Below, in pieces: positions 1-63,350 of a DNA stretch of 63,350 nt. Each line of letters starts with the position of its first letter. Position 1 is the stretch's first letter. This stretch comes from Candidatus Zhuqueibacterota bacterium (GTDB taxonomy: Bacteria; Zhuqueibacterota; Zhuqueibacteria; Oceanimicrobiales; Oceanimicrobiaceae), in contig JAJDAG010000040.1 of NCBI GenBank assembly GCA_029262005.1, forward strand, positions 1-63,350, written 5' to 3'. Made by a program: the position numbers and the translations under genes. Below the pieces are notes generated by a model. The model was not told the origin of the DNA and searched no databases. It was given only the letters and a program-made list of their open reading frames with translations.

Positions 1-280
1 AATCCATTTCTCTACAATAGAAAACTACGCTTATCAGTGACAATTGCAGAAATTGGTAAGCGGTTGTTTTACAGCGCTTTATTCAAAAGGTCGCGTTTTT
101 TTGAACCCGGGTGCTTGGCCGTGCCAGTCGTTTGTTCAAATTTTATTTGTATGCTGTCCGGGAGGGGCAATTTTGCGCCAGCATATTCAAATGTTAAACA
201 GGTTATTTGAATCCTGCCTGTTTGCCCAGGAAAAGTCACCGAATGGCGTAATCGTCTGCCCTGTGAGGACAAGAAATATC
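1..280. other. Window edge, no gene called
   Basis: I see no convincing coding region before position 346. The open frames here are rich in Cys, Ser and Arg, lack a ribosome binding site and run into the higB gene in another frame. The only structure is the pair of interleaved inverted repeats at 185-223, listed separately. Whatever lies upstream of the toxin gene is outside the window. Confidence 0.5.
185..223. repeat. Interleaved inverted repeats (possible pseudoknot or operator)
   Basis: ATTCAAAT (185-192) is the exact reverse complement of ATTTGAAT (205-212), and AAACAGG (196-202) is the exact reverse complement of CCTGTTT (217-223). The second left arm lies inside the loop of the first stem, which is the order of an H-type pseudoknot: 8 bp, 3-nt loop, 7 bp, 2-nt and 4-nt loops. 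As RNA the 4-nt loop is tight for an 8-bp stem. As DNA the arms could be two overlapping operators. It lies about 120 bp upstream of higB. Confidence 0.35.
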
Positions 281-329
281 TTGCGACTTTCCACTGAATG
301 TACTATTTTTCTTTACCTATTTAGTAAAG
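281..329 (+). promoter_or_regulatory. Candidate higBA promoter and operator
   Basis: A TTGCGA hexamer (281-286) is followed after 17 nt by TATTTT (304-309), a plausible sigma-70-type promoter. Directly downstream, CTTTAC (311-316) and GTAAAG (324-329) form a perfect 6-bp inverted repeat with a 7-nt spacer. It would cover the transcription start, 16 bp before the higB ATG. HigA-type antitoxins repress their own operon by binding palindromes, so this is the natural operator candidate. It is based on motif matching only. Confidence 0.4.
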
Positions 330-345
330 CGTTTCCTATTCAAGT

Positions 346-681
346 ATGGATATCATATTCAAGACGAGCAAGTTACGAAAAGCCTTCAATTCTAAGAAGG
401 AACTTAAGAAGGCATACGGGAATGAAAACGCAGGAATAATAATGCGGCGTATGGCTGTGCTGAGTGCGGTTTCTAACTTATCCGAAGTGCCTACGAACAA
501 GCCGGAAAGATGCCATCCGTTGAAAGGTAAAATGAGGGGGCAATATGCAGTTGACTTGAAACACCCCTATCGCCTTGTATTTTTTCCCGATCACAATCCT
601 CTTCCTGAAACGAAGGAGGGGCAGTTAGACTTAAGTAGAATTACCGGCATCAAAATTTTATCGGTGGAGGATTATCACTAA
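346..681 (+). CDS. higB: HigB/RelE-like toxin (plasmid maintenance killer family)
   Basis: A 111-residue protein with the pattern of HigB-type mRNA interferases of the RelE/ParE fold: a Lys/Arg-rich N-terminal helical part, then HPLKGKMRGQYAVDL and the strand YRLVFFPDH that is characteristic of the family. HigB toxins cleave mRNA at the ribosome when not bound by their antitoxin. The ATG sits just downstream of a candidate operator. The stop codon overlaps the next start by one base (TAATG), so toxin and antitoxin should be translationally coupled. Toxin-first order is the usual higBA arrangement. The fold is inferred from sequence pattern, and activity is untested. Confidence 0.8.
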   Translation: MDIIFKTSKLRKAFNSKKELKKAYGNENAGIIMRRMAVLSAVSNLSEVPTNKPERCHPLKGKMRGQYAVDLKHPYRLVFFPDHNPLPETKEGQLDLSRITGIKILSVEDYH

Positions 682-1784
682 TGATTCACACAAGAAATGA
701 ATTTCAACCGGACTATATCGTTTCCCCTGGGGAGATTCTTGAAGAGGTACTGGCATCAAGAAATATAAAAAAGATCGAATTTGCTGAACGGTGTGGACGT
801 TCTCCCAAGGCGATCAGTCAGATCATTTCCGGTATCGCGCCTATTACTCCTGAATTAGCAATTAGATTTCACAGGGTTCTTGGCTCTTCTCCAGCACTGT
901 GGAATAACCTCGAGGCCAATTATCGACTGCAACTGGCGCGCAAAGCAGAGCGAGAAGAACTCCAAAAGAGGGTTGAATGGGCGAAGGAGTTTCCCATCAG
1001 TGAGCTGGAGAAACGTGGGTTCTTTGAGAAACCCGAAAGCGATACCGATCTCGTTTCTAAGATTTTGGATTTCTTTGGAGTCGGTAACGTTGCTGCCTGG
1101 GAGGAGGTTCATACGAGAGTGCGGCTAACTTTTCGCCATTCTCCGAGTTTCACGAGCGCTCCCAAGGTGCTCTCGGCTTGGCTACGCATTGGAACAATCA
1201 AAGCAGAACAGATCGAGACCAAGCCGTATAACGAGCAAAAGTTTAGAGCAGCACTCAACCGGATTAGAGTCACCACAGAACAGTCGCCACAAGACTTTGA
1301 ACCGATGCTCAAGAGAGAGTGCGCCGCATCAGGTATCGCCTTAGTGTTCGTACCGGAATTCAAGAAGACAAGCCTTAGCGGAGTGACTCGGTGGCTTAGT
1401 AAAGATAAAGCTCTTATCATGATGAGCTTAAGACATAAAACAGACGACCATTTTTGGTTCACTTTTTTTCATGAGGCTGCTCATGTGCTTTTGCATAGCA
1501 AAAAGCAGATTTTTATTGACGCCGCTAAGTTGAGCCAGCAAAAGGGACAAGTCGAAGAAGAAGCGAACCGATTCTCCGCAGATTTCTTAATCCCGCCGGC
1601 TTTGTACACGAATTTCGTCAATCAAAGAGATTTCAAAAAGGCAAGTATTGTGAGGTTCTCTAGAGAAATTGAGATTTCGTCAGGAATTATTGTGGGCAGA
1701 TTACAACGAGAGCGGAAAATCCCTTTCTCTCTGCACAATGACTTGAAACAACGATTTAAATTTGTCGAGAATTTAAGAAAATAG
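681..1784 (+). CDS. higA: HigA-like antitoxin fused to ImmA/IrrE metallopeptidase domain
   Basis: A 367-residue fusion. Residues about 10-75 match the HigA/XRE helix-turn-helix (SPGEILEEVL, then a helix-turn-helix with SPKAISQIISG). The C-terminal half carries an ImmA/IrrE-type zinc peptidase signature, HEAAH at about 264-268, with a downstream Glu in EEEANRFSADFLIP as the likely third ligand. HigA domains neutralise HigB and repress the operon. ImmA/IrrE domains cleave XRE-type repressors in other systems, so this protein could both bind DNA and control its own or another repressor's stability; that last step is inference. It starts one base inside the toxin stop and ends with TAG. Confidence 0.82.
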   Translation: MIHTRNEFQPDYIVSPGEILEEVLASRNIKKIEFAERCGRSPKAISQIISGIAPITPELAIRFHRVLGSSPALWNNLEANYRLQLARKAEREELQKRVEWAKEFPISELEKRGFFEKPESDTDLVSKILDFFGVGNVAAWEEVHTRVRLTFRHSPSFTSAPKVLSAWLRIGTIKAEQIETKPYNEQKFRAALNRIRVTTEQSPQDFEPMLKRECAASGIALVFVPEFKKTSLSGVTRWLSKDKALIMMSLRHKTDDHFWFTFFHEAAHVLLHSKKQIFIDAAKLSQQKGQVEEEANRFSADFLIPPALYTNFVNQRDFKKASIVRFSREIEISSGIIVGRLQRERKIPFSLHNDLKQRFKFVENLRK

Positions 1785-1810
1785 AGCGTGAGGTATTGAC
1801 AGAACTCACT

Positions 1811-1830
1811 TGGGATGACAATACACCAAA
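1811..1830 (+). repeat. Left copy of direct repeat flanking ATPase/TOPRIM module
   Basis: TGGGATGACAATACACCAAA matches 4071-4091 with one substitution and one inserted T. The two copies bracket the ATPase/TOPRIM gene pair and little else. Around this copy the frame that reads ELTWDDNTPKVRLCGL stays open until a stop in the 1870s, so the repeat may lie in the remnant of a coding sequence. The rest of 1785-1973 shows no gene with a start and ribosome binding site. Confidence 0.55.
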
Positions 1831-1973
1831 GGTGCGCCTATGCGGATTGCATTTCCCATTCAAACAATTTGGACCTTAACGGAGTCCACTGCGGACCGGC
1901 TGCGCACGCTGGATTTATTTACCCAAGGCACACCAAGCGAAAAGCGCAAATAATTAATTTAGAGGCAAATAGA

Positions 1974-3380
1974 ATGATAACCGCTATAAAAATAAACGGA
2001 TTTAAATCATTTCAAAATTTTGAGATGACATTTACGCCGTTAACTGTCGTGGCGGGGGCAAACGCTTCAGGAAAAAGTAACCTGTTTGATGCCCTACAAC
2101 TGCTTTCACATCTGGCCGAAAAGGACTTAAAAACCGCTTTCAGCGAGCAGCGCGGCAACCCGGGCGAATTGTTTACCCACTATGACGAGGACTCATATGC
2201 CGAGGAGATGGATTTCACCGTGGAAATGTTGGTCAATCGGAAAGTCAGAGACAATTGGGGTGGTGAAGCTGAGTTAAATAATACACGCTTACGCTACAGA
2301 TTGATTATCGAGAGAAAAGCCAGTGCATTAGGCATAGACGATTTGGCCGTAAAATATGAACACTTGGAGAAGATAAAGTCTCAAGATGACAAATGGGCCA
2401 AGCACATTCTGCCCAAAGAAGCAAAAACGCTTTGGAAAACAATAAGAGCCGGCGGTTCACCAAAACCTTTTATTAAAATGACAGATCAAGCAGGAATTAT
2501 GACTATTAAAATCCGTCAGGATGGCCGGCAAGGCGGCAAAGCAACTCCTGCCAATGACGTTTCACAGACGGTCTTGGGCGGCATCATCAATTCAGTAGAT
2601 TTTCCTCATGCCTTTGCTGTCAAAGAAGAGCTGCGGCACTGGAGTTTTCTACAACTCAATCCCGAAGACCTGCGCGAACCGACGCGTCAAGATGTCGGGT
2701 TGCGTGACGCGATTACGCCAAGTGGTGGAAATCTGGCGGCGGCCTTGTATCGTATCAAACAAGCTGATGAATACAATCTCAAAGAGATTTCACGTAAGCT
2801 CAATAGTTTTTTACCCAACTTTACAGAGGTGAACGTTTATGATGACAAAGCAAACCGTCAATTCATCATCAAAGTGAAGGGGGAAGATGGCAAGGAGTTC
2901 TCTTCCCGCGTGCTGTCTGAAGGGACGTTACGTCTGTTAGCGCTTTGTATTTTGGAGTATGATGAGAAACACACCGGGTTGCTTTGTTTTGAAGAGCCTG
3001 AAAACGGCATCCATCCATTCCGCGTGAAGGCCATGGCCCAACTGTTAAAAGATTTGAGCGTAGATTTTTCAGATACCGAGGTGCCGCTGCGCCAGGTTAT
3101 CGTCAATACTCACTCGCCGGTGTTGCTTAAAGAATTGATCCGATGGCAAGACGATAAGAGTGTTAGTGTATGGTTTTCGAGACTACACTCACTTATTACT
3201 GCAACAAACGGGCGGAGGGTTAAAACCAAAATAACAAAGATGAGTCCTGTTTTTAAGACACTCGCGGAACAAGGAGAACTTTTTCCTGTTTCTGAACAAG
3301 AGCAGAAGCTGACGCTCGCAGAAGTCAAAAAATATTTACAGACCGCCGACACCGAAAGCACAATCAAGGCTTTCGAATGA
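1974..3380 (+). CDS. ABC/SMC-type AAA ATPase of a two-gene defence-like module
   Basis: A 468-residue ATPase of the AAA15/AAA21 (RecF/OLD-like) type. It begins with KINGFKSFQNFEM, typical of this family, and has Walker A GANASGKS (about 28-35), an ABC-like signature LSEGT (about 314), Walker B LLCFEEPENGIHP (about 336-348) and an H-loop THSPVLL (about 378). I chose ATG 1974 because it is preceded by AGAGG at good spacing and starts right at the conserved N-terminus. The in-frame ATG at 1815 would add 53 low-complexity residues. The stop overlaps the next gene by four bases (ATGA). Such ATPases pair with TOPRIM or RloB-like partners in phage-defence systems (PARIS, RloAB/AbiL); which subtype is not settled. 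Confidence 0.82.
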   Translation: MITAIKINGFKSFQNFEMTFTPLTVVAGANASGKSNLFDALQLLSHLAEKDLKTAFSEQRGNPGELFTHYDEDSYAEEMDFTVEMLVNRKVRDNWGGEAELNNTRLRYRLIIERKASALGIDDLAVKYEHLEKIKSQDDKWAKHILPKEAKTLWKTIRAGGSPKPFIKMTDQAGIMTIKIRQDGRQGGKATPANDVSQTVLGGIINSVDFPHAFAVKEELRHWSFLQLNPEDLREPTRQDVGLRDAITPSGGNLAAALYRIKQADEYNLKEISRKLNSFLPNFTEVNVYDDKANRQFIIKVKGEDGKEFSSRVLSEGTLRLLALCILEYDEKHTGLLCFEEPENGIHPFRVKAMAQLLKDLSVDFSDTEVPLRQVIVNTHSPVLLKELIRWQDDKSVSVWFSRLHSLITATNGRRVKTKITKMSPVFKTLAEQGELFPVSEQEQKLTLAEVKKYLQTADTESTIKAFE

Positions 3381-4042
3381 TCAGGCAAGTCATTATAGGA
3401 TTTACAACCGAAGGCTCAACAGATGTTCGATTTTTGAAAAGTGTTATTCAGCGAACTTTTGAAGATGTAGCTTTTGAGTGCAGTGGGCAGGTTGAGGTTT
3501 TGCCTGTTCAGTACATTGAAAAACAAAACGGCAACTTTATCGAAGTGGTAAAACACTATGCTCAAAAGGCCGAAAAGCTGGGCGTGATGGTGCTTTGTGT
3601 CCATGCTGACGCAGATGAACCGACAGATGCAAAGGCGTTTAACGACAAACTTAATCCGGCATTTGATGCTATAAAAACTCAGCAGGGGGAAGACGCCTGT
3701 AAAAATCTGGTGGCGACTGTACCAGTGCAAATGACCGAAGCATGGATGTTATCAGATAAAGATCTGCTAAAAGTAGAAATTGGCACAACCAAGAATGATG
3801 CAGAGCTTGGACTTCATAGATTGCCCGAACTTTACACTAACCCAAAAGAGGCCATAGAATCTGCTATCAGAATAGCTCGTCAAGATTTAACAAAACGCCG
3901 CCGTCATAAACTAACAATAGCTGAGCTATATTTAACGATAGGACAAAAAGTTTCCTTGAACAAATTAGAGAATTTACATTCTTACCAAAAATTCAAAGAA
4001 GCGGTGCGAATTGCTTTCCAAGAGTTGGGCTATTTGCACTAA
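3377..4042 (+). CDS. TOPRIM/DUF4276-like effector partner
   Basis: A 221-residue protein whose pattern fits the TOPRIM-like DUF4276/RloB group. It has an N-terminal strand followed by TTEGSTDVRFL (acidic residue Glu12), then a strand ending in HADAD (Asp78 and Asp80, a DxD pair), then MTEAWMLSD, which corresponds to the conserved AEAW-L-D segment of the family. Glu plus DxD are the metal-binding residues of TOPRIM nucleases, so catalysis is possible. It is translationally coupled to the ATPase by an ATGA overlap. By analogy with PARIS or RloAB, the ATPase would hold this protein inactive and release it when a phage trigger is sensed. That role is inference. Confidence 0.72.
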   Translation: MIRQVIIGFTTEGSTDVRFLKSVIQRTFEDVAFECSGQVEVLPVQYIEKQNGNFIEVVKHYAQKAEKLGVMVLCVHADADEPTDAKAFNDKLNPAFDAIKTQQGEDACKNLVATVPVQMTEAWMLSDKDLLKVEIGTTKNDAELGLHRLPELYTNPKEAIESAIRIARQDLTKRRRHKLTIAELYLTIGQKVSLNKLENLHSYQKFKEAVRIAFQELGYLH

Positions 4043-4070
4043 GCGGAAAGGAGACACGGCCGGACTAATC

Positions 4071-4091
4071 TGGGATGGCATATACACCAAA
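4071..4091 (+). repeat. Right copy of direct repeat flanking ATPase/TOPRIM module
   Basis: This copy begins 29 bp after the stop of the TOPRIM-like gene and matches 1811-1830 apart from one A-to-G change and one extra T. The distance between copies is about 2.26 kb. No terminal inverted repeats, integrase or transposase lie between them. Confidence 0.55.
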
Positions 4092-4122
4092 TCAATAGTT
4101 TCTGGCTCCCAAAAACAGAAAA

Positions 4123-4143
4123 GGCTGTCACTTCCTGACAGCC
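4123..4143 (+). terminator. Hairpin after the accessory block (weak terminator)
   Basis: GGCTGTCA (4123-4130) pairs perfectly with TGACAGCC (4136-4143) across a 5-nt loop. It is preceded by an A-rich stretch but not followed by a T-run, so it is a weak terminator candidate for the ATPase/TOPRIM transcript. Confidence 0.3.
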
Positions 4144-4202
4144 CGGTTAGTTTGGCTTACATAGTATTTGTATTGACTGACTTAACATAGAAAGGGCTAT
4201 AA

Positions 4203-4238
4203 ACTAAAAAAGTCCAGCTTTTGCTGGACTTTTTTAGT
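4203..4238 (-). terminator. Rho-independent terminator of tRNA-Asn (bidirectional)
   Basis: A perfect 16-bp stem (4203-4218 with 4223-4238) around a TTTT loop, with a GC core GTCCAGC/GCTGGAC flanked by A-runs and T-runs on either side. It starts directly behind the encoded CCA end of the minus-strand tRNA gene and would also stop plus-strand transcripts from the accessory block. Confidence 0.85.
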
Positions 4239-4314
4239 TGGCTCCTCGGGTAGGACTTGAACCTACAACCTAGTGGTTAACAGCCACCCGCACTGCCGAT
4301 TGAGCTACCGAGGA
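4239..4314 (-). tRNA. tRNA-Asn (anticodon GTT)
   Basis: The reverse strand folds as a standard 76-nt tRNA. The acceptor stem TCCTCGG pairs with CCGAGGA, the discriminator base is G and the CCA end is encoded. The D-arm has AGCTCA and the anticodon loop reads CTGTTAA, giving GTT for asparagine. The T-arm contains GGTTCAAGTCC. A promoter lies just upstream and a strong terminator directly downstream. tRNA 3' ends are common integration sites, and the accessory block at 346-4042 lies on its 3' side; I did not find a second copy of the tRNA 3' end in this window. Confidence 0.95.
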
Positions 4315-4336
4315 ATCTCAAAAATTGAACGGCGCA

Positions 4337-4365
4337 AATGTAGGAAAAGTATGTTAAAGAGTCAA
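4337..4365 (-). promoter_or_regulatory. tRNA-Asn promoter
   Basis: On the minus strand TTGACT (4365-4360) is followed by 17 nt and TACATT (4342-4337), a near-consensus sigma-70 promoter placed about 20 bp before the tRNA 5' end. Confidence 0.7.
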
Positions 4366-4538
4366 GAAATTTCTATGTGACTTTTGTTCTTGATACATGC
4401 ATTCTGTTGATTTGATGCCTTGCCTATTGCGTTTTATTTTGTTAGCCCCCAATTGAATGCCTGCTCATATACAAAATTTTCTGCGTTGTCCAGCGGCAGT
4501 GGTAGATTTGCGGAAAAAGTAAAACCTTTTGCCGGTTC

Positions 4539-4599
4539 GTAACAGAGCAAAAACACTTGCTTCTGTAACTTGTCATTGCTTTCTTATTGCTTCTGTTAC
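4539..4599 (+). repeat. Repeats in the lnt leader able to form alternative hairpins
   Basis: TTGCTTCTGTAAC (4557-4569) and TTGCTTCTGTTAC (4587-4599) differ by one base. An upstream GTAACAGAGCAA (4539-4550) is complementary to both: perfect with the distal copy apart from one bulge, one mismatch with the proximal copy. The rest of the 323-bp gap between the tRNA and lnt (4315-4637) shows the tRNA promoter and no other gene. Confidence 0.4.
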
Positions 4600-4637
4600 G
4601 GTTATACATAAATCAGGTAGGGGAGGAATTGCGAATT

Positions 4638-6215
4638 ATGGTCCGGTCATTGGTCACTCAACCGTCTGGAAACGTACTCAAGCTGGTCTATCCTGTTCTG
4701 GCGGGTTGTTGTGTGTTTCTCGCATTTGAATCATACAATTTTTTCCCAGCGCTTTTTCTACTGCCCTTTTTTCTGAATGGCATGCGGCGTTTACCGATGA
4801 AATCCAGGCTGCCGGCTTTTTGGTTGATGGCTGTTATCACCAATGTGGGTGGATTCGGCTGGATTCGTTTTGTTGCCACAGATTATGGCGGTATGCCCGT
4901 GCCCGTGGCCCTGGGGCTGGTCCTTCTTTTTGCTCTGTTTAACAATCTTAACTTTGTTCTGTGGGCCTATCTTGAGCATTTTTTCGGTGACTCAAAAAAT
5001 CCATTTAAAATTGCCGCGCTTTTTTGTGTCGCAGAACAAGTGAATCCACAAGTTTTTCCTTGGTATTTTGGCACTGCGCTGGATTCTGCGCTGGTGTTTT
5101 ACCAAACTGCAGATATTTGGGGCGTTATTGGTTTGAGCTTTGTGTTGATGGTGCTTATTCATCTGCCCTGGTGGATTTGGGCCAACCGGTCTGCTTTGCT
5201 CAAGGGGGAAAAAGTTGCTTTTATCAGCCAAATCATATTTGTCGGGTTTTTATTGATATATGGCAATTGGGCATTACGAAAATATTCGAATAAAGAGACT
5301 GCCCGGGGTGAAAAAACGGTTGCCATTTCTTTGATCCAATCTAACACAGGCTTGGAAAAGTTCTACGGTGAACACAAAAGTATAGCTGAGCGTGTGCGCG
5401 AATTTCGTGGTTTACTGGCTATTTCAGAAGAGGCGATTCGTAATCACAGCGGCAATGTGGATTTGGTTGTATGGCCCGAAGGGGCGGTGCACTTTCCAAT
5501 CCTGACCAACAAAGAGATATTTGCGCCGCTGGCAAACCTGGCAAAAAAGCAGCAGGTTTCTGTGGCGGCAGGCTCTGTCGAGTCTGTTGGGAAAAAGGCA
5601 AACGGAAGGTGGGAATATTATAATACCCAGTTTGTTTTTAGCCCTGCCGGCACCATTCAAGGCAAGTACCGAAAAATTATTTTGCTGGCGTTCGGAGAGT
5701 ACATTCCGTTGCTCGAAAACTTTACTTTTCTCGAAGAGATGCTGCCCAAGACAATTTCGCATTTTTCACGTGGCCGGGAAAAGCCACTTTTTCCGCTCGG
5801 CAATAATGTGCACTGGTTGCCTCTGATTTGCTATGAAGACATTGTCAGTGGTTTTATGGCCGGTTTCGATCACAAACGGGCCGACTTTATTGTGAACACA
5901 ACCAACGATGGCTGGTTTGGCAAATCAGATGCGTCGCACTTGCACAAACAGATGGCGAGGGTGCGCACAGTGGAGTATCGTAAACCCATGGTTCGGGCTC
6001 TTAACACCGGCGTTTCGCTGCTGATTGATGCAGCCGGACGCACGATTTCACGAGAGACGGATTTGTACACGAAGGAATATATCAACGCGACGCTTCATCT
6101 GCCGCAGACACCACCGGTGACGCTTTTTTCGATAATCGGGAATTGGCCTATTTATTTTGCCATTTTTTTCGCCGCCGTTTTCTGGGCGAGGGGCATATGG
6201 GGCCGACGCCGTTAA
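4638..6215 (+). CDS. lnt: Apolipoprotein N-acyltransferase
   Basis: A 525-residue inner-membrane enzyme that adds the third acyl chain to the N-terminal cysteine of lipoproteins. The N-terminal 200 residues contain several hydrophobic helices. The rest is the carbon-nitrogen hydrolase domain with the catalytic triad visible as Glu (WPEGAVHFP, about 281), Lys (YRKIILLAFGEYIP, about 346) and Cys (LICYEDI, about 398). It closes with a last membrane helix. I preferred ATG 4638, which has GGGGAGGA at a good distance; an ATG 51 bp upstream has no such site. It fits the many lipoproteins in this window and supports a Gram-negative envelope. Confidence 0.93.
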   Translation: MVRSLVTQPSGNVLKLVYPVLAGCCVFLAFESYNFFPALFLLPFFLNGMRRLPMKSRLPAFWLMAVITNVGGFGWIRFVATDYGGMPVPVALGLVLLFALFNNLNFVLWAYLEHFFGDSKNPFKIAALFCVAEQVNPQVFPWYFGTALDSALVFYQTADIWGVIGLSFVLMVLIHLPWWIWANRSALLKGEKVAFISQIIFVGFLLIYGNWALRKYSNKETARGEKTVAISLIQSNTGLEKFYGEHKSIAERVREFRGLLAISEEAIRNHSGNVDLVVWPEGAVHFPILTNKEIFAPLANLAKKQQVSVAAGSVESVGKKANGRWEYYNTQFVFSPAGTIQGKYRKIILLAFGEYIPLLENFTFLEEMLPKTISHFSRGREKPLFPLGNNVHWLPLICYEDIVSGFMAGFDHKRADFIVNTTNDGWFGKSDASHLHKQMARVRTVEYRKPMVRALNTGVSLLIDAAGRTISRETDLYTKEYINATLHLPQTPPVTLFSIIGNWPIYFAIFFAAVFWARGIWGRRR

Positions 6216-6314
6216 TTCAATCCGCAGGAACGCACTGAGAGGATTAAAATAGGCACGTGAGCCTGGTCTTTGATGAGAAACCGGAATAGGCCCAGTCGAT
6301 GTGTTAAAAGGGAT

Positions 6315-6380
6315 TGTAAGGCCTTCTCTTACAGTTGCCGCGCAGGGTACTTTGCCGGTCTGAACACATGGTTTCAGACC
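6315..6380. other. Two hairpins between convergent genes
   Basis: TGTAAG (6315-6320) pairs with CTTACA (6328-6333), and GGTCTGAA (6357-6364) pairs with TTCAGACC (6373-6380). They sit between the convergent lnt and MATE genes, where terminators are expected, but neither is followed by a T-run on either strand. Confidence 0.3.
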
Positions 6381-6397
6381 CCGTTCAAGCGGAGCAA

Positions 6398-7696
6398 TTA
6401 TGAAGTCACTCTTATATATTTTTTCGCATAGCATGAAAGTGTCACTCCGCGTGCGATCATAAACAACGTTAACGCCAGCCAGAGACTGTGATAACCAAGC
6501 TGTTCTTTGAACAGCAGATGTACGGGCAGAAAAACCAGAAACGTACAAAAAAGCATTGAGTTTCGCATGGGTACCCCGGCTGTAGCGCCAATGTAAATAC
6601 CATCCCAGATAAAACAGGCACTATTGGTCAGCGGCGCGATAATAATCCAGACCATGGCTTTCATGCAAATTAAAATGATCGTCTGCTTGTCGGTAAACAT
6701 ATGTAAAATGGCTTCACCAAAAACCAGGAATATGACGGCGAGCCCGACGCCAAGAGTAAGCCCCCAAACAAATGATTTACGCACGGTTTCTCTTAATTTT
6801 TTCGGATTGCGGGCGCCGATAAAACGGCCAACCAGGCTTTCGGCAGCAAAGGCGAAGCCGTCCACCCCATACGCGAGAATGCTGATTAGCTGCAGCAAGA
6901 TGCTGTTGGCTGCAAGTATCTCGTCACCGCTCTCGGCTGACTTAGCGGTAAAATAGCTGAATGTAAAAATGAGCGCCAGTGTGCGGATGAAAATATCTCT
7001 ATTGATGCGAAAAATGCGTTTCATCCCGGATGATTCCAGTATTTTTACGAGCGGTTGCCGGATGCTGTACCTGCCGTAGCGTCGCCAATAGAGCCAGATG
7101 GCCACTGCCAGGCCGGTCCATTGTGCAATCACTGTTCCGTAAGCAACGCCATCTGCCTTCAGGCCCAGAGAATAGACGAAAAAAAAGTTAAAGACAAGGT
7201 TCACCACGTTGACCAGAATCGTCAGCACAAGTGGGTAGCGGGCGTTTTGCAGACCGAGAAACCAGCCGTGAAAAGCAAACAGCGCCAATGTGGCCGGTGC
7301 CGCATAAATTCGGATATGAAAATAACTTCCGGCCTGCATTTCGACTTCCGGAGAAGCATTCAAGAGTGCAAAACTGATTTTGGCAATGGCGTTTTGCGCC
7401 ATGATAATGAAGAGACCGGAGCCAATTGCAATGATGAGTGATCGGGTGAGAATGGTTGCAACTTCATCGTGATTTTTGAGGCCGAATGCTTGCGCTGTCA
7501 GGCCGGTTGTACCCATCCGTAGAAACCCGAAACCCCAATATACAAAGTTAAAAATAACGCCACCAATGGCCAGGGCGCCGAGGTGAGTGACTTCGCCCAG
7601 ATGCCCCATGAGCGCAGTATCTACTGAACTCAGCAGTGGGATGGAAAGATTGCTGATTATGTTTGGGATTGCGAGCCTGAGTATTTCCTTATTCAA
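6398..7696 (-). CDS. MATE family efflux transporter
   Basis: A 432-residue membrane protein with about twelve hydrophobic segments in two halves and the MATE/DinF-type opening LAIPNIISNLSIPLLSSVDTA followed by GHLGEV. These proteins export cationic drugs or metabolites in exchange for Na+ or H+. The start is TTG (7696), because no ATG occurs before the conserved N-terminus and length and motifs fit this position. It is transcribed towards lnt and away from mutM, probably as a single gene. The substrate cannot be read from sequence. Confidence 0.9.
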   Translation of the reverse strand: MNKEILRLAIPNIISNLSIPLLSSVDTALMGHLGEVTHLGALAIGGVIFNFVYWGFGFLRMGTTGLTAQAFGLKNHDEVATILTRSLIIAIGSGLFIIMAQNAIAKISFALLNASPEVEMQAGSYFHIRIYAAPATLALFAFHGWFLGLQNARYPLVLTILVNVVNLVFNFFFVYSLGLKADGVAYGTVIAQWTGLAVAIWLYWRRYGRYSIRQPLVKILESSGMKRIFRINRDIFIRTLALIFTFSYFTAKSAESGDEILAANSILLQLISILAYGVDGFAFAAESLVGRFIGARNPKKLRETVRKSFVWGLTLGVGLAVIFLVFGEAILHMFTDKQTIILICMKAMVWIIIAPLTNSACFIWDGIYIGATAGVPMRNSMLFCTFLVFLPVHLLFKEQLGYHSLWLALTLFMIARGVTLSCYAKKYIRVTS

Positions 7697-7831
7697 AGCG
7701 AGTACCGTTGTTTTACATTTGCAATAGTGAAATAATTTGATTTTCTTGAGTTCTGTAATGAGCCTTGAAGTTCAAAAAATTAAATTCAGCGAATATAGCT
7801 GACTCACGTTTTTATTGCAAATGGAAATTTA

Positions 7832-8668
7832 ATGCCTGAACTGCCGGAAGTCGAAACCATCAGACGCGCCCTTGAGTTAAAGCTTCCGGGAAAACGCATC
7901 GCAAATTTGCTGATTCGTGAACCGCGTTTGCGTTGGCCGGTTGATGCGGTTAAACTGGAGCAATTGGTGGCGGGGCAAATAATTAAGTCAATTGATCGCA
8001 GGGCAAAGTATCTGCTCATCCGATTTGAGCGAGAGAGCACGCTCATCATTCATTTGGGTATGAGTGGAAGTCTGCTCTTCCTGACCGAATCCCGCGCGTT
8101 CGACAAGCACGACCACATTGTCTTTTATTTTGAAAATGACTCTGAATTGCGATTTCGCGATCCCCGGCGATTTGGCATGGTAGACGCAATTGCGCCGGGC
8201 ATGGAAGCTGTCTACCCTCGACTTGCTCATTTGGGTGTTGAGCCACTGGCGCCGAATACATCGCCTGACAATCTTTACGAAAAAGCCCGTTTTCTTAAGC
8301 GACCGATTAAAAATTTGCTAATGGATGCCAGGTACATCGTTGGTGTTGGAAATATCTACGCCAATGAAGCGCTTTATTACGCCGGCATTGATCCGAGAAC
8401 GCCGACAGGAAGCCTGGGACGAAAACAATGGGCGTACTTGCTCTCACACATTCAGACGGTTCTTAAAAACGCCATTGACCAGGGTGGAACCACACTGAAT
8501 GACTTTGTAAACAGCAATGGCGAGACCGGCTACTTTCAATTATCCCTGGCTGTCTACGGCCGGGAAGGAGAGCCGTGTTTACAGTGTGGCCAGGCCATTA
8601 AAAAAATTGCAATGGGGGGCAGAAGCAGTTTCTTTTGTCCTGAATGTCAGGCTTTGCTCAAAAAATAA
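7832..8668 (+). CDS. mutM: Formamidopyrimidine-DNA glycosylase (Fpg/MutM)
   Basis: A 278-residue base-excision repair enzyme that removes 8-oxoguanine and formamidopyrimidines and nicks the abasic site. The N-terminus MPELPEVETIRR supplies the catalytic Pro2 and Glu3. The helix-two-turn-helix includes GNIYANEALYYAGIDP. The C-terminal zinc finger is intact (CLQCG, then FFCPEC). The length matches the family. It stands alone between a divergent MATE gene and a convergent hydrolase gene. Confidence 0.95.
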   Translation: MPELPEVETIRRALELKLPGKRIANLLIREPRLRWPVDAVKLEQLVAGQIIKSIDRRAKYLLIRFERESTLIIHLGMSGSLLFLTESRAFDKHDHIVFYFENDSELRFRDPRRFGMVDAIAPGMEAVYPRLAHLGVEPLAPNTSPDNLYEKARFLKRPIKNLLMDARYIVGVGNIYANEALYYAGIDPRTPTGSLGRKQWAYLLSHIQTVLKNAIDQGGTTLNDFVNSNGETGYFQLSLAVYGREGEPCLQCGQAIKKIAMGGRSSFFCPECQALLKK

Positions 8669-8732
8669 CCCCGGTTGTGCCAACACCGGTGAGGTTACCG
8701 GCTGTGTGATTAGCAGTTACCGGTTCATTGAC

Positions 8733-9635
8733 CTAGCGCCGTGTTTTGATTGCCGGGCCGGACGCTTCCCTTGTAGCAGAATTTTTAGCGATGTAGCGGG
8801 TTATTTTGTAAATGGTTGCCGGGTCGGTGAGGATGCCATCGTGGCCCAGCCCTTGTGTGAGGATAAGTTCACAAGCCGGCCACAACTTGTCCAGCGCCAC
8901 CGCCTCTATGTGCTGGACAATCGGGTTTTGCTGGTCATGAATGAGCAGCGCCGGCACGTTGAGAACAGGGACAATATTAATGATTGAAAAGTCCTTTATA
9001 TTTCGTTTCAAGCTGACATTGAGGCCTGCACTGATTCTGCCCATGGTTTGCCGCGAAGCTTTGAGCTCCACAGAAAATCGACGAAGATAGAAATCGATGG
9101 ATGCGGCCGTATTGCTGAGAATCAGTCTTGATGTTTTGACGCCTTCCTGCATCGCAACAACCGCTGCGGTGGCGCTGCAGGAATGCGCAAAAATCCCGTA
9201 GAAACCTCCAAACTTCGCTTCAATATCTTTGATTACACTGATCAATTCCGTCATATCGGTTTGTTTTCCGGGTGAGTCACCGTGGGCCGGTGCATCAACT
9301 ATTATGACCTGGTAACCTGCTTCCACCAGTGGTGTTACCAGAGAGGTCATTTGCGCAGCAGCGCCACCCCAGTCATGCAGCAAAAGCACTGTCGGGCCCT
9401 GCCCCCAGCGGTAGAGCATATAATAGGTGTCTGAACCTGATTGATAAGAACTGCGGTCAAAAGGGATCCTGCTTACCGATGCTGATCGAAGCAACGATTT
9501 TTGCGCTGCAGTGGCTTTGTACTTTGGCGGTGTCAGCCAGTGATAAACGCCTTTTTTGCTGGCGGATTTGGCGGATAATTTTTCTAACAATTGAAATTGA
9601 AGCTGTTCTTTTGAGCTTAAATCGGTGAGAAGCAC
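8733..9635 (-). CDS. Alpha/beta hydrolase
   Basis: A 300-residue serine-hydrolase-like protein. It has the oxyanion region VLLLHDWGG (about 92-100), the strand-loop DAPAHGDSPG, a nucleophile elbow AHSCSA in place of the usual G-x-S-x-G, an acidic HDQQNP segment and a late GLGHDG that would supply the catalytic His. The start is GTG with AGGGG upstream. The protein lacks a signal peptide and is probably cytosolic. The elbow deviates from consensus (Ala and Ala at the Gly positions), so substrate and even activity are uncertain. A candidate promoter lies at 9700-9728. Confidence 0.8.
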   Translation of the reverse strand: MLLTDLSSKEQLQFQLLEKLSAKSASKKGVYHWLTPPKYKATAAQKSLLRSASVSRIPFDRSSYQSGSDTYYMLYRWGQGPTVLLLHDWGGAAAQMTSLVTPLVEAGYQVIIVDAPAHGDSPGKQTDMTELISVIKDIEAKFGGFYGIFAHSCSATAAVVAMQEGVKTSRLILSNTAASIDFYLRRFSVELKASRQTMGRISAGLNVSLKRNIKDFSIINIVPVLNVPALLIHDQQNPIVQHIEAVALDKLWPACELILTQGLGHDGILTDPATIYKITRYIAKNSATREASGPAIKTRR

Positions 9636-9699
9636 CCTTTATCCCCTAGGTTTGTAATGAAATTCCTAAACTCTTAAAGCCAATCAGTCTGGTTCGCAG

Positions 9700-9728
9700 A
9701 AAATAAAGCTTATATTCTTTATTGTCCA
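9700..9728 (-). promoter_or_regulatory. Candidate promoter of the alpha/beta hydrolase gene
   Basis: On the minus strand TGGACA (9728-9723) is followed by 17 nt and TATTTT (9705-9700). The GTG start at 9635 would follow a leader of about 58 nt. It lies in the 317-bp divergent gap 9636-9952. Confidence 0.45.
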
Positions 9729-9892
9729 CTGGTTTTGTTGATTTTTTTTGCATAAATTGTTTTTGTGCGTCACACACCGGCCAAAGGGAAACATATCGAT
9801 AGGGTTGGCGTAAGAAAACAGGGCATTCAAAAAAAACTTATTTCCTGAAAGATTCTGTAGCACTTCACTCTATTATTCCGGTATCAGCCGGC

Positions 9893-9921
9893 TTGACAAG
9901 TGAAGCGTGCAAAGTGATAAC
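9893..9921 (+). promoter_or_regulatory. Promoter of the RND adaptor operon
   Basis: A consensus TTGACA (9893-9898), 17 nt and GATAAC (9916-9921), about 30 bp before the ATG at 9953. The rest of the 317-bp gap is AT-rich and shows no gene. Confidence 0.6.
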
Positions 9922-9952
9922 CCTCATTGTGATACTTGTTTTGGAGTGGACT

Positions 9953-11083
9953 ATGTTAATTCGAAAGTACTTTGTTGTCCTAATTTTGTTTTTGATTCTC
10001 GCAATGACCGTGTTTGGTTGCGGCAAAGAAGGTGGCGCTGACAAGGAGTCCAGCAAAACTGAAGATGTTAAAAAAGAGAAAAAGGCAACACTCAACAAGG
10101 AAGAAGCACCTATTCCGGTTGAGGTCTCTGCAATTTCTACCGGCATTATTTCATCTTACATTCTGTTAAGTTCAAATCTCGAGACCGAGCGCATGACAGA
10201 TGTTTATTCCCGCGTTCAAGGCCTTGTCGATAGAATTCTTGTTGAGGAAGGTGACCATGTAAAAAAAGGGCAGTTGCTCATGCAGCTCGATCCGGATGAG
10301 TTGGAGTTGATGGAAGCGGGCGCGCTGGTAAATTATGAGCAGGAAAAGAAGCTGTTTGAACGAAAACGAGCCATGTTCGACAGGCAACTTTTAAGTAAAG
10401 AGGAGTTTGAAACAGCGAGTTTTGGTGTGCAAGCAAAGAAAATCCTTTGGCAGGAAGCGCGGCTAAATCTGGATCACACCAAAGTAACCTCGCCGATTTC
10501 GGGTGTAATCGGAGAACGGTTGCGCCGTCCGGGAGATAGAATTCAACCTTCCGACAAGCTATTCACAGTGATAAATACCGACGAAATGATTGCCATTGTG
10601 CATGTTCCTGAGAAGGAAGTAGGCATTGTTCGCAAAGGCCAAAAGGCATTTGTCTCGTCGCAGCATTTGGGTGATGAGCAATTCAGCGGATGGGTCAAGC
10701 GCGTCAGTCCGGTGGTTGATCCGCAAAGCGGCACTTTCAAGGTTACGGTCGGCATTGGTAATGAGGAAAACCGGTTGCGGCCGGGCATGTTTGTAAACGC
10801 ACATATTGTCACGGACGTTCATGCCAACACAGTTCTTGTTCCGAAAACAGCCATTGTTTACGAAAGCGACAAGATGCATGTGTTCGTCGTTCGGGACAGT
10901 ATCGCCCAAAAAATTCAACTGGCTGTTGGTTATCAGGATTTTGAAAAAGTAGAAAGTCTATCTGGAATTGAACCTGGCGAGAAGGTAATTGTCGTTGGGC
11001 AGGCAGGCTTGAAGCAGGGTGCGCGCGTTGGCATTGTTGCTCAAAGAGAGATAGCGTTTAAATCAGCCGGGGCAGGAAAATGA
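9953..11083 (+). CDS. RND efflux periplasmic adaptor lipoprotein
   Basis: A 376-residue membrane-fusion protein of the HlyD/AcrA family. ATG 9953 follows GGAG and gives a lipoprotein signal peptide with Cys23 (MTVFGC). A charged linker leads into the barrel-sandwich (lipoyl-like) half DRILVEEGDHVKKGQLLMQLD, a short helical hairpin, the second half VTSPISGVIGERLRRPGDRI, and a beta-barrel with KVTVGI and RPGMFVNA. It would link the two downstream RND permeases to an outer-membrane channel. No TolC-type gene belongs to this operon, so the channel must be shared, perhaps with one of the two TolC homologues elsewhere in the window. Confidence 0.9.
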   Translation: MLIRKYFVVLILFLILAMTVFGCGKEGGADKESSKTEDVKKEKKATLNKEEAPIPVEVSAISTGIISSYILLSSNLETERMTDVYSRVQGLVDRILVEEGDHVKKGQLLMQLDPDELELMEAGALVNYEQEKKLFERKRAMFDRQLLSKEEFETASFGVQAKKILWQEARLNLDHTKVTSPISGVIGERLRRPGDRIQPSDKLFTVINTDEMIAIVHVPEKEVGIVRKGQKAFVSSQHLGDEQFSGWVKRVSPVVDPQSGTFKVTVGIGNEENRLRPGMFVNAHIVTDVHANTVLVPKTAIVYESDKMHVFVVRDSIAQKIQLAVGYQDFEKVESLSGIEPGEKVIVVGQAGLKQGARVGIVAQREIAFKSAGAGK

Positions 11084-11169
11084 AATTCCGGCAGCAAGGC
11101 TTGGTTTTTTGCATTGCAACACAAAATTTTATATTATTCCGTTGACAAAAATAGGCCAACTCATACAAT

Positions 11170-14100
11170 ATGAAAACTGACAGCGCCGGAAGCGGCGGCC
11201 AATTCTACAAATTTACCACCACAAGGCCGGTGGCCATTATCATGGTGGTGCTCGCGGTTTGCGTCTTTGGTTTTTTTTCGTATAAACAGCTTTCCGTTAA
11301 TTTGATGCCGGATATCTCGTATCCTTCTCTGACCGTGCGGACAGAATACGCCGGCACGGCCCCAGAGGAAGTTGAAACCACCATTTCCCGGCCTGTCGAA
11401 CAGGCCCTTGGGGTTGTCAATCATTTGGTCAGCATCAGTTCCATTTCCAAGGCAGGACAGTCCGATGTTAAGCTGGAATTTACGTGGGACACGGACATGA
11501 ACAAGGCCATGGCCGATGTGCGCGAGAAACTGGATCAAGTGTTCTTGCCTGAAGAGGCGCAGCGGTCAATCATCCTTCGTTTCGACCCTTCACTCGATCC
11601 GATCATGCGGTTCGGGGTTTCAGGTGAACACTCGCTCATCTATTTGCGCTATCTGGCGGAAGAGGAAATTAAGCGTGCACTGGAGCGGGTTGAAGGCGTG
11701 GCTGCCGTAAAAATCAAAGGCGGCCTGGAAGAAGAAATTCGCGTTGAGTTAAACGAGCAGCAATTGACGCTAATCGGTATCGATATTCAGCAGGTCAGAG
11801 AACGCTTGCGGCAAGAGAATGTCAACCTTGCCGGGGGGAATTTAAAAGAAGGGCAAACTGAATATCTGGTACGGACACTCAACGAGTTTAAAAGTGTGCA
11901 AGAAGTCGGCGAAGTTGTTATTGGCAACTGGAACGGCAAAGAGGTAAAAGTCCGTGATGTGGCTGAAGTAAAACGCACTTTCAAAGAACGCGAAATTATC
12001 ACGCGAATTAACACAACCGAAAGTGTTGAAATTGAGATTTTCAAGGAAGCTGACGCCAATATCGTTGCTGTGGCGCAAATGGTAAAAGACCGCGTTTTTG
12101 GCTCGGAAGTGCAGCAGGAATTTATCCGGAAACAGAAAGAAAAAAAGACCAGGAAACCGGCTGAAGCGAAGCAAAAGCGAGCGGAAGACGGCGATGAAAC
12201 AAAAAAAGATGGAAAGAAAGAAAAAGACAAGAAGAAAGGCAAACAAGGCGGCCGCGAAAATAGCACGAGTCGCCTGGCGATGATAGAAAAAGAGATGACC
12301 AGTTTTATCACACACAGCTTGCCTGCCGGTGTTAAAATAGAATTGCTTTCAGACCAATCAGTCTTTATTCAAAGCTCGGTCGATGAGGTCAAAAATACGG
12401 CCTTGCTTGGAGGCTTGCTCGCCATCGTGGTTCTGTTTGTTTTTCTGCGACGATTGTCGGTGACTCTGATAATTGGGCTGTCAATTCCAATCTCCATTAT
12501 CGCGACTTTCGCACCCATGAAAATGTTCGGTGTTTCTCTGAACATCATGTCTCTGGGCGGGCTGGCTCTCGGAATCGGTATGCTGGTGGACAACTCGATT
12601 GTGGTGCTGGAAAGCATTTCCCGGTGCCGGGATGAAGGGGATGGTTTGATCGAGGCCACAGTCCGCGGCGTCAGCGAAGTTGGCGGTGCGGTTTTCGCTT
12701 CCACTTTGACGACTATCGCTGTATTTTTCCCCATCGTTTTTGTTGAAGGTGTGGCCGGACAGGTTTTTGGTAACATGGCCTTGACGGTTGTCTTTTCCCT
12801 GTTTGCTTCTTTGGGTGTTGCGTTATTTCTCATTCCGATGCTTTCGTCACGTGAGAGTTCCCGGTTTCTCAGCGGTGTCAAACTGGAACAGTTCACCACT
12901 AAGAGTATTTTTGTTTTTGAAAATGAAGGACAGATCAAGCAGATCCTTGCTGAGGACTATATCGGTTCCGGCTTGGCCAGAGTGGGTGATATTTTCATCG
13001 AGATTGGCAAAACGCTCTGGTATCTGCTAATAAAGATACTCAAAGTTGCCGGTGCGCTTCTTCTGGTCACGCTTAAGCTTGCTGTCATTCTTCTGCTTGC
13101 TGTTATTTCACCCATCGCAGCCTTATTAAATAAAACCGGTTTGTTGAAAAGAAAACTGAGTGAATGGGTACGTTCTTTTGCCACCAACGTTGTACTGCCG
13201 GAGTTTCTGAATTTTGTGCAGGAAGTGTGGCCAACTTATCTCGTACTCAATGCCTTGCCTGCGTCTTATGATGACATGGCGATAGTCGCTGCTCGTTTCA
13301 GGAACAAACGATGGCCTGGAAGAATTATTTATGGCGTATTGCAAATACTTGTGCAGCCCTTTCTTCTCCTCAAGTTTGTCTGTCATTTCATCGTTGAACT
13401 TCTGGCAAAAGTGATTCATGCAATCTTGCTTGTGGGTGTGCAAAATATTCCGGGCGCCCTTATTATCAAAGGTTTGTTCTTAACTAGCAAACTTGTTTTT
13501 ACTTTACCAAGCCGTTTTTTGCTCTCTGCGTTTAACCGGGCCTACGAGAGGGTTCAGCGTTTTTACCCGAACTTATTGCGCAAGTCACTTCAGAGCCGGG
13601 GTCTGGTTTTGGGTGCAGTTGCCGGTTTGTTTCTGTTTTCGATACTTCTGGTGGCACCGCGACTTGGCAGCGAATTGATTCCGGAAGTTCACCAGGGCGA
13701 GTTTAATCTCGAAGTGAGCATGCCCGTTGGCACGCCTGTGGAGCAGACAGATGCGATGCTGACGACGATTCAGGCATTCCTCAAAGAACAGGCGGCAGTG
13801 GATATACTCGCCTCGGTTTCCGGCACAGACAAGACCGCGAATTCCGGTTCTGAAGAAGGAGAGCACACTGCCAGACTAACCGTAACCATGAAAAGGGCCA
13901 GCGGTGTTATCGATGATGAACAGGCGCTCGTACGCACCATTCGCCGGGAGCTGGCCAACCACTCCGGTATCAAATGGAAAATTTCCAGACCGGTTCTTTT
14001 CAGCTTCCGCACGCCTGTTGAAGTGGAGATCCACGGTTTTAATTTACAAAAATTGCAGCGCTACGCCAGGGAACTTGAAGAGCGGATGGCTGCCATTCCC

Positions 14101-15072
14101 GGCGTTATCGATGTGAAGTCCAATGTGCAACGGGGCAATCCGGAAGTACAAATTGTTTACAACCGACCTCTGCTGGCCCAATTTGGTTTGAATATAAGCG
14201 ATATTGCCGACATTGTGCGCAACAAAGTGCGTGGCGATGTTGCAACAGAGTTTAAGGAGCGGGATCGACGCATTGACGTGCTGGTGCGGCTGCGTGAAGA
14301 GGATAAGCAAAGCCTTGACGATTTGCGGCGTCTGGTAATCAACCCGGGTGCCGACAAGTCCATTCCGCTTTCTGCAGTGGCCGAAATTCAGGTTCATGAA
14401 GGGCCATCTGAAATTCGGCGAGTAGACCAGCAGCGTACCGTGGTCATTTCCGCCAACATCAGCGAGCGGTCACTCGGAGATGTCAGTGAAGATGTTTTTC
14501 AGGAAGTACAAGCCATGGACTTGCCGGAAGAATTTACATTCACACTCGCCGGTCAAAACCGGGAGATGGAAACTTCTCTGGGTAGCCTGAAACTGGCTCT
14601 GGCCTTGGCTATTTTTCTGGTTTACATTGTGATGGCTTCGCAATTTGAATCTGTCGTGCTTCCGTTTGTCATTATTTTTACCATTCCTCTGGCACTTATT
14701 GGCGTCATTCTCTGGTTATTTGTTTTCAATATTCCGGTGAGCATTGTGGTCTTCCTGGGAATGATCATGCTGGCCGGAATCGTTGTTAACAATGCCATTG
14801 TTTTAGTAGATTACATCAACAAACTGCGGCAGCGTGGCGTTGAAAAAATGGATGCTATAATTGAAGCAGGGCGAGTGCGCTTGCGTCCTATTTTAATGAC
14901 AACCACGACCACCGTGCTGGGCCTGCTGCCCATGGCTTTGGGACTGGGTGATGGCGCTGAAATCAGAACGCCTATGGCCATAACCGTCATCATCGGACTT
15001 GTCAGCTCAACACTTTTGACGCTGATCATTATACCTACAGTGTACAGCCTGGTTGTAAAAGGGGACAACTGA
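11170..15072 (+). CDS. RND efflux permease with inserted membrane domain
   Basis: A 1300-residue permease; family members usually have about 1030-1060. The core is normal: TM1 near TRPVAIIMVV, two periplasmic porter regions, TM4 with GMLVDNSIVVLE (conserved Asp of the proton path), and a C-terminal block GIVVNNAIVLVDYINKLR. Two insertions explain the extra length. Residues about 318-362 form a very Lys/Glu-rich stretch in the first periplasmic loop. Residues about 560-805, between TM6 and TM7, contain three or four long hydrophobic segments where most homologues have a short amphipathic linker. Both keep the frame open and lie in ordinary-looking sequence. Proton-driven efflux is expected; substrate unknown. 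Confidence 0.9.
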   Translation: MKTDSAGSGGQFYKFTTTRPVAIIMVVLAVCVFGFFSYKQLSVNLMPDISYPSLTVRTEYAGTAPEEVETTISRPVEQALGVVNHLVSISSISKAGQSDVKLEFTWDTDMNKAMADVREKLDQVFLPEEAQRSIILRFDPSLDPIMRFGVSGEHSLIYLRYLAEEEIKRALERVEGVAAVKIKGGLEEEIRVELNEQQLTLIGIDIQQVRERLRQENVNLAGGNLKEGQTEYLVRTLNEFKSVQEVGEVVIGNWNGKEVKVRDVAEVKRTFKEREIITRINTTESVEIEIFKEADANIVAVAQMVKDRVFGSEVQQEFIRKQKEKKTRKPAEAKQKRAEDGDETKKDGKKEKDKKKGKQGGRENSTSRLAMIEKEMTSFITHSLPAGVKIELLSDQSVFIQSSVDEVKNTALLGGLLAIVVLFVFLRRLSVTLIIGLSIPISIIATFAPMKMFGVSLNIMSLGGLALGIGMLVDNSIVVLESISRCRDEGDGLIEATVRGVSEVGGAVFASTLTTIAVFFPIVFVEGVAGQVFGNMALTVVFSLFASLGVALFLIPMLSSRESSRFLSGVKLEQFTTKSIFVFENEGQIKQILAEDYIGSGLARVGDIFIEIGKTLWYLLIKILKVAGALLLVTLKLAVILLLAVISPIAALLNKTGLLKRKLSEWVRSFATNVVLPEFLNFVQEVWPTYLVLNALPASYDDMAIVAARFRNKRWPGRIIYGVLQILVQPFLLLKFVCHFIVELLAKVIHAILLVGVQNIPGALIIKGLFLTSKLVFTLPSRFLLSAFNRAYERVQRFYPNLLRKSLQSRGLVLGAVAGLFLFSILLVAPRLGSELIPEVHQGEFNLEVSMPVGTPVEQTDAMLTTIQAFLKEQAAVDILASVSGTDKTANSGSEEGEHTARLTVTMKRASGVIDDEQALVRTIRRELANHSGIKWKISRPVLFSFRTPVEVEIHGFNLQKLQRYARELEERMAAIPGVIDVKSNVQRGNPEVQIVYNRPLLAQFGLNISDIADIVRNKVRGDVATEFKERDRRIDVLVRLREEDKQSLDDLRRLVINPGADKSIPLSAVAEIQVHEGPSEIRRVDQQRTVVISANISERSLGDVSEDVFQEVQAMDLPEEFTFTLAGQNREMETSLGSLKLALALAIFLVYIVMASQFESVVLPFVIIFTIPLALIGVILWLFVFNIPVSIVVFLGMIMLAGIVVNNAIVLVDYINKLRQRGVEKMDAIIEAGRVRLRPILMTTTTTVLGLLPMALGLGDGAEIRTPMAITVIIGLVSSTLLTLIIIPTVYSLVVKGDN

Positions 15073-15214
15073 GTAAAATTTCAGACAGCAGTCTACCCAT
15101 TTTTTTTACTATGGTCACTTGATACAATGACATTGAAATTCAATTCTTTAGCCGGAAAATAATGTGCAAGAGACAAATGCGGCTCCCTACTATTTTACAT
15201 AAAGAGAGGTTCTA

Positions 15215-18200
15215 ATGGTTCGCTCAAAAAATGGCCTTCTGCCTAGGTTTTCGGTCAACCGGCCTGTTACGGTTATGATGAGCCTGGTGGCATTGCTCGT
15301 TATCGGCGGGATTGCTTTTGTTCAGATTCCTGTAGAGCTAATGCCGACTGGCTATGCAGTGCCGTTTCTGGGCGTTTACACGCCTTACCCCAACTCCAAT
15401 CCACAGGAAGTAGAGGAGCAAATAGCCAAGCCAATAGAAGAGCAGATTCGCACCATGAATGGCGTCAGGCGGGTGTCTACCAGTAGCAGTGGTGGCGGCT
15501 GTTGGACCTTTATTGAATTCGCTCAGGGGGCGGACATGGATTTGGCTTACGCACAATTACGCGATCGCATGGATCGTGTGCGCACAGAGCTGCCCGAGGA
15601 TGTTGAGCGTGTCTACTTGCGAAAATGGAGCGATGGCGATGAGCCCATCTTGTGGATTGCCCTGGTGGCAAAGCAGCCGATTGATGACCCATACCTTTTA
15701 GTAGAACAGCGACTGCAAAAACCGCTTGAGCGCATAGACGGTGTTGCCAAAGTTGAGATTTCCGGTGCTGAAGAAAAGTCCATTTTGATTTATATAAAAC
15801 AGGATATGGTTAAGAGCTACAAGGTAAACTTGTACGAAGTAATTCAACAGCTCAGAAGAGACAACTTCTCCATTTCCAGCGGTCATGTAAACGAGGGAGG
15901 TCGCAAAATTTTTGTGCGCTCACTTGGCAAATATCGCAGCCTGGAAGATTTGCAGAACTTGCCAATCCGTGGCAGCAATTTGAAATTGAGGGATATTGCG
16001 GATGTCAGCTACGGCATTGCCGAAGACAACTGGCGTTTACGAATCGATGACAGTAAAGCTGTTACGCTGGAAATCTACAAAGAGTCGAGTGCCAATACCG
16101 TTGCACTTTGTCGCGAGGTAGACAAGCTTTTAGAAGAAGAATTTGTTAATGACCCTGTGCTTAGTGGATTTAGAATTACAACATTGTTTAACCAGGGAAG
16201 CTTTATTGAAGATTCCGTTGGCAATCTGCAACGCACAGGTCTTTGGGGTGGCTTGTTTGCATTTTGCGTACTTTACTTTTTCCTGCGACGGTTACGAATG
16301 ACTCTAATCGTCAATCTTGCGATTCCGCTCTCTTTGCTTATTACGCTAACGGTTATGTTTTTTCTAAACTGGACGCTCAATCTCATTACCATGATGGGGC
16401 TCATGATTTCCATCGGGATGGTGGTAGATAATTCGATTGTCGTGCTGGAGAATATTTATCGTAAACGCGCAGAGGGCAAAGGAGACCGGGAAGCAGCTTT
16501 GACCGGCGCCACTGAAGTTGGATTGGCAGTCACGCTGGCAACATTAACAACAGTCGTTGTATTTTTGCCGTTGATTCTCATGAATGACGATACTGGATTT
16601 CGTTTCTACATGTTGCGCATCGGTCTGCCGGTTATGGTTGCGTTGGTGGCATCTCTGGTGGTAGCCATGGTTTTCATCCCGTTGGCGGCCACACGTATCG
16701 TCAGCAACCGAAAGGTTTCCGAGCCTGGAGCAGTGGTCAAAACCAATCGCGCGTATCAAAAAACATTATCCTGGGCTGTACGCCATCGAGTGGAAATGGC
16801 CGCAATCATTGTCCTTGTTTTTGCATCCATGATGTGGGTTTCCCAAAATATAGAACAGACCGACGATACTGAAGGCAATATCAACGATTTTCGCTTTATG
16901 TTTGATATGCCCGACCATTTTACGATGGAGGAGGCTGATGCACTTGTTGGTTCGGTGGCAGATTCTATAAAAATGAAAAAAGAAATTTATGGCGTCAAAA
17001 CCATTATGACAAAAATCAGCAACAATTTCGCGGAAGTACGAGTGTTTTTGCATCCATCTGCTAAAAAAGACTGGTATGAAATTGCTTATGAAAATCTCAT
17101 GATTGAATTTGGCCTAAGCGAACGGGATGTCATGACGCGCGCGAGTGTCATCGAAGATATTCAGGCAAACATGCCCAAAATGCCGGGTGTAGAAGTGCGA
17201 ACGGGCTGGCACAGAAAAGAGGGTGAAGAGGCTTCGTCGGTCTCTTTGACGCTTTATGGCGATGACACGAAAACCCTTGCTTCATTGGCGAAGGAAGTCG
17301 AGCGACGTTTGCGCACCATACCGGAGTTTGTCAGTATTGAGACTGACAGAGAGAAGGGGGCGTCGGAGATTCACCTGGAGATTAACCGGGAGCAGGCCAA
17401 GAAATATGGAATTTCGCCGAATGCAATTACCGGCACGGTGCAATATGCCCTGCGTGGTTTCCCGATGCCGAAATTCCGTACCGAGGAAAAAGAAATCGAT
17501 GTCCACGTGCAGCTTAGAGAAGAGGATAGAAAAAATTTGTCACAGCTCAAAAATCTGACTTTTTTCACCCAGTCCGGCAAGGAAATTCCACTGGATGCGA
17601 TCGCCAAATTCACCATTACCAAGGGTGTCGGAGAAATCCAGCGTGAAAACAGCAAAACATATCTCGAGATAAAAGCGAACACCACAGAAGACGACATTGC
17701 CGGGATGTACAAAAAAGTCGATAAGGCCATGGCTGGATTTACCATGCCATACGGCTATAGTTGGAACAAAGGCCAGCATTTTACCCGCATGCATGAAAAC
17801 AACGAAAATGCTTTTTTTGCAATAATGTTGGCGGCCTGTTTTGTGTTTTTGCTAATGGGCTTTTTGTTTGAGTCTTTTGTCCTGCCCCTCTCTGTTATTC
17901 TATCTATTCCCCTTTCATTCTTCGGTGCGTACTGGATTATGTATCTGACCAGCACTCCAATTGATTTTATGAGTCAGATCGGTTTTGTGATTCTCGTCGG
18001 TGTTGTGGTCAATAACGCCATTGTCTTAATCGACCTGATAAACCGGTTGCGAAACGAGGGCTGGACGCGTTACGATGCTATCATGGAGGCAGGAAAACAA
18101 CGTTTTCGTCCTATTCTGATGACTGCTTTTACCACCATTGGCGGGCTGCTGCCCATGGCCATTGGCAATGCATCTATGATTGGCATTCCGTATGCGCCAA

Positions 18201-18370
18201 TGGGGAGAACCATAATAGGCGGACTGCTGACCTCAACCCTGCTTTCTTTGATCGCGGTGCCCTGGGCATACACCCTTTTCGATGACATGCGGGAGCACTT
18301 CCGCAAGCTCACAGCACTGTTCATGTCCAAGCGTGAACTTGATAGCGGTCACACTGCTGAAGTTGGATAG
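15215..18370 (+). CDS. RND efflux permease, second subunit
   Basis: A 1051-residue RND permease of normal length. It shows the typical opening NRPVTVMMSLVALLVIGGIA, FVQIPVELMPTG, the TM4 motif GMVVDNSIVVLENIYRKR with the proton-relay Asp, and the C-terminal GVVVNNAIVLIDLINRLR. It has no insert of the kind seen in the preceding permease. AAAGAGAGG precedes ATG 15215. With one adaptor and two different permeases, the operon resembles MdtABC-type pumps, in which two permeases form a mixed trimer; that assembly is inference. Confidence 0.92.
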   Translation: MVRSKNGLLPRFSVNRPVTVMMSLVALLVIGGIAFVQIPVELMPTGYAVPFLGVYTPYPNSNPQEVEEQIAKPIEEQIRTMNGVRRVSTSSSGGGCWTFIEFAQGADMDLAYAQLRDRMDRVRTELPEDVERVYLRKWSDGDEPILWIALVAKQPIDDPYLLVEQRLQKPLERIDGVAKVEISGAEEKSILIYIKQDMVKSYKVNLYEVIQQLRRDNFSISSGHVNEGGRKIFVRSLGKYRSLEDLQNLPIRGSNLKLRDIADVSYGIAEDNWRLRIDDSKAVTLEIYKESSANTVALCREVDKLLEEEFVNDPVLSGFRITTLFNQGSFIEDSVGNLQRTGLWGGLFAFCVLYFFLRRLRMTLIVNLAIPLSLLITLTVMFFLNWTLNLITMMGLMISIGMVVDNSIVVLENIYRKRAEGKGDREAALTGATEVGLAVTLATLTTVVVFLPLILMNDDTGFRFYMLRIGLPVMVALVASLVVAMVFIPLAATRIVSNRKVSEPGAVVKTNRAYQKTLSWAVRHRVEMAAIIVLVFASMMWVSQNIEQTDDTEGNINDFRFMFDMPDHFTMEEADALVGSVADSIKMKKEIYGVKTIMTKISNNFAEVRVFLHPSAKKDWYEIAYENLMIEFGLSERDVMTRASVIEDIQANMPKMPGVEVRTGWHRKEGEEASSVSLTLYGDDTKTLASLAKEVERRLRTIPEFVSIETDREKGASEIHLEINREQAKKYGISPNAITGTVQYALRGFPMPKFRTEEKEIDVHVQLREEDRKNLSQLKNLTFFTQSGKEIPLDAIAKFTITKGVGEIQRENSKTYLEIKANTTEDDIAGMYKKVDKAMAGFTMPYGYSWNKGQHFTRMHENNENAFFAIMLAACFVFLLMGFLFESFVLPLSVILSIPLSFFGAYWIMYLTSTPIDFMSQIGFVILVGVVVNNAIVLIDLINRLRNEGWTRYDAIMEAGKQRFRPILMTAFTTIGGLLPMAIGNASMIGIPYAPMGRTIIGGLLTSTLLSLIAVPWAYTLFDDMREHFRKLTALFMSKRELDSGHTAEVG

Positions 18371-18385
18371 CGGCATGAATGCCGC
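18370..18385 (+). other. Hairpin at the end of the RND operon
   Basis: GCGGCA (18370-18375) pairs with TGCCGC (18380-18385) around a TGAA loop, immediately at the stop codon of the last permease gene. A GC-rich stem is expected of a terminator, but there is no T-run after it. Confidence 0.3.
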
Positions 18386-18551
18386 CGGCGTTGGCCCTGT
18401 CTAATGGCTGAGTGACACCAATTTGTCTTTCTTTATTGCATGGGAATCTGCGCAATCATTCTTTGCCGGATTCCTGTGCGAGTTTGATGCCGGAAGCAAT
18501 TTGCCCGTTCCTCCCTTGCTTATCCCCAAATAATTCTGTAAATTGACGGTT

Positions 18552-19076
18552 ATGAAATATTGTAATCAATGTGGGCAAAAAGTGCAATTCGGCCCTGTGC
18601 CGGATGATGAAATGGAGCGGTATTTTTGTCCTGAGTGCAAAACGGTGCATTATCAGAACCCCAATGTAATCGTAGGTTGTATTCCGCGCTGGCAGGAGCA
18701 AATTTTGATGTGCAAGCGCGCCATCGAACCACGATACGGCAAATGGACATTGCCGGCAGGCTTTTTTGAAATCGGCGAGAAAGTAGAGGCCGGCGCTGCC
18801 CGTGAAACATTAGAGGAGGCCAACGCAAGGGTTGAAATCGTCCGTTTGTTTTCGGTGTACAGCCTGCCGCAGGTCGGCCAGGTTTATTTGATATTTCTGG
18901 CTAATTTGCTCGATTTAAATTTTTGCGCAGGTCACGAGAGCCTGGATGTAAAACTGTTTAAACCGGAAGAGATTCCGTGGGATGAAATGGCTTTCAGTGC
19001 CGTTTCTTTTGCAATAAAAAATTACATTGAAACAATGAAAACACCAACAACCGAAGTCTTTTTTGGTTCACTATAA
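18552..19076 (+). CDS. NUDIX hydrolase with N-terminal zinc ribbon
   Basis: A 174-residue protein. It starts with a four-cysteine ribbon (Cys4, Cys7, Cys26, Cys29). The NUDIX box follows as GFFEIGEKVEAGAARETLEEA with the metal-binding REx2EE glutamates. The usual Gly near the end of the box is replaced (EANA). These enzymes hydrolyse nucleoside diphosphate derivatives such as ADP-ribose or NADH; the SQPWPFPxS signature of NudC is absent. I chose ATG 18552 over a TTG nine bases upstream. Its stop codon overlaps the next start by one base, so the two genes are coupled. Confidence 0.88.
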   Translation: MKYCNQCGQKVQFGPVPDDEMERYFCPECKTVHYQNPNVIVGCIPRWQEQILMCKRAIEPRYGKWTLPAGFFEIGEKVEAGAARETLEEANARVEIVRLFSVYSLPQVGQVYLIFLANLLDLNFCAGHESLDVKLFKPEEIPWDEMAFSAVSFAIKNYIETMKTPTTEVFFGSL

Positions 19077-19366
19077 TGAAATATGAAATAAGAATCACTG
19101 AAAATTTGCGCGATTTGTGCATGCAAATAGAAAAAATAAAAACGGCCTCCAATTCGGTATCCGTCAGACAGCGAAGCGAGTTTGAGTGCCAGATAGACTT
19201 GCTTTTCGCCAAACAGGATCTGGCGGAGGCCAGACTGAGAAGGTTATCCCAAACCACCGACCTGAAAGAACGCGAGGAACTTAAGGTTGGCCTGGATTGT
19301 GTTTGTCGCGAGATTGAAAATGCCATAGATAGTGCATGGGCTAAGCTGGGACCATCTTGGCAGTAA
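19076..19366 (+). CDS. Small helical protein coupled to NUDIX gene
   Basis: A 96-residue protein I do not recognise. It is almost wholly alpha-helical by composition, with heptad-like spacing of Leu and Ala (about 30-90), many Arg/Glu pairs and no signal peptide or membrane segment. Its ATG overlaps the TAA of the NUDIX gene by one base, which is good evidence that it is translated and co-regulated with it. It may be a coiled-coil partner; no function is assigned. Confidence 0.65.
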   Translation: MKYEIRITENLRDLCMQIEKIKTASNSVSVRQRSEFECQIDLLFAKQDLAEARLRRLSQTTDLKEREELKVGLDCVCREIENAIDSAWAKLGPSWQ

Positions 19367-19412
19367 TTTGTCCGAAATTTTTCTAATTCTGCTGCCGTTA
19401 CGTCTGCGAAAC

Positions 19413-20063
19413 TCATCCTGTGACAATCTCTCCGTTATCATCCAATTCCGGGTAGGGCAAATTTCGCCGGCGGTGGTGTTCAGCTATTTGTGGGTGCGCC
19501 CACTCGAATAACAACTTTTTGTAAGGGGCGTTTCCGATAGTTTGCCGGTCATAAAATCCTGCTGCCTCCCTTTGTCGTTTCGCCTCGAACAGTATGATTG
19601 CAGTGGCCACTGAAACATTCAATGATTGCACCATACCGAGCAGAGGAATCGCAATAAAGCCGTCTGCTTTCAGCTTGGCTTCTTCTGACAAACCCTGAAG
19701 TTCTGCACCGATTACAATGGCTATTGGTTTTGTGTAGTCGATCTTCTGAAAGTCGATGGCTTCTTCAACCGGATGCGCGCATAAAATGGTTTTTCCCTCT
19801 TTGCGCATTTGGGCATAAGCGGCTGTGATTGTCTTATGTGTTTTTACATCAAGCCACTTTTCGCAACCGCGGGCAACATTTTTTCTTATGTGCAGTCTAT
19901 TTTCCCCGGAAATGGCATGCACGGTTTGGATACCTACAGCATCACAGCTCCTGACAATGGCAGCAAGATTATGTGTTTTTTGCACGCAATCCATGAGTAC
20001 GGTCAAATCCGGCTGTCGTCGTTGTAGAATTAATTGCAGTTTTTGAAATCGCTCAGGTGTCAT
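19413..20063 (-). CDS. trmH: tRNA (guanosine-2'-O)-methyltransferase TrmH
   Basis: A 216-residue SpoU/SPOUT methyltransferase that modifies the ribose of G18 in the tRNA D-loop. Motif 1 reads TVLMDCVQKTHNLAAIVRSCDAVG in pieces, with the catalytic Arg in IVRSCDA. Motif 2 is PIAIVIGAELQGLSEEA. Motif 3 is IPLLGMVQSLNVSVATAI, which forms the AdoMet-binding knot. Length and order fit TrmH of the E. coli type. The ATG at 20063 has a candidate promoter 33-61 bp upstream. Confidence 0.92.
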   Translation of the reverse strand: MTPERFQKLQLILQRRQPDLTVLMDCVQKTHNLAAIVRSCDAVGIQTVHAISGENRLHIRKNVARGCEKWLDVKTHKTITAAYAQMRKEGKTILCAHPVEEAIDFQKIDYTKPIAIVIGAELQGLSEEAKLKADGFIAIPLLGMVQSLNVSVATAIILFEAKRQREAAGFYDRQTIGNAPYKKLLFEWAHPQIAEHHRRRNLPYPELDDNGEIVTG

Positions 20064-20095
20064 TGTCTTGAACTCTTGTCGGTTGTAAATTTGTA

Positions 20096-20124
20096 AAGAT
20101 AGGATTTACTGATTTCAACTTCAA
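20096..20124 (-). promoter_or_regulatory. Candidate trmH promoter
   Basis: On the minus strand TTGAAG (20124-20119), 17 nt, TATCTT (20101-20096), with the ATG at 20063. On the opposite strand a weaker pair TTGTGG (20308-20313) and TATATT (20332-20337) with an 18-nt spacer could serve the sugar kinase. The 313-bp divergent gap 20064-20376 otherwise shows no gene. Confidence 0.45.
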
Positions 20125-20376
20125 GGTCATAGCTGCTTTCTGACATTTTCTGTTTTGCTCTGCAAGGCTGCGTGCCGGATTAGCATAAAATGATGATGGC
20201 TTGATCAATTCACAAATCGACAATTTACGGTCATAAATTATGAATCGGGTTGTCACTCAGAAGGAATCTTTGTCATAAAGTAAACTGTTGTGAATTATTC
20301 AGGATAGTTGTGGCATCTTGATTTCAAGTTTTATATTTTCGCTTTACCCGACCCTTAAGAATGAGAGAAAATTGAC

Positions 20377-21261
20377 ATGTTAAAGCTCGGCATGGATCTT
20401 GGCGGCACTAAAATAGAAGGCGTCGTTCTCGATGAAAATCACAACCAGGTGTTCAGGCAGCGTATCCCCACTGAACAGGCGCTCGGATATGAGCACATCC
20501 TTGAAAATATCGCTAAACTTTATGGACGAATGATTCGTGAGACCGGCAAAAGTGAACATACTCTTGGCATTGGCACACCAGGTGCGATTTCCCCGCGTAC
20601 AGGCCTCATGCGCAATTCAAATACGCTTTGTTTAAACGAAATGCCTCTGAAAGAAGATCTTGAGGAACGCCTCAAGCGTAATTTATGTATTCAGAATGAT
20701 GCCAACTGTTTTGCCATGGCAGAAGCCTTGGCAGGCGCCGGTGTTGGCAAAGACCTTGTGTTTGGCGTCATTATGGGAACCGGGTGTGGTGGCGGCATCA
20801 TTTACCGGGGAGAGGTTTTGACGGGCATGCACGCGATTGCCGGCGAATGGGGACACACCAGCATCGATCCGACCGGTCCGGAATGTTATTGTGGCGCGCG
20901 CGGTTGTATTGAGACATTCATCAGCGGCGGCGGGCTTGAAAATTGGTATGAGCGAGAGTTTGGCGCACGCCTGTCAGCACACAACATTGTCCTCGGTTAT
21001 CAGCATGGTGATGCTGCCTGTAATTCGCTCGTACCCAAATTTTTTCATTGTTTCGGCCGCGCCCTCGCTAATCTGATCAGCCTTCTTGACCCCGATGTTG
21101 TCGTGCTTGGCGGGGGTCTGTCAAATTTTGACGAACTTTACACTATCGGTGCAAATGAAGTCAGGAAACGTGTGTTCAGCGACTTTTGTGATACTCCCAT
21201 TGTAAAAAATCAACTCGGTGATTCAGCCGGCGTCATCGGCGCAGCTTTAATAGGTGTCTGA
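20377..21261 (+). CDS. ROK family sugar kinase (fructokinase/glucokinase-like)
   Basis: A 294-residue kinase that phosphorylates a hexose with ATP. It has the N-terminal phosphate loop MDLGGTKIEG (about 5-14), the RNSNTLCLNEMPL segment typical of the Mak/fructokinase branch, and catalytic Asp in QNDANCFAMAEA. The ROK zinc motif GHTSIDPTGPECYCGARGC is followed by IETFISG, then ADP-binding VVVLGGGLSN. The conserved elements are all present. The exact sugar (fructose, mannose or glucose) is not readable. It stands alone, divergent from trmH. Confidence 0.9.
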   Translation: MLKLGMDLGGTKIEGVVLDENHNQVFRQRIPTEQALGYEHILENIAKLYGRMIRETGKSEHTLGIGTPGAISPRTGLMRNSNTLCLNEMPLKEDLEERLKRNLCIQNDANCFAMAEALAGAGVGKDLVFGVIMGTGCGGGIIYRGEVLTGMHAIAGEWGHTSIDPTGPECYCGARGCIETFISGGGLENWYEREFGARLSAHNIVLGYQHGDAACNSLVPKFFHCFGRALANLISLLDPDVVVLGGGLSNFDELYTIGANEVRKRVFSDFCDTPIVKNQLGDSAGVIGAALIGV

Positions 21262-21330
21262 TAATTCAGGCGCAATCAAACCAGAAATTATAGTAGCCGT
21301 TAGTTTGACCCGGCCGTTGTGCCCCGCTCC

Positions 21331-21828
21331 TCAATCTGTTGCAATACGTGACTTTAAGTAAGATTTAAGCATATCCAAAGCGGAAACTACCCCGACAATT
21401 TCTTCCCCATTAAATACGAACAGGCGGTGAATATGGGCGGACACTAAGATCCGGGCGATTTCCTTCAAACTCGTTGCTTCATCTACATGGTAAACAAAGG
21501 GTGTCATGATATCCTTGGCAGTCATGGTTTCACTTTCTTCCAGGTGAAAGCCGGTCAATTCTTCGGAATCAAATTGCGGAGACAATGTTCGCAGTATGTT
21601 GTTTGCTGCAATTTTATCTGATATGATGTGTTCACGTCGTGGCTCGTTGCGCACAATATCGTTTAAAGTTACCACGCCGATGGGTACACCCTGTTCATTT
21701 ACCACGGGCGCTCCAGAAATCATTCTCCCGGTCAAAAGATCTGATATTTCTTCAATTGATGCGTTTTCCTGGATAGTTACGACTGGGGTTTGCATGATAT
21801 CTCTGGCTGAAAGTCCAACACTAAACAT
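21331..21828 (-). CDS. Tandem CBS-domain protein
   Basis: A 165-residue protein consisting of two CBS motifs: about 10-65 (ARDIMQTPVVTIQENASIEE, then GAPVVNEQGVPIGVVTLNDI) and about 105-160 (AKDIMTPFVYHVDEATSLKE, then HRLFVFNGEEIVGVVSALDM). Paired CBS domains bind adenosine nucleotides and usually regulate a partner. No catalytic domain is attached. GGAGAAA precedes the ATG. The neighbouring genes give no obvious partner. Confidence 0.9.
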   Translation of the reverse strand: MFSVGLSARDIMQTPVVTIQENASIEEISDLLTGRMISGAPVVNEQGVPIGVVTLNDIVRNEPRREHIISDKIAANNILRTLSPQFDSEELTGFHLEESETMTAKDIMTPFVYHVDEATSLKEIARILVSAHIHRLFVFNGEEIVGVVSALDMLKSYLKSRIATD

Positions 21829-22097
21829 AGCATTTTCTCCAATTTATGTTTGAGAGAGACGGGGTGGCTTGGTGAATTGTATTGTGTTTTTCAGTTGAAC
21901 CCAGTGATACTTGTGGATTCGACAATTGTAGACAGCTTAGTAGATTGGCAGGAAATAGCATTGCCCACATAAGGTGGTCTCATTTTGGCAGAAGCAATGT
22001 CCGGTAATGCCGGTGTTGTAAACTACAGAAATGTAATTTCGAATTCAAGGAAAAATGTGCCGTTTTTGCAGAATCGAAAAAATAAGGAGTCATGTCT

Positions 22098-22796
22098 TCA
22101 GAGAGCGTTCAGAGCTTTATGCAACTTCTTCATAAAAATGGGACGCGGCACTTCAACTGCGCCAAAACTAGTTAGCAATGGCGTCAACATCTGTATGTCC
22201 ATCCAGGTTAAGCCCAGGTTTTTCAAGTGGGAAGCTGCATTTAGGAGGGTAAACTTGGAGGCATTGTTCTCCAGGTAGAACATGCTTTCGCCCGCAAAAT
22301 ATTTTCCGATGAGCACGCCATACATGCCGCCAACGAGTTTTCCACCGGCATTGTAGGTTTCGAAGCAATGCGCGAAGCCGGCATTGTGAAAATTGATGTA
22401 GGCCGATATCATCGAAGAAGTGATCCAGGTACCACTTTGGTTTTTTCGGTTTTGATTGTTCGCGCAAGCGGTAATGACTTGTTGAAAGTTGTTATTTACC
22501 TTAAAGGTGAATAAGTCCTTTTTTAGTGCACGAACCAATCGTTTCGGAATATGCAGTGAATCAAATTCGAGGATTGCGCGGCGTGGTGGCGCGAACCAGA
22601 GAATCGGCTCATTTTCGCTGGAGGGCCAGGGGAAGATGCCGCTACGGTAGGCTAGCTCAAGTGATGCAACCTCAAGATCACCGCCAAAGGCAAGCATGCC
22701 GCTTTCCGGATCCGCTGTTTCAACAGATGGGAATTCAACAATCACGCTCATGCACCGTTTCGATTGGACTGACTGCTTGTACTGCTCAAAATACAT
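22098..22796 (-). CDS. aat: Leucyl/phenylalanyl-tRNA--protein transferase
   Basis: A 232-residue enzyme of the N-end rule pathway that moves Leu or Phe from tRNA to proteins with N-terminal Arg or Lys. The family core is clear: GMLAFGGDLEVASLELAYRS, GIFPWPSSENEPILWFAPPRRAIL, later GTWITSSMISAY and GGMYGVLIGKYFAGESMF. A second in-frame ATG at 22751 (MSVIVEFPSV) is a possible alternative start. The plus-strand candidate RNA at 23001-23115 lies just upstream of the gene. Confidence 0.92.
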   Translation of the reverse strand: MYFEQYKQSVQSKRCMSVIVEFPSVETADPESGMLAFGGDLEVASLELAYRSGIFPWPSSENEPILWFAPPRRAILEFDSLHIPKRLVRALKKDLFTFKVNNNFQQVITACANNQNRKNQSGTWITSSMISAYINFHNAGFAHCFETYNAGGKLVGGMYGVLIGKYFAGESMFYLENNASKFTLLNAASHLKNLGLTWMDIQMLTPLLTSFGAVEVPRPIFMKKLHKALNAL

Positions 22797-23000
22797 GCTC
22801 TTAAAAAAAGAATCAACAGCAAATTATGTTGGTGGTTAAAAGTTAAAGCTGGTAGAAATGATGACCGATAGGTTTTAGGAACGGGACAAAACGTTGCTAT
22901 GTTTTTCTGGAAACTGAGCAGTCGAAGCCAGTTTCAACTGCTGAGAATGCCGTACTTTTCAAAGACGTCACGATATTGGTTGTGACGCACAGTATTTTGT

Positions 23001-23115
23001 CGGGCACTTGAACCTCAAGAGAGACTGAAGCGTTGAGCGGTGTCGGGTCTGAAGTCGAATCAGTCTACAACATGTGTTGGAAGCGGAAGCGGCGAGGTTT
23101 GAGTGCCCGTTTTTT
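23001..23115 (+). ncRNA. Candidate structured RNA ending in a U-run
   Basis: The 16 nt at 23001-23016 pair completely with 23094-23109 when read as plus-strand RNA, using two adjacent G-U wobbles. On the minus strand these would be A-C mismatches, so the structure favours plus-strand transcription. Six Ts follow directly (23110-23115). Inside, AGACTGA (23022-23028) pairs with TCAGTCT (23060-23066). Upstream, GAAACTG/CAGTTTC (22910-22916/22929-22935) and AGCAGT/ACTGCT (22917-22922/22937-22942) interleave, so the RNA may start earlier. It fills a 326-bp gap between aat and queD. I found no match to 6S, SRP or tmRNA consensus. Confidence 0.4.
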
Positions 23116-23122
23116 GCCGTTC

Positions 23123-23449
23123 CTACAATTCCGCCCATTTACCTTCACCTTCCCACACACGGACTGTAAACGCAAAGCTCAGTAGTTCTTGCAGTCGGCT
23201 GTGCAATAGCTCACAAATATTTTCCACTGAAGGATAATCCATGAAATCGTTCAACGATTTGTGATCATAGTCCTGCAGCATGTCTTCAATCGTGCGTTTC
23301 ATGTCGCCAAAATCGATGACCATGCCATTTTTTATTTCGCCTTCAATAACCACTTCTATTTTATATGTGTGGCCATGCAGTTGTCCGCATTTTGGGTGCT
23401 CCGGCAGATAGTGGGCGCAATCAATGTAGTGTGTTGTGCCAAGTTTCAT
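23123..23449 (-). CDS. queD: 6-carboxy-5,6,7,8-tetrahydropterin synthase (QueD)
   Basis: A 108-residue enzyme of the 6-pyruvoyl-tetrahydropterin synthase fold, on the path from GTP to queuosine. Zinc-binding His are in CAHYLPEHP and CGQLHGHTY, the latter also giving the catalytic Cys. The DYDHKSLND and PSVENICELL segments and the substrate-binding Glu in VRVWEGEGK are all present. It lies 6 bp downstream of the yajQ stop, so the two are probably one transcript. It ends with TAG. Confidence 0.92.
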   Translation of the reverse strand: MKLGTTHYIDCAHYLPEHPKCGQLHGHTYKIEVVIEGEIKNGMVIDFGDMKRTIEDMLQDYDHKSLNDFMDYPSVENICELLHSRLQELLSFAFTVRVWEGEGKWAEL

Positions 23450-23455
23450 TCGTTG

Positions 23456-23938
23456 TCAATCTCGATAGTTGATAAATTGCAGAGGAATATCGAGCTTTGA
23501 TTCCTTCAGCAGTGCAATTACTTCTTGTAAATCATCTCTTTTTTTTCCAGTAACCCTGACTTTTTCTCCCTGGATGGCTGCTTGTACTTTTAGCTTGGCG
23601 ACTTTAATGATTTTCACAATTTTTTTCGCCATTTCCTTCTCTACACCCTCAAGAACGGTAAGTTGTTGCCGTGAACCCTTCCCGTGGATTTCCAGCTTTC
23701 CCAACTCAAGTGCTTTTAAATCAATTTTACGTTTTGCCATTTTTGTGTAAAGAATATCAAGCATCTGCTAAATCTGAAATTCGCTGTCTCCGTGCAGCAT
23801 TATTTCGTTGCCGTTGTGTTCAAAGCGCGCGCCGGTTCCTTTAAAATCGAACCGTGTGGAAACTTCGCGACTGGCCTGATCTACGGAGTTGGTCACTTCC
23901 TGCATGTCAACTTCTGAAACGATATCGAATGATGGCAT
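23456..23938 (-). pseudogene. yajQ: yajQ with in-frame amber codon at position 57
   Basis: The frame from ATG 23938 (preceded by AAAGGAGA) reads [15 protein letters not shown], the exact family start, and continues through HGDSEFQI. It then meets TAG at 23770-23768 and resumes in the same frame as QMLDILYTKMAKRKIDLK through to NYRD and TGA. In E. coli YajQ the matching segment is SDFQVNQLLDIL, so a single residue is replaced by the amber codon. The total of 160 sense codons matches the usual length of about 163. YajQ/UPF0234 proteins bind nucleotides (c-di-GMP in some bacteria). Possibilities are a nonsense mutation, a sequencing error, suppression, or reinitiation at ATG 23764. Confidence 0.9.
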
Positions 23939-24058
23939 GGGGATTCTCCTTTAGTATTTTATTCAATATTTTTCTATTTCCCTCAGGACAAAATATGGAT
24001 AAACAAGACTTAAGTCAAGGGAGAGGGCACTGAATTCTGATATTGAGCGGCTCTGTGT

Positions 24059-25810
24059 TTAAATTCTCGCTTGATACGTGTATAATTGATAATACCTTCC
24101 TTTTTTCTCAATCAGTTCATCGTGGGTGCCGCGCTCTGCAATTTTACCAGCCTCGATTACCAGAATTTGCGTCGCCTGACGAATCGTGCTCAACCGGTGG
24201 GCAATAACAAAAGTGGTGCGGCCTTTCATTAACTGGGTCAGGCTCTCCTGAATAAACAACTCACTTTCTGTGTCCAGATTTGAGGTTGCTTCGTCTAAAA
24301 TAAGGATACGTGGATCGGCCAGTAACGCCCGCGCAATTGCTACTCGCTGACGTTGGCCTCCGGACAGTTTAACACCACGCTCACCAATCAATGTGTCCAG
24401 GCCGTCGTCAAAACGATCAGTGAATTCTTTCACATGCGCAGCTTTGACAGCCGCGAGCACGTCATTTTCGCCGGCGTCAGGCCGCGCGAACAAAATGTTT
24501 TCACGAATGGTACCTTCGTAGAGAAAATCATCTTGAAGCACAACCCCGAGACGTGAACGGTAAGAATCTAGTTTTACGCAGGCAAGGTCATGGCCGTCGA
24601 TGCTGACTGTGCCCTCTTTGGGTTCAAGAAAAGAGGCGGCCAAACCGGCAATAGTCGTTTTGCCCGAGCCTGAACTGCCAACCAGTGCCGTGACGGTACC
24701 AACCGGTGCATCGAAGCTGATGTTACTAAGAACATCGTGGCCTTCCTCGTAAGAGAAAGAAATATTGCTGAAAGTCACATTCCCTTTCAGCTCACTCAGT
24801 TCAATGGTTCGATTCGGCTCACTGTTCTCCTGGGCCTGACTTAGAATTTCCTCCGTACGGTCCAGGCCGGCAAACGCTTCGGTAATTTGGCTGCCGACAT
24901 TGCTCATTTGTAGAATAGGGGCAACCAGAAAGCCAAGATAAAGCGTAAAGGCGAAGAAGTCACCCAGTGTCATATTATTATCTAAAATGAGAGTGCCGCC
25001 AATGCCCATAATGCCGACACTGGCCAGGCCGAGCAGCAGGGTTGCCGAGCTTGTAACCAGGCTTGTTGTGGTTAGTGATGCTTTTACATTCTGAAAGATA
25101 CGGTTAACGCCTCTCTCGAAGACCTTGATTTCCTGCCGCTCTGCGTTGAAGCCTTTGATGACGCGAATACCGCCAAGAGATTCAGTCAAACGGCCGGTCA
25201 CATCCGCGTTTATTTTTCCGCGTTCTCTGAATATAGGGCGAATTTTACCAAATGCTTTTAACGAAATAAAACCGAAGACGACCATCGGAGCCAATGTATA
25301 CAACGTCATCCAGGCATTGATTTTCACCAAAATGACAAGAGAGGCGATGGATGTCAAAATGCCGCCGAACAATTGAACCAACCCGGTTCCTACAAGATTA
25401 CGTACACCTTCAACATCGCTCATGATGCGGGATACAAGCTCACCGGATTTGGTGTTATCGAAAAAGCGCAGCGGCAAATATATGATGTGCTTCTGCACCT
25501 GCGAACGTAACTCCGAAATGAGATGCTGTGCTTCCACACTCAAAAGACGGGTGAGGAAAAATGAGGTAGAAGATTGCACAAACAGAGCCCCGGTGACTGC
25601 CAGAAGAATAAGCTTAAGTAGATCCCGGTCGCCGTGGACGATGACATTGTCGATTAAATACTTGCTGGCACCGGGCAGAACCAGACTGGATGCGCGATTT
25701 ATTATGATTAGAACGAGGCCAAGAAGAAGCAGCTTTCGTCGCGGCCAAATAATATTCTTAAAAGCGTAGCGGACTGTTCTCAGTGACGTTTTCTTTTTGT
25801 TAGCGGACAT
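24059..25810 (-). CDS. ABC exporter, MsbA-like (fused permease-ATPase)
   Basis: A 583-residue half-transporter. Residues about 20-320 form the six-helix exporter domain. The ATPase follows with Walker A GSSGSGKTT, Q-loop GVVLQDDFLYEGTI, signature LSGGQRQRVAIARAL, Walker B ILILDEATSNLD and H-loop IAHRLST. The overall pattern fits lipid A flippase MsbA and related lipid or drug exporters, which act as homodimers in the inner membrane. ATG 25810 is preferred; a TTG three codons earlier is possible. It stands between yajQ and typA as its own unit. Substrate assignment is inference. Confidence 0.9.
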   Translation of the reverse strand: MSANKKKTSLRTVRYAFKNIIWPRRKLLLLGLVLIIINRASSLVLPGASKYLIDNVIVHGDRDLLKLILLAVTGALFVQSSTSFFLTRLLSVEAQHLISELRSQVQKHIIYLPLRFFDNTKSGELVSRIMSDVEGVRNLVGTGLVQLFGGILTSIASLVILVKINAWMTLYTLAPMVVFGFISLKAFGKIRPIFRERGKINADVTGRLTESLGGIRVIKGFNAERQEIKVFERGVNRIFQNVKASLTTTSLVTSSATLLLGLASVGIMGIGGTLILDNNMTLGDFFAFTLYLGFLVAPILQMSNVGSQITEAFAGLDRTEEILSQAQENSEPNRTIELSELKGNVTFSNISFSYEEGHDVLSNISFDAPVGTVTALVGSSGSGKTTIAGLAASFLEPKEGTVSIDGHDLACVKLDSYRSRLGVVLQDDFLYEGTIRENILFARPDAGENDVLAAVKAAHVKEFTDRFDDGLDTLIGERGVKLSGGQRQRVAIARALLADPRILILDEATSNLDTESELFIQESLTQLMKGRTTFVIAHRLSTIRQATQILVIEAGKIAERGTHDELIEKKGRYYQLYTYQARI

Positions 25811-26082
25811 AATGCTCAATATTTTTTGGGTTGTTAGCTAGTGATTAACGGAAAACACTCGTCCGGGTCATTTTAGACAAATGTCTACACTTCAGTTCCT
25901 CACCCTGGATAACGAGTTCGGCATGACAAAAATCTCTGAGTTTCCGACCAGGCGCTCTCTGAACATAAATTTAAGCCTGACGCATTGTTTTTTTCATGCC
26001 GCAGCCTTAAACTGCGGGACAAGATGTTGAGTAGAATTGCCGGCCTTGCTTTCAATCAAACAAGCCGGCGTGAAAACCCATG

Positions 26083-27909
26083 TTAAGCGGCAGGTTTCAC
26101 CTTTTTCTTTTTCACCGCCCTTTTGTTGGCATCCAACTCCATTTTGCGCAAACGGATGCTACTGGGCGTCACCTCAACCACTTCATCCTCGGCGATAAAC
26201 TCGATGCATTGATCAAGGGAAAGTTTTCGGTGCGGCCGCAGTGTCACAGTTACGTCCGAAGTGGAGCTGCGCATATTTGTCAGTTTTTTTTCTTTGGTGA
26301 TGTTTACATCAAGATCACCTCTGCGATTTCGTTCTCCAACGATCATACCTGGATACACCTCCGTACCGCATTCGACAAATAGTTCTCCACGATCTTCCAT
26401 GCCCAGGACGGCGTAAGCCTTGACTGTTCCGGGTCGATCCGCAACAAGTGCTCCGCTATTACGTTGCGGGATGGGACCTGCCCACTTATCATGCCCTTCG
26501 TACAATGTGTTCATCAGGCCGGCGCCTTTTGTATCTGTGAGAAACTGGCTGCGAAAACCAATAAGTCCGCGCGCGGGAATTAGAAATTCTATGTTGACCC
26601 TCCCTGTGCCATGATTTGTCATGGATGTCATTCTGCCTTTTCGTGTAGACAGTTTTTCCGTTACCGTACCAATGAATTCTTCCGGCACATCGACGTAAAC
26701 TATTTCAAAAGGTTCGAGCAAAACACCATTTTCTTCTCTGGTAATAACCCGCGGCTTCGAAACCATCAGCTCGTAACCTTCTCGGCGCATGGTTTCTATC
26801 AAGACAGCCATTTGCAATTCCCCCCGGCCACTCACTTCAAACGTGTCCGCTCTCTCCAGGAACATGACCTGCAAAGCGACATTCTTGAGTATTTCTTTTT
26901 CCAGGCGTTCGCGCAGATGACGTGAGGTCAAAAACTTCCCCTCTCTTCCGGCTAACGGGCTGTTATTGACATAGAAGAGCATCGAAACAGTTGGCTCGTC
27001 AACTGAAATTCTAGTAAGTGGTTTGGGGTTTTCCTGTGAGGTAATGGTATCGCCAATATGAATGTCTGAAATTCCGGCAACAGCGATAATGTCTCCGGCT
27101 TCGACGGTTTCAGTCTTTGTGCGTTCCAGGCCCTGAAATGAATAAAGCGCAGAAAATTTGATGCCATTAACAATGCCTTTTTCAGTGCAAAGGGCATATG
27201 TTTGGTTCATTTTCAATTGGCCGTTTTCTAGCCGTCCAACCGCAATTTGCCCCACGTAAGAATCGTAATCAAGGTTGGTTACCAGAAATTGCGCTTCCTT
27301 GTCTTTATCGGCTTTCGGGCTTGGAATTTCAGCGAGAACGGTGTCGAAAAGAGGGCGCAGATCGATGGAATCGTCGCCGATTTCCAGGTGGGCAACCCCC
27401 TCTTTGGCATTGGTGTAAAGGATGGGGAATTCAATCTGCTCCTCTGTTGCATCCAGGTCAATGAACAAGTCGTAAACTTCATCAACAACTTCCTCAAGAC
27501 GTGCATCGGCGCGATCAATTTTGTTGATGACCAAAATAATTGGTAGTTTCCTGGCCAGCGCTTTTTTTACAACAAATCGAGTTTGGGGTAATGGCCCTTC
27601 ACTGGCATCGACCAGAAGGAGAGCGCCATCCACAAGGTTTAAACTGCGTTCAACCTCTCCGCCGAAGTCGGCGTGACCCGGTGTATCAATAATATTGATT
27701 TTAACATCTTTGTAGATTACGGCCGTATTTTTGGCCAAGATCGTGATTCCGCGTTCTCGTTCAAGATCCATGGAATCCATCACCCGATCTTTGACTTCCT
27801 GATTTTCACGAAAAGTGCCGCTCTGTTTGAGCAAGCCGTCCACAAGGGTGGTTTTGCCATGATCGACGTGAGCGATGATAGCAACATTTCTAAAGTTTAT
27901 TTTTTTCAT
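26083..27909 (-). CDS. typA: Ribosome-associated GTPase TypA/BipA
   Basis: A 608-residue translational GTPase needed for ribosome assembly and stress or cold adaptation. G1 is [10 protein letters not shown]2 RERGITI, G3 [17 protein letters not shown]4 [11 protein letters not shown]-like domains follow, and a TypA-specific C-terminal domain contains [10 protein letters not shown] and [18 protein letters not shown]. Length and domain order are typical. It has its own promoter just upstream. Confidence 0.96.
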
Positions 27910-27933
27910 ATTTTGCCTAAATGTAAAAACAAG

Positions 27934-27962
27934 AATATAGTAAATTTAGGGTTGCAAGACAA
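27934..27962 (-). promoter_or_regulatory. typA promoter
   Basis: On the minus strand TTGTCT (27962-27957), 17 nt, TATATT (27939-27934). Transcription would begin about 18-20 bp before the ATG at 27909, giving a very short leader. Confidence 0.6.
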
Positions 27963-28271
27963 AGAAATAAGTGAATTTTGAAAGTTATTTTTTTGTGCCT
28001 GTTTGTAACTTGACCAGGCTGTTCCAGATTTGGTAACCAGACGCTTCACAGCAATTTAGTAGCGCTGATTAAGTTGCAAACTCTAATACCTTATGGGAAT
28101 GTACGAACCTTACACGTTGCCACGGGTCGCCGTAGTATGGCAGCCTTAAAAATGTTCGAGTTCTATCGACACCTGGCTAAAGTCACAGCTCAAGTCAACC
28201 CTGACAGCTTGATAAACAACGGAATTTGGATAAACAAACTTGTGTTTGTGAGGCGGGGTAAATAGGGACGA
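27963..28271. other. Intergenic stretch without recognised feature
   Basis: The 309 bp between the typA promoter and the next small frame contain a 63-codon open frame on the plus strand (28074-28265) with no ribosome binding site and no family resemblance. I see no stable hairpin with a T-run and no RNA gene. Confidence 0.4.
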
Positions 28272-28511
28272 TTAGTTTTCAGTGTAGTTTGATTCCAGCT
28301 CAGCGATGATTTTAAGTAGTAGATGGTCTTCATCATCGGCGCCTATTGCGCTGATGATGGTTTTATATTTTGAATAAAGCTCTTGGGTATAAACCCGAAT
28401 AACAGTGACCATGCTGAAGTGATTTTCAATGTTGATAAGTTTCATACTGATTGCTGTCCGGTTATTGTTGTTACTTTTATTTTCGGCCAGGCAGCGCTTC
28501 TCTTTATTCAT
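28272..28511 (-). CDS. Possible small protein, unrecognised
   Basis: A 79-residue frame with an amphipathic, protein-like C-terminal half (TQELYSKYKTIISAIG, then DDEDHLLLKIIAELE). It has no clear ribosome binding site at ATG 28511 or at the internal ATG 28445. It stands alone between typA and a convergent aminotransferase gene. The composition is more natural than that of the shadow frames around it, but I cannot name a family and it may not be translated. Confidence 0.35.
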   Translation of the reverse strand: MNKEKRCLAENKSNNNNRTAISMKLINIENHFSMVTVIRVYTQELYSKYKTIISAIGADDEDHLLLKIIAELESNYTEN

Positions 28512-28732
28512 ATTGCAACATTTTCATTGTGCAATCACTGTCTTGTCAGGTTTAGGTTGAAAAATTCATTTGTATTTGTAAATTTGTTTTGCGGGCAAAG
28601 TGGACTTTTGGACTCAGTCTCTTTTGGCTTGGGGTAGAAATGATAGTGTTCCGCTCTGCACGATAAAGTTTCAGATGAAAGCAGAGCTTGAATAGTGAAG
28701 TCGAGGACAGCTTACCAGCAAGGTTACCCAAT

Positions 28733-29869
28733 ATGATTCCCTGTCAACGAGATTGTTTCGAGATTCCGGCGGATATTTCCTACCTCAATTGTGCTTACCT
28801 TTCGCCGCAACTGAAATCCGTGAAAGAAGCGGGTTTCGCCGGTGTCAGCCGAAAATGCCACCCGTGGGAAGTGTTGCCGGCGCATTTTTTTGAAGATGCC
28901 GAACAGGCGCGGTCTTTATTTGCCGCTCTCATCAGTGCAAACAGTGACGATGTTGCTCTGACGCCTTCCTGCAGTTACGGAATTGCCATTGCTGCAATTA
29001 ATTTGCAATTGGGGGCCGGCGGTAATATTGTAGTCTTACATGAGCAGTTTCCATCCAATATCTATGCCTGGCTTGAGGCTGCATCGTCAACAGGTGCCCG
29101 GGTGAAAACGGTTAAACGACAGGGGGATGAATCCTGGGCCGATGCGATTCTCAGTGCAATTGACAGGAACACCCGGGTTGTTTCAGTTCCGAATGTACAT
29201 TGGGCAGATGGCAGCTTGATCGATGTAGAGGTTGTGGCCGAACGTTGCAGGCAAATCAACGCTGAACTTGTTTTGGATTTGACGCAATCTCTGGGAGCGC
29301 TGCCATTTTCGGTTGAGGAGATTCGCCCGGCTTTTGTTGCCTGTGCAGCCTACAAATGGCTGCTCGGCCCATACAGCAGTGCATTTTTGTATGCGCGCCC
29401 GGATTATCACCAGGGGCGTGCCATTGAAAACAACTGGCTAAACCGAAAAGGCAGCGAGCAGTTCTCGGACCTGGTTAATTATGTCAGTGATTTTCAACCG
29501 GGTGCCCGGCGGTTTGATGCAGGTGAGCGCAGCAATTTCGTGCTATTACCAATGGTAATTGCGGCGCTGAAGAACATTCAAGAATGGACTGTGCCGGCTA
29601 TCCAGGAAACAATTTCCGCAAAGACCGACTATCTGTCGGAGCAGGCATTGGCACTTGGCCTTGAAGTCTTGCCTCGTTCGAAACGCGCCGGCCATATTCT
29701 CGGCATCCGTTTCCCTTCAGGGGTGCCTGCTGGGCTGACGGATGCTTTAGCTGAAAACAAAATCTTTGTAAGTTTAAGGGGAAGTGCCGTGCGAGTCGCA
29801 CCCCATATTTACAATAATGAACGTGACCTGGATCGGTTCGTACGGGTTTTAAAATCGGCTCTGAGTTGA
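28733..29869 (+). CDS. Class V aminotransferase (cysteine desulfurase-like fold)
   Basis: A 378-residue PLP enzyme of aminotransferase class V. It contains SYLNCAYLSPQLKSV at the N-terminus, VPNVHWADGSLIDVE, the cofactor-binding Asp in LVLDLTQSLGALPF, and the Schiff-base lysine in CAAYKWLLGPY (about Lys208). RFDAGERSNF follows, a region contacting substrate. These residues fit family members acting as kynureninase-, selenocysteine-lyase- or isopenicillin-epimerase-like enzymes. The loop with a catalytic Cys seen in true cysteine desulfurases is not evident. I chose ATG 28733 over an upstream TTG. No neighbour indicates a pathway. Confidence 0.85.
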   Translation: MIPCQRDCFEIPADISYLNCAYLSPQLKSVKEAGFAGVSRKCHPWEVLPAHFFEDAEQARSLFAALISANSDDVALTPSCSYGIAIAAINLQLGAGGNIVVLHEQFPSNIYAWLEAASSTGARVKTVKRQGDESWADAILSAIDRNTRVVSVPNVHWADGSLIDVEVVAERCRQINAELVLDLTQSLGALPFSVEEIRPAFVACAAYKWLLGPYSSAFLYARPDYHQGRAIENNWLNRKGSEQFSDLVNYVSDFQPGARRFDAGERSNFVLLPMVIAALKNIQEWTVPAIQETISAKTDYLSEQALALGLEVLPRSKRAGHILGIRFPSGVPAGLTDALAENKIFVSLRGSAVRVAPHIYNNERDLDRFVRVLKSALS

Positions 29870-30246
29870 CCCTATCAAACCAGGCAGAACTTATCGACTT
29901 TGATGCGGACGAAGCCCTCCGGGACAACCATCATTTTTTGTTCTGCCGGAAGAGCGGTTCATTGAAATCCAGGCTGCTTTTCACTTGAATTGCCTCATTT
30001 TTGCAGTTGCTAGCCCTTTGCGTTAAAGACGGGCATGACGCAGTCGAAAAGTGATTTGTGGTTTTATATTTCCCTTGCTTGTCTGTGCCAAATTCCCTAT
30101 AATATTTTCAACTATTTAAGTTAATGTGGCAAAATTCGAAGTCTTCATTTGCTGAAACTGTGGCAGAAGACGAGAGATGAATCCTCAACAAAGACAGTTT
30201 TGGCTGTTTTTGGAAATCTCAAAACGACTCCTTAAAAAATATATAT
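29870..30246 (+). other. 377-bp gap holding the glg promoter and a distant inverted repeat
   Basis: GGCAGAAC (29883-29890) is complementary to GTTCTGCC (29940-29947) across 49 nt, possibly ending the aminotransferase transcript. The strong promoter at 30075-30103 lies in the second half. About 140 nt separate the expected transcription start from the next ORF, an unusually long leader in which I find no known riboswitch. Confidence 0.4.
30075..30103 (+). promoter_or_regulatory. Promoter of the small-ORF/glgC operon
   Basis: TTGCTT (30075-30080), a 17-nt spacer and a perfect TATAAT (30098-30103). Confidence 0.7.
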
Positions 30247-30420
30247 ATGTGGTATTTTGCGAAAATACTCGAAGTTATCGGGTTGGCTCAAGTATTAGGC
30301 GGTTTGTATATTGGGATGTCTCAAGATGATCTCGGACTGGAGTTAAAAATAGCCCTGATCGGTGTAGGGATTTTTGCTGTCGGCCGCTTGCTTGAACTCA
30401 AGTTCGGAAGGTCAAAATGA
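30247..30420 (+). CDS. Small membrane protein upstream of glgC
   Basis: A 57-codon frame starting MWYFAKILEVIGLAQVLGGL. It contains two hydrophobic segments (about 3-24 and 34-51) separated by a short acidic loop MSQDDLGLELK, and ends in a basic tail LKFGRSK. Its TGA overlaps the glgC ATG by four bases (ATGA), the strongest argument that it is translated. No clear Shine-Dalgarno sequence precedes its ATG, which sits after an AT-rich run. It follows a consensus promoter. I do not recognise a family; a small two-helix inner-membrane protein translationally coupled to sugar-nucleotide synthesis is the safest description. Confidence 0.6.
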   Translation: MWYFAKILEVIGLAQVLGGLYIGMSQDDLGLELKIALIGVGIFAVGRLLELKFGRSK

Positions 30421-31718
30421 ATGGGATTTTATCACTGGTTCTAGCGGGTGGCCGAGTTGATGAGCTCAGTGTTCTCACACTGTCTCGACCGAAATCTGCC
30501 ATGCCATTTGGTGGCATGTACCGTGTAATCGATTTTTGTCTGAGCAATCTGATGCATTCCGGCGTCGAGAATGTTGGCATCCTCAGCCAATATAGATCTT
30601 TTTCTCTGCTAAATCATGTTGGTATTGGTTCCTGGTGGGATTTTGTTGGGCGTGACCGAGGGGCCACGATGTTGTTGCCTTCTACCGGCCATCGCGCCAG
30701 TGATTGGTACAAAGGCACAGCAGATGCAGTTTATCAGAATCTGGAATTCGTGCGTGAGAAGAAGCCGGACAACGTGCTCATTCTCTCCGGCGATCATATC
30801 TACAAGATGGACTACGCGGCAATGGCTGCATTTCATCGCGATATGGATGCCGATCTTACAATTGCATTTGCGCCGGTTGCTCCCGAACGGAGTAGCCGTT
30901 TTGGGGTTGCAGATTTGGGAGATGAGGTGCCCGGAATCGGCGGTAGAGTCAATAATTATATTGAGAAACCTGAGCGCACGACCTGTAATTGGGCAAGCAT
31001 GACAATTTATCTTTTCAAGCCGCAAGTGCTCTACGACATACTTGCCGAGAATGCAGAGTCAAATGGTTCTTTTGAATTTGGTCAGGATATTATCCCCAAC
31101 CTGGTTGGAAAGAAACGCGTGTTTGGCTACAAATTCAACGGCTATTGGGGCTACACCCGCTCCATAGATGAGTATTGGCAGACAAACATGGATCTTTTAA
31201 CCGGCGACACAGGCATTGACCTCGAAGCCTGGCAGGTGCGAACAAATCTTGACCACGATAAACTGCGAGACCGGCCTCCGGCTCAATTGGGCTCGCGGGC
31301 GAATATCGTGAATTCGTTGCTGCATAACGGTTGTAAAATTGATGGCCATGTGGAAAACAGCATTCTCTTTGCCGGCGTCGTTGTTGAGCCGGGAGCCGTC
31401 GTTCGTGATTCCATCCTGCTTTTTGACACGCATGTGCAATCCGGAGCACATGTGGAACGAACAATAGTGGACGTTGATGCCCGCATCGGGCGCGGTGCGG
31501 TAACAGGTGATGGCGAAAGTGTTGTAGCCAACAACAGTTCTCCGCAACTTCTTTCTTCAGGAATTTCGCTTATTGGCAAAGGCGCTGTGTTGCCGGAAGG
31601 TGTGCGTTTGGGGAAGAATTGTATTGTTGCTCCGGGGCTTGCAGTAGATGATTTCGAAAGTACAGTCTATGGCGCCGGTTTGACAATCAGGCACCACAGT
31701 CATGAAGTTATATCCTGA
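30417..31718 (+). CDS. glgC: Glucose-1-phosphate adenylyltransferase paralogue 1 (GlgC-like)
   Basis: A 433-residue GlgC-type protein: nucleotidyltransferase domain to about residue 270, then a left-handed beta-helix with hexapeptide repeats. It keeps FGGMYRVIDF, WYKGTADAVYQNLE, the metal-binding Asp in LSGDHIYKMDY and the sugar-phosphate motif YIEKPE. The nucleotide loop is altered: LAGGRVDEL instead of LAGGxGxRL, placing Glu where the phosphate-binding Arg normally is, and RPKSAMP instead of RAKPAVP. GlgC makes ADP-glucose for glycogen. In plants, such losses mark the regulatory subunit of a mixed tetramer. The gene is coupled to the preceding small ORF and followed by a second glgC. Confidence 0.85.
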   Translation: MNGILSLVLAGGRVDELSVLTLSRPKSAMPFGGMYRVIDFCLSNLMHSGVENVGILSQYRSFSLLNHVGIGSWWDFVGRDRGATMLLPSTGHRASDWYKGTADAVYQNLEFVREKKPDNVLILSGDHIYKMDYAAMAAFHRDMDADLTIAFAPVAPERSSRFGVADLGDEVPGIGGRVNNYIEKPERTTCNWASMTIYLFKPQVLYDILAENAESNGSFEFGQDIIPNLVGKKRVFGYKFNGYWGYTRSIDEYWQTNMDLLTGDTGIDLEAWQVRTNLDHDKLRDRPPAQLGSRANIVNSLLHNGCKIDGHVENSILFAGVVVEPGAVVRDSILLFDTHVQSGAHVERTIVDVDARIGRGAVTGDGESVVANNSSPQLLSSGISLIGKGAVLPEGVRLGKNCIVAPGLAVDDFESTVYGAGLTIRHHSHEVIS

Positions 31719-31888
31719 CGGCCTCGTGACCTGCGACGCCCCTTTAAGAAAAATGAGCATTGGGAAGTCTGAATGACTCCTGGCCATTTCAGACAAAACA
31801 TAAATCATTCATTATTCAGGAGAAGAAACCGGCTTTAGAATTTATATCGGTCTTTTTCTTGTCAAGCAAATCTTGTAATTGAGATTAA

Positions 31889-33160
31889 ATGAACCCAACC
31901 TTAGTTATGTTACTTGCCGGCGGCGCTGGTAGCCGTCTGAATATTCTCGGCGCTCACCGGGCAAAGCCTGCTGTGCCTTTTGGTGGAATTTATCGCATCA
32001 TTGATTTCACCATGAGCAATGCCATGAATTCCGGGTTGAATACCGTCGGTGTTTTAACGCAATACAAACCGTTGTCATTGATGGAACATATGGGTACCGG
32101 CGCGCCGTGGGACCTCATCGGGCGTACGCGCGGCGTCAATATTTTGCCGCCAAGAACCGGAAATAAGAATTCGGACTGGTACAAAGGAACTGCAGATGCC
32201 GTACGACAAAATATCGATTTCATAGAGTCGAACAGCCCGAAGCGAATCATTATTCTTTCAGGCGATCATATCTACAAAATGGACTATGAGGCGCTCATTG
32301 CATTTCATGAGCAAAAAAAAGCGGATCTGACCATTGGTATGATGACAGTTCCATGGGAAGATACACGTAGCTTTGGTATTGCTATTACCGGCGATGACGG
32401 CCGAGTCGTTGATTGGGAAGAGAAGCCCGAGAAGCCAAGGAATAACCTGGCCTCAATGGGCATTTATGTTTTTGATACAGACTACCTCCTGGATGCATTG
32501 CGCACACAACCGAAGCACGATTTTGGCCATAACATTATTCCAGCAGCCATAAAAAACGATCGTGTTTTTGCCTACCCATTTACAGGCTACTGGCGAGATG
32601 TTGGTACGATTAAAGCCTACTGGGAAGCGAATATGGATTTGCTCAATCCTGATTCAGGATTGAACCTGGATGCCTGGGCCTTGCGAACCAAAGTTCAGGA
32701 AGAGGGTCGCCTGGGTGATCGACCACCCGGATTTATTGCCTCCGGTGCAACTGCAAAAAATTGCAAGTTATCCCCCGGGTGTTATATCGAAGGTCATATT
32801 GAGAATTCAATTTTGTCTCCCGGTGTTATTGTCAGAAAAAATGCCGTTGTACGGGACTCTGTCGTTATGCACAATTGTCATATCAACGCAGGTGCCCGCA
32901 TCGATCATTGCATTCTGGACAAAAATGTATGTATTGGCAATGATGCCGAGCTTGGCGTCGGCGCCGGGGATACACCAAACCAGGAAAACCCCGATCATCT
33001 CTGGAATGGTTTGACTCTTGTGGGAAAATCGGCTTTTGTTCCGCCTAGGTGCATGGTTGGCAAAAATAGCATTGTTCATCCTGCGGCTGGAGCGGCTGAT
33101 TTTAAAACAAAGCAAATTGCCCCTGGAACGACTGTTCGGAAATCAGTTGAAAAGAACTAA
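31889..33160 (+). CDS. glgC: Glucose-1-phosphate adenylyltransferase paralogue 2 (GlgC)
   Basis: A 423-residue GlgC with a complete active site: LAGGAGSRL (nucleotide loop with Arg), RAKPAVPFGG, WYKGTADAVRQN, LSGDHIYKMDY and WEEKPEK. The C-terminal beta-helix contains repeats such as NSILSPGVIVRKNAVVRDS. It is the probable catalytic partner of the upstream paralogue, 170 bp away. It makes ADP-glucose from ATP and glucose 1-phosphate. No glycogen synthase or branching enzyme gene is in the window. Confidence 0.9.
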   Translation: MNPTLVMLLAGGAGSRLNILGAHRAKPAVPFGGIYRIIDFTMSNAMNSGLNTVGVLTQYKPLSLMEHMGTGAPWDLIGRTRGVNILPPRTGNKNSDWYKGTADAVRQNIDFIESNSPKRIIILSGDHIYKMDYEALIAFHEQKKADLTIGMMTVPWEDTRSFGIAITGDDGRVVDWEEKPEKPRNNLASMGIYVFDTDYLLDALRTQPKHDFGHNIIPAAIKNDRVFAYPFTGYWRDVGTIKAYWEANMDLLNPDSGLNLDAWALRTKVQEEGRLGDRPPGFIASGATAKNCKLSPGCYIEGHIENSILSPGVIVRKNAVVRDSVVMHNCHINAGARIDHCILDKNVCIGNDAELGVGAGDTPNQENPDHLWNGLTLVGKSAFVPPRCMVGKNSIVHPAAGAADFKTKQIAPGTTVRKSVEKN

Positions 33161-33226
33161 AGCAATGTGGCGTTTTCAGTTAGAAAAGCTTGCTGCCAAT
33201 TAATATGAGTTAGTGAACACGTCGAT

Positions 33227-35680
33227 ATGAAAGCCGTCATCATGGCAGGTGGGTTAGGAACTCGCTTGCGCCCACTAACATGTGACATACCTAAGCCGAT
33301 GGTGCCGGTTATGAACCGGCCGCTCCTGGAGCACACGATCTCCCTTCTCAAAAATCACGGTTGCTACGACATTATCATTCTCCTTTACTATTTATCACAT
33401 AAAATTTCAGACCATTTTGGTGATGGCAGCAAATTTGGTGTTGATATTACCTACATGGACGCCCAGGAGGACTTTGGCACCTCTGGCGCTGTTAGGCAGG
33501 CCGCCCCGCTACTTTCTGAGCCATTTTTTGTTTTATCCGGTGATGCCGTGACCAATATTGACTTGACGAATTTGCGAGACTATCATGCGGAAAAACGGGG
33601 ACTCGCAACCATTGCACTTTCAAGTGTCCCAAACCCTTCTCCATTCGGCATTGCCCTGACCGACAGTACAGGGCGCATTGGTAGGTTTTTAGAAAAACCA
33701 TCCTGGGGACAAGTGTTCAGCGATAAGGTGAACATGGGTATTTATGTATTCCAGCCGGAAATCATTGAGCATATTCCGGAGAAAGGCGGGAGCTTATTTG
33801 CCAGAGATATTTTTCCTGATTTGCTCAGGCAAAATGTGCCGATGTACGGTTTTATCGATGATTGTTACTGGCAGGACATCGGTGATCTCATGACCTATCA
33901 ACAGGTGCATTGGGATGCTCTAAACGGCAAGCTCAACCTGGAGCATGCAGGGAAATCCGAAAAAGCCTTTTCAAATGTAATTATTGGCGATGGCTCACAG
34001 GTTGCACCTGAGGCAGAGCTGGAAAATTGCATCATTGGCCAAGATTGCAAGATCAGTCGTCATGTATCGCTGAAAAATGTGATCCTCTGGGATAAAGTTC
34101 AAATTGGACAGGGATGTGATTTGAGTGCCTGCGTGGTAGGAAATGGTGTCGCTGTTGGTGATGGTTCCGTTATAGAAGAACAAGCGTTTATTAGTGATCG
34201 CGTGCAGGTAGGGTCGGGTAGCCATATAAACGCCAACATAAAGATTTGGCCTGATAAAACCATTGAGACCGGCTCCGTAGTCAACAGCAGTTTGGTTTGG
34301 GCCGACCGCTGGCGCCGCGATATTTTCACTGACTCGCGCGTGACGGGCATTGCGAATTTTGAAATGACACCTGAGTTTAGCGCCAAATTGGGTGCTGCCT
34401 ATGGCGGTTGGCTTGGCAAAGGATCCCGCGTCTTGCTGAGTCGTGATACTTGCCACGGTGCCCGAATGATTTACCGGGCCTTGATTACGGGTTTGATGTC
34501 GGCAGGTATAGAAGTCAGCACATTACAAGTGATGCCAACACCCATAGTACGCTACATTATGAGAACCGCACCTGAGAAAGGAGCGCTGCACATTCGCCGT
34601 TCTTCATCAGACCCAAAACTGTTGGACATTCATTTTTTTGATAACTACGGTCGTGACTACACCCAGGCGGCGGCTAAGGCCATTGAACGCATTTTTTTTC
34701 GCGAGGACTTCCCACGAGTCGGCATCGATGATATTGGCCGGATTGCCTATCCAGTGCGCGCTGTTGATTCATATGTGCAGCATTTTATCGAGCATGTTGA
34801 TACGGAAATTGTCAACAAGGCCAAGTTTAAATTTGTCGTTGATTATTCTTTTGGTGCAGCCATTCAGGTGTTTCCGTCGATTTTGAGTGCGCTTGATTGT
34901 GAGGTTCTGGCGCTCAACGCGCACCCGGATCCTCGCAAATTCCACCAGACACCGCGTGACAAAGCGCACGCTTTAAAACAACTTGCCAAGGTTGTGCAAT
35001 CCACACACGCGGCTGCCGGATTTTGGTTCGATGCAGGCGCTGAACGTCTTTGTGTTGTTGATAATCATGGTCGGGTTTTAAGCGACGCACGTCTGGCAGT
35101 GTTGCTTTCGAAGATGATTATGGATATATCTCCAGGAATAAAATTGGCCGCACCGGTTTCTGTCCCAAGTCAGGTTGAGCAGTTTGCTGCCGAAAAAGGA
35201 TGTACGCTTGTTCATACAGCACTCGACGGCAGCGCTATCACAAAATCGACAGAAGATACTGAGGTGCGCTTTGCGCTTGACGCCCGTGGTGGTTTTATTT
35301 TTTCCGATTTTCATTTTGCCTTCGACGCCATGCACACTTTGGCAAAGATCCTGCAATGTCTTGCCAGAGCCGGAGCTGAACTTAGCGCTCTGAATGACGA
35401 AATACCACATCGTGCGTTTTGTAGCGCAGTGATTGCATGTCCGTGGGAAAGCAAAGGCCAATTGATGCGCCGGGCTATGGAGTTTTCTGAAGGAAAACCG
35501 CGCCTCCTCTTTGATGGGGTTAAACTTTTGTTTGATGACGCTTGGGTGTTAATCTTACCGGACCGCGAAAAAGCCCAGTGCTGCATTAAAGTCGAGGCAG
35601 GCAATGAAGACAATGCGCAAAGTCTGATCGCTCAATACGAAACCATTGTGCAAGGTTGGGTTGCTTCCCGGGATAGCTGA
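33227..35680 (+). CDS. Sugar-nucleotidyltransferase/LbH/phosphomutase-like fusion
   Basis: An 817-residue three-part protein. Residues 1-230 are a nucleotidyltransferase with an intact loop MAGGLGTRLRPLT, PKPMVPVMNRP and a metal Asp in LSGDAVTNID. Residues about 245-365 are left-handed beta-helix repeats. Residues about 380-817 follow the phosphoglucomutase/phosphomannomutase layout (GSRVLLSRDT, MPTPIVRYIMR). The mutase motifs are degenerate: the TASHNP serine loop is replaced by HIRRSSSDPK, and the DGDADR metal loop by FDAGAERL. Similar long fusions are annotated as mannose-1-phosphate guanylyltransferases, for instance in cyanobacteria. Nucleotidyl transfer is probable; mutase activity is doubtful. 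Confidence 0.88.
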   Translation: MKAVIMAGGLGTRLRPLTCDIPKPMVPVMNRPLLEHTISLLKNHGCYDIIILLYYLSHKISDHFGDGSKFGVDITYMDAQEDFGTSGAVRQAAPLLSEPFFVLSGDAVTNIDLTNLRDYHAEKRGLATIALSSVPNPSPFGIALTDSTGRIGRFLEKPSWGQVFSDKVNMGIYVFQPEIIEHIPEKGGSLFARDIFPDLLRQNVPMYGFIDDCYWQDIGDLMTYQQVHWDALNGKLNLEHAGKSEKAFSNVIIGDGSQVAPEAELENCIIGQDCKISRHVSLKNVILWDKVQIGQGCDLSACVVGNGVAVGDGSVIEEQAFISDRVQVGSGSHINANIKIWPDKTIETGSVVNSSLVWADRWRRDIFTDSRVTGIANFEMTPEFSAKLGAAYGGWLGKGSRVLLSRDTCHGARMIYRALITGLMSAGIEVSTLQVMPTPIVRYIMRTAPEKGALHIRRSSSDPKLLDIHFFDNYGRDYTQAAAKAIERIFFREDFPRVGIDDIGRIAYPVRAVDSYVQHFIEHVDTEIVNKAKFKFVVDYSFGAAIQVFPSILSALDCEVLALNAHPDPRKFHQTPRDKAHALKQLAKVVQSTHAAAGFWFDAGAERLCVVDNHGRVLSDARLAVLLSKMIMDISPGIKLAAPVSVPSQVEQFAAEKGCTLVHTALDGSAITKSTEDTEVRFALDARGGFIFSDFHFAFDAMHTLAKILQCLARAGAELSALNDEIPHRAFCSAVIACPWESKGQLMRRAMEFSEGKPRLLFDGVKLLFDDAWVLILPDREKAQCCIKVEAGNEDNAQSLIAQYETIVQGWVASRDS

Positions 35681-35854
35681 TGGATAGTACCTGGTTTGTT
35701 TTCAATTCCTATTTGTGTTTTACCCTTCCTTTGTTTACTATTGTTCATTCCATCACGGAACTGAGCATGGCCTTTCAAGAAACATTGACTAAAAAAACTG
35801 TACTTGAATGAACCGGAACCATAACCCGACTTTCAACAACCCGTGCCAGGAAAA

Positions 35855-37204
35855 ATGAACTATTTCATCAAATTTGTGTTCATCGTCAGCACATTGAGTT
35901 TTTGGTTTTCTGCACAGGCGCAGCAGCCGCTTACATTGGACGAGGCACTGCAGTTTGTCAAACTGAATAACCTTCAGTTGTTGCAGCAGCAAGATAATCA
36001 GCGTCTGGCCGATCTTGAGACGAAAATTATGCACGCCAGACGATTGCCGGCGCTGGACCTTTCCTTCAATTCTGTCTACCTCTCTGAAGTAAATGAAATT
36101 GATATTGGCAAAGTTGTGCCGCTGGTTGAACAAAAACTCAGCCTGGGCGGCCACGACAGGCTTGAACTGCAAGCCGGAATTAAGCAGCCCGTCTTTACCG
36201 GCTTCAAGCTTAAATCTGCAGAGAATCTTGCAAAAAAAGCTGCGTTAGGCGAGCAAGCAAAGTTAGCGGTTGCCACCAATGAAATTTACCATAAGGTGTA
36301 CATTCTTTATTACTCTGCGCAGAGCCTGGCCAATCAAAAAGCCATACTCGCCGCCAGCAGCAAGCGGCTGCGCAATCAGCTCGAAACTGCCCGAAATTTG
36401 TTTGAGGCGGCACAAGTGATGGCGTTTGATACGTTGCAGGTTTACAACCAGATTCTTGTTCTGAGAATTGAGGAAGCCCGCTTGCAACGCGCGCAAAAGT
36501 TGTTGGGGCTGCAAGTGGCGCGCTTGCTTGACTTACCTAAAACACGTCCGTTTGCAGTTGAGAAACCGGCAGTTCCGACTCCGTTAGGGAAGTCATTGGC
36601 TGAGTTGAAAGTTGCGGCATTACAAATACGCCCCGAATTGGAAGGCGTTCGTCTGGCACAGCGCATAAATCTGCTGCAACAAAAAATGGCACGCGCAGAT
36701 TTTTTCCCAGCCTTTTTTGCGCAGGGAACTTTTCACTATGCCAAGCCCGGACTCGATCCCGTGAATAACAGATGGATGCACTATTTTTCAATTGGCCTTA
36801 ACGCGCAGTGGAATCTTTGGCGCTGGCAGGCCGATGTGAACAAAGTCGAGCAATTGAAAGTTCAGGCCAACAGTCTGACTTTACAGCAGCGTGAACTTGT
36901 GCGCTCAATTGAATATGAGGTGTCCGAAAGTTTTGAGAATTTGACCTTCAGCCGGCGACAATTGCAGCTTGCGGAAGAATTGCAGGCGCAACAACAGGAG
37001 CGTTATCGCATCGTCTCAATTCAACATCAGAACGGCGTGGCCGCAACCAATGAATTGATTACTGCTGAAACGGATTTAACCCGGGCGCAACTGCAAAAAC
37101 ACCAGGCGTTGGTGCAGTATCATATTTACCTCGCAGATTTGCGCAGAGCAACCGGCAGTATTGCTGCAAACCAGGGTGCTTTCACTGCCGGGGAAGAAAA
37201 ATAA
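35855..37204 (+). CDS. TolC-family outer-membrane channel
   Basis: A 449-residue outer-membrane efflux protein with a clean signal peptide (MNYFIKFVFIVSTLSFWFSA, cleavage near AQA-QQ). It then has LTLDEALQFVKLNN, the usual opening of the first helical repeat, long coiled-coil helices rich in Gln, Ala and Leu, and a second repeat from about residue 250. I chose ATG 35855 with CCAGGA upstream over a GTG twelve bases earlier. It opens an operon with adaptor, two ATPases and two permeases, and would form the trimeric exit duct of that exporter. Confidence 0.9.
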   Translation: MNYFIKFVFIVSTLSFWFSAQAQQPLTLDEALQFVKLNNLQLLQQQDNQRLADLETKIMHARRLPALDLSFNSVYLSEVNEIDIGKVVPLVEQKLSLGGHDRLELQAGIKQPVFTGFKLKSAENLAKKAALGEQAKLAVATNEIYHKVYILYYSAQSLANQKAILAASSKRLRNQLETARNLFEAAQVMAFDTLQVYNQILVLRIEEARLQRAQKLLGLQVARLLDLPKTRPFAVEKPAVPTPLGKSLAELKVAALQIRPELEGVRLAQRINLLQQKMARADFFPAFFAQGTFHYAKPGLDPVNNRWMHYFSIGLNAQWNLWRWQADVNKVEQLKVQANSLTLQQRELVRSIEYEVSESFENLTFSRRQLQLAEELQAQQQERYRIVSIQHQNGVAATNELITAETDLTRAQLQKHQALVQYHIYLADLRRATGSIAANQGAFTAGEEK

Positions 37205-37233
37205 AAGATCAATCTGATTAAAGGAAAACAAAA

Positions 37234-38133
37234 ATGCTAAGGTTGCAAACTTGTCTGATTCTGCTGCTGCCCGTTCTTTATCTGGGATGTAATAAAGCGG
37301 AAAACGGCCATTTTCGCGCAAGCGGCATCGTTGAAGGCACTGCCATCAGGGTGGCTGCCCAGACTCCGGGCCTGATTTTGCATGTGGCAATCGATGAAGG
37401 ACAGCAGATAAAAAAGGGGCAATTGATCGCCCAAATTGATACCGTCAGGATTGGTTATCAGCTTGAACAAATTCAGGCCGGCATTGAAGAAATCGCCGTG
37501 CAGCGACAAATTATTTTAAACACACTCACCAAAGCTCAGTCGGATTTTGCCAATGTAGAAAAACGCTATGCGCGTATTTTGAAACTCTACCACCAGAACT
37601 CGGCGCCACAGCAGAAACTGGACGATGTTGAAGCGGCTCAGGCCGCCGCAACAGCACAATTGCAAAATGTGCGGCAAAGTGTAAATGTGCTCAAAAGCAA
37701 AGAAAAGGGCTTGTTGGCGCAGCGCAAGCTTGTTCGCAAGCAACTTAATGATGCTACAGTGACCGCACCGATTTCCGGCACCATCACAACGAAATTTTTT
37801 GAGTCCGGGGAAACGGTGCCGCCGGGCGTACCCTTGGTGGAAATAATCGATTTGGCTCACATGTGGACCAAAATTTACGTCTCCGAGAAGCTTTTGTCGC
37901 AACTACAACCGGGTAACCCGGCTGAAGTATCCATTGACGGCACAGAGAAAACGCTCACAGGGCGCATCGCCTGGATAAGCCCGAAGGCAGAGTTTACTCC
38001 CAAAAATATTTTGACGGATGAAAGCCGTACATCGTTGGTTTATGCCGTCAAAATCACGGTTGAAAATCCGAATGGTTTGCTTAAACACGGCATGCCAATC
38101 GTCGTTAATCTTGTCGAAGAAAACAAATTGTGA
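37234..38133 (+). CDS. HlyD/YbhG-like periplasmic adaptor lipoprotein
   Basis: A 299-residue membrane-fusion protein. A short lipoprotein signal ends at Cys19 (LYLGC). The lipoyl half GTAIRVAAQTPGLILHVAIDEGQQ is followed by a long helical hairpin (about 75-175) and the second half DATVTAPISGTITTKFFESG. A beta-barrel region contains MWTKIYVSEKLLSQLQPG. Size and architecture match YbhG, the adaptor of an ABC exporter. AAAGGA precedes the ATG. It connects the TolC channel to the ABC-2 permeases downstream. Confidence 0.9.
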   Translation: MLRLQTCLILLLPVLYLGCNKAENGHFRASGIVEGTAIRVAAQTPGLILHVAIDEGQQIKKGQLIAQIDTVRIGYQLEQIQAGIEEIAVQRQIILNTLTKAQSDFANVEKRYARILKLYHQNSAPQQKLDDVEAAQAAATAQLQNVRQSVNVLKSKEKGLLAQRKLVRKQLNDATVTAPISGTITTKFFESGETVPPGVPLVEIIDLAHMWTKIYVSEKLLSQLQPGNPAEVSIDGTEKTLTGRIAWISPKAEFTPKNILTDESRTSLVYAVKITVENPNGLLKHGMPIVVNLVEENKL

Positions 38134-38215
38134 GTGGGGAACCTGAGCTTCGTTTTCCCCCTTTTTAGATAGGCATTCAGATAATCCTGGACGACTAAAA
38201 TTTCAAACAAAAGAA

Positions 38216-39112
38216 ATGCCCGGCAGCATAAAAATAAACAGTTTCAGTAAAAGTTACGGCGACATTCTCGCCGTGAACAACATCTCGCTTGCAATCGACC
38301 CGGGTGAACTCGTTGGCCTTATCGGGCCGGATGGCGCCGGCAAGACAACCACCATGCGAACCCTTTGCACGTTGCTTGTGCCCGACGCCGGCGAGGTTCT
38401 TGTTGACGGCAGGGATGTGCGCACAAATGTGGCAGCGATTCGGGCGATGCTCGGTTACATGCCGCAGCGCTTTTCACTTTACCCGGATCTGACCGTGGCG
38501 CAAAACTTAAATTTTTTCGCGGATTTGTTTGGGGTGCCACCGGCAGAGAAGGCGGAACGTTTGCAAACGCTTTATCAGTTCAGTAAACTGGAACCGTTCA
38601 GAAAGCGGCTTGCCGGCGCACTTTCAGGTGGCATGAAACAAAAACTGGCGCTCTCCTGCACGCTCATTCATACGCCGCGCACCCTTATTTTGGATGAACC
38701 GACCACGGGTGTTGATCCTGTTTCCCGGCGTGAGTTTTGGAACATTCTAAGACAGTTGCGTGATGAAGGTGTCACCATCCTGGTTTCAACGCCGTATATG
38801 GAAGAGGCCGATCTGTGTGACCGGGTGGCATTTATGTATCAGGGCCGGATTCTGGCAGTGGATAAACCAGCCCAACTTGTCCATCGTTTCCCCTACAAAT
38901 TGTATGAAGTCAGCGGGTCTGATTTGCAGTCTTTGCGCGCTTACCTGGAAGACGAGACAGATGCACTTTCAGTACAAATATTCGGAGACAGGTTGCACGT
39001 CAGTTACGGGCCGGAATCGGCGCTCATTGCCCCGGCCGGAGCCGAGTCGGTGCAACAAATTGAACCAAGTATCGAGGACGTGTTTTTGTACCTGATGCAA
39101 ACCTCTGCATAA
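38216..39112 (+). CDS. ABC-2 exporter ATPase, equivalent to N-half of YbhF
   Basis: A 298-residue ATPase. Walker A is GPDGAGKTT, the Q-loop region GYMPQRFSLYPDLTV, the signature LSGGMKQKLALSCTL, Walker B TLILDEPTTGVDP. The H-loop reads STPYMEEA, with Pro in place of the switch His. E. coli YbhF carries two ATPase halves in one chain, and its N-half likewise has a normal signature but no H-loop His. The C-terminal 60 residues resemble the regulatory extension of these exporters. It sits 82 bp after the adaptor and 35 bp before the second ATPase. Confidence 0.9.
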   Translation: MPGSIKINSFSKSYGDILAVNNISLAIDPGELVGLIGPDGAGKTTTMRTLCTLLVPDAGEVLVDGRDVRTNVAAIRAMLGYMPQRFSLYPDLTVAQNLNFFADLFGVPPAEKAERLQTLYQFSKLEPFRKRLAGALSGGMKQKLALSCTLIHTPRTLILDEPTTGVDPVSRREFWNILRQLRDEGVTILVSTPYMEEADLCDRVAFMYQGRILAVDKPAQLVHRFPYKLYEVSGSDLQSLRAYLEDETDALSVQIFGDRLHVSYGPESALIAPAGAESVQQIEPSIEDVFLYLMQTSA

Positions 39113-39147
39113 GCCGTTTTACTTATTTGCAACATAGGATTTATTAT

Positions 39148-39906
39148 TTGAAATTTGCGCCTTCAAACCAGCCTTACGACACGGGTAATTTCGCCGTATT
39201 CACTAAGAACCTTGAGAAGCAATTTGGTTCATTTACTGCTGTGAAGCATGTCAATCTGGCTGTTGAACAGGGCGAAATTTTCGGGTTTCTCGGCGCAAAC
39301 GGTGCTGGAAAAACCACAGCAATTCGCATGTTGTGCGGACTGCTTCTGCCAACATCGGGCAGCGGCACTGTCGCGGGTTTTGATGTCTGGCGGGAGTCGG
39401 AGAAAATTAAGCAAAATATCGGCTACATGAGTCAAAAATTTTCGCTGTACAATGACTTGACCCTTGCTGAAAATGTAGAATTTTATGGCGGTGTTTATGG
39501 ACTTAATAGAAAAACTATCAAAGAAAAGCGCCATGAATTGTTGGACAGTCTCGGTCTCACCGCCAGCGCAGGCCGCCTGACTCGTGATATGCCGCTTGGT
39601 TACAAACAGCGTTTGGCTTTGGGTTGCGCCTTGCTGCACAATCCAAAAATCATCTTCCTTGACGAACCTACAGCCGGCGTAGACCCTGAGGCTCGGCGTA
39701 ATTTTTGGGAGCTGATTCACGAACTTGCCGACAAAGGTAAAACGGTTTTCGTGACCACCCATTATATGGATGAGGCTGAATATTGCAACCGTGTTTCCAT
39801 CATGTATCAAGGCGAAATCGTCGCGCTGGGCAGCCCACAGTCGCTCAGGCACGAATATAAAAAGGCGTCGATGGCGGATGTTTTTATCAAACTCGTCGAC
39901 AAATAA
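39148..39906 (+). CDS. ABC-2 exporter ATPase, equivalent to C-half of YbhF
   Basis: A 252-residue ATPase with Walker A GANGAGKTT, GYMSQKFSLYNDLTL, Walker B IIFLDEPTAGVDP and a complete H-loop TTHYMDEAEYC. The signature is degenerate, LPLGYKQRLALG, as in the C-half of YbhF. A heterodimer with the upstream ATPase would therefore have one fully canonical site (this protein's Walker and H-loop with the partner's LSGG) and one degenerate site. There is no ATG before the conserved region; TTG 39148, with AGGAT upstream, is the best start, and TTG 39127 is an alternative. Confidence 0.88.
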   Translation: MKFAPSNQPYDTGNFAVFTKNLEKQFGSFTAVKHVNLAVEQGEIFGFLGANGAGKTTAIRMLCGLLLPTSGSGTVAGFDVWRESEKIKQNIGYMSQKFSLYNDLTLAENVEFYGGVYGLNRKTIKEKRHELLDSLGLTASAGRLTRDMPLGYKQRLALGCALLHNPKIIFLDEPTAGVDPEARRNFWELIHELADKGKTVFVTTHYMDEAEYCNRVSIMYQGEIVALGSPQSLRHEYKKASMADVFIKLVDK

Positions 39907-40005
39907 AAGTAACCCCGCAGCCATCGGCTGTTTGCTGTTGTTTCTTAATTCTGAAAATTCAGCCAGATTTAGCATCAAGTTCTTATCGTATAACTCAATT
40001 GACCT

Positions 40006-41103
40006 ATGAGCAGAATTTTTCCAATAATCATTAAAGAATTCATCCATATTTCACGGGACTTCCGCACGCTGATTGTTGTGATTGTGCTACCAGTCGTTAT
40101 GTTGTTTTTATATGGCTTTGCAATAAATATGGAAATTCAAAATATCAACATGCTTGTTTTGGACCACAGCAACAGCCCTGAAAGCAGTTCGTTGATCCGA
40201 AAATTTTCCGGTAGCGACTTTTACACCGTTCTGCCTTTCGATGGCACTGAAGCGGAAATAGAGACAATCTTTGCTAACCGTGAAGCAGATATGGCGTTGA
40301 TCCTGGCAGGTGATTTTGCTGCTGAACACGCCCGGTCTCCTGAAACCACAGTGCAAATCCTTATTGATGCGAGTGATCCGAATGCGGCGCAAGCAATTCG
40401 TAACTATACCAACACGGTTATTCAATTTTACAACATGGCGCACGGTGCAAAACCGTCCTTTGAAATTACGCCCACAGTTTGGTACAATCCGTCTTTGAAA
40501 AGCGCCTATTTTTTTGTGCCCGGCCTTGCCGCCTTAATTCTCATTATGATTTCCGCCTTGTTGACTTCCGTGGCCATTGTGCGTGAAAAAGAAACCGGCA
40601 CCATGGAACAGATTCTGGTGTCACCGGTTCGGCCTGTTGAAATTATCATTGGCAAAGTTGTACCCTACATCATTTTGGCATTTTTAGATCTTATTATCAT
40701 TTTAAACATCGCGTACTTTGTTTTTGATGTGCCGTTTGTCGGTAGCTTGGGATTGCTGATTTTTTGCTCGCTGCTCTTTATTTTTACATCTTTGAGCCTT
40801 GGACTTTTCATTTCAACAAAAGCCCGGGCACAGCAAGTGGCCATGATGATGGCGCTGGTGGCAACATTACTGCCAACAGTCATGCTATCCGGTTTTATGT
40901 TCCCGCTTTCCAGCCTGCCGGCGCCTTTACGCGTGCTTTCGCATCTGGTGCCGGCCCGGTATTATTTGGTGATAATCAGGGGGATCATGCTTAAAGGCAA
41001 TCATTTTTTGCAGCTTTTGCCGCAAGTGCTGGCCCTGGCAGGCATGGCCATTGTTTTGATGGTTGTCAGCGCCCGGAAATTCAAAACAAATCTGGAAGGG
41101 TAG
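40006..41103 (+). CDS. ABC-2 type permease, YbhS-like
   Basis: A 365-residue inner-membrane permease: one N-terminal helix (TLIVVIVLPVVMLFLYGFA), a periplasmic domain of about 140 residues containing LDHSNSPESSSLI, then five helices starting PGLAALILIMISALL. The ABC-2 signature segment VREKETGTMEQILVSPVRP is present. It pairs with the next permease, whose ATG comes two bases after this stop (TAG). The substrate is unknown; the E. coli counterpart exports cations and drugs. Confidence 0.9.
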   Translation: MSRIFPIIIKEFIHISRDFRTLIVVIVLPVVMLFLYGFAINMEIQNINMLVLDHSNSPESSSLIRKFSGSDFYTVLPFDGTEAEIETIFANREADMALILAGDFAAEHARSPETTVQILIDASDPNAAQAIRNYTNTVIQFYNMAHGAKPSFEITPTVWYNPSLKSAYFFVPGLAALILIMISALLTSVAIVREKETGTMEQILVSPVRPVEIIIGKVVPYIILAFLDLIIILNIAYFVFDVPFVGSLGLLIFCSLLFIFTSLSLGLFISTKARAQQVAMMMALVATLLPTVMLSGFMFPLSSLPAPLRVLSHLVPARYYLVIIRGIMLKGNHFLQLLPQVLALAGMAIVLMVVSARKFKTNLEG

Positions 41104-41105
41104 AA

Positions 41106-42230
41106 ATGCAACAGATTTTGTATTTGATTCAGAAAGAATTTCGGCAGGTATTTCGTGACCCGTCGATGCTTTTCATTATTTTTTTTGCACCCATCGTTCA
41201 AACCACGGTTTTGGGGTTGGCAATCACTGTAGATGTGAAGAACATTCAGACTGTCATTACGGATTATGATAACAGTACAGCGAGCCTGGCTATCCGCCGT
41301 AAATTTAAGAACAATCCGTATTTTTCGGTTTCCGGCTATGTTGAGTCGCCCGTGCAGTTACGTGAAAAAATGGATGGTTGGGGCGCGCAATTGGCCATTG
41401 TCATCCCCAGCCATTTTGAACGCGATCTCGTTCGGAGCCAGCAGCCCGCCATTCAAGTAATTGTCGATGGTGTGGATGGTAATTCCGCCGGCATTGCGCT
41501 GGGCTATGCTCTGGGCGTCCTTTCTGATTATACCATCGACGTTGCTATGGCCAACCCTGCCCTGGCGTTTTCTGCTCGTAGAATTCCGCTGGTGGCGCCG
41601 CTGGCTCGCATGTGGTACAACCTGGATCTTGAAAGCAAGAATTACATGGTTCCCGGTCTTATCGCCGTGTTGCTGACAATGGTCAGTCTGTTCCTCTCTT
41701 CAATGGGATTGGTGCGCGAAAAGGAGCTTGGCACCCTGGAGCAACTCATGGTGACACCAATCAAAACCTGGCAGTTAATTCTCGGCAAAGTATCGCCGTT
41801 TCTAATCCTCGGCTTTTTGGGACTTGCCATGATGTTGCTGGTTGCTTTTGTTGTTTTCCAACTGAAAGTCGCGGGTAGCCTGGTGCTTTTGTTTGGACTT
41901 TCTGCGCTCTTTTTGTTGACCACGCTCGGGTTGGGTATTCTTGTTTCCACACTGGCACACACGCAACAACAAGCGATGTTCATTTCCTGGTTCTTTATGG
42001 TTTTTCTGGTTTTTATGTCCGGCTTTTTGTTCCCGATTAAGAACATGCCGCACTGGGTGCAGTTGTTGACTTATTTGAACCCCATGCGCTATTTTATTAT
42101 CATCCTGCGCGAAATCTTCTTGAAAGGAAGTTCTTTGAAATTTTTGCTGAATGAAATTTTCGCGCTGGTCCTCTTTGCATCGACGATTCTCACCCTGAGC
42201 TCTCTGCGGTTTCAGAAACGGGTAAGTTAA
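41106..42230 (+). CDS. ABC-2 type permease, YbhR-like
   Basis: A 374-residue permease with the same plan as its neighbour: helix near MLFIIFFAPIVQTTVLGLA, periplasmic domain (ITDYDNSTASLAI), five helices after PGLIAVLLTMVSLF, and the segment VREKELGTLEQLMVTPIKT. With the preceding gene it forms the heterodimeric membrane part of the exporter. Confidence 0.9.
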   Translation: MQQILYLIQKEFRQVFRDPSMLFIIFFAPIVQTTVLGLAITVDVKNIQTVITDYDNSTASLAIRRKFKNNPYFSVSGYVESPVQLREKMDGWGAQLAIVIPSHFERDLVRSQQPAIQVIVDGVDGNSAGIALGYALGVLSDYTIDVAMANPALAFSARRIPLVAPLARMWYNLDLESKNYMVPGLIAVLLTMVSLFLSSMGLVREKELGTLEQLMVTPIKTWQLILGKVSPFLILGFLGLAMMLLVAFVVFQLKVAGSLVLLFGLSALFLLTTLGLGILVSTLAHTQQQAMFISWFFMVFLVFMSGFLFPIKNMPHWVQLLTYLNPMRYFIIILREIFLKGSSLKFLLNEIFALVLFASTILTLSSLRFQKRVS

Positions 42231-42311
42231 TAGTCTCCAGTTATCTGGTACGGCCTTTGCAGTAACAGCGGGCAAAAATAGAATTCCCAGGGAAATATCA
42301 GGAGGTATCAG

Positions 42312-42827
42312 ATGAAAAAGACTCTTTTCGTTTTCGGTTTGTTGCTCACCTTTGTCCTCTCGGGCTGCTCGCCAATCTCCGTTCGAACGGATTATGACCA
42401 TGAAGTTAATTTTGCAAATTATCAAACTTTCCGCTGGATGCCTTACCCGAAAAAAGCCAAGCGAAAAATGGTTCCACGGAATTCACCATTGGATAAAAGT
42501 ATTCGTCAGGCCGTGGAGCATGAGTTGAAAGCGCAGGGGCTTGAAATGAAAAAAAGTGGCAAAGTCGATGCGCTGCTGGTTTATCATGTCGGCACCCGCG
42601 AGCGCGTTGAAATTCAACATTACGGTTACCGCTACGACTACTGGTACAGGCGTGGGCATATGCATCGCTTCAAGGAAGGCTCCATTATTATCGATGTCGT
42701 TGATCCGGAACAGAAGCAATTGATTTGGCGCGGCTCTGCTTCAGGTGTGGTTGGGCATCCGGAAGGGAGCCCGGAAAAAGTGGACGAAGCCATTGCAAAA
42801 GTCTTTGAACAATATCCACCGAGTTGA
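42312..42827 (+). CDS. DUF4136 lipoprotein
   Basis: A 171-residue lipoprotein. CAGGAGG precedes ATG 42312, the signal peptide ends at FVLSGC (Cys20), and the mature part has the DUF4136 pattern: VRTDYDHEVNFANYQTFRW at the start, LDKSIRQAVEHELKAQGL, then GSIIIDVVDPEQKQLIWRGSA near the end. Function of the family is unknown. It is 82 bp behind the ABC-2 permeases and ends at a strong bidirectional terminator, so it may belong to that operon. Confidence 0.85.
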   Translation: MKKTLFVFGLLLTFVLSGCSPISVRTDYDHEVNFANYQTFRWMPYPKKAKRKMVPRNSPLDKSIRQAVEHELKAQGLEMKKSGKVDALLVYHVGTRERVEIQHYGYRYDYWYRRGHMHRFKEGSIIIDVVDPEQKQLIWRGSASGVVGHPEGSPEKVDEAIAKVFEQYPPS

Positions 42828-42931
42828 CTGCAAAAAGTACAAGAAAAGAAGTAGTGGTAAGACAGAGGCGCGGTTCATCATCTTCGTTTAGCCGCGCTAT
42901 AAATTATCCGGCTAAATCATTGGGAAAAACA

Positions 42932-42959
42932 AAAATGCTCACATCCGTGTGAGCATTTT
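42932..42959. terminator. Bidirectional terminator between convergent genes
   Basis: A perfect 12-bp stem, 42932-42943 with 42948-42959, around a TCCG loop. The GC core GCTCACA is flanked by an A-run on one side and a T-run on the other, so it works in both directions for the DUF4136 gene and the lipoprotein gene facing it. Confidence 0.85.
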
Positions 42960-42974
42960 CTGTATGGAGTGGAA

Positions 42975-43697
42975 TTACCATTCGACCACAATCGGGTTCG
43001 ATTGTAAACCGTTGAAGATTAGCTTAAATTGGTTGTATGTTTTTTCATCGTAAGTCAGTTTCTTGCCTGCATCGGTTAGCAGCGAGAAAGTAAATTCCTG
43101 CGTTAGATCGCTGACCAGAACAAAATAATCATCCGCATCAAGGCCGCCCAGCGCGATCACACGTGTAAATTCTCCGTTTAGATTTTCCAGAAAAAAGGCC
43201 TCTTCCGCCCGAAAGACTTCTATGCTGCTGTGCGGCTCGCTGATATTTTGGAAACGAAGCTTAAACGTGATTTCGTTCAAAAGCGTATCGCCTATGCTGC
43301 TTTTATGAATAATTTTCGTGAGTGTCGAATCCATTGTCCAGTTTGTGTAATCAGCCAATTCGACTTGCAGACGGCGGTGGAATTCCTCAGTCGATAGCCT
43401 GCGATTAATTGCCTGCTTGCGCATGCGGGCGCTGATGGTGTGCTTGTTTAGTGGCATCGCTTTGATCAGAATTTTTTCAGCGGAACGAGAGCCTGGGTTA
43501 TAAAGCAGCTTAAGCCCGCGCTTATTAAGGCCGGTATAGTAGTGCATGATATTGTCACAATCGTCCAAAGACCAGCTGTCTGGTGATTGCTGCAGCGGCG
43601 CGTCAACGGTTTTCTTCTTGTGCTGCTGTTGAAATTGCTGCACGGAAAGGCAGCCGGTGCAGCATACAAAAAAGATGCAAGTCCAAATGAATTTCAT
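42975..43697 (-). CDS. Predicted lipoprotein, unknown function
   Basis: A 240-residue protein with a short lipoprotein signal (MKFIWTCIFFVCCTGC, Cys16) and GAGGAAT before the ATG. The mature part begins with a Gln/Lys-rich linker. A mixed alpha/beta region follows with SDLTQEFTFSLLTDAGKKL and a C-terminus ending in NPIVVEW. I recognise no family. It is a single gene convergent with the exporter operon and divergent from the polymerase gene. Confidence 0.75.
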   Translation of the reverse strand: MKFIWTCIFFVCCTGCLSVQQFQQQHKKKTVDAPLQQSPDSWSLDDCDNIMHYYTGLNKRGLKLLYNPGSRSAEKILIKAMPLNKHTISARMRKQAINRRLSTEEFHRRLQVELADYTNWTMDSTLTKIIHKSSIGDTLLNEITFKLRFQNISEPHSSIEVFRAEEAFFLENLNGEFTRVIALGGLDADDYFVLVSDLTQEFTFSLLTDAGKKLTYDEKTYNQFKLIFNGLQSNPIVVEW

Positions 43698-43933
43698 AAT
43701 TGGATTCCTCTTCAGAATAAACTAGCATTTCACAAGCAACTCACGTGCCGTTGCCTATTTTGGTTTCTTTGTGGCGCAAGGCGCTGCACTAAGTTGAGCA
43801 TGTTTACCTGCTAAACAAATAGATTAAGTTAGTTAGCAAAAATGATTTGTTCAAGAACGAAAAAATATGTATTTTCAATAAGTGAACATAATGGCACGTA
43901 ACCATTTTAACACCTATTCGCGAGTAACCTTAT

Positions 43934-46900
43934 TTGAAATTGAAGCCTTTACCGAGCAGCCGAACTAACAACTCTTTTGTTCACTTGCACGTGCACAGCA
44001 ACTACAGTTTGCTCGATGGCACAATGTCGGTGCGTAGCCTGGTGGAGCACGTGTGCAAACTGGGTATGACCACGGTTGCGTTGACCGACCACAATGCCCT
44101 TTACGGCGCCATTGAGTTTTATCAAATTTGCAAGGAAGCAGGTGTGAAGCCGATTATTGGCGCTCAAATTTCGTTAACGGATGACTCTGCGCTTGTGCTG
44201 CTGGTGCGGAATGAAACGGGTTATCGCAATCTTTGCGAAATCATTTCGACGGGACATTTGCGCGGTGGCCACTTGAATTTCAAGTGCGAGTTAAACGACA
44301 TTCTTACATACAAGGAAGGATTGATCGTGCTTTCCGGCGGCAAGCGTGGCGCCATTACCCGGTTTGTTATGAATCGAAATTTTGACGATGCCCAATCTCA
44401 TTGCCGGTGGATGCAGGAACGCTTTGGCGGATTTTTCTATGTTGAACTCCAGCGTTTTTTAGGCTGGGATGATTTTATAAACGAACAGTTACAAGGTATT
44501 GCGGATAAATGTAATGTGCCGCTGGTGGCAACAAACGATGTACATTTGTTGTCGCCTGAGGCGTTGCCGTTACGCAAAGTACTGCACGCCATTGACCAAA
44601 ACACCATGCGGGAACGGGTACGCACTGCAGGCCATAAGCAGCAATATCTCAAAGCCGCATGGGAAATGCGGCGGCAATTTGCCCGATATCCACAAGCCGT
44701 GGAAAACAGCCTGCAAATCGCCGCTGCGTGTAATCTCGAATTGAAGCTCGGCAAACCGGTTTTCCCGATTATGGATTTGCCGAAAACAGAAACCGCGCAC
44801 TCGTATCTGCAAAAGCTGTGCAGCCGGGGAGCGAATGCCTGCTACAACCCCGTGACAAAACAAGTGCAAAAACGGATAAAATATGAACTCGGCATTATTG
44901 ACAAACTTGGCTTTTCCGATTACTTTCTCATTGTCAAAGATATTGTCGATTTTTGCCGTCGTGAGTCGATTCCGTGTGTTGGCCGGGGTTCGGCCGCGGA
45001 TAGCATTGTGGCGTACGTGCTGGGCATTACCTTTGCCGATCCAATTCGCTTCAATCTTTACTTCGAACGGTTCCTCAATCCGGAGCGCACAGATGCTCCG
45101 GATATTGATCTCGACATTTGCTGGCGCAGCCGGGACCGGGTGCTGCAATATGTTTACGAAAAATATGGCATCGAAAAAACCGCGATGATTTGCACGTTCA
45201 GTACCTTTCAAACCCGATCGGCAATTCGTGATGTGGCCAAAGTTTTTGGCTTGCCGGAAGAGGAGATCAGTCAGTTGCTGCGCGATGTGCCGCACATGGC
45301 GAAAATGACCCCATTTGATAAAGCCCTGAAAGCAGTACCGCAAATTGGCAATGGCGAAAAAATCGATCGGACGGTTTCGGAGATTCTGCAAATCAGCAAC
45401 CAACTTGCCGGTTTTCCCCGGCACCTTTCGATCCATGCCGGTGGCGTCATTATCGCACCCGACAAGCTGACATACTACACGCCGCTGGAAGTTGCCGGCA
45501 AGGGCATTGTTATTTCGCAATATGATATGCACTCTATCGAGCGACTCGGCCTGGTCAAAATGGATTTACTGGGTGTACGGTCGCTGACAATCATCACGGA
45601 GTGCCTGGAAAAAAGTCGAAAATTAAAAGCCGAAACGCGAAACAGGAAACAGGAAACGTACCAGCCGGAGTTTAGGAGCTTTCTTGATTTGCGCGCAATT
45701 CCTGACAATGATCCGGCGACAATTCGGATGATAAAGGCAGGCAAGACCCTTGGTTGTTTTCAGTTGGAAAGCCCGCTGGTGCGTGGCGTGTTGCGTAAAA
45801 TGCAGACCGACAGTGTTGAAGATACCGTGGTGGCTGTGGCTGTGATCCGTCCCGGAGTAGGTGACAGCGGCATGAAAGATGAATATATTCTTCGCCGTGG
45901 CGGTGTTCGCCCGGTGCGCTATTCCCATCCGATTCTGGAGCCGGTGCTCAAGGAGACACACGGTTTAACGCTTTACCAGGAGCAGGTGCTGCTTATCGCT
46001 CAGGCCGTGGCTGGTTTTACATTGGCTCAAGGCGACACGTTACGCCGCGCCATGACCAAAGACAGGAATCCCGAATTGATGCACAGCATGCACAAACAGT
46101 TTATCAAAGGAGCATTTTCGCGCGGCATTTCTGAGAAAAAGGCAGTAGAAATCTGGCAATTTCTACAACAGTTCATCGGCTTTGGTTTTAACAAAGCGCA
46201 TGCTGCAACTTACGGCATTCTCGCTTATCAAACGGCCTTTTTGAAATGTTATTTTCCGGTGGAATTTATGACGGCGGTGCTGAACAACGTCGGCGGGTTT
46301 TACGCTACTGCCGTTTATATTGAAGAATGTCGGCGGCTGGAACTCGCAGATGGCACACAAGGGATTCCTTTACTTCCGCCGGATGTCAATAAATCCGATT
46401 GCTGTTTTACCATTGAAAACAACGACATTCGGGTTGGCTTGAATTCGATTTTTGAATTGTCCGACCGCAGTAAAAAAGCGATTGTTGCGGCGCAAACCAC
46501 ACAGCCCTTTAAAGATATTTACGACTTCTTTGAACGCACCCGGGCCGGTGAAAAGGAAACCGAACATTTAATTCGTTGCGGCGCAATGCGTTCGTTACAC
46601 CCAAGCGAACCACTGCTGCTGATGAAATGTCAGAGCTATTTTAAAAACGCCCGCAGCAAAAGTATGGCAGAATATATGATTGCCGGCATTGAGCCTCAAC
46701 CCTACTCAAACGAGATGCGTATTCTGGCAGAATTGGAACTGCTGAGCTTTGGCGTTACCGCGCATCCGCTTGCGCTTTATGACGGCCTCATTCCCTGGGA
46801 AAACATGGTTTCGTCCCTGGCCATAGAGGCAAACAAAAACAAACGTGTACAATTTACCGGTTGGTATGTCACGTCGCGGCTGCAGAAGACGGTCACTGGA

Positions 46901-47152
46901 AAATACATGAAATTTCTATCGCTGGAAGACAAGTTCGGCATTTGTGAGGTGATTTTCTTCCCCGAAGTTTACGGAAAATATGCTGACATTTTACGAGGTT
47001 ACGGCCCGTTTACCGTGATTGGTAAAGTACAGTCACGCATTAAAGGTGAGGCAAATTTAATCGCTGAAAAGGTTTTGCGCTGGCCAGCCCCGCACGAAGT
47101 TGTTACTCAGAAAATGAAAAACCAACAAGTGGATGTGTTTGTTGGTGGGTGA
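43934..47152 (+). CDS. dnaE2: DNA polymerase III alpha subunit, DnaE2/ImuC-like
   Basis: A 1072-residue C-family polymerase. The PHP domain has LHVHSNYSLLDG and LTDHNALYGAIEFY. The polymerase core has GRGSAADSIVAYVLGI, the catalytic pair in PDIDLDICW and a third Asp in VKMDLLGVRSL. Later come LYQEQVLLIAQAVAGF and FGFNKAHAATYGILAYQ. A C-terminal OB domain holds the VQFTGWYVTSRLQKT segment. Its length and the PDID form of the active site fit the error-prone DnaE2 branch rather than replicative DnaE1. No imuA/imuB genes accompany it. The start is TTG (43934 or 43940), without a clear ribosome binding site. A short heptamer repeat interrupts the chain at about residue 566. Confidence 0.85.
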   Translation: MKLKPLPSSRTNNSFVHLHVHSNYSLLDGTMSVRSLVEHVCKLGMTTVALTDHNALYGAIEFYQICKEAGVKPIIGAQISLTDDSALVLLVRNETGYRNLCEIISTGHLRGGHLNFKCELNDILTYKEGLIVLSGGKRGAITRFVMNRNFDDAQSHCRWMQERFGGFFYVELQRFLGWDDFINEQLQGIADKCNVPLVATNDVHLLSPEALPLRKVLHAIDQNTMRERVRTAGHKQQYLKAAWEMRRQFARYPQAVENSLQIAAACNLELKLGKPVFPIMDLPKTETAHSYLQKLCSRGANACYNPVTKQVQKRIKYELGIIDKLGFSDYFLIVKDIVDFCRRESIPCVGRGSAADSIVAYVLGITFADPIRFNLYFERFLNPERTDAPDIDLDICWRSRDRVLQYVYEKYGIEKTAMICTFSTFQTRSAIRDVAKVFGLPEEEISQLLRDVPHMAKMTPFDKALKAVPQIGNGEKIDRTVSEILQISNQLAGFPRHLSIHAGGVIIAPDKLTYYTPLEVAGKGIVISQYDMHSIERLGLVKMDLLGVRSLTIITECLEKSRKLKAETRNRKQETYQPEFRSFLDLRAIPDNDPATIRMIKAGKTLGCFQLESPLVRGVLRKMQTDSVEDTVVAVAVIRPGVGDSGMKDEYILRRGGVRPVRYSHPILEPVLKETHGLTLYQEQVLLIAQAVAGFTLAQGDTLRRAMTKDRNPELMHSMHKQFIKGAFSRGISEKKAVEIWQFLQQFIGFGFNKAHAATYGILAYQTAFLKCYFPVEFMTAVLNNVGGFYATAVYIEECRRLELADGTQGIPLLPPDVNKSDCCFTIENNDIRVGLNSIFELSDRSKKAIVAAQTTQPFKDIYDFFERTRAGEKETEHLIRCGAMRSLHPSEPLLLMKCQSYFKNARSKSMAEYMIAGIEPQPYSNEMRILAELELLSFGVTAHPLALYDGLIPWENMVSSLAIEANKNKRVQFTGWYVTSRLQKTVTGKYMKFLSLEDKFGICEVIFFPEVYGKYADILRGYGPFTVIGKVQSRIKGEANLIAEKVLRWPAPHEVVTQKMKNQQVDVFVGG
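45632..45657 (+). repeat. Heptamer repeat inside the polymerase gene
   Basis: Four GAAAC units recur every seven bases (45632, 45639, 45646, 45653). They encode a basic segment, AETRNRKQETY, at about residues 565-575, between the palm motif KMDLLG and the PDNDPATIRMI region. Because the period is not a multiple of three, loss or gain of a unit would shift the frame. Confidence 0.5.
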
Positions 47153-47344
47153 TGCCCGCGCCGACACTGACGTATTTTTATTTTGACTTTGTTACTGTGC
47201 TGCATTACTTTTAAGCAGGACATTTTGCACCCCACTCCTCTGACTGCGAATATTTGTGATTTTGCTATGATGATGAGAGGACCAAACTATAGACACAACA
47301 AGCCGGACACGCTCTGAGCGGTTAAATTGCAAGAGGGTGAAAAG

Positions 47345-47374
47345 ATGCCGAACAAAAATAATGACTGTTATTAG
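47345..47374 (+). CDS. Nine-codon leader ORF before the DUF3859 gene
   Basis: AGAGGG at 47332-47337 is correctly spaced for ATG 47345, which encodes MPNKNNDCY and then TAG. The next base starts the ATG of the DUF3859 gene in the same frame. Either this is a leader peptide whose termination feeds translation of the next gene, or the amber codon is read through to give a longer N-terminus. The DUF3859 start itself has no separate ribosome binding site. Confidence 0.45.
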   Translation: MPNKNNDCY

Positions 47375-47791
47375 ATGACAAAATCCAAAATAAGCTGGAA
47401 CATGACCAGTTATGGTATCTACAAAAACTGGGATAAGGGTTCGAAAGAGTTACCTGAAATTGAAAAGTTCAGTGACACCATACCTGCCCGTCTTGACATT
47501 GAATTCGGTTATATTCTCAACATCAAAAAAGCCAGGGGTAAGGAGCTGCATTTCTGTATTGAGCATCCGCCTTTTACAGATGCGGCCGATGAGTTGATGC
47601 CGCCTTTTACCGGGAAGCTCTACGTGCGAACCAATGACTGGCATTTTTTTCTCGGTGATACAATTTGGGAGCCTGTATTTGACAAAATCGGCCCATGGCG
47701 CCTGATTACCACAATGGATGGACAAGTTCTGGCTGATAAGACCTTTTCAATTGTGCCGGATTTTGAGGAGCAGCAGGAACAAAAATGGTAG
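47375..47791 (+). CDS. DUF3859 family protein
   Basis: A 138-residue cytosolic protein with the family pattern MTSYGIYKNWDKGSKELPEI, FGYILNIKKARGK, HFCIEHPPF, then FLGDTIWEPVFDKIGPWRL and DKTFSIVPDF. It is all-beta by appearance and has no signal peptide. Function is unknown. It starts directly after the stop of the nine-codon leader. It ends with TAG, and the next gene (FKBP) follows in the same frame seven bases later. Confidence 0.8.
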   Translation: MTKSKISWNMTSYGIYKNWDKGSKELPEIEKFSDTIPARLDIEFGYILNIKKARGKELHFCIEHPPFTDAADELMPPFTGKLYVRTNDWHFFLGDTIWEPVFDKIGPWRLITTMDGQVLADKTFSIVPDFEEQQEQKW

Positions 47792-47797
47792 AGAGCG

Positions 47798-48229
47798 TTG
47801 GCAGCAGAAAATAAGAAACGCAAGATAAAAGGCTCACCGGGCTTTAACAGGAAAAACTCCAAGAGTTTCCTGGAAAAAAACCGAACCAAAGCAGGCGTTG
47901 TTGAAACCAGGTCAGGACTTCAATATTGGGTTGTCGAGGCAAGCGACGGACACAGGCCAACGATTGAAGACACGGTTGTTGTGCACCAACGCATTTCTCT
48001 CATCGATGGCACGCTCATAGATGACACTTACAAGAATTCGGAGCCGGCGAGTTTTTCCATGGTCGAGGCAATCGAAGGGTATCGTGAGGGGCTGTTAATG
48101 ATGGGTATTGGTTCACGATATCGTTTTTTTATACCGCATGAACTGGCCTGGGGCAAGCGCGGTGCCGGTAACAAGATCGGGCCATTTGCCACATTGATTA
48201 TCGATGCCCGTCTTATTGAAATAAAATAG
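47798..48229 (+). CDS. FKBP-type peptidyl-prolyl isomerase
   Basis: A 143-residue protein. A basic N-terminal tail (about 1-35) precedes the FKBP domain: RSGLQYWVVEASDG, VVVHQRISLIDGTLIDDTY, a helix with EAIEGYREGLLMMGIG, the loop RFFIPHELAWGKRGAG, and a last strand ATLIIDARLIEI. Such enzymes speed proline isomerisation in protein folding. There is no signal peptide, so it is probably cytosolic. The only workable start is TTG 47798, because the next ATG lies inside the domain. It is in frame with DUF3859 across one TAG. Confidence 0.88.
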   Translation: MAAENKKRKIKGSPGFNRKNSKSFLEKNRTKAGVVETRSGLQYWVVEASDGHRPTIEDTVVVHQRISLIDGTLIDDTYKNSEPASFSMVEAIEGYREGLLMMGIGSRYRFFIPHELAWGKRGAGNKIGPFATLIIDARLIEIK

Positions 48230-48350
48230 TTCGATGTTAATAAAACCTTAATTCATTGAAATTGTTTAATCTGATTACTCCCGATTCTAAGGCGATTCTG
48301 ACTTTCGAACTAATGCTTGATTTTCTACCAGAAATTGGTTATTATTCGCC

Positions 48351-48806
48351 ATGATTTTTTTCCCAAACAAAATGAAACTTGGTTTATCCGGGATAGCAGT
48401 GCTTTTTTTTTATTTGCTTTCGCTGGTTTTGACACCGTTGTTTCATCTACATCCTGGCGAGCATCATGCCGGCTCAAGAGATAACGGATATCACTCCCAC
48501 GCTGAGCCATTTACCACACAGACATCCGATCACCACAAGGACCATAACAGGGACGATGTAACACCGCAGCATGGTGACGATACGACAACACTATTCGAGG
48601 ATATGGTAGGCGTAGTCCAGGTTAATCCGGACAACATTATCAATCCGTTTAAATTCTCACCTACTTTAGTGCTATTTGTTCAATCATCTGCGGCAAGGTG
48701 TTCCAATCAGCTTTCCCGGCAAGATGCTTGCAATTTGTTACCGCTCCAACCGCAACAGGATTATTGCGTCTTTACGGCAACCAACCTGTCTCCTCCGCAA
48801 GCCTAA
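48351..48806 (+). CDS. His-rich membrane-anchored protein of the metal-efflux operon
   Basis: A 151-residue protein. One hydrophobic N-terminal helix (about 8-31) is followed by a histidine-rich region HLHPGEHHAGSRDNGYHSH and further His/Asp clusters to about residue 75. The Pro/Gln-rich tail contains three Cys. No enzymatic motif is visible. It is the first gene before a CzcC-CzcB-CusA-like set, so binding of Zn, Co, Ni or Cu in the periplasm is the likely role, as inferred for other small His-rich proteins in such operons. ATG 48351 is used; ATG 48372 is an alternative. Confidence 0.65.
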   Translation: MIFFPNKMKLGLSGIAVLFFYLLSLVLTPLFHLHPGEHHAGSRDNGYHSHAEPFTTQTSDHHKDHNRDDVTPQHGDDTTTLFEDMVGVVQVNPDNIINPFKFSPTLVLFVQSSAARCSNQLSRQDACNLLPLQPQQDYCVFTATNLSPPQA

Positions 48807-48918
48807 ATCTTCTTTAAGAAACTTACCATCTAATTTTTGCACCGAAGATCGATCATGGTCAAGCACTTATGATTGTTCCTTGGTGACAATTACAATCTCT
48901 ATTTATGGAGGATTTCTC

Positions 48919-50169
48919 TTGAAACGAATTCAAACAATTGCGTGCTTGGTCTTCAATCTCTTTGCCGCTTTAGGTCTGGCACAAGAAATTGAGACAAACG
49001 CACTGACTTTAACTCTGCCGCAAGCAATCGAACGGGCTCTTGCCAACTATCCGGCGCTGCAAATCCAGCGTTATGCTGTAGAGCGGGCGCAGGGACTAAA
49101 AACCACAGCCGGACTGTTGCCGAATCCCGTGGTTACTTTTTACAAAGAAGATCTCGGGCTCAACGGTCAAGATGAAGGAGAAACCGCCATTTATGCAGGT
49201 CTGCCGTTGAATTTTCTCTGGTCCCGCTGGTCTCAAGTGTCCGCCGCTTCAGCCCGAGTTGAGGCCGAGCAACTGACGCTCACCGACATACAGCGTCTCA
49301 TCAAATATGAAGTTCAAAAGGCGTTTGCAGAAACTCACTTTGCAGCCCAAAACCTTCTCGCCTGGCAAAAAGCGGCCGAAGTTTTCCACCAGGCAGCAGA
49401 AGCCGGAAGCGTGCGTTTTGCGGATGGCGATATGGCTGGTTATGAGCATCAACGTATCACCATCGAATATCTTCGTTACCAGAAAGCCGAAACTGAAGCT
49501 AAGGTGCGGCTCAGCAACAGCCAAAAGCAACTGACGTTCTTTCTCGACCCCAATCAAACCGAAACCGTGATTCAGACGTCGGCCGTTTTCCCGTCGCACT
49601 TGCCGGAACTCTCTCCAGAAAAGCTTTTGACGCAAAGCCTGGAAAATCGTCCCGACCTGCAGGCCGCCCGCTCAACGCTACGAAGCAAGCAGGCAGCATC
49701 GACACTCAGCAAATGGGGACAGTTGCCTGAAATCACGGCAGCCGCCGGTTACAAAAAACAGGTGGATGATTTCAAAGGCGCTGTTGTTCAAATCAATGTT
49801 GGTCTTCCATTATTCAATCGCAATCAAGGCGATGTACGCAGCGCCAATGCAGCGCTTAACCAGCAGGCGCTGGCAACGGAATTGCTTGAAAAACGAGTAG
49901 CGCTGGAAGTCAGACAAGCATACGCAACCTATCAACTCTACCAGCGGCAAGTCGAACAGTTTCTGGATAAGCGCATCCAGCCGCCGGAACAATTGCTGGA
50001 GATCGCTCAATTCTCGTACTCGGAAGGAGAGATGTCGCTCTTAGAGCTATTGGATGGCGTCCGTGCCTACAGCGAATCTTTCCAGACCAGAAATGATTTA
50101 TTGCTGAAATACCAACTTAGCATCTTTGAACTGGAAAAAGCAACCGGGAGAACAATAACCGGTTTTTGA
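48919..50169 (+). CDS. CzcC-like outer-membrane efflux protein
   Basis: A 416-residue TolC-family protein. I place the start at TTG 48919, preceded by GGAGGA, which gives a good signal peptide (MKRIQTIACLVFNLFAALGLAQ). Frames opening earlier add residues unlike any export signal. The mature part begins LTLPQAIERALANYPALQIQ, typical of CzcC/CusC-type channels. It continues with long helices and a second repeat near NRPDLQAARSTLRSKQAA. It would be the outer-membrane duct of the metal RND pump encoded just downstream. Confidence 0.88.
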   Translation: MKRIQTIACLVFNLFAALGLAQEIETNALTLTLPQAIERALANYPALQIQRYAVERAQGLKTTAGLLPNPVVTFYKEDLGLNGQDEGETAIYAGLPLNFLWSRWSQVSAASARVEAEQLTLTDIQRLIKYEVQKAFAETHFAAQNLLAWQKAAEVFHQAAEAGSVRFADGDMAGYEHQRITIEYLRYQKAETEAKVRLSNSQKQLTFFLDPNQTETVIQTSAVFPSHLPELSPEKLLTQSLENRPDLQAARSTLRSKQAASTLSKWGQLPEITAAAGYKKQVDDFKGAVVQINVGLPLFNRNQGDVRSANAALNQQALATELLEKRVALEVRQAYATYQLYQRQVEQFLDKRIQPPEQLLEIAQFSYSEGEMSLLELLDGVRAYSESFQTRNDLLLKYQLSIFELEKATGRTITGF

Positions 50170-50204
50170 TTTAGAAACTACCAATTATAAAGCGAGGTAG
50201 CATT

Positions 50205-51734
50205 ATGTTTCGTTACATAAGTTTGTGTTTATTTATTGCAGGTTGCGCTTTTCTTACCGGCTGTACCGGCCGAAGTGGGCCGAAAACCGATCATGAACAT
50301 GAGGCCACATCCATCACTCTGTGGACAGAAAAAACTGAACTGTTTATGGAATACCCTGCTCTTGTCGTGGGGCACAAAGCAGCTTTTGCCGTCCATCTCT
50401 CCGACATGAAAGATTTCAAGCCGGTCATTCGCGGCAGGCTTACTTGCATATTTAAAAAAGCAGGGGGTGAATCAGTAACCGCCATTGCGAAGGCGTCCAG
50501 ATATCCGGGAATTTTTCGTCCGGTGGTAAAATTTAAACAAGCGGGTGTTTACACTATGCAACTAAAACTTCAGGGCAGGCAGGTTTCGGATGTTATTAAT
50601 GTTCCCGGAATCAGGGTTTATGCTGACCACGATGCTACACCCCATTCTGTTGCAAGGGACTCCGGCGAAGAACTCATCACATTTCTGAAGGAGCAGCAGT
50701 GGAAGATGGATTTCCGTACCGAGCCGATTGGAAAACACACTCTATCGTCCTCTGTTCAGGCTGTGGGCGAAATCCTGCCAAGGCCACAAATGCACACTGA
50801 AGTGCCGGCTCCGGTCAATGGTGTTATTCTCGCTGACCAGAATGCAGGCTTACCATCTGTAGGTCAATGGGTTAGTAAGAACGATATTCTGGCTGTCATT
50901 TCGCCACCCGCCAACACAGAAAGCAGTTTCAACAGCATTCGCAGTGAGTATCTTATAGCAAACGCGGAGTATGAACGGGCACAGCGGCTCTTCGCAAAAA
51001 AGGCTATTTCACAGAAAAGGCTTGAAGAAGCAAAGTTGAGATTCGAAGCCAGGAAAGCCGGCTATGACGTGATTTCCAAACAAGTTGATTTTGCCTCCTC
51101 TGGCCAAAATGACGGCGTTGCTGCAATGCATTTTCATCTGAAGCCGCCCATTGATGGCATCATACAGGAAATTCATTTCCACCTGGGTGAAAACGTCCAG
51201 ACTGGTGAAAAGCTTTTTACCATTACCAACCCCAAGAAAGTTCTGCTCAAAGCGCACGTTCCAGTTGCGCGCATTGCACAAATAAAAAATGCGAGCGATG
51301 CATCTTTTAGAATCGAAGGCTATGAGCAGGAGTTCATGGTCAGCCGACTCAATGGCCGTCTTGTTTCAATTGGCAGCATTGTCGATGAAAAATCTCGGAC
51401 GGTGCCCGTGCTTTTTAAGCTGGACAACCCGGATAACATTTTAAAGATTGGCATGTTTGCTGAAGTATCGGTTAAAACCGGCGAGAGCGTTGAAACACTT
51501 GCCATTCCCAACAGCGCCATTTTCGACGATAACGGGACGCCGGTTGCATACATTCATGTAGAGGGTGAATCCTTTGCCAAACGAGCCTTGACAACGGGTA
51601 TCACAGATAATGGCTACACTCAAATTCTGAATGGCGCCTCCGAAGGTGAGCGCGTGACAACCGTTGGCGGCTATCAGGTGCGTCTGGCTTCGCTATCCAC
51701 TTCGGTGCCGTCGGGTCATGGGCATGAACATTAA
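50205..51734 (+). CDS. CzcB-like adaptor lipoprotein with His-rich ends
   Basis: A 509-residue membrane-fusion protein, long for the family. The lipoprotein signal ends in FLTGC. A His-containing linker TDHEHE follows. Residues about 35-145 form a beta-rich domain (FAVHLSDMKDFKPV) found in CzcB-type adaptors of several phyla. Then come the lipoyl/helical hairpin core (VPAPVNGVILADQNA, YERAQRLFAKKAIS), a barrel, and a His-rich end GHGHEH. The His clusters at both ends suggest that it binds the exported cation. It begins 35 bp after the channel gene and ends 11 bp before the permease. Confidence 0.88.
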   Translation: MFRYISLCLFIAGCAFLTGCTGRSGPKTDHEHEATSITLWTEKTELFMEYPALVVGHKAAFAVHLSDMKDFKPVIRGRLTCIFKKAGGESVTAIAKASRYPGIFRPVVKFKQAGVYTMQLKLQGRQVSDVINVPGIRVYADHDATPHSVARDSGEELITFLKEQQWKMDFRTEPIGKHTLSSSVQAVGEILPRPQMHTEVPAPVNGVILADQNAGLPSVGQWVSKNDILAVISPPANTESSFNSIRSEYLIANAEYERAQRLFAKKAISQKRLEEAKLRFEARKAGYDVISKQVDFASSGQNDGVAAMHFHLKPPIDGIIQEIHFHLGENVQTGEKLFTITNPKKVLLKAHVPVARIAQIKNASDASFRIEGYEQEFMVSRLNGRLVSIGSIVDEKSRTVPVLFKLDNPDNILKIGMFAEVSVKTGESVETLAIPNSAIFDDNGTPVAYIHVEGESFAKRALTTGITDNGYTQILNGASEGERVTTVGGYQVRLASLSTSVPSGHGHEH

Positions 51735-51745
51735 AGGAGACAAAG

Positions 51746-54700
51746 ATGTTTGATAAACTCATAAAGATTTCGCTGGAAAATAGGCTCATCGTTTTAGCAA
51801 CGTCTTTGCTACTGCTTGTTGGCGGCATGTTCGTTGCCTTTCTCCTGCCGGTCGATGTTTTTCCTGACTTAACCGCACCAACCGTGACCATCCTGACTGA
51901 AGCCCACGGCATGGCACCGGAGGAAGTGGAAACGCTGGTCACCTTTCCCATTGAAACGGCGGTAAACGGCGCCACCGGAGTCCGCCGGGTGCGTTCATCG
52001 AGCGCTGCAGGTATTTCCATCGTATGGGTGGAATTCGATTGGGGCACGGATATTTTTATTGCCCGGCAGATTGTTAACGAGAAATTGCAAATCGCCGAGG
52101 CCTCTCTTCCCGAGGGCATTGATCGACCTATCCTTGCACCGATTTCTTCTATTATGGGCGAAATTATGCTCATTGGCGTGAGCGTAGATTTAACGAAAGT
52201 AAGCAAGGGATATTCTATCAGCGAAATGGATTTACGCACTCTTGCCGACTGGACCATTCGGCGTCGGGTGCTTTCGGTGCCCGGCGTATCCCAGGTTGTT
52301 CCCATTGGTGGTGAAGTAAAGCAGTATCAAATTCTGGTATCACCGGAAAAGCTTGAGGCCTACGATGTTTCTCTCAACGAAGTGCTGCACGCCGCGGAAG
52401 AATCCAACACCAACTCTTCCGGGGGCGTCTACATGGATTCAGGGCAGGAGTATCTTATTCGCGGTATCGGTCGAGTACAGAGCCTGGAAGACATTGCCAA
52501 TTCGGTCGTGACGATTCGTGGCGAACTACCCGTGCTAATCCGCAATGTTGCTGTGGTAAAAGTCGGTCCGGCGATCAAATTCGGCGACGGCTCGGCAAAC
52601 GCTCAACCTGCTGTCATCATTATGGTACAGAAACAACCGAACGCGAACACACTCGACTTAACAGAGCGCATCGAAAAGACGATTGACGAAATTCAGGCGA
52701 CGCTGCCCGCGGGCGTTATCATCAATACCAAAATTTTCCGGCAGGCGGATTTCATCCGTGTGGCAATCGATAATGTGATTGAGTCTTTACGCGACGGTGC
52801 AATTTTGGTCATTATCGTCCTGTTCGTTTTTCTCGGCAACCTGCGCACAACGTTTATTTCAGCGCTGGCAATTCCGCTTTCACTCATGGTTACAATTCTT
52901 GTATTCAGAATTTTCAATATCACCATCAACACAATGACCTTGGGTGGCATGGCCATTGCCATCGGCGTGCTGGTAGACGACGCCATCATTTACGTCGAAA
53001 ATGTTTTTAGACGGTTAAAGGAAAACAGCCTTGTCCCGGCAGCGCAACAACGACCGGTTATGGACGTTATTTTCCAAGCTTCTAAGGAAATTCGCTCGCC
53101 CATGGTAAATGCCACACTCATCGTGATTATCGTTTTCGTACCGCTGTTTTTTCTAAGCGGTGTTGAGGGACGGTTGCTGCGGCCATTGGGGTATGCTTAC
53201 ATAACCTCTGTTTTTGCTTCGTTGCTGGTCGCGATTACGGTCACACCGGTTTTGTCTGCCTGGCTCCTGCCAAAGGCCCATTTCATGACAAAAGACGAAG
53301 ACAGTTGGCTGGTCACCCGCTTGAAAGCCCTTTTTCAAAAAACACTGAATTGGGTGCTGCGCTTCCCGAAACTGGTGCTGGCGGCCTCTATGGTCATGTT
53401 GATTTTGACACTCGCAGTTCTGCCATTTTTAGGCCGGGCGTTTTTACCGGAGTTTAACGAAGGTTCGCTGACGCTGAGTGTGCTGACGGTTCCCGGTACC
53501 TCTTTACAGGAATCCAACAAAATGGGCAACCTTGCTGAACAGATTTTACTTTCCCACCCGGAGGTAAAATCGACCGCCCGTCGTACTGGCCGCGCTGAAC
53601 TAGATGAGCACGCGCAAGGCGTCAACGCTGCGGAACTTGATGTCCGTTTCAAACTTGAAGGTAAGAATAAAGAAGAATTTCTTGACGAATTGCGGAGCGC
53701 GCTTTCAATTATCCCCGGCACTAACATCACCATCGGCCAGCCTATTGGCCACCGCATCGACCACATGCTTTCGGGCACCCGCGCCAACATTGCCATCAAA
53801 ATCTTTGGCCCGGATCTTTACAGATTGCGCTCGCTCGCTGAGAATGTCAGGCAGCAAATGGCAGATATTCCCGGAATGGTGGATCTGGCTACTGAACAAC
53901 AGGTGGATGTACCGCAAGTGCGCATCAAGGCCAACCGTCGGGCTATGGCAACATACGGTGTCTCGGTAGATAAGCTGGCCGAGGCCATCGACGTGGCGTT
54001 CAACGGTGAAGTGGTTTCGCAAGTTTTAGAAGGTCAACAGAGTTACGATATGGTCGTGCGCTTCAACGAACAAAACCGTGGTAATATCGAGCGCATCAGA
54101 AATGCGCTGTTTGACACACCATTGGGTGCAAAACTGCCTCTCAGCCAGTTAGCAGAGGTGGTTTATGAAAAGGGGCCAAACACCATCAGCCGTGAAAATG
54201 TGCAGAGAAAAATTGTGGTGCAGGCAAATGTTTCCGGTCGCGACTTGCGCAGCGTGATCGACGACATACAAACCCGGCTTTCTGAAAATGTCACTTTTCC
54301 GCAAGGATACTATGTTCAATATGGCGGCCAATTTGAAAGTGAGCAGGCAGCCACCAGACTGCTGACGCTGCTCAGCATTGTTTCCATCGCCGCCATTTTT
54401 TTGATTCTGTACATGGAGTTCAACGCGTTTCGTCCGGCGATTCTGATCATGGCCAACTTGCCGCTCGCGCTCATCGGCGGCATCTGGGCGGTCTTTTTTA
54501 CCGGCGGGATTATCAGCATTGCATCGCTGGTCGGTTTCATAACCCTTTTTGGCATTGCCACCCGCAACGGCATCCTGATGATTTCACATTATCAACACCT
54601 GCTTGGCCAAGGAAAATCTTTTCGGGAGGCCATCGTGCAGGGTTCGCTGGAAAGATTGAATCCGATACTGATGACCGCCCTCACTACCGGGCTGGCATTG

Positions 54701-54862
54701 ATTCCACTGGCAATGGGCGGCGGTGAACCCGGCAAGGAAATTCAAACGCCCATGGCCATCGTGATACTCGGCGGCCTGTTGACTTCAACCGCTTTGAATA
54801 TGATTGTGGTGCCGAGTTTGTTTTTTAAGTTCGGGGGAACAAAGACAATCACGAAAGAATAA
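51746..54862 (+). CDS. Heavy-metal RND permease, CzcA/CusA family
   Basis: A 1038-residue proton-driven permease. It opens LIKISLENRLIVLATSLLLL, then FLLPVDVFPDLTAPTVTILTE and the HME-type APEEVETLVTFPIETAVNG. TM4 has GVLVDDAIIYVENVFRRLKE with two adjacent Asp. The C-terminal half contains FLPEFNEGSLTLSV and GIATRNGILMISHYQHL. Sequence style and operon context (His-rich proteins, CzcC- and CzcB-like partners) indicate export of divalent or Cu/Ag ions. The exact metal is not assigned. GGAG precedes the ATG. Confidence 0.92.
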   Translation: MFDKLIKISLENRLIVLATSLLLLVGGMFVAFLLPVDVFPDLTAPTVTILTEAHGMAPEEVETLVTFPIETAVNGATGVRRVRSSSAAGISIVWVEFDWGTDIFIARQIVNEKLQIAEASLPEGIDRPILAPISSIMGEIMLIGVSVDLTKVSKGYSISEMDLRTLADWTIRRRVLSVPGVSQVVPIGGEVKQYQILVSPEKLEAYDVSLNEVLHAAEESNTNSSGGVYMDSGQEYLIRGIGRVQSLEDIANSVVTIRGELPVLIRNVAVVKVGPAIKFGDGSANAQPAVIIMVQKQPNANTLDLTERIEKTIDEIQATLPAGVIINTKIFRQADFIRVAIDNVIESLRDGAILVIIVLFVFLGNLRTTFISALAIPLSLMVTILVFRIFNITINTMTLGGMAIAIGVLVDDAIIYVENVFRRLKENSLVPAAQQRPVMDVIFQASKEIRSPMVNATLIVIIVFVPLFFLSGVEGRLLRPLGYAYITSVFASLLVAITVTPVLSAWLLPKAHFMTKDEDSWLVTRLKALFQKTLNWVLRFPKLVLAASMVMLILTLAVLPFLGRAFLPEFNEGSLTLSVLTVPGTSLQESNKMGNLAEQILLSHPEVKSTARRTGRAELDEHAQGVNAAELDVRFKLEGKNKEEFLDELRSALSIIPGTNITIGQPIGHRIDHMLSGTRANIAIKIFGPDLYRLRSLAENVRQQMADIPGMVDLATEQQVDVPQVRIKANRRAMATYGVSVDKLAEAIDVAFNGEVVSQVLEGQQSYDMVVRFNEQNRGNIERIRNALFDTPLGAKLPLSQLAEVVYEKGPNTISRENVQRKIVVQANVSGRDLRSVIDDIQTRLSENVTFPQGYYVQYGGQFESEQAATRLLTLLSIVSIAAIFLILYMEFNAFRPAILIMANLPLALIGGIWAVFFTGGIISIASLVGFITLFGIATRNGILMISHYQHLLGQGKSFREAIVQGSLERLNPILMTALTTGLALIPLAMGGGEPGKEIQTPMAIVILGGLLTSTALNMIVVPSLFFKFGGTKTITKE

Positions 54863-54902
54863 AAAAATTAACTATCCAGTTTAGTTGCTTGTAGAATTTC
54901 TC

Positions 54903-55019
54903 CTTGTTCTCGTCCTCACATTCTACGTGGGGATGCAGTTTGGGACGCTCTGCGTCTATTCGCTTTACGTGACGCAGAGCGCCCTGATGACATTCACCAC
55001 GCGGAGAGTGTGAACGACA
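54903..55019. repeat. Degenerate palindromic repeat element
   Basis: A perfect 11-bp inverted repeat, CGCTCTGCGTC (54946-54956) with GACGCAGAGCG (54971-54981), forms the core. Outside it the arms continue with weaker complementarity: a left flank with CTCGTCCTCAC and CTACGTGG, and a right flank with CCACGCGG and GTGTGAACGA. This gives a hairpin of about 115 bp. The vocabulary resembles the dispersed repeat found in many bacterial genomes that contains CACGCGGAGCGTGG and GGGACGCTCTGCGTC; that similarity is from memory. It lies in the 319-bp gap between the metal pump and the barrel gene, which holds nothing else I recognise. Confidence 0.6.
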
Positions 55020-55181
55020 TAATTACTGAACATCGCCGCGCCGAAACATGCCAAAAGCAGAGCTCTCGAAACCAACACAACCAGGATTTAACCACCATTT
55101 CGCTTGACAATCGGAGGGCAATTGGCTATCTTTTTTGTCAATATTGTTGCAAATTGGTCATGCGTAAATTGGAGTATCTGA

Positions 55182-56750
55182 GTGTTGGAAACCTCTCGAA
55201 AGGAACCTGTCGAATACCGGCCTGGTGCTTCACACCTGTTGATTTTTCTCCTTTTACTATTCATCATCTGTCTCAGTGGCAATTTATCAGCACAATCCAA
55301 CAGTCGTATTGACCGTTTGTTTGGCGGTAATATTGGGCTGAATATCAAATGGTCCGGTGGCGGCTTCAGCGGATTCGGCGCACGCTCTGATGCTATGGGG
55401 GGAAGCATTAGCACGCTTTTTTCCGACGCGCAATCCATTTCAAACAACCCGGCCGGGCTTGGTTTTGCTCGTGGTCTTTCCTTCGCATTAGATTGGTCAC
55501 CGCCATTAATAATTGATCCGGCAGGCCTGACAAAAAAATTGGGTGGCGTGGATATTCAGGAGCGTATCAACGATTCCTTGCACGAGACTGCACGGAACAA
55601 TTCAACTGACGGCTTTGAGCATCCGGGCACGGTTGAAGAGGCGGCATTTCAAAGTAATCTCAACATGGTTGGCGGTTTAAAAGGCGCTGCACTTGTGTAT
55701 GGAAATCCTGTCTTTGCCATGGCTGCTGCATTTCACCAACCATTTCGTATCGAGACGCAAATAGCCACTTCCGGCATGGAGTTTCTTGCTGCGGCACTCG
55801 ATAGCAGAGGCAGTGAAACCCAGCGAATTTTCGGCACGGTTAATAGCAATTTTAACCTTAACCTGACCATGGAAAACTCCACCATTGCTGCGGCCACCCG
55901 ACTTCTGCCCAATCTCGCCATTGGTCTGGCTTACGATAACATGAGCGCTGAAATGAATTTTGAAGGCACACTCTTGCCTGAAGGTATTATTTCCAGTGCT
56001 GGTGGCGACACGCGCGCATTCAATGATCCGGCGCGAGTACAGTACGACAGTTTGTTCGCGGTCATGCGTGGCGACTGGCAAGGCAATGCCTTTCGTTTGC
56101 GCGGTGGCGTCGGCTACCACCCCATGCGCAAAATAAGCCTGGACGCAACCTTTGCCATGCCGCTTAGCATTGGTGTGTCCGGACCATTCTCAATGGTACA
56201 CAACAACATTCGGGCTCTGGATCTTGGTGCCGGTGCAGACGAGGAAGTTTTTGATGTGGACAAGCTGGTCGAGGATAATTTGACTCAGACAGAGAAGAAA
56301 GTGACGGCTGTACAAAACATGAATCTTGAGCTGCCCGGGTCGCTTGCTCTGGGCTTTTCCGCACGCTGGTCTAATTATGTGGCATCTGCTGTATACACCA
56401 AATATTTCGATCATCTTGGTTACCGGCTTTCATACCAGCAGTTCGACAGTCTTGGCGTGGAACTAAAAAATGGAGAGACACATCAGGGAGTGGATTTTCA
56501 ACATGCACTCCGCCTCGGCTTTGGCGTTCGACCGTTTATGCTCGGAGTCGGCGCACTGATGGTTGAAACTTTTGATGAAAAAACAACAAATGGCGAGATA
56601 GATAGCGATGTTTCTGAGCGGCAGCAGTTGCTTGTCCCTTTTCTTTCTCTGGGAGGCGGTCTCAAATTTAGTTCTCATTTCAGTGTTGATTATGTTTTGA
56701 GTCTTTATAATTCTTCATTTTTTAGAATTACCACCACTTATCGACCCTAA
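55182..56750 (+). CDS. PorV/FadL-like outer-membrane beta-barrel protein
   Basis: A 522-residue protein. GGAG precedes the GTG start. A signal segment (LLIFLLLLFIICLSGNLSAQ) leads to GFGARSDAMGGSISTLFSD and ISNNPAGLGFARG, the hallmark of PorV/UPF0164/FadL-type barrels. The remainder alternates short hydrophobic strands and polar turns and ends with an aromatic residue near the C-terminus (ITTYRP). PorV acts in type IX secretion as a shuttle for proteins with C-terminal sorting domains, while FadL moves fatty acids. The next gene, 18 bp away, encodes a giant surface protein with such a domain, which favours the PorV-like reading. This is inference. Confidence 0.7.
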   Translation: MLETSRKEPVEYRPGASHLLIFLLLLFIICLSGNLSAQSNSRIDRLFGGNIGLNIKWSGGGFSGFGARSDAMGGSISTLFSDAQSISNNPAGLGFARGLSFALDWSPPLIIDPAGLTKKLGGVDIQERINDSLHETARNNSTDGFEHPGTVEEAAFQSNLNMVGGLKGAALVYGNPVFAMAAAFHQPFRIETQIATSGMEFLAAALDSRGSETQRIFGTVNSNFNLNLTMENSTIAAATRLLPNLAIGLAYDNMSAEMNFEGTLLPEGIISSAGGDTRAFNDPARVQYDSLFAVMRGDWQGNAFRLRGGVGYHPMRKISLDATFAMPLSIGVSGPFSMVHNNIRALDLGAGADEEVFDVDKLVEDNLTQTEKKVTAVQNMNLELPGSLALGFSARWSNYVASAVYTKYFDHLGYRLSYQQFDSLGVELKNGETHQGVDFQHALRLGFGVRPFMLGVGALMVETFDEKTTNGEIDSDVSERQQLLVPFLSLGGGLKFSSHFSVDYVLSLYNSSFFRITTTYRP

Positions 56751-56768
56751 TTCTGGCCAATATCACAC

Positions 56769-59700
56769 ATGACCTGCAGACGCGTGAATGATACCTGGTT
56801 GCGCTGTGTATTTTTCGCAACCATAATTTTATTTTTCCTTCCTGCCCTGGTTTTTGCACAAGGGCAAACCTATTTTCGGTTTAATGAGAAGGCAGAAGTC
56901 AACTCTGGTCTGGTGCACTTACCACGCAACCAGAAAGCAGATATTGTTTTAACGAGCGTGCCTCAAGGCCTGTTTCTGGAAGGCGACAACAAAAAAAACC
57001 GTTTTGTGAGTTGGCAACCAACGGATTTACGTTGTGTACTTCGCTATGACACGGCGCCCGGCAACCGCGATGTACAAAATAATTACCCCCATTCATTTGG
57101 CGCGACTGGCAGGGGTTCACTGCGTGTAAATGCCGGGGATGAGGCGCTAAGTGCAGGCGTTTACTACTGCATTCTCGTGGCTGAAAATGATCCTGCTTTA
57201 ACTTCCATCGAATTCAGAATTATTGTGCAGTCCAATGCCAGCGCAATTCCGGTGAGTCCATTGGGCACGGTTAGTCTGCAACAGGGAGCCCCCTTATTCA
57301 GGTGGGATCCGGTTGAGGGCGTTCCATACTATTTTGTTTTATTGTCTGAAGGGCCTGTTGCAATTGAGCGTGACTCTGCCGGAGAAATCGTCGGACTTTC
57401 AGGGCTCAATCTGATTTGGCAGGTTATAACCTCTGAGACTTTTCTGAGATATGGCGAACCCGACCCTGCCGGCAATTTTGTGAACATAAGCGTGCCCCCC
57501 TTGTTGCCGGACATTGAATACAATTGGGTTGTGCTAAACAGTTATGGTCCAAATCCAAATCTGGTTAGCAGTGATGTTGCGCCGATTGCGCCTTCTTTTT
57601 TTGAAGTAACTCGACCAACGCTGGCACAGAAACCATTCCCGATTCTTCCTGCTGAAAATGCTTCTCTCAATGGCATTGACATCAATTTTGAATGGACGCC
57701 GGTAACCGGGGTTTCACGCTACCGTTTTTTTCTTTTTCAAAGAGCCGAATTTCAGGGCAATACCGTGCAGTTTGTTGTGTGGAGCCAGACCACGGGCGAC
57801 ACAAAAATCCGGCTTGATACACGAAGTTTGCTTGTGAACTCCAGTTACGGTTGGCGTGTGGTTGCTGAGAATGACGGCCGCATATCTGCCAGCGATTTGA
57901 GCAAGTTCACTTACGATGGGACCTCCGGCTGGGCCAGCTTTACAGCCATTTCTTCCGAGGGATTGCAGAAGAGAGTAATTATCGACATTCGCAATGAAGT
58001 GGGCGGTTCCATTCTCCTGCCCGCTGTGACCGATACGTTCGGCGTGTTGCAAGACCTGCCGCTGATTGCAGGTAATTATCGATACACAGCTTCAAAGGTC
58101 GGCTTTGAAACAACATCGCCGGCGACTTTTACTGTGCGACCTGGTCAGACAACTTTTCTAACATTTGAGATGAAACGCGGTGCTTCTACCATATCCGGGC
58201 GTGTGGTTGATGATGATGGTAGAGGCATCTTTAACGCAACTGTCGAAGCAAACTCAGGCGCAACTTCGCATAAGTTGAACACTGACGAAAATGGTTATTT
58301 TACTTTTTCACTTGTACCGGGGAACTGGTCGTTGCGGGCCTGGAAACGCGATTTTGCGGCTACAGATTTTTCCCCTGTTTTGCTTGGTAGCGGTGAAGAT
58401 ATAGATGCCGGAGAATTCAAACTCATCGCTGCGAGCAACAGCGTAACCGGACAGGTTTTATTTGCAGAAGACAGCCGACCGCTACAAGGCGCACTTATCC
58501 GGGCGGACAACGGCGCCATTGTTTTTGAAGCGACCACCGGAAATCAGGGCGGTTTCCGTTTCAATCTCGGTCCCGGAAATTGGACAATTTCATTGGACGC
58601 GCGAGGTTATTTTGCTTCGCCTGCGGCATTTTCATTTGAATTGACCAGCAACTCGCAGGTGTCAGCTTCTTTTCAACTTTTTGACGGTGCGCTGGTTTAT
58701 GGGATGGTGAGTTTTTTAGACATTCCAATGGGCAATGTGCTGCTGAAGGCGTTTGCAAAGGACACCGGCAAGCTCATTCAGAGCGCTTTCACCACAGTGC
58801 AGGGCAGATATGCCATCGGACTGCCTGCGGGAAACTACGAACTGGTGGTTGCGCGTGAAAATTTTCAGACAGCGCGCAGGCAGTTATCTGTTCTGACCGG
58901 AGAAACAAAAGTAGAAGATTTTGTATTGACTGAATCCGGGTTGGTTGCAGGCAAAGTCATTAGTCTCGACACCGGGCAGCCTGCTGCAGGCGCGACAGTA
59001 TTTGCTGTTGAAGACACAACTTTGCGAACGCTTGCTGATGCCAATGGCAGATATGTGCTGAGTTTGCCTCCGGATATCCTTTTTCAAATCGATGCGAGTT
59101 TGCCCGGTTTTACCAGCAATGGCCCGATTCCTGTGGTTAGTACTGCCGGTCAGACTTTGGGCGGCCAGGATTTTTTTCTACAGGCGCTTTCCGGCATCAT
59201 TCGAGGTCGGGTGACCGATGGTTTTGCGCCGCTGTCCGGGGCAACGGTGGTTATCCAGGCGCTGGAGTTGGCGCATGTAACCGACGAAGAGGGCCGCTTC
59301 GAGTTTGAAGTGGCACCGGGTGACTATTTAATCGAAATTGAAATGGTCTGTCATTTATCCGGCTCCAGATTTGTTCATCTGGTTGCAGGTAACAACTTTG
59401 ATCTTGAAATAGCCCTGGTACCGCTGCGCAGTGACATCACCGGCCGTGTTTTTGACGGTAGTGGAGCGCCCATTGCCGGTGCTGAAGTGACTGCGACCGG
59501 CGACACGGTTTTTTCAACCTTCTCTGATGTGAGCGGCATTTACAAGCTCTGTCTGGATCGCGGTATTTTCAGAGTCGCGGCTAACAAGGCCGGCTATTTT
59601 CGTGCTGACACAACCGTTGTTGTGAATGAAGGCGATTTGCACGATGGCGTGAATTTTATCCTGCAGGAAAGTTTTGCCGTGGTGGATGGCATGGTGCAAG

Positions 59701-61691
59701 ACACTTCCGGTGCGCCGGTTGCTTTGGTTTTGGTGCAACTTGAAAATGAAACGCAGTCCATTGCTGCCACGAGCAACGATGATGGTCGGTATCGCATTAC
59801 CGGCATTATTCCGGGTGAAACACGCGTTCGAGCTGTTCAAAACGGCCTATATGGCAGCCGCAAAATCGTGTTTTTGGGTGAACTTGAGCAGGCCACAGTT
59901 GATCTGACTTTGTACCCGTCAGACGGCCGGATTGGTGGCCGGGCGCTAGACTCCGTTGACAGCACGGGCATCGCTGCTGTCAAAATATCGGCGCAATTTG
60001 CCATTGAACCTGAGACCTCTTTCGAGACTGAAACAGATATTCAAGGTCACTATTCTCTGGATAATTTGCCGGTGGTGCCCAACGCTTCCTATCAGATTTT
60101 TGCGTTTAAAGAAGACTATTCTTCGCCATCTCCGGCAGTGAGTATTCCGGCGACTGCGGCCAGTGTCAATTTTTATCTGATTAGAAAAACAGGCTTGATT
60201 TCCGGAAGGATTCGGGATATCGATACGGCCGCACCCATTGCTAACGCCAGAATAGAAGCTTCCAATCGCAGTGGCAGCCGCAGTATTACTTTCAGTGATT
60301 CGGCCGGGGCATTCACACTTCTAAACCTCGTACCCTCAAATTTTTATGATCTTTCCATTGCAATTGCCGGCTACTTTCCCGTAGTGCAAGCCAATATCCC
60401 TGCCGGCGAGCGCAGTGTATCGCTCAATCTTTTGCGTAAATATGGATTTGTACAGGGAAAGCTCACGGATTTTAGTAGCGGAAAACCGCTTGTAGAAATC
60501 AAGGTCATAGCAACGCCACTCGGCTTGACCGGTCGTTTTGTTGAAACCCTGACAAATGCCAACGGTAATTATTTGCTGCGGCTTGCTCCTGATTTTTACA
60601 AAATAGAGCCTTCGTTGTCACACCACCGAAATGAACCTGCCTTCAGACAAAACGAAGTCGCGGAACTAGACACATCCTATCAATTTGATTTTGCCCTGGA
60701 GCCACAGACCGTGGAAACCATCATAATTCAGCGGGCAGACCGTACTGAAAGCCCGACAATATCCAATGCCAGGCAACATCGTTATATTGTCAGTGCTCTG
60801 GATGGGCAAAACCGGCCGGTGAATATAGGTGAGCCAACTTGGAGCTTAAACGTATCCCAGCGTGCAGCCAGAATTGATCCTTCCGGCCTTTTGGTGCTGG
60901 ATAACACTTATTTTGGCGACCTGACAATTCAAGCACGGGACCATGAAACCGGTGCTTTGGGTAAACTCGATGTGCAGGTTTTTGCCCGCATCGATTCAAC
61001 CTCTGCGCTGACCCTATTTGATGACCGCGGGCTGCAGATCGAGATTCCGCGCAATTCTGTGGTGTCGCGAAAAAATTTGTTGGTGTCCAAGACAACACTG
61101 GCACCTGCCAAAAAGAACCGTGCACGGTTTTTTACAACGGATTTTTCCTTCACAATTAAACCTGTCGGCCTTCTTTTTGAAAAGCAGGCCAAGCTGATTT
61201 TGCAGCCCCCGGAAAACACCACTGGCCAGAAGCGTTTTGCTGCGCGCTGGAATGCCGTCACCAGCGAGTGGGATCCGCAGGGAACAACCGACCGGGGCAG
61301 CACGCTTGAAGCAACCATTGACCAAACCGGAGAATATGTTGCGTTGGCCATTTCAAAACAGCTGGCCATTGAACGCGTCACTTTGCTGCCAAACCCCTTT
61401 TCACCGTATGTTGAAACAAACGGGATGCCGGGTCTGAATATTCAATTCGATCTTTCTTCCAGCGCAGCTCCGAATCCGCTTCTTACTGTTAAAATCTACA
61501 ACCTTGAGGGCAACCTCGTTCGTTTGCTGCATGATCAGACACCCGTTCCCCGCGGCAAAACCAGTATTAATTGGGATGGCCGGGCTGACAACGGCGCCCT
61601 CGCTCGCAACGGTCGATATTTGCTGCGGGTTGTTGCTGAGGATCCTACCGGCAAGAAGGAAAACATGAAATCGGTAGTGCTGATTAAATAG
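56769..61691 (+). CDS. Giant surface protein with CarboxypepD_reg-like repeats and FlgD-Ig/type-A-like C-terminus
   Basis: A 1640-residue secreted protein. A signal peptide ends near VFAQ (about 31). Two fibronectin-like regions follow (about 155-390, with PLFRWDPVEG and DINFEWTPVTG). Then come about ten carboxypeptidase-regulatory-like repeats of 80-90 residues (about 470-1310), each with the pattern G-V-D-x-G-x-P-I-A-G-A and D-x-x-G-x-Y/F. An Ig-like region, a region with DDRGLQIEIPRNSV, and a C-terminal domain NPFSP...VKIYNLEGNLVRLL...WDGRADNG...GRYLLRV ending VVLIK complete it. This end matches FlgD-Ig and type-A sorting-domain proteins of FCB bacteria. It is probably exported and surface-held, perhaps binding glycans or protecting the cell surface. 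It shares an operon with the barrel gene. Confidence 0.85.
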   Translation: MTCRRVNDTWLRCVFFATIILFFLPALVFAQGQTYFRFNEKAEVNSGLVHLPRNQKADIVLTSVPQGLFLEGDNKKNRFVSWQPTDLRCVLRYDTAPGNRDVQNNYPHSFGATGRGSLRVNAGDEALSAGVYYCILVAENDPALTSIEFRIIVQSNASAIPVSPLGTVSLQQGAPLFRWDPVEGVPYYFVLLSEGPVAIERDSAGEIVGLSGLNLIWQVITSETFLRYGEPDPAGNFVNISVPPLLPDIEYNWVVLNSYGPNPNLVSSDVAPIAPSFFEVTRPTLAQKPFPILPAENASLNGIDINFEWTPVTGVSRYRFFLFQRAEFQGNTVQFVVWSQTTGDTKIRLDTRSLLVNSSYGWRVVAENDGRISASDLSKFTYDGTSGWASFTAISSEGLQKRVIIDIRNEVGGSILLPAVTDTFGVLQDLPLIAGNYRYTASKVGFETTSPATFTVRPGQTTFLTFEMKRGASTISGRVVDDDGRGIFNATVEANSGATSHKLNTDENGYFTFSLVPGNWSLRAWKRDFAATDFSPVLLGSGEDIDAGEFKLIAASNSVTGQVLFAEDSRPLQGALIRADNGAIVFEATTGNQGGFRFNLGPGNWTISLDARGYFASPAAFSFELTSNSQVSASFQLFDGALVYGMVSFLDIPMGNVLLKAFAKDTGKLIQSAFTTVQGRYAIGLPAGNYELVVARENFQTARRQLSVLTGETKVEDFVLTESGLVAGKVISLDTGQPAAGATVFAVEDTTLRTLADANGRYVLSLPPDILFQIDASLPGFTSNGPIPVVSTAGQTLGGQDFFLQALSGIIRGRVTDGFAPLSGATVVIQALELAHVTDEEGRFEFEVAPGDYLIEIEMVCHLSGSRFVHLVAGNNFDLEIALVPLRSDITGRVFDGSGAPIAGAEVTATGDTVFSTFSDVSGIYKLCLDRGIFRVAANKAGYFRADTTVVVNEGDLHDGVNFILQESFAVVDGMVQDTSGAPVALVLVQLENETQSIAATSNDDGRYRITGIIPGETRVRAVQNGLYGSRKIVFLGELEQATVDLTLYPSDGRIGGRALDSVDSTGIAAVKISAQFAIEPETSFETETDIQGHYSLDNLPVVPNASYQIFAFKEDYSSPSPAVSIPATAASVNFYLIRKTGLISGRIRDIDTAAPIANARIEASNRSGSRSITFSDSAGAFTLLNLVPSNFYDLSIAIAGYFPVVQANIPAGERSVSLNLLRKYGFVQGKLTDFSSGKPLVEIKVIATPLGLTGRFVETLTNANGNYLLRLAPDFYKIEPSLSHHRNEPAFRQNEVAELDTSYQFDFALEPQTVETIIIQRADRTESPTISNARQHRYIVSALDGQNRPVNIGEPTWSLNVSQRAARIDPSGLLVLDNTYFGDLTIQARDHETGALGKLDVQVFARIDSTSALTLFDDRGLQIEIPRNSVVSRKNLLVSKTTLAPAKKNRARFFTTDFSFTIKPVGLLFEKQAKLILQPPENTTGQKRFAARWNAVTSEWDPQGTTDRGSTLEATIDQTGEYVALAISKQLAIERVTLLPNPFSPYVETNGMPGLNIQFDLSSSAAPNPLLTVKIYNLEGNLVRLLHDQTPVPRGKTSINWDGRADNGALARNGRYLLRVVAEDPTGKKENMKSVVLIK

Positions 61692-61821
61692 CCGAGCCAC
61701 TTCAGGCATGAGAAGCGTCGGAAAGCAAGACCTTAGTTTTGCTTTAGTTTAAAGAAAATCGCAATGCGAAAACGTTGCATTCCAAAAATGATTTTATATT
61801 TATTCAACCCAGGGAAACAGC

Positions 61822-62409
61822 ATGGAGCAGAAAAACAGAATACGCATTGCCATTATTTCCGGCAGTGTCCGGCCTGAAAACAACACCCTTAAAGCAGTGT
61901 CAGTCGTGGCTGATGAAATTAGCAAGCACAAAGAAATTGTGCTGGATGTTTTTGACATGTCTCAATATAAGTTGCCATTACCCGGACTTGACGACGAATC
62001 TTCCGAAGTAGTGGCCTTTCGTGAAACCGTTGCAGCGGCCACCGGTGTTATTTTGGCAACTCCAGAATATCACGGCACCTTCAGCAGCGTCATAAAATTG
62101 GCCATTGAAAATTTGGGCTACCCTTCGGTTATGGCCGGAAAGCCAATCGGCTTGCTTGGTGTGGCTTCGGGTGCACTTGGCGCGGTGAAATCGTTGGAAC
62201 ACTTGCGCGGGGTTTGTGCACACTGTGGCGGCATTGTTTTACCGGGTGCTGCTTCCATTGCCGCTGCCCACAAAGCTTTTGACAGCACGGGTAACTGCAC
62301 CGACGAAGATGCAGAAGCGCGGATGCGTGGTCTGGCAAACAAGATGATCAATTACATTGAAAGTCATATTTGTCCGCGTTGGCAAATACAGGCTCAGAAA
62401 TGCACTTAG
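61822..62409 (+). CDS. NADPH-dependent FMN reductase family protein
   Basis: A 195-residue flavodoxin-fold reductase. It contains IAIISGSVRPENNTLKAVS (phosphate loop binding FMN), ILATPEYHGTFSSVIKLAIENL (the conserved flavin-contact segment), GKPIGLLGVASG and a final helix. These enzymes reduce FMN, quinones, azo compounds or metals such as chromate with NAD(P)H. The stop codon TAG lies within an 11-bp hairpin. No neighbour suggests a particular substrate. Confidence 0.9.
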   Translation: MEQKNRIRIAIISGSVRPENNTLKAVSVVADEISKHKEIVLDVFDMSQYKLPLPGLDDESSEVVAFRETVAAATGVILATPEYHGTFSSVIKLAIENLGYPSVMAGKPIGLLGVASGALGAVKSLEHLRGVCAHCGGIVLPGAASIAAAHKAFDSTGNCTDEDAEARMRGLANKMINYIESHICPRWQIQAQKCT

Positions 62410-62430
62410 CAACTCAGGTGTTGCTAAGTG
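62403..62430 (+). terminator. Hairpin over the stop codon of the FMN reductase gene
   Basis: CACTTAGCAAC (62403-62413) pairs perfectly with GTTGCTAAGTG (62420-62430) across a 6-nt loop, and the TAG stop lies inside the left arm. Only two Ts follow before a C-run, so it may be a terminator of the L-shaped kind or an mRNA-protecting hairpin. Confidence 0.5.
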
Positions 62431-62539
62431 TTCCCCCGTGGTTGCATTAATTTTATTGGTTAACGGGGTGGAAGAAAATAATGCATTCGGCAATTTCATT
62501 TTTGTCCCTCCCACGGCAGATATTTAAAAAGGTGATTGA

Positions 62540-62881
62540 ATGAAAATATTGGATAAGGAAGTAACCATTGATGAATTAAAATCAATTGCTGAGAGCGGTT
62601 TTGGAGAAATGGTCAAAGCTGTTGTTGATGTTGACCTTGGAATCGTTGCTATAGATGCGGAGCTACATTCTGATCTTGAGGCGTATTGCATCGAGAGAAA
62701 ATCAAAACAGGAGAGTCTTTGGGGAATAAATTATTACCCTGAGATGGAAGGTGAAGATTTTATTGAATATGATTCGATGATTAATATAAGACCAAGCCGG
62801 GGTAATAATAGCCGTGATGTGGAAGGTGCGTCAATTCGCAAAATGATTGTTAATATAACAAATAAATGGATAAAAAGGTAA
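62540..62881 (+). CDS. DUF5674 family protein
   Basis: A 113-residue protein with the family pattern: ITIDELK-type start (VTIDELKSIAESGFGEMVKA), VVDVDLGIVAIDAELHSD, SLWGINYYPEMEGEDFIEYDSMINIRP and a C-terminal helix. There is no known activity. AAAGGTG precedes ATG 62540. It is followed after 4 bp by another small gene, so both are one transcript. Confidence 0.8.
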   Translation: MKILDKEVTIDELKSIAESGFGEMVKAVVDVDLGIVAIDAELHSDLEAYCIERKSKQESLWGINYYPEMEGEDFIEYDSMINIRPSRGNNSRDVEGASIRKMIVNITNKWIKR

Positions 62882-62885
62882 AGCA

Positions 62886-63218
62886 ATGGCATATCAGCAT
62901 AAAAACCTTGCAGAAGGGCGTTGGGCCCAGATGTCTTTGTCAGAACAAATGGCAAATATAGGCAGTGAAATCAGCCGGGCGCTGAATTGGAAAAAAAAGA
63001 ATAATGAAGGATATTGTTTAAAGGCTGTTGTTAGGGCCCTGGAACTTATTTCTTTAACTATAGATAGCGTCACAGTCAAATCTCATATTAAAGAGCTTAC
63101 AAGATTGAGAGAAGTGATTATAGATTATTTTTACGGCAATAATGAGTACGCATCTTCAGAAACTTTATGGCAAAAGTATTTTAATCACTTCAATTTTGTT
63201 GCCAGGAACAAAAAATAA
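62886..63218 (+). CDS. Conserved small helical protein paired with DUF5674
   Basis: A 110-residue, all-helical protein: MAYQHKNLAEGRWAQMSLSE, QMANIGSEISRALNWKKKNN, ALELISLTIDS, then LTRLREVIIDYFYGNN and a tail WQKYFNHFNFVARNKK. I know similar hypothetical proteins from many genomes but no function. It starts 4 bp after the DUF5674 stop. The fold is HEPN-like in general appearance (two long helices, helical hairpin), but the RxxxxH motif of HEPN nucleases is not visible. The last 132 bp of the window show no further gene. Confidence 0.7.
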   Translation: MAYQHKNLAEGRWAQMSLSEQMANIGSEISRALNWKKKNNEGYCLKAVVRALELISLTIDSVTVKSHIKELTRLREVIIDYFYGNNEYASSETLWQKYFNHFNFVARNKK

Positions 63219-63350
63219 CTCACGCTGGATTTACAGCCCGCGAGCATAGCCCGGAATGTCAACCTGCAGGCGTTATCCGGTTTCTCAATATTTGCCCTTT
63301 GCGGGTATTATGCAGTTAGCCTGATTAATTCCTAAATTCACAATTTAAGG

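Follow-up and report, generated by a model that had tools for sequence, protein, structure and literature searches.

A solitary hairpin-rich unit between queD and aat in a Candidatus Zhuqueibacterota genome, possibly what remains of a small mobile insertion

A hairpin-rich unit of 250 bp (22876-23125) lies in the gap that separates two ordinary genes, queD and aat, in a Candidatus Zhuqueibacterota bacterium. The unit is real, solitary, and an orphan, and two explanations of it, a small RNA and the remains of a very small mobile element, stay close rivals. The reading preferred here, with a probability of roughly 0.4, takes the unit to be the remnant of a small inverted-repeat insertion that was mobile but non-autonomous. 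Such an insertion would have landed at a TA beside the stop codon of queD and later drifted, and the unit would consist of an outer repeat nested over several internal palindromes. Either as DNA or as RNA, it would take up a branched (T-shaped) fold. If the plus strand were transcribed, part of the transcripts would end at a run of six T residues (T6), and if transcription of queD read through on the minus strand, the unit would be the structured 3' end of the queD mRNA. The window (the whole stretch of 63,350 nt that was analyzed) is one contig, C139, within a 5.77-Mb assembly of 205 contigs.

The original prediction placed a structured RNA on the plus strand with both neighboring genes on the other strand, and both genes do lie on the minus strand. 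The aat gene (22098-22796) encodes leucyl/phenylalanyl-tRNA--protein transferase and scores 168.2 bits against TIGR00667 (cut-off 143.55). The queD gene (23123-23449) encodes a full-length 6-carboxytetrahydropterin synthase of 108 amino acids, with a TIGR03367 score of 89.0 bits, slightly below the cut-off of 89.25. Relatives of QueD were found at 78 loci, and the nearest two (80% and 77% identity) are named candidate division KSB1. Truncation of queD by the 250-bp unit was rejected because the proteins of three family relatives end at the same residue, with the same C-terminal WAEL (the stop codon is TAG in two of them and TGA in one). Judged from the sequences, the queD-aat order is not conserved in 26 other aat loci within the flanks covered (about 1.5 kb in most), where tblastn found no queD; these loci also contained no syntenic empty site. 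Inspection by eye of the 300 bases 3' of queD in 18 loci, the present one included, found no look-alike of the unit. Two features of the neighborhood are recorded here in their own right. An ATG at 22751 (MSVIVEF...) may be an alternative to the aat start at 22796, on mixed evidence: the loci L006 and L007 (genomes G001 and G007) have stops shortly 5' of VIVEFP, which favors the alternative, and the alignments of L008 and L009 begin at residues 8 and 7, which opposes it. On the far side of queD, a yajQ-like minus-strand frame at 23456-23938 contains one in-frame TAG at codon 57 (QI*QML, stop at 23768-23770) that may reflect a decayed gene, a genuine nonsense mutation, or an error in the sequence.

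The outer inverted repeat that bounds the unit was absent from the original prediction. Its left arm (TAGGAACGGGACAAAACG, 22876-22893, plus strand) matches its right arm (23108-23125, read on the minus strand as TAGGAACGGCAAAAAACG, the first three bases of which are the queD stop codon) at 16 of 18 positions, and no shuffle of the gap, out of 500, did better than 15 of 18. The real window holds three repeats of this grade and ten whole-window shuffles held zero to two each (mean 1.0); in 63 kb, a single repeat of this kind is not unusual. TA is present at each end of the repeat, and since it is built into the repeat itself, it does not amount to an independent duplication. Nine base pairs of the repeat form a perfect helix (P1, 22876-22884/23117-23125). 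The sequence GACAAAA (22885-22891), which adjoins P1, can form seven pairs (P2) with TTTTGTC (22994-23000), which adjoins the main hairpin (P3). Because the halves of P2 adjoin P1 and P3, the three helices can come together at a single junction. The minimum-energy fold of the plus-strand RNA has P1 and P3 but not P2; the minimum-energy fold of the minus-strand RNA combines P1, the complete P2, and most of P3, and the DNA fold contains P1, P3, and six of the seven P2 pairs. Forcing all three helices together costs 10.2 kcal/mol on the plus strand and 6.9 kcal/mol on the minus strand, where the forced set has two non-standard pairs.

P3 is a bulge-free stem of 16 bp (23001-23016/23094-23109) that encloses an interior of 77 nt. 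Two of its pairs are G-U on the plus strand (A-C on the minus strand), and it is followed directly by T6 (23110-23115), which resembles a terminator on the plus strand yet lies within the right outer arm. Inside P3, a 7-bp stem (AGACTGA/TCAGTCT, 23022-23028/23060-23066) closes a predicted inner hairpin on the plus strand (23022-23066). Upstream, at 22910-22942, two stems interleave, GAAACTG (22910-22916) with CAGTTTC (22929-22935) and AGCAGT (22917-22922) with ACTGCT (22937-22942); from the sequence and the predicted folds, they could form an H-type pseudoknot or be mutually exclusive. The original prediction had described the 16-bp stem with its two G-U pairs, 77-nt interior, and six Us, as well as the internal 7-bp stem and the interleaved pair, and all of these are present in the sequence. 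A 10-bp hairpin (22917-22926/22933-22942) has a G-U pair on the minus strand (C-A on the plus strand), and a 9-bp hairpin, CGTCACGAT-ATTG-GTTGTGACG (22966-22987), present in the sequence and in predicted folds, has two G-U pairs on the plus strand. When the whole window was dinucleotide-shuffled 20 times, stems of stability equal to or greater than that of P3 (loops of up to 150) arose twice in total, neither time with at least six T among the next eight bases. By the same measure, the real window contains P3 alone on the plus strand and one other stem on the minus strand (54984-54943). The combination of the P3 stem and T6 exceeds chance.

The unit as a whole also folds better than chance, and it does so on both strands. 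For the span 22901-23120, the z-score is -2.24 on the plus strand (4 of 200 shuffles fold equally well) and -3.07 on the minus strand (1 of 200). For the full unit (22876-23125), the z-scores, somewhat flattered because the span was picked after the repeat was seen, are -4.10 as plus-strand RNA and -5.03 as minus-strand RNA (0 of 200 shuffles each) and -3.25 as plus-strand DNA (1 of 200). Six shuffles per piece, with the standard deviation pooled, were used to score 508 pieces of 250 nt covering both strands, among which the unit ranks second on the minus strand and fourth on the plus strand. The first and third ranks belong to 4001-4250, next to a minus-strand tRNA gene (4242-4314); directly adjoining that gene, at 4202-4239, is a hairpin of 17 bp with tracts of A and T (of the bidirectional-terminator type). 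The prediction of a plus-strand structured RNA is thus supported in part, since the structure exceeds chance but the excess is not specific to the plus strand: folding of both strands, which had been proposed as a check, confirmed an excess on the plus strand, yet the excess on the minus strand is larger. An excess on both strands is more in keeping with palindromes in the DNA than with an RNA made from one strand.

The strongest rival to the relic insertion is a small RNA transcribed independently from the plus strand, about 205 nt long (22910-23115), whose intrinsic terminator would be the 16-bp stem together with U6. Such an RNA would work in trans as a regulator or sponge, and its existence is possible but rather doubtful. 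The unit resembles a small RNA with an intrinsic terminator in having a GC-rich stem followed by T6 between opposite-strand genes, and the stem with its T tract is the part that exceeds chance. The strand-specific wobble pairs point the same way. Four of the five are on the plus strand (two in P3 and two in 22966-22987), which opposes the insertion reading, and one, in the hairpin 22917-22942, is on the minus strand, which counts against a plus-strand RNA; the overall bias favors the plus strand, as RNA would, though five events prove little. A promoter-like pair consisting of TTTA at 22874 (found by eye) and TATGTTTT at 22898 would place the start near 22910. The site at 22898 is a relaxed match to a Bacteroidota-like promoter (8/10, a score reached by 0.4% of window positions), and two sigma-70-like sites (8/12, a score reached by 1.0% of window positions) lie farther 5' at 22825 and 22837. 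However, over the 204 positions examined, relaxed matches with these scores are no more than chance would give, and a strict scan found no plus-strand promoter upstream of 22910.

The candidate terminator would also be atypical. A loop of 77 nt is unusual for a terminator, and a scan of 22700-23250 for terminators with loops of 3 to 8 found none on either strand. The unit is further unlike a small RNA of this kind in that its T tract is embedded in a longer repeat, and the position of T6 within the right outer arm weakens the terminator reading. The left arm, reverse-complemented, reads CGTTTTGT at the T6 site, so that four of the T6 residues follow from the repeat. A transcript terminating at T6 would exclude the right half of P1, and the outer arm beyond T6 is left unexplained by the small RNA. 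This means that T6 is a by-product of the DNA repeat or that the repeat is relevant only to a longer RNA. The former is favored because folding is equal or stronger on the minus strand and the plus-strand promoters are at chance level. In addition, the searches found no relative from which covariation could be read.

Those searches covered the organism's own genome and several overlapping sets of other genomes. The organism's own genome contains no second copy of the unit that could be found, only ten matches of 15-20 nt (E of 0.37 to 8.4). A DNA search of 146 other genomes found no convincing relative; the two short matches (24 nt in G057 and 26 nt in G138, E of 0.0014 and 0.0018 per genome) were judged to be chance by their length and E, and no wider match was seen in the sequence around them. 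A DNA search of 81 other genomes of the phylum, including the family member G004, gave the short G057 match and nothing convincing, and 387 other genomes gave no match at E up to 0.001 in a search that scored two candidates per genome and was therefore less sensitive than the other two. Covariance-model and paired-arm searches were run on 81 genomes, the organism's own among them and G004 left out. The paired-arm pattern matched its own site and none of the 80 other phylum genomes (a reversed control matched one, G027). A covariance model built on the single sequence of the main hairpin, which reaches near relatives only, scored 147.7 bits against itself and found no relative in the same 80 genomes; the next-best matches (G073, 21.6 bits, E of 0.17 per genome; G052, 21.3 bits, E of 0.66 per genome) lie inside open frames of more than 270 codons and were taken as chance. 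Plasmids gave no match to the unit, viral contigs gave no exact match to one 26-base piece, and three phage records gave one common 24-nt match with an E of 0.9. A literature search found nothing joining KSB1, small RNA, and intergenic, which says little. This patchy presence, with no convincing DNA relative in the 146, 81, or 387 genomes, supports the relic of an insertion. However, a small RNA that changes fast would be just as likely to be an orphan, and because the genome sets hold no member of the same genus, missing relatives cannot separate a young insertion from such an RNA.

The comparison systems for the insertion reading are bacterial miniature elements, namely, the MITEs of Coxiella (PMC5896051) and small mobile sequences (PMC2229807). 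The unit is like them in being short and intergenic, in having no recognized gene and a hairpin-rich interior, and in carrying terminal inverted repeats (16/18) with TA at both ends. It is unlike MITEs in being single copy in its genome and, by the paired-arm pattern, missing from the 80 other phylum genomes. With a single copy and no paired arms elsewhere, no mobile family is shown, which opposes the insertion reading. Duplication of TA is typical of IS630/Tc1-mariner elements. No partner transposon with similar paired ends was found in the organism's own genome at up to three mismatches, where the outer arm gave seven other matches on seven different contigs and no pair (a reversed control gave 14). 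The unit has the terminal repeats of a MITE and lacks the multiple copies and the partner, and for that reason it is not classed as a MITE, although its origin may have been MITE-like.

Three further readings are less probable than the relic insertion and the small RNA. One, which is unlikely, is that the unit is a structured RNA of some 250 nt, specific to this lineage, outside the described families and built on a three-way junction of P1, P2, and P3. The junction would be linker-free on its 5' side, with UUUUUUG as the linker on its 3' side. The second, which is improbable, is a minus-strand mRNA element, either a structured 3' end of the queD mRNA or the leader of a queD-aat read-through transcript, that would steady or attenuate the message. 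Both genes run on the minus strand, and the strongest folding, with P1, P2, and most of P3 in one fold, is found there. However, the sequence has no T tract after any minus-strand hairpin, most of the wobble pairs favor the plus strand, and queD was not found beside aat in the 26 other loci. Three minus-strand promoter-like sites at 8/12 in 22745-23122, which could serve aat, are roughly what chance would give and are neutral for this reading. The third, a diverged 6S RNA, retron RNA, or other Rfam family, is very improbable: 6S RNA (RF00013) has a closing stem around a long structured interior, and the unit is similar in outline in its size, closing stem, and multi-branched fold, but nothing in 21000-25000 matched Rfam at E up to 5, the sole match at gathering score in the whole window is a tRNA, the genome's 6S match (47.4 bits, slightly above the cut-off of 46.4) lies elsewhere at C45:33769-33949, and the genome's four reverse transcriptase matches are all on other contigs (C129, C110, C94, and C146), and the main-hairpin model matches nothing in those four loci. 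The matches on C110 and C94 (loci L173 and L174) lie in open frames of 324 and 319 amino acids, a size known among retron reverse transcriptases.

Should the unit prove to be a genuine RNA, a little-studied, uncultured lineage would have gained an orphan structured RNA. Should it instead be a relic insertion, its main value would be as a caution: a hairpin with a T tract behind it can be just one arm of a larger palindrome in the DNA.
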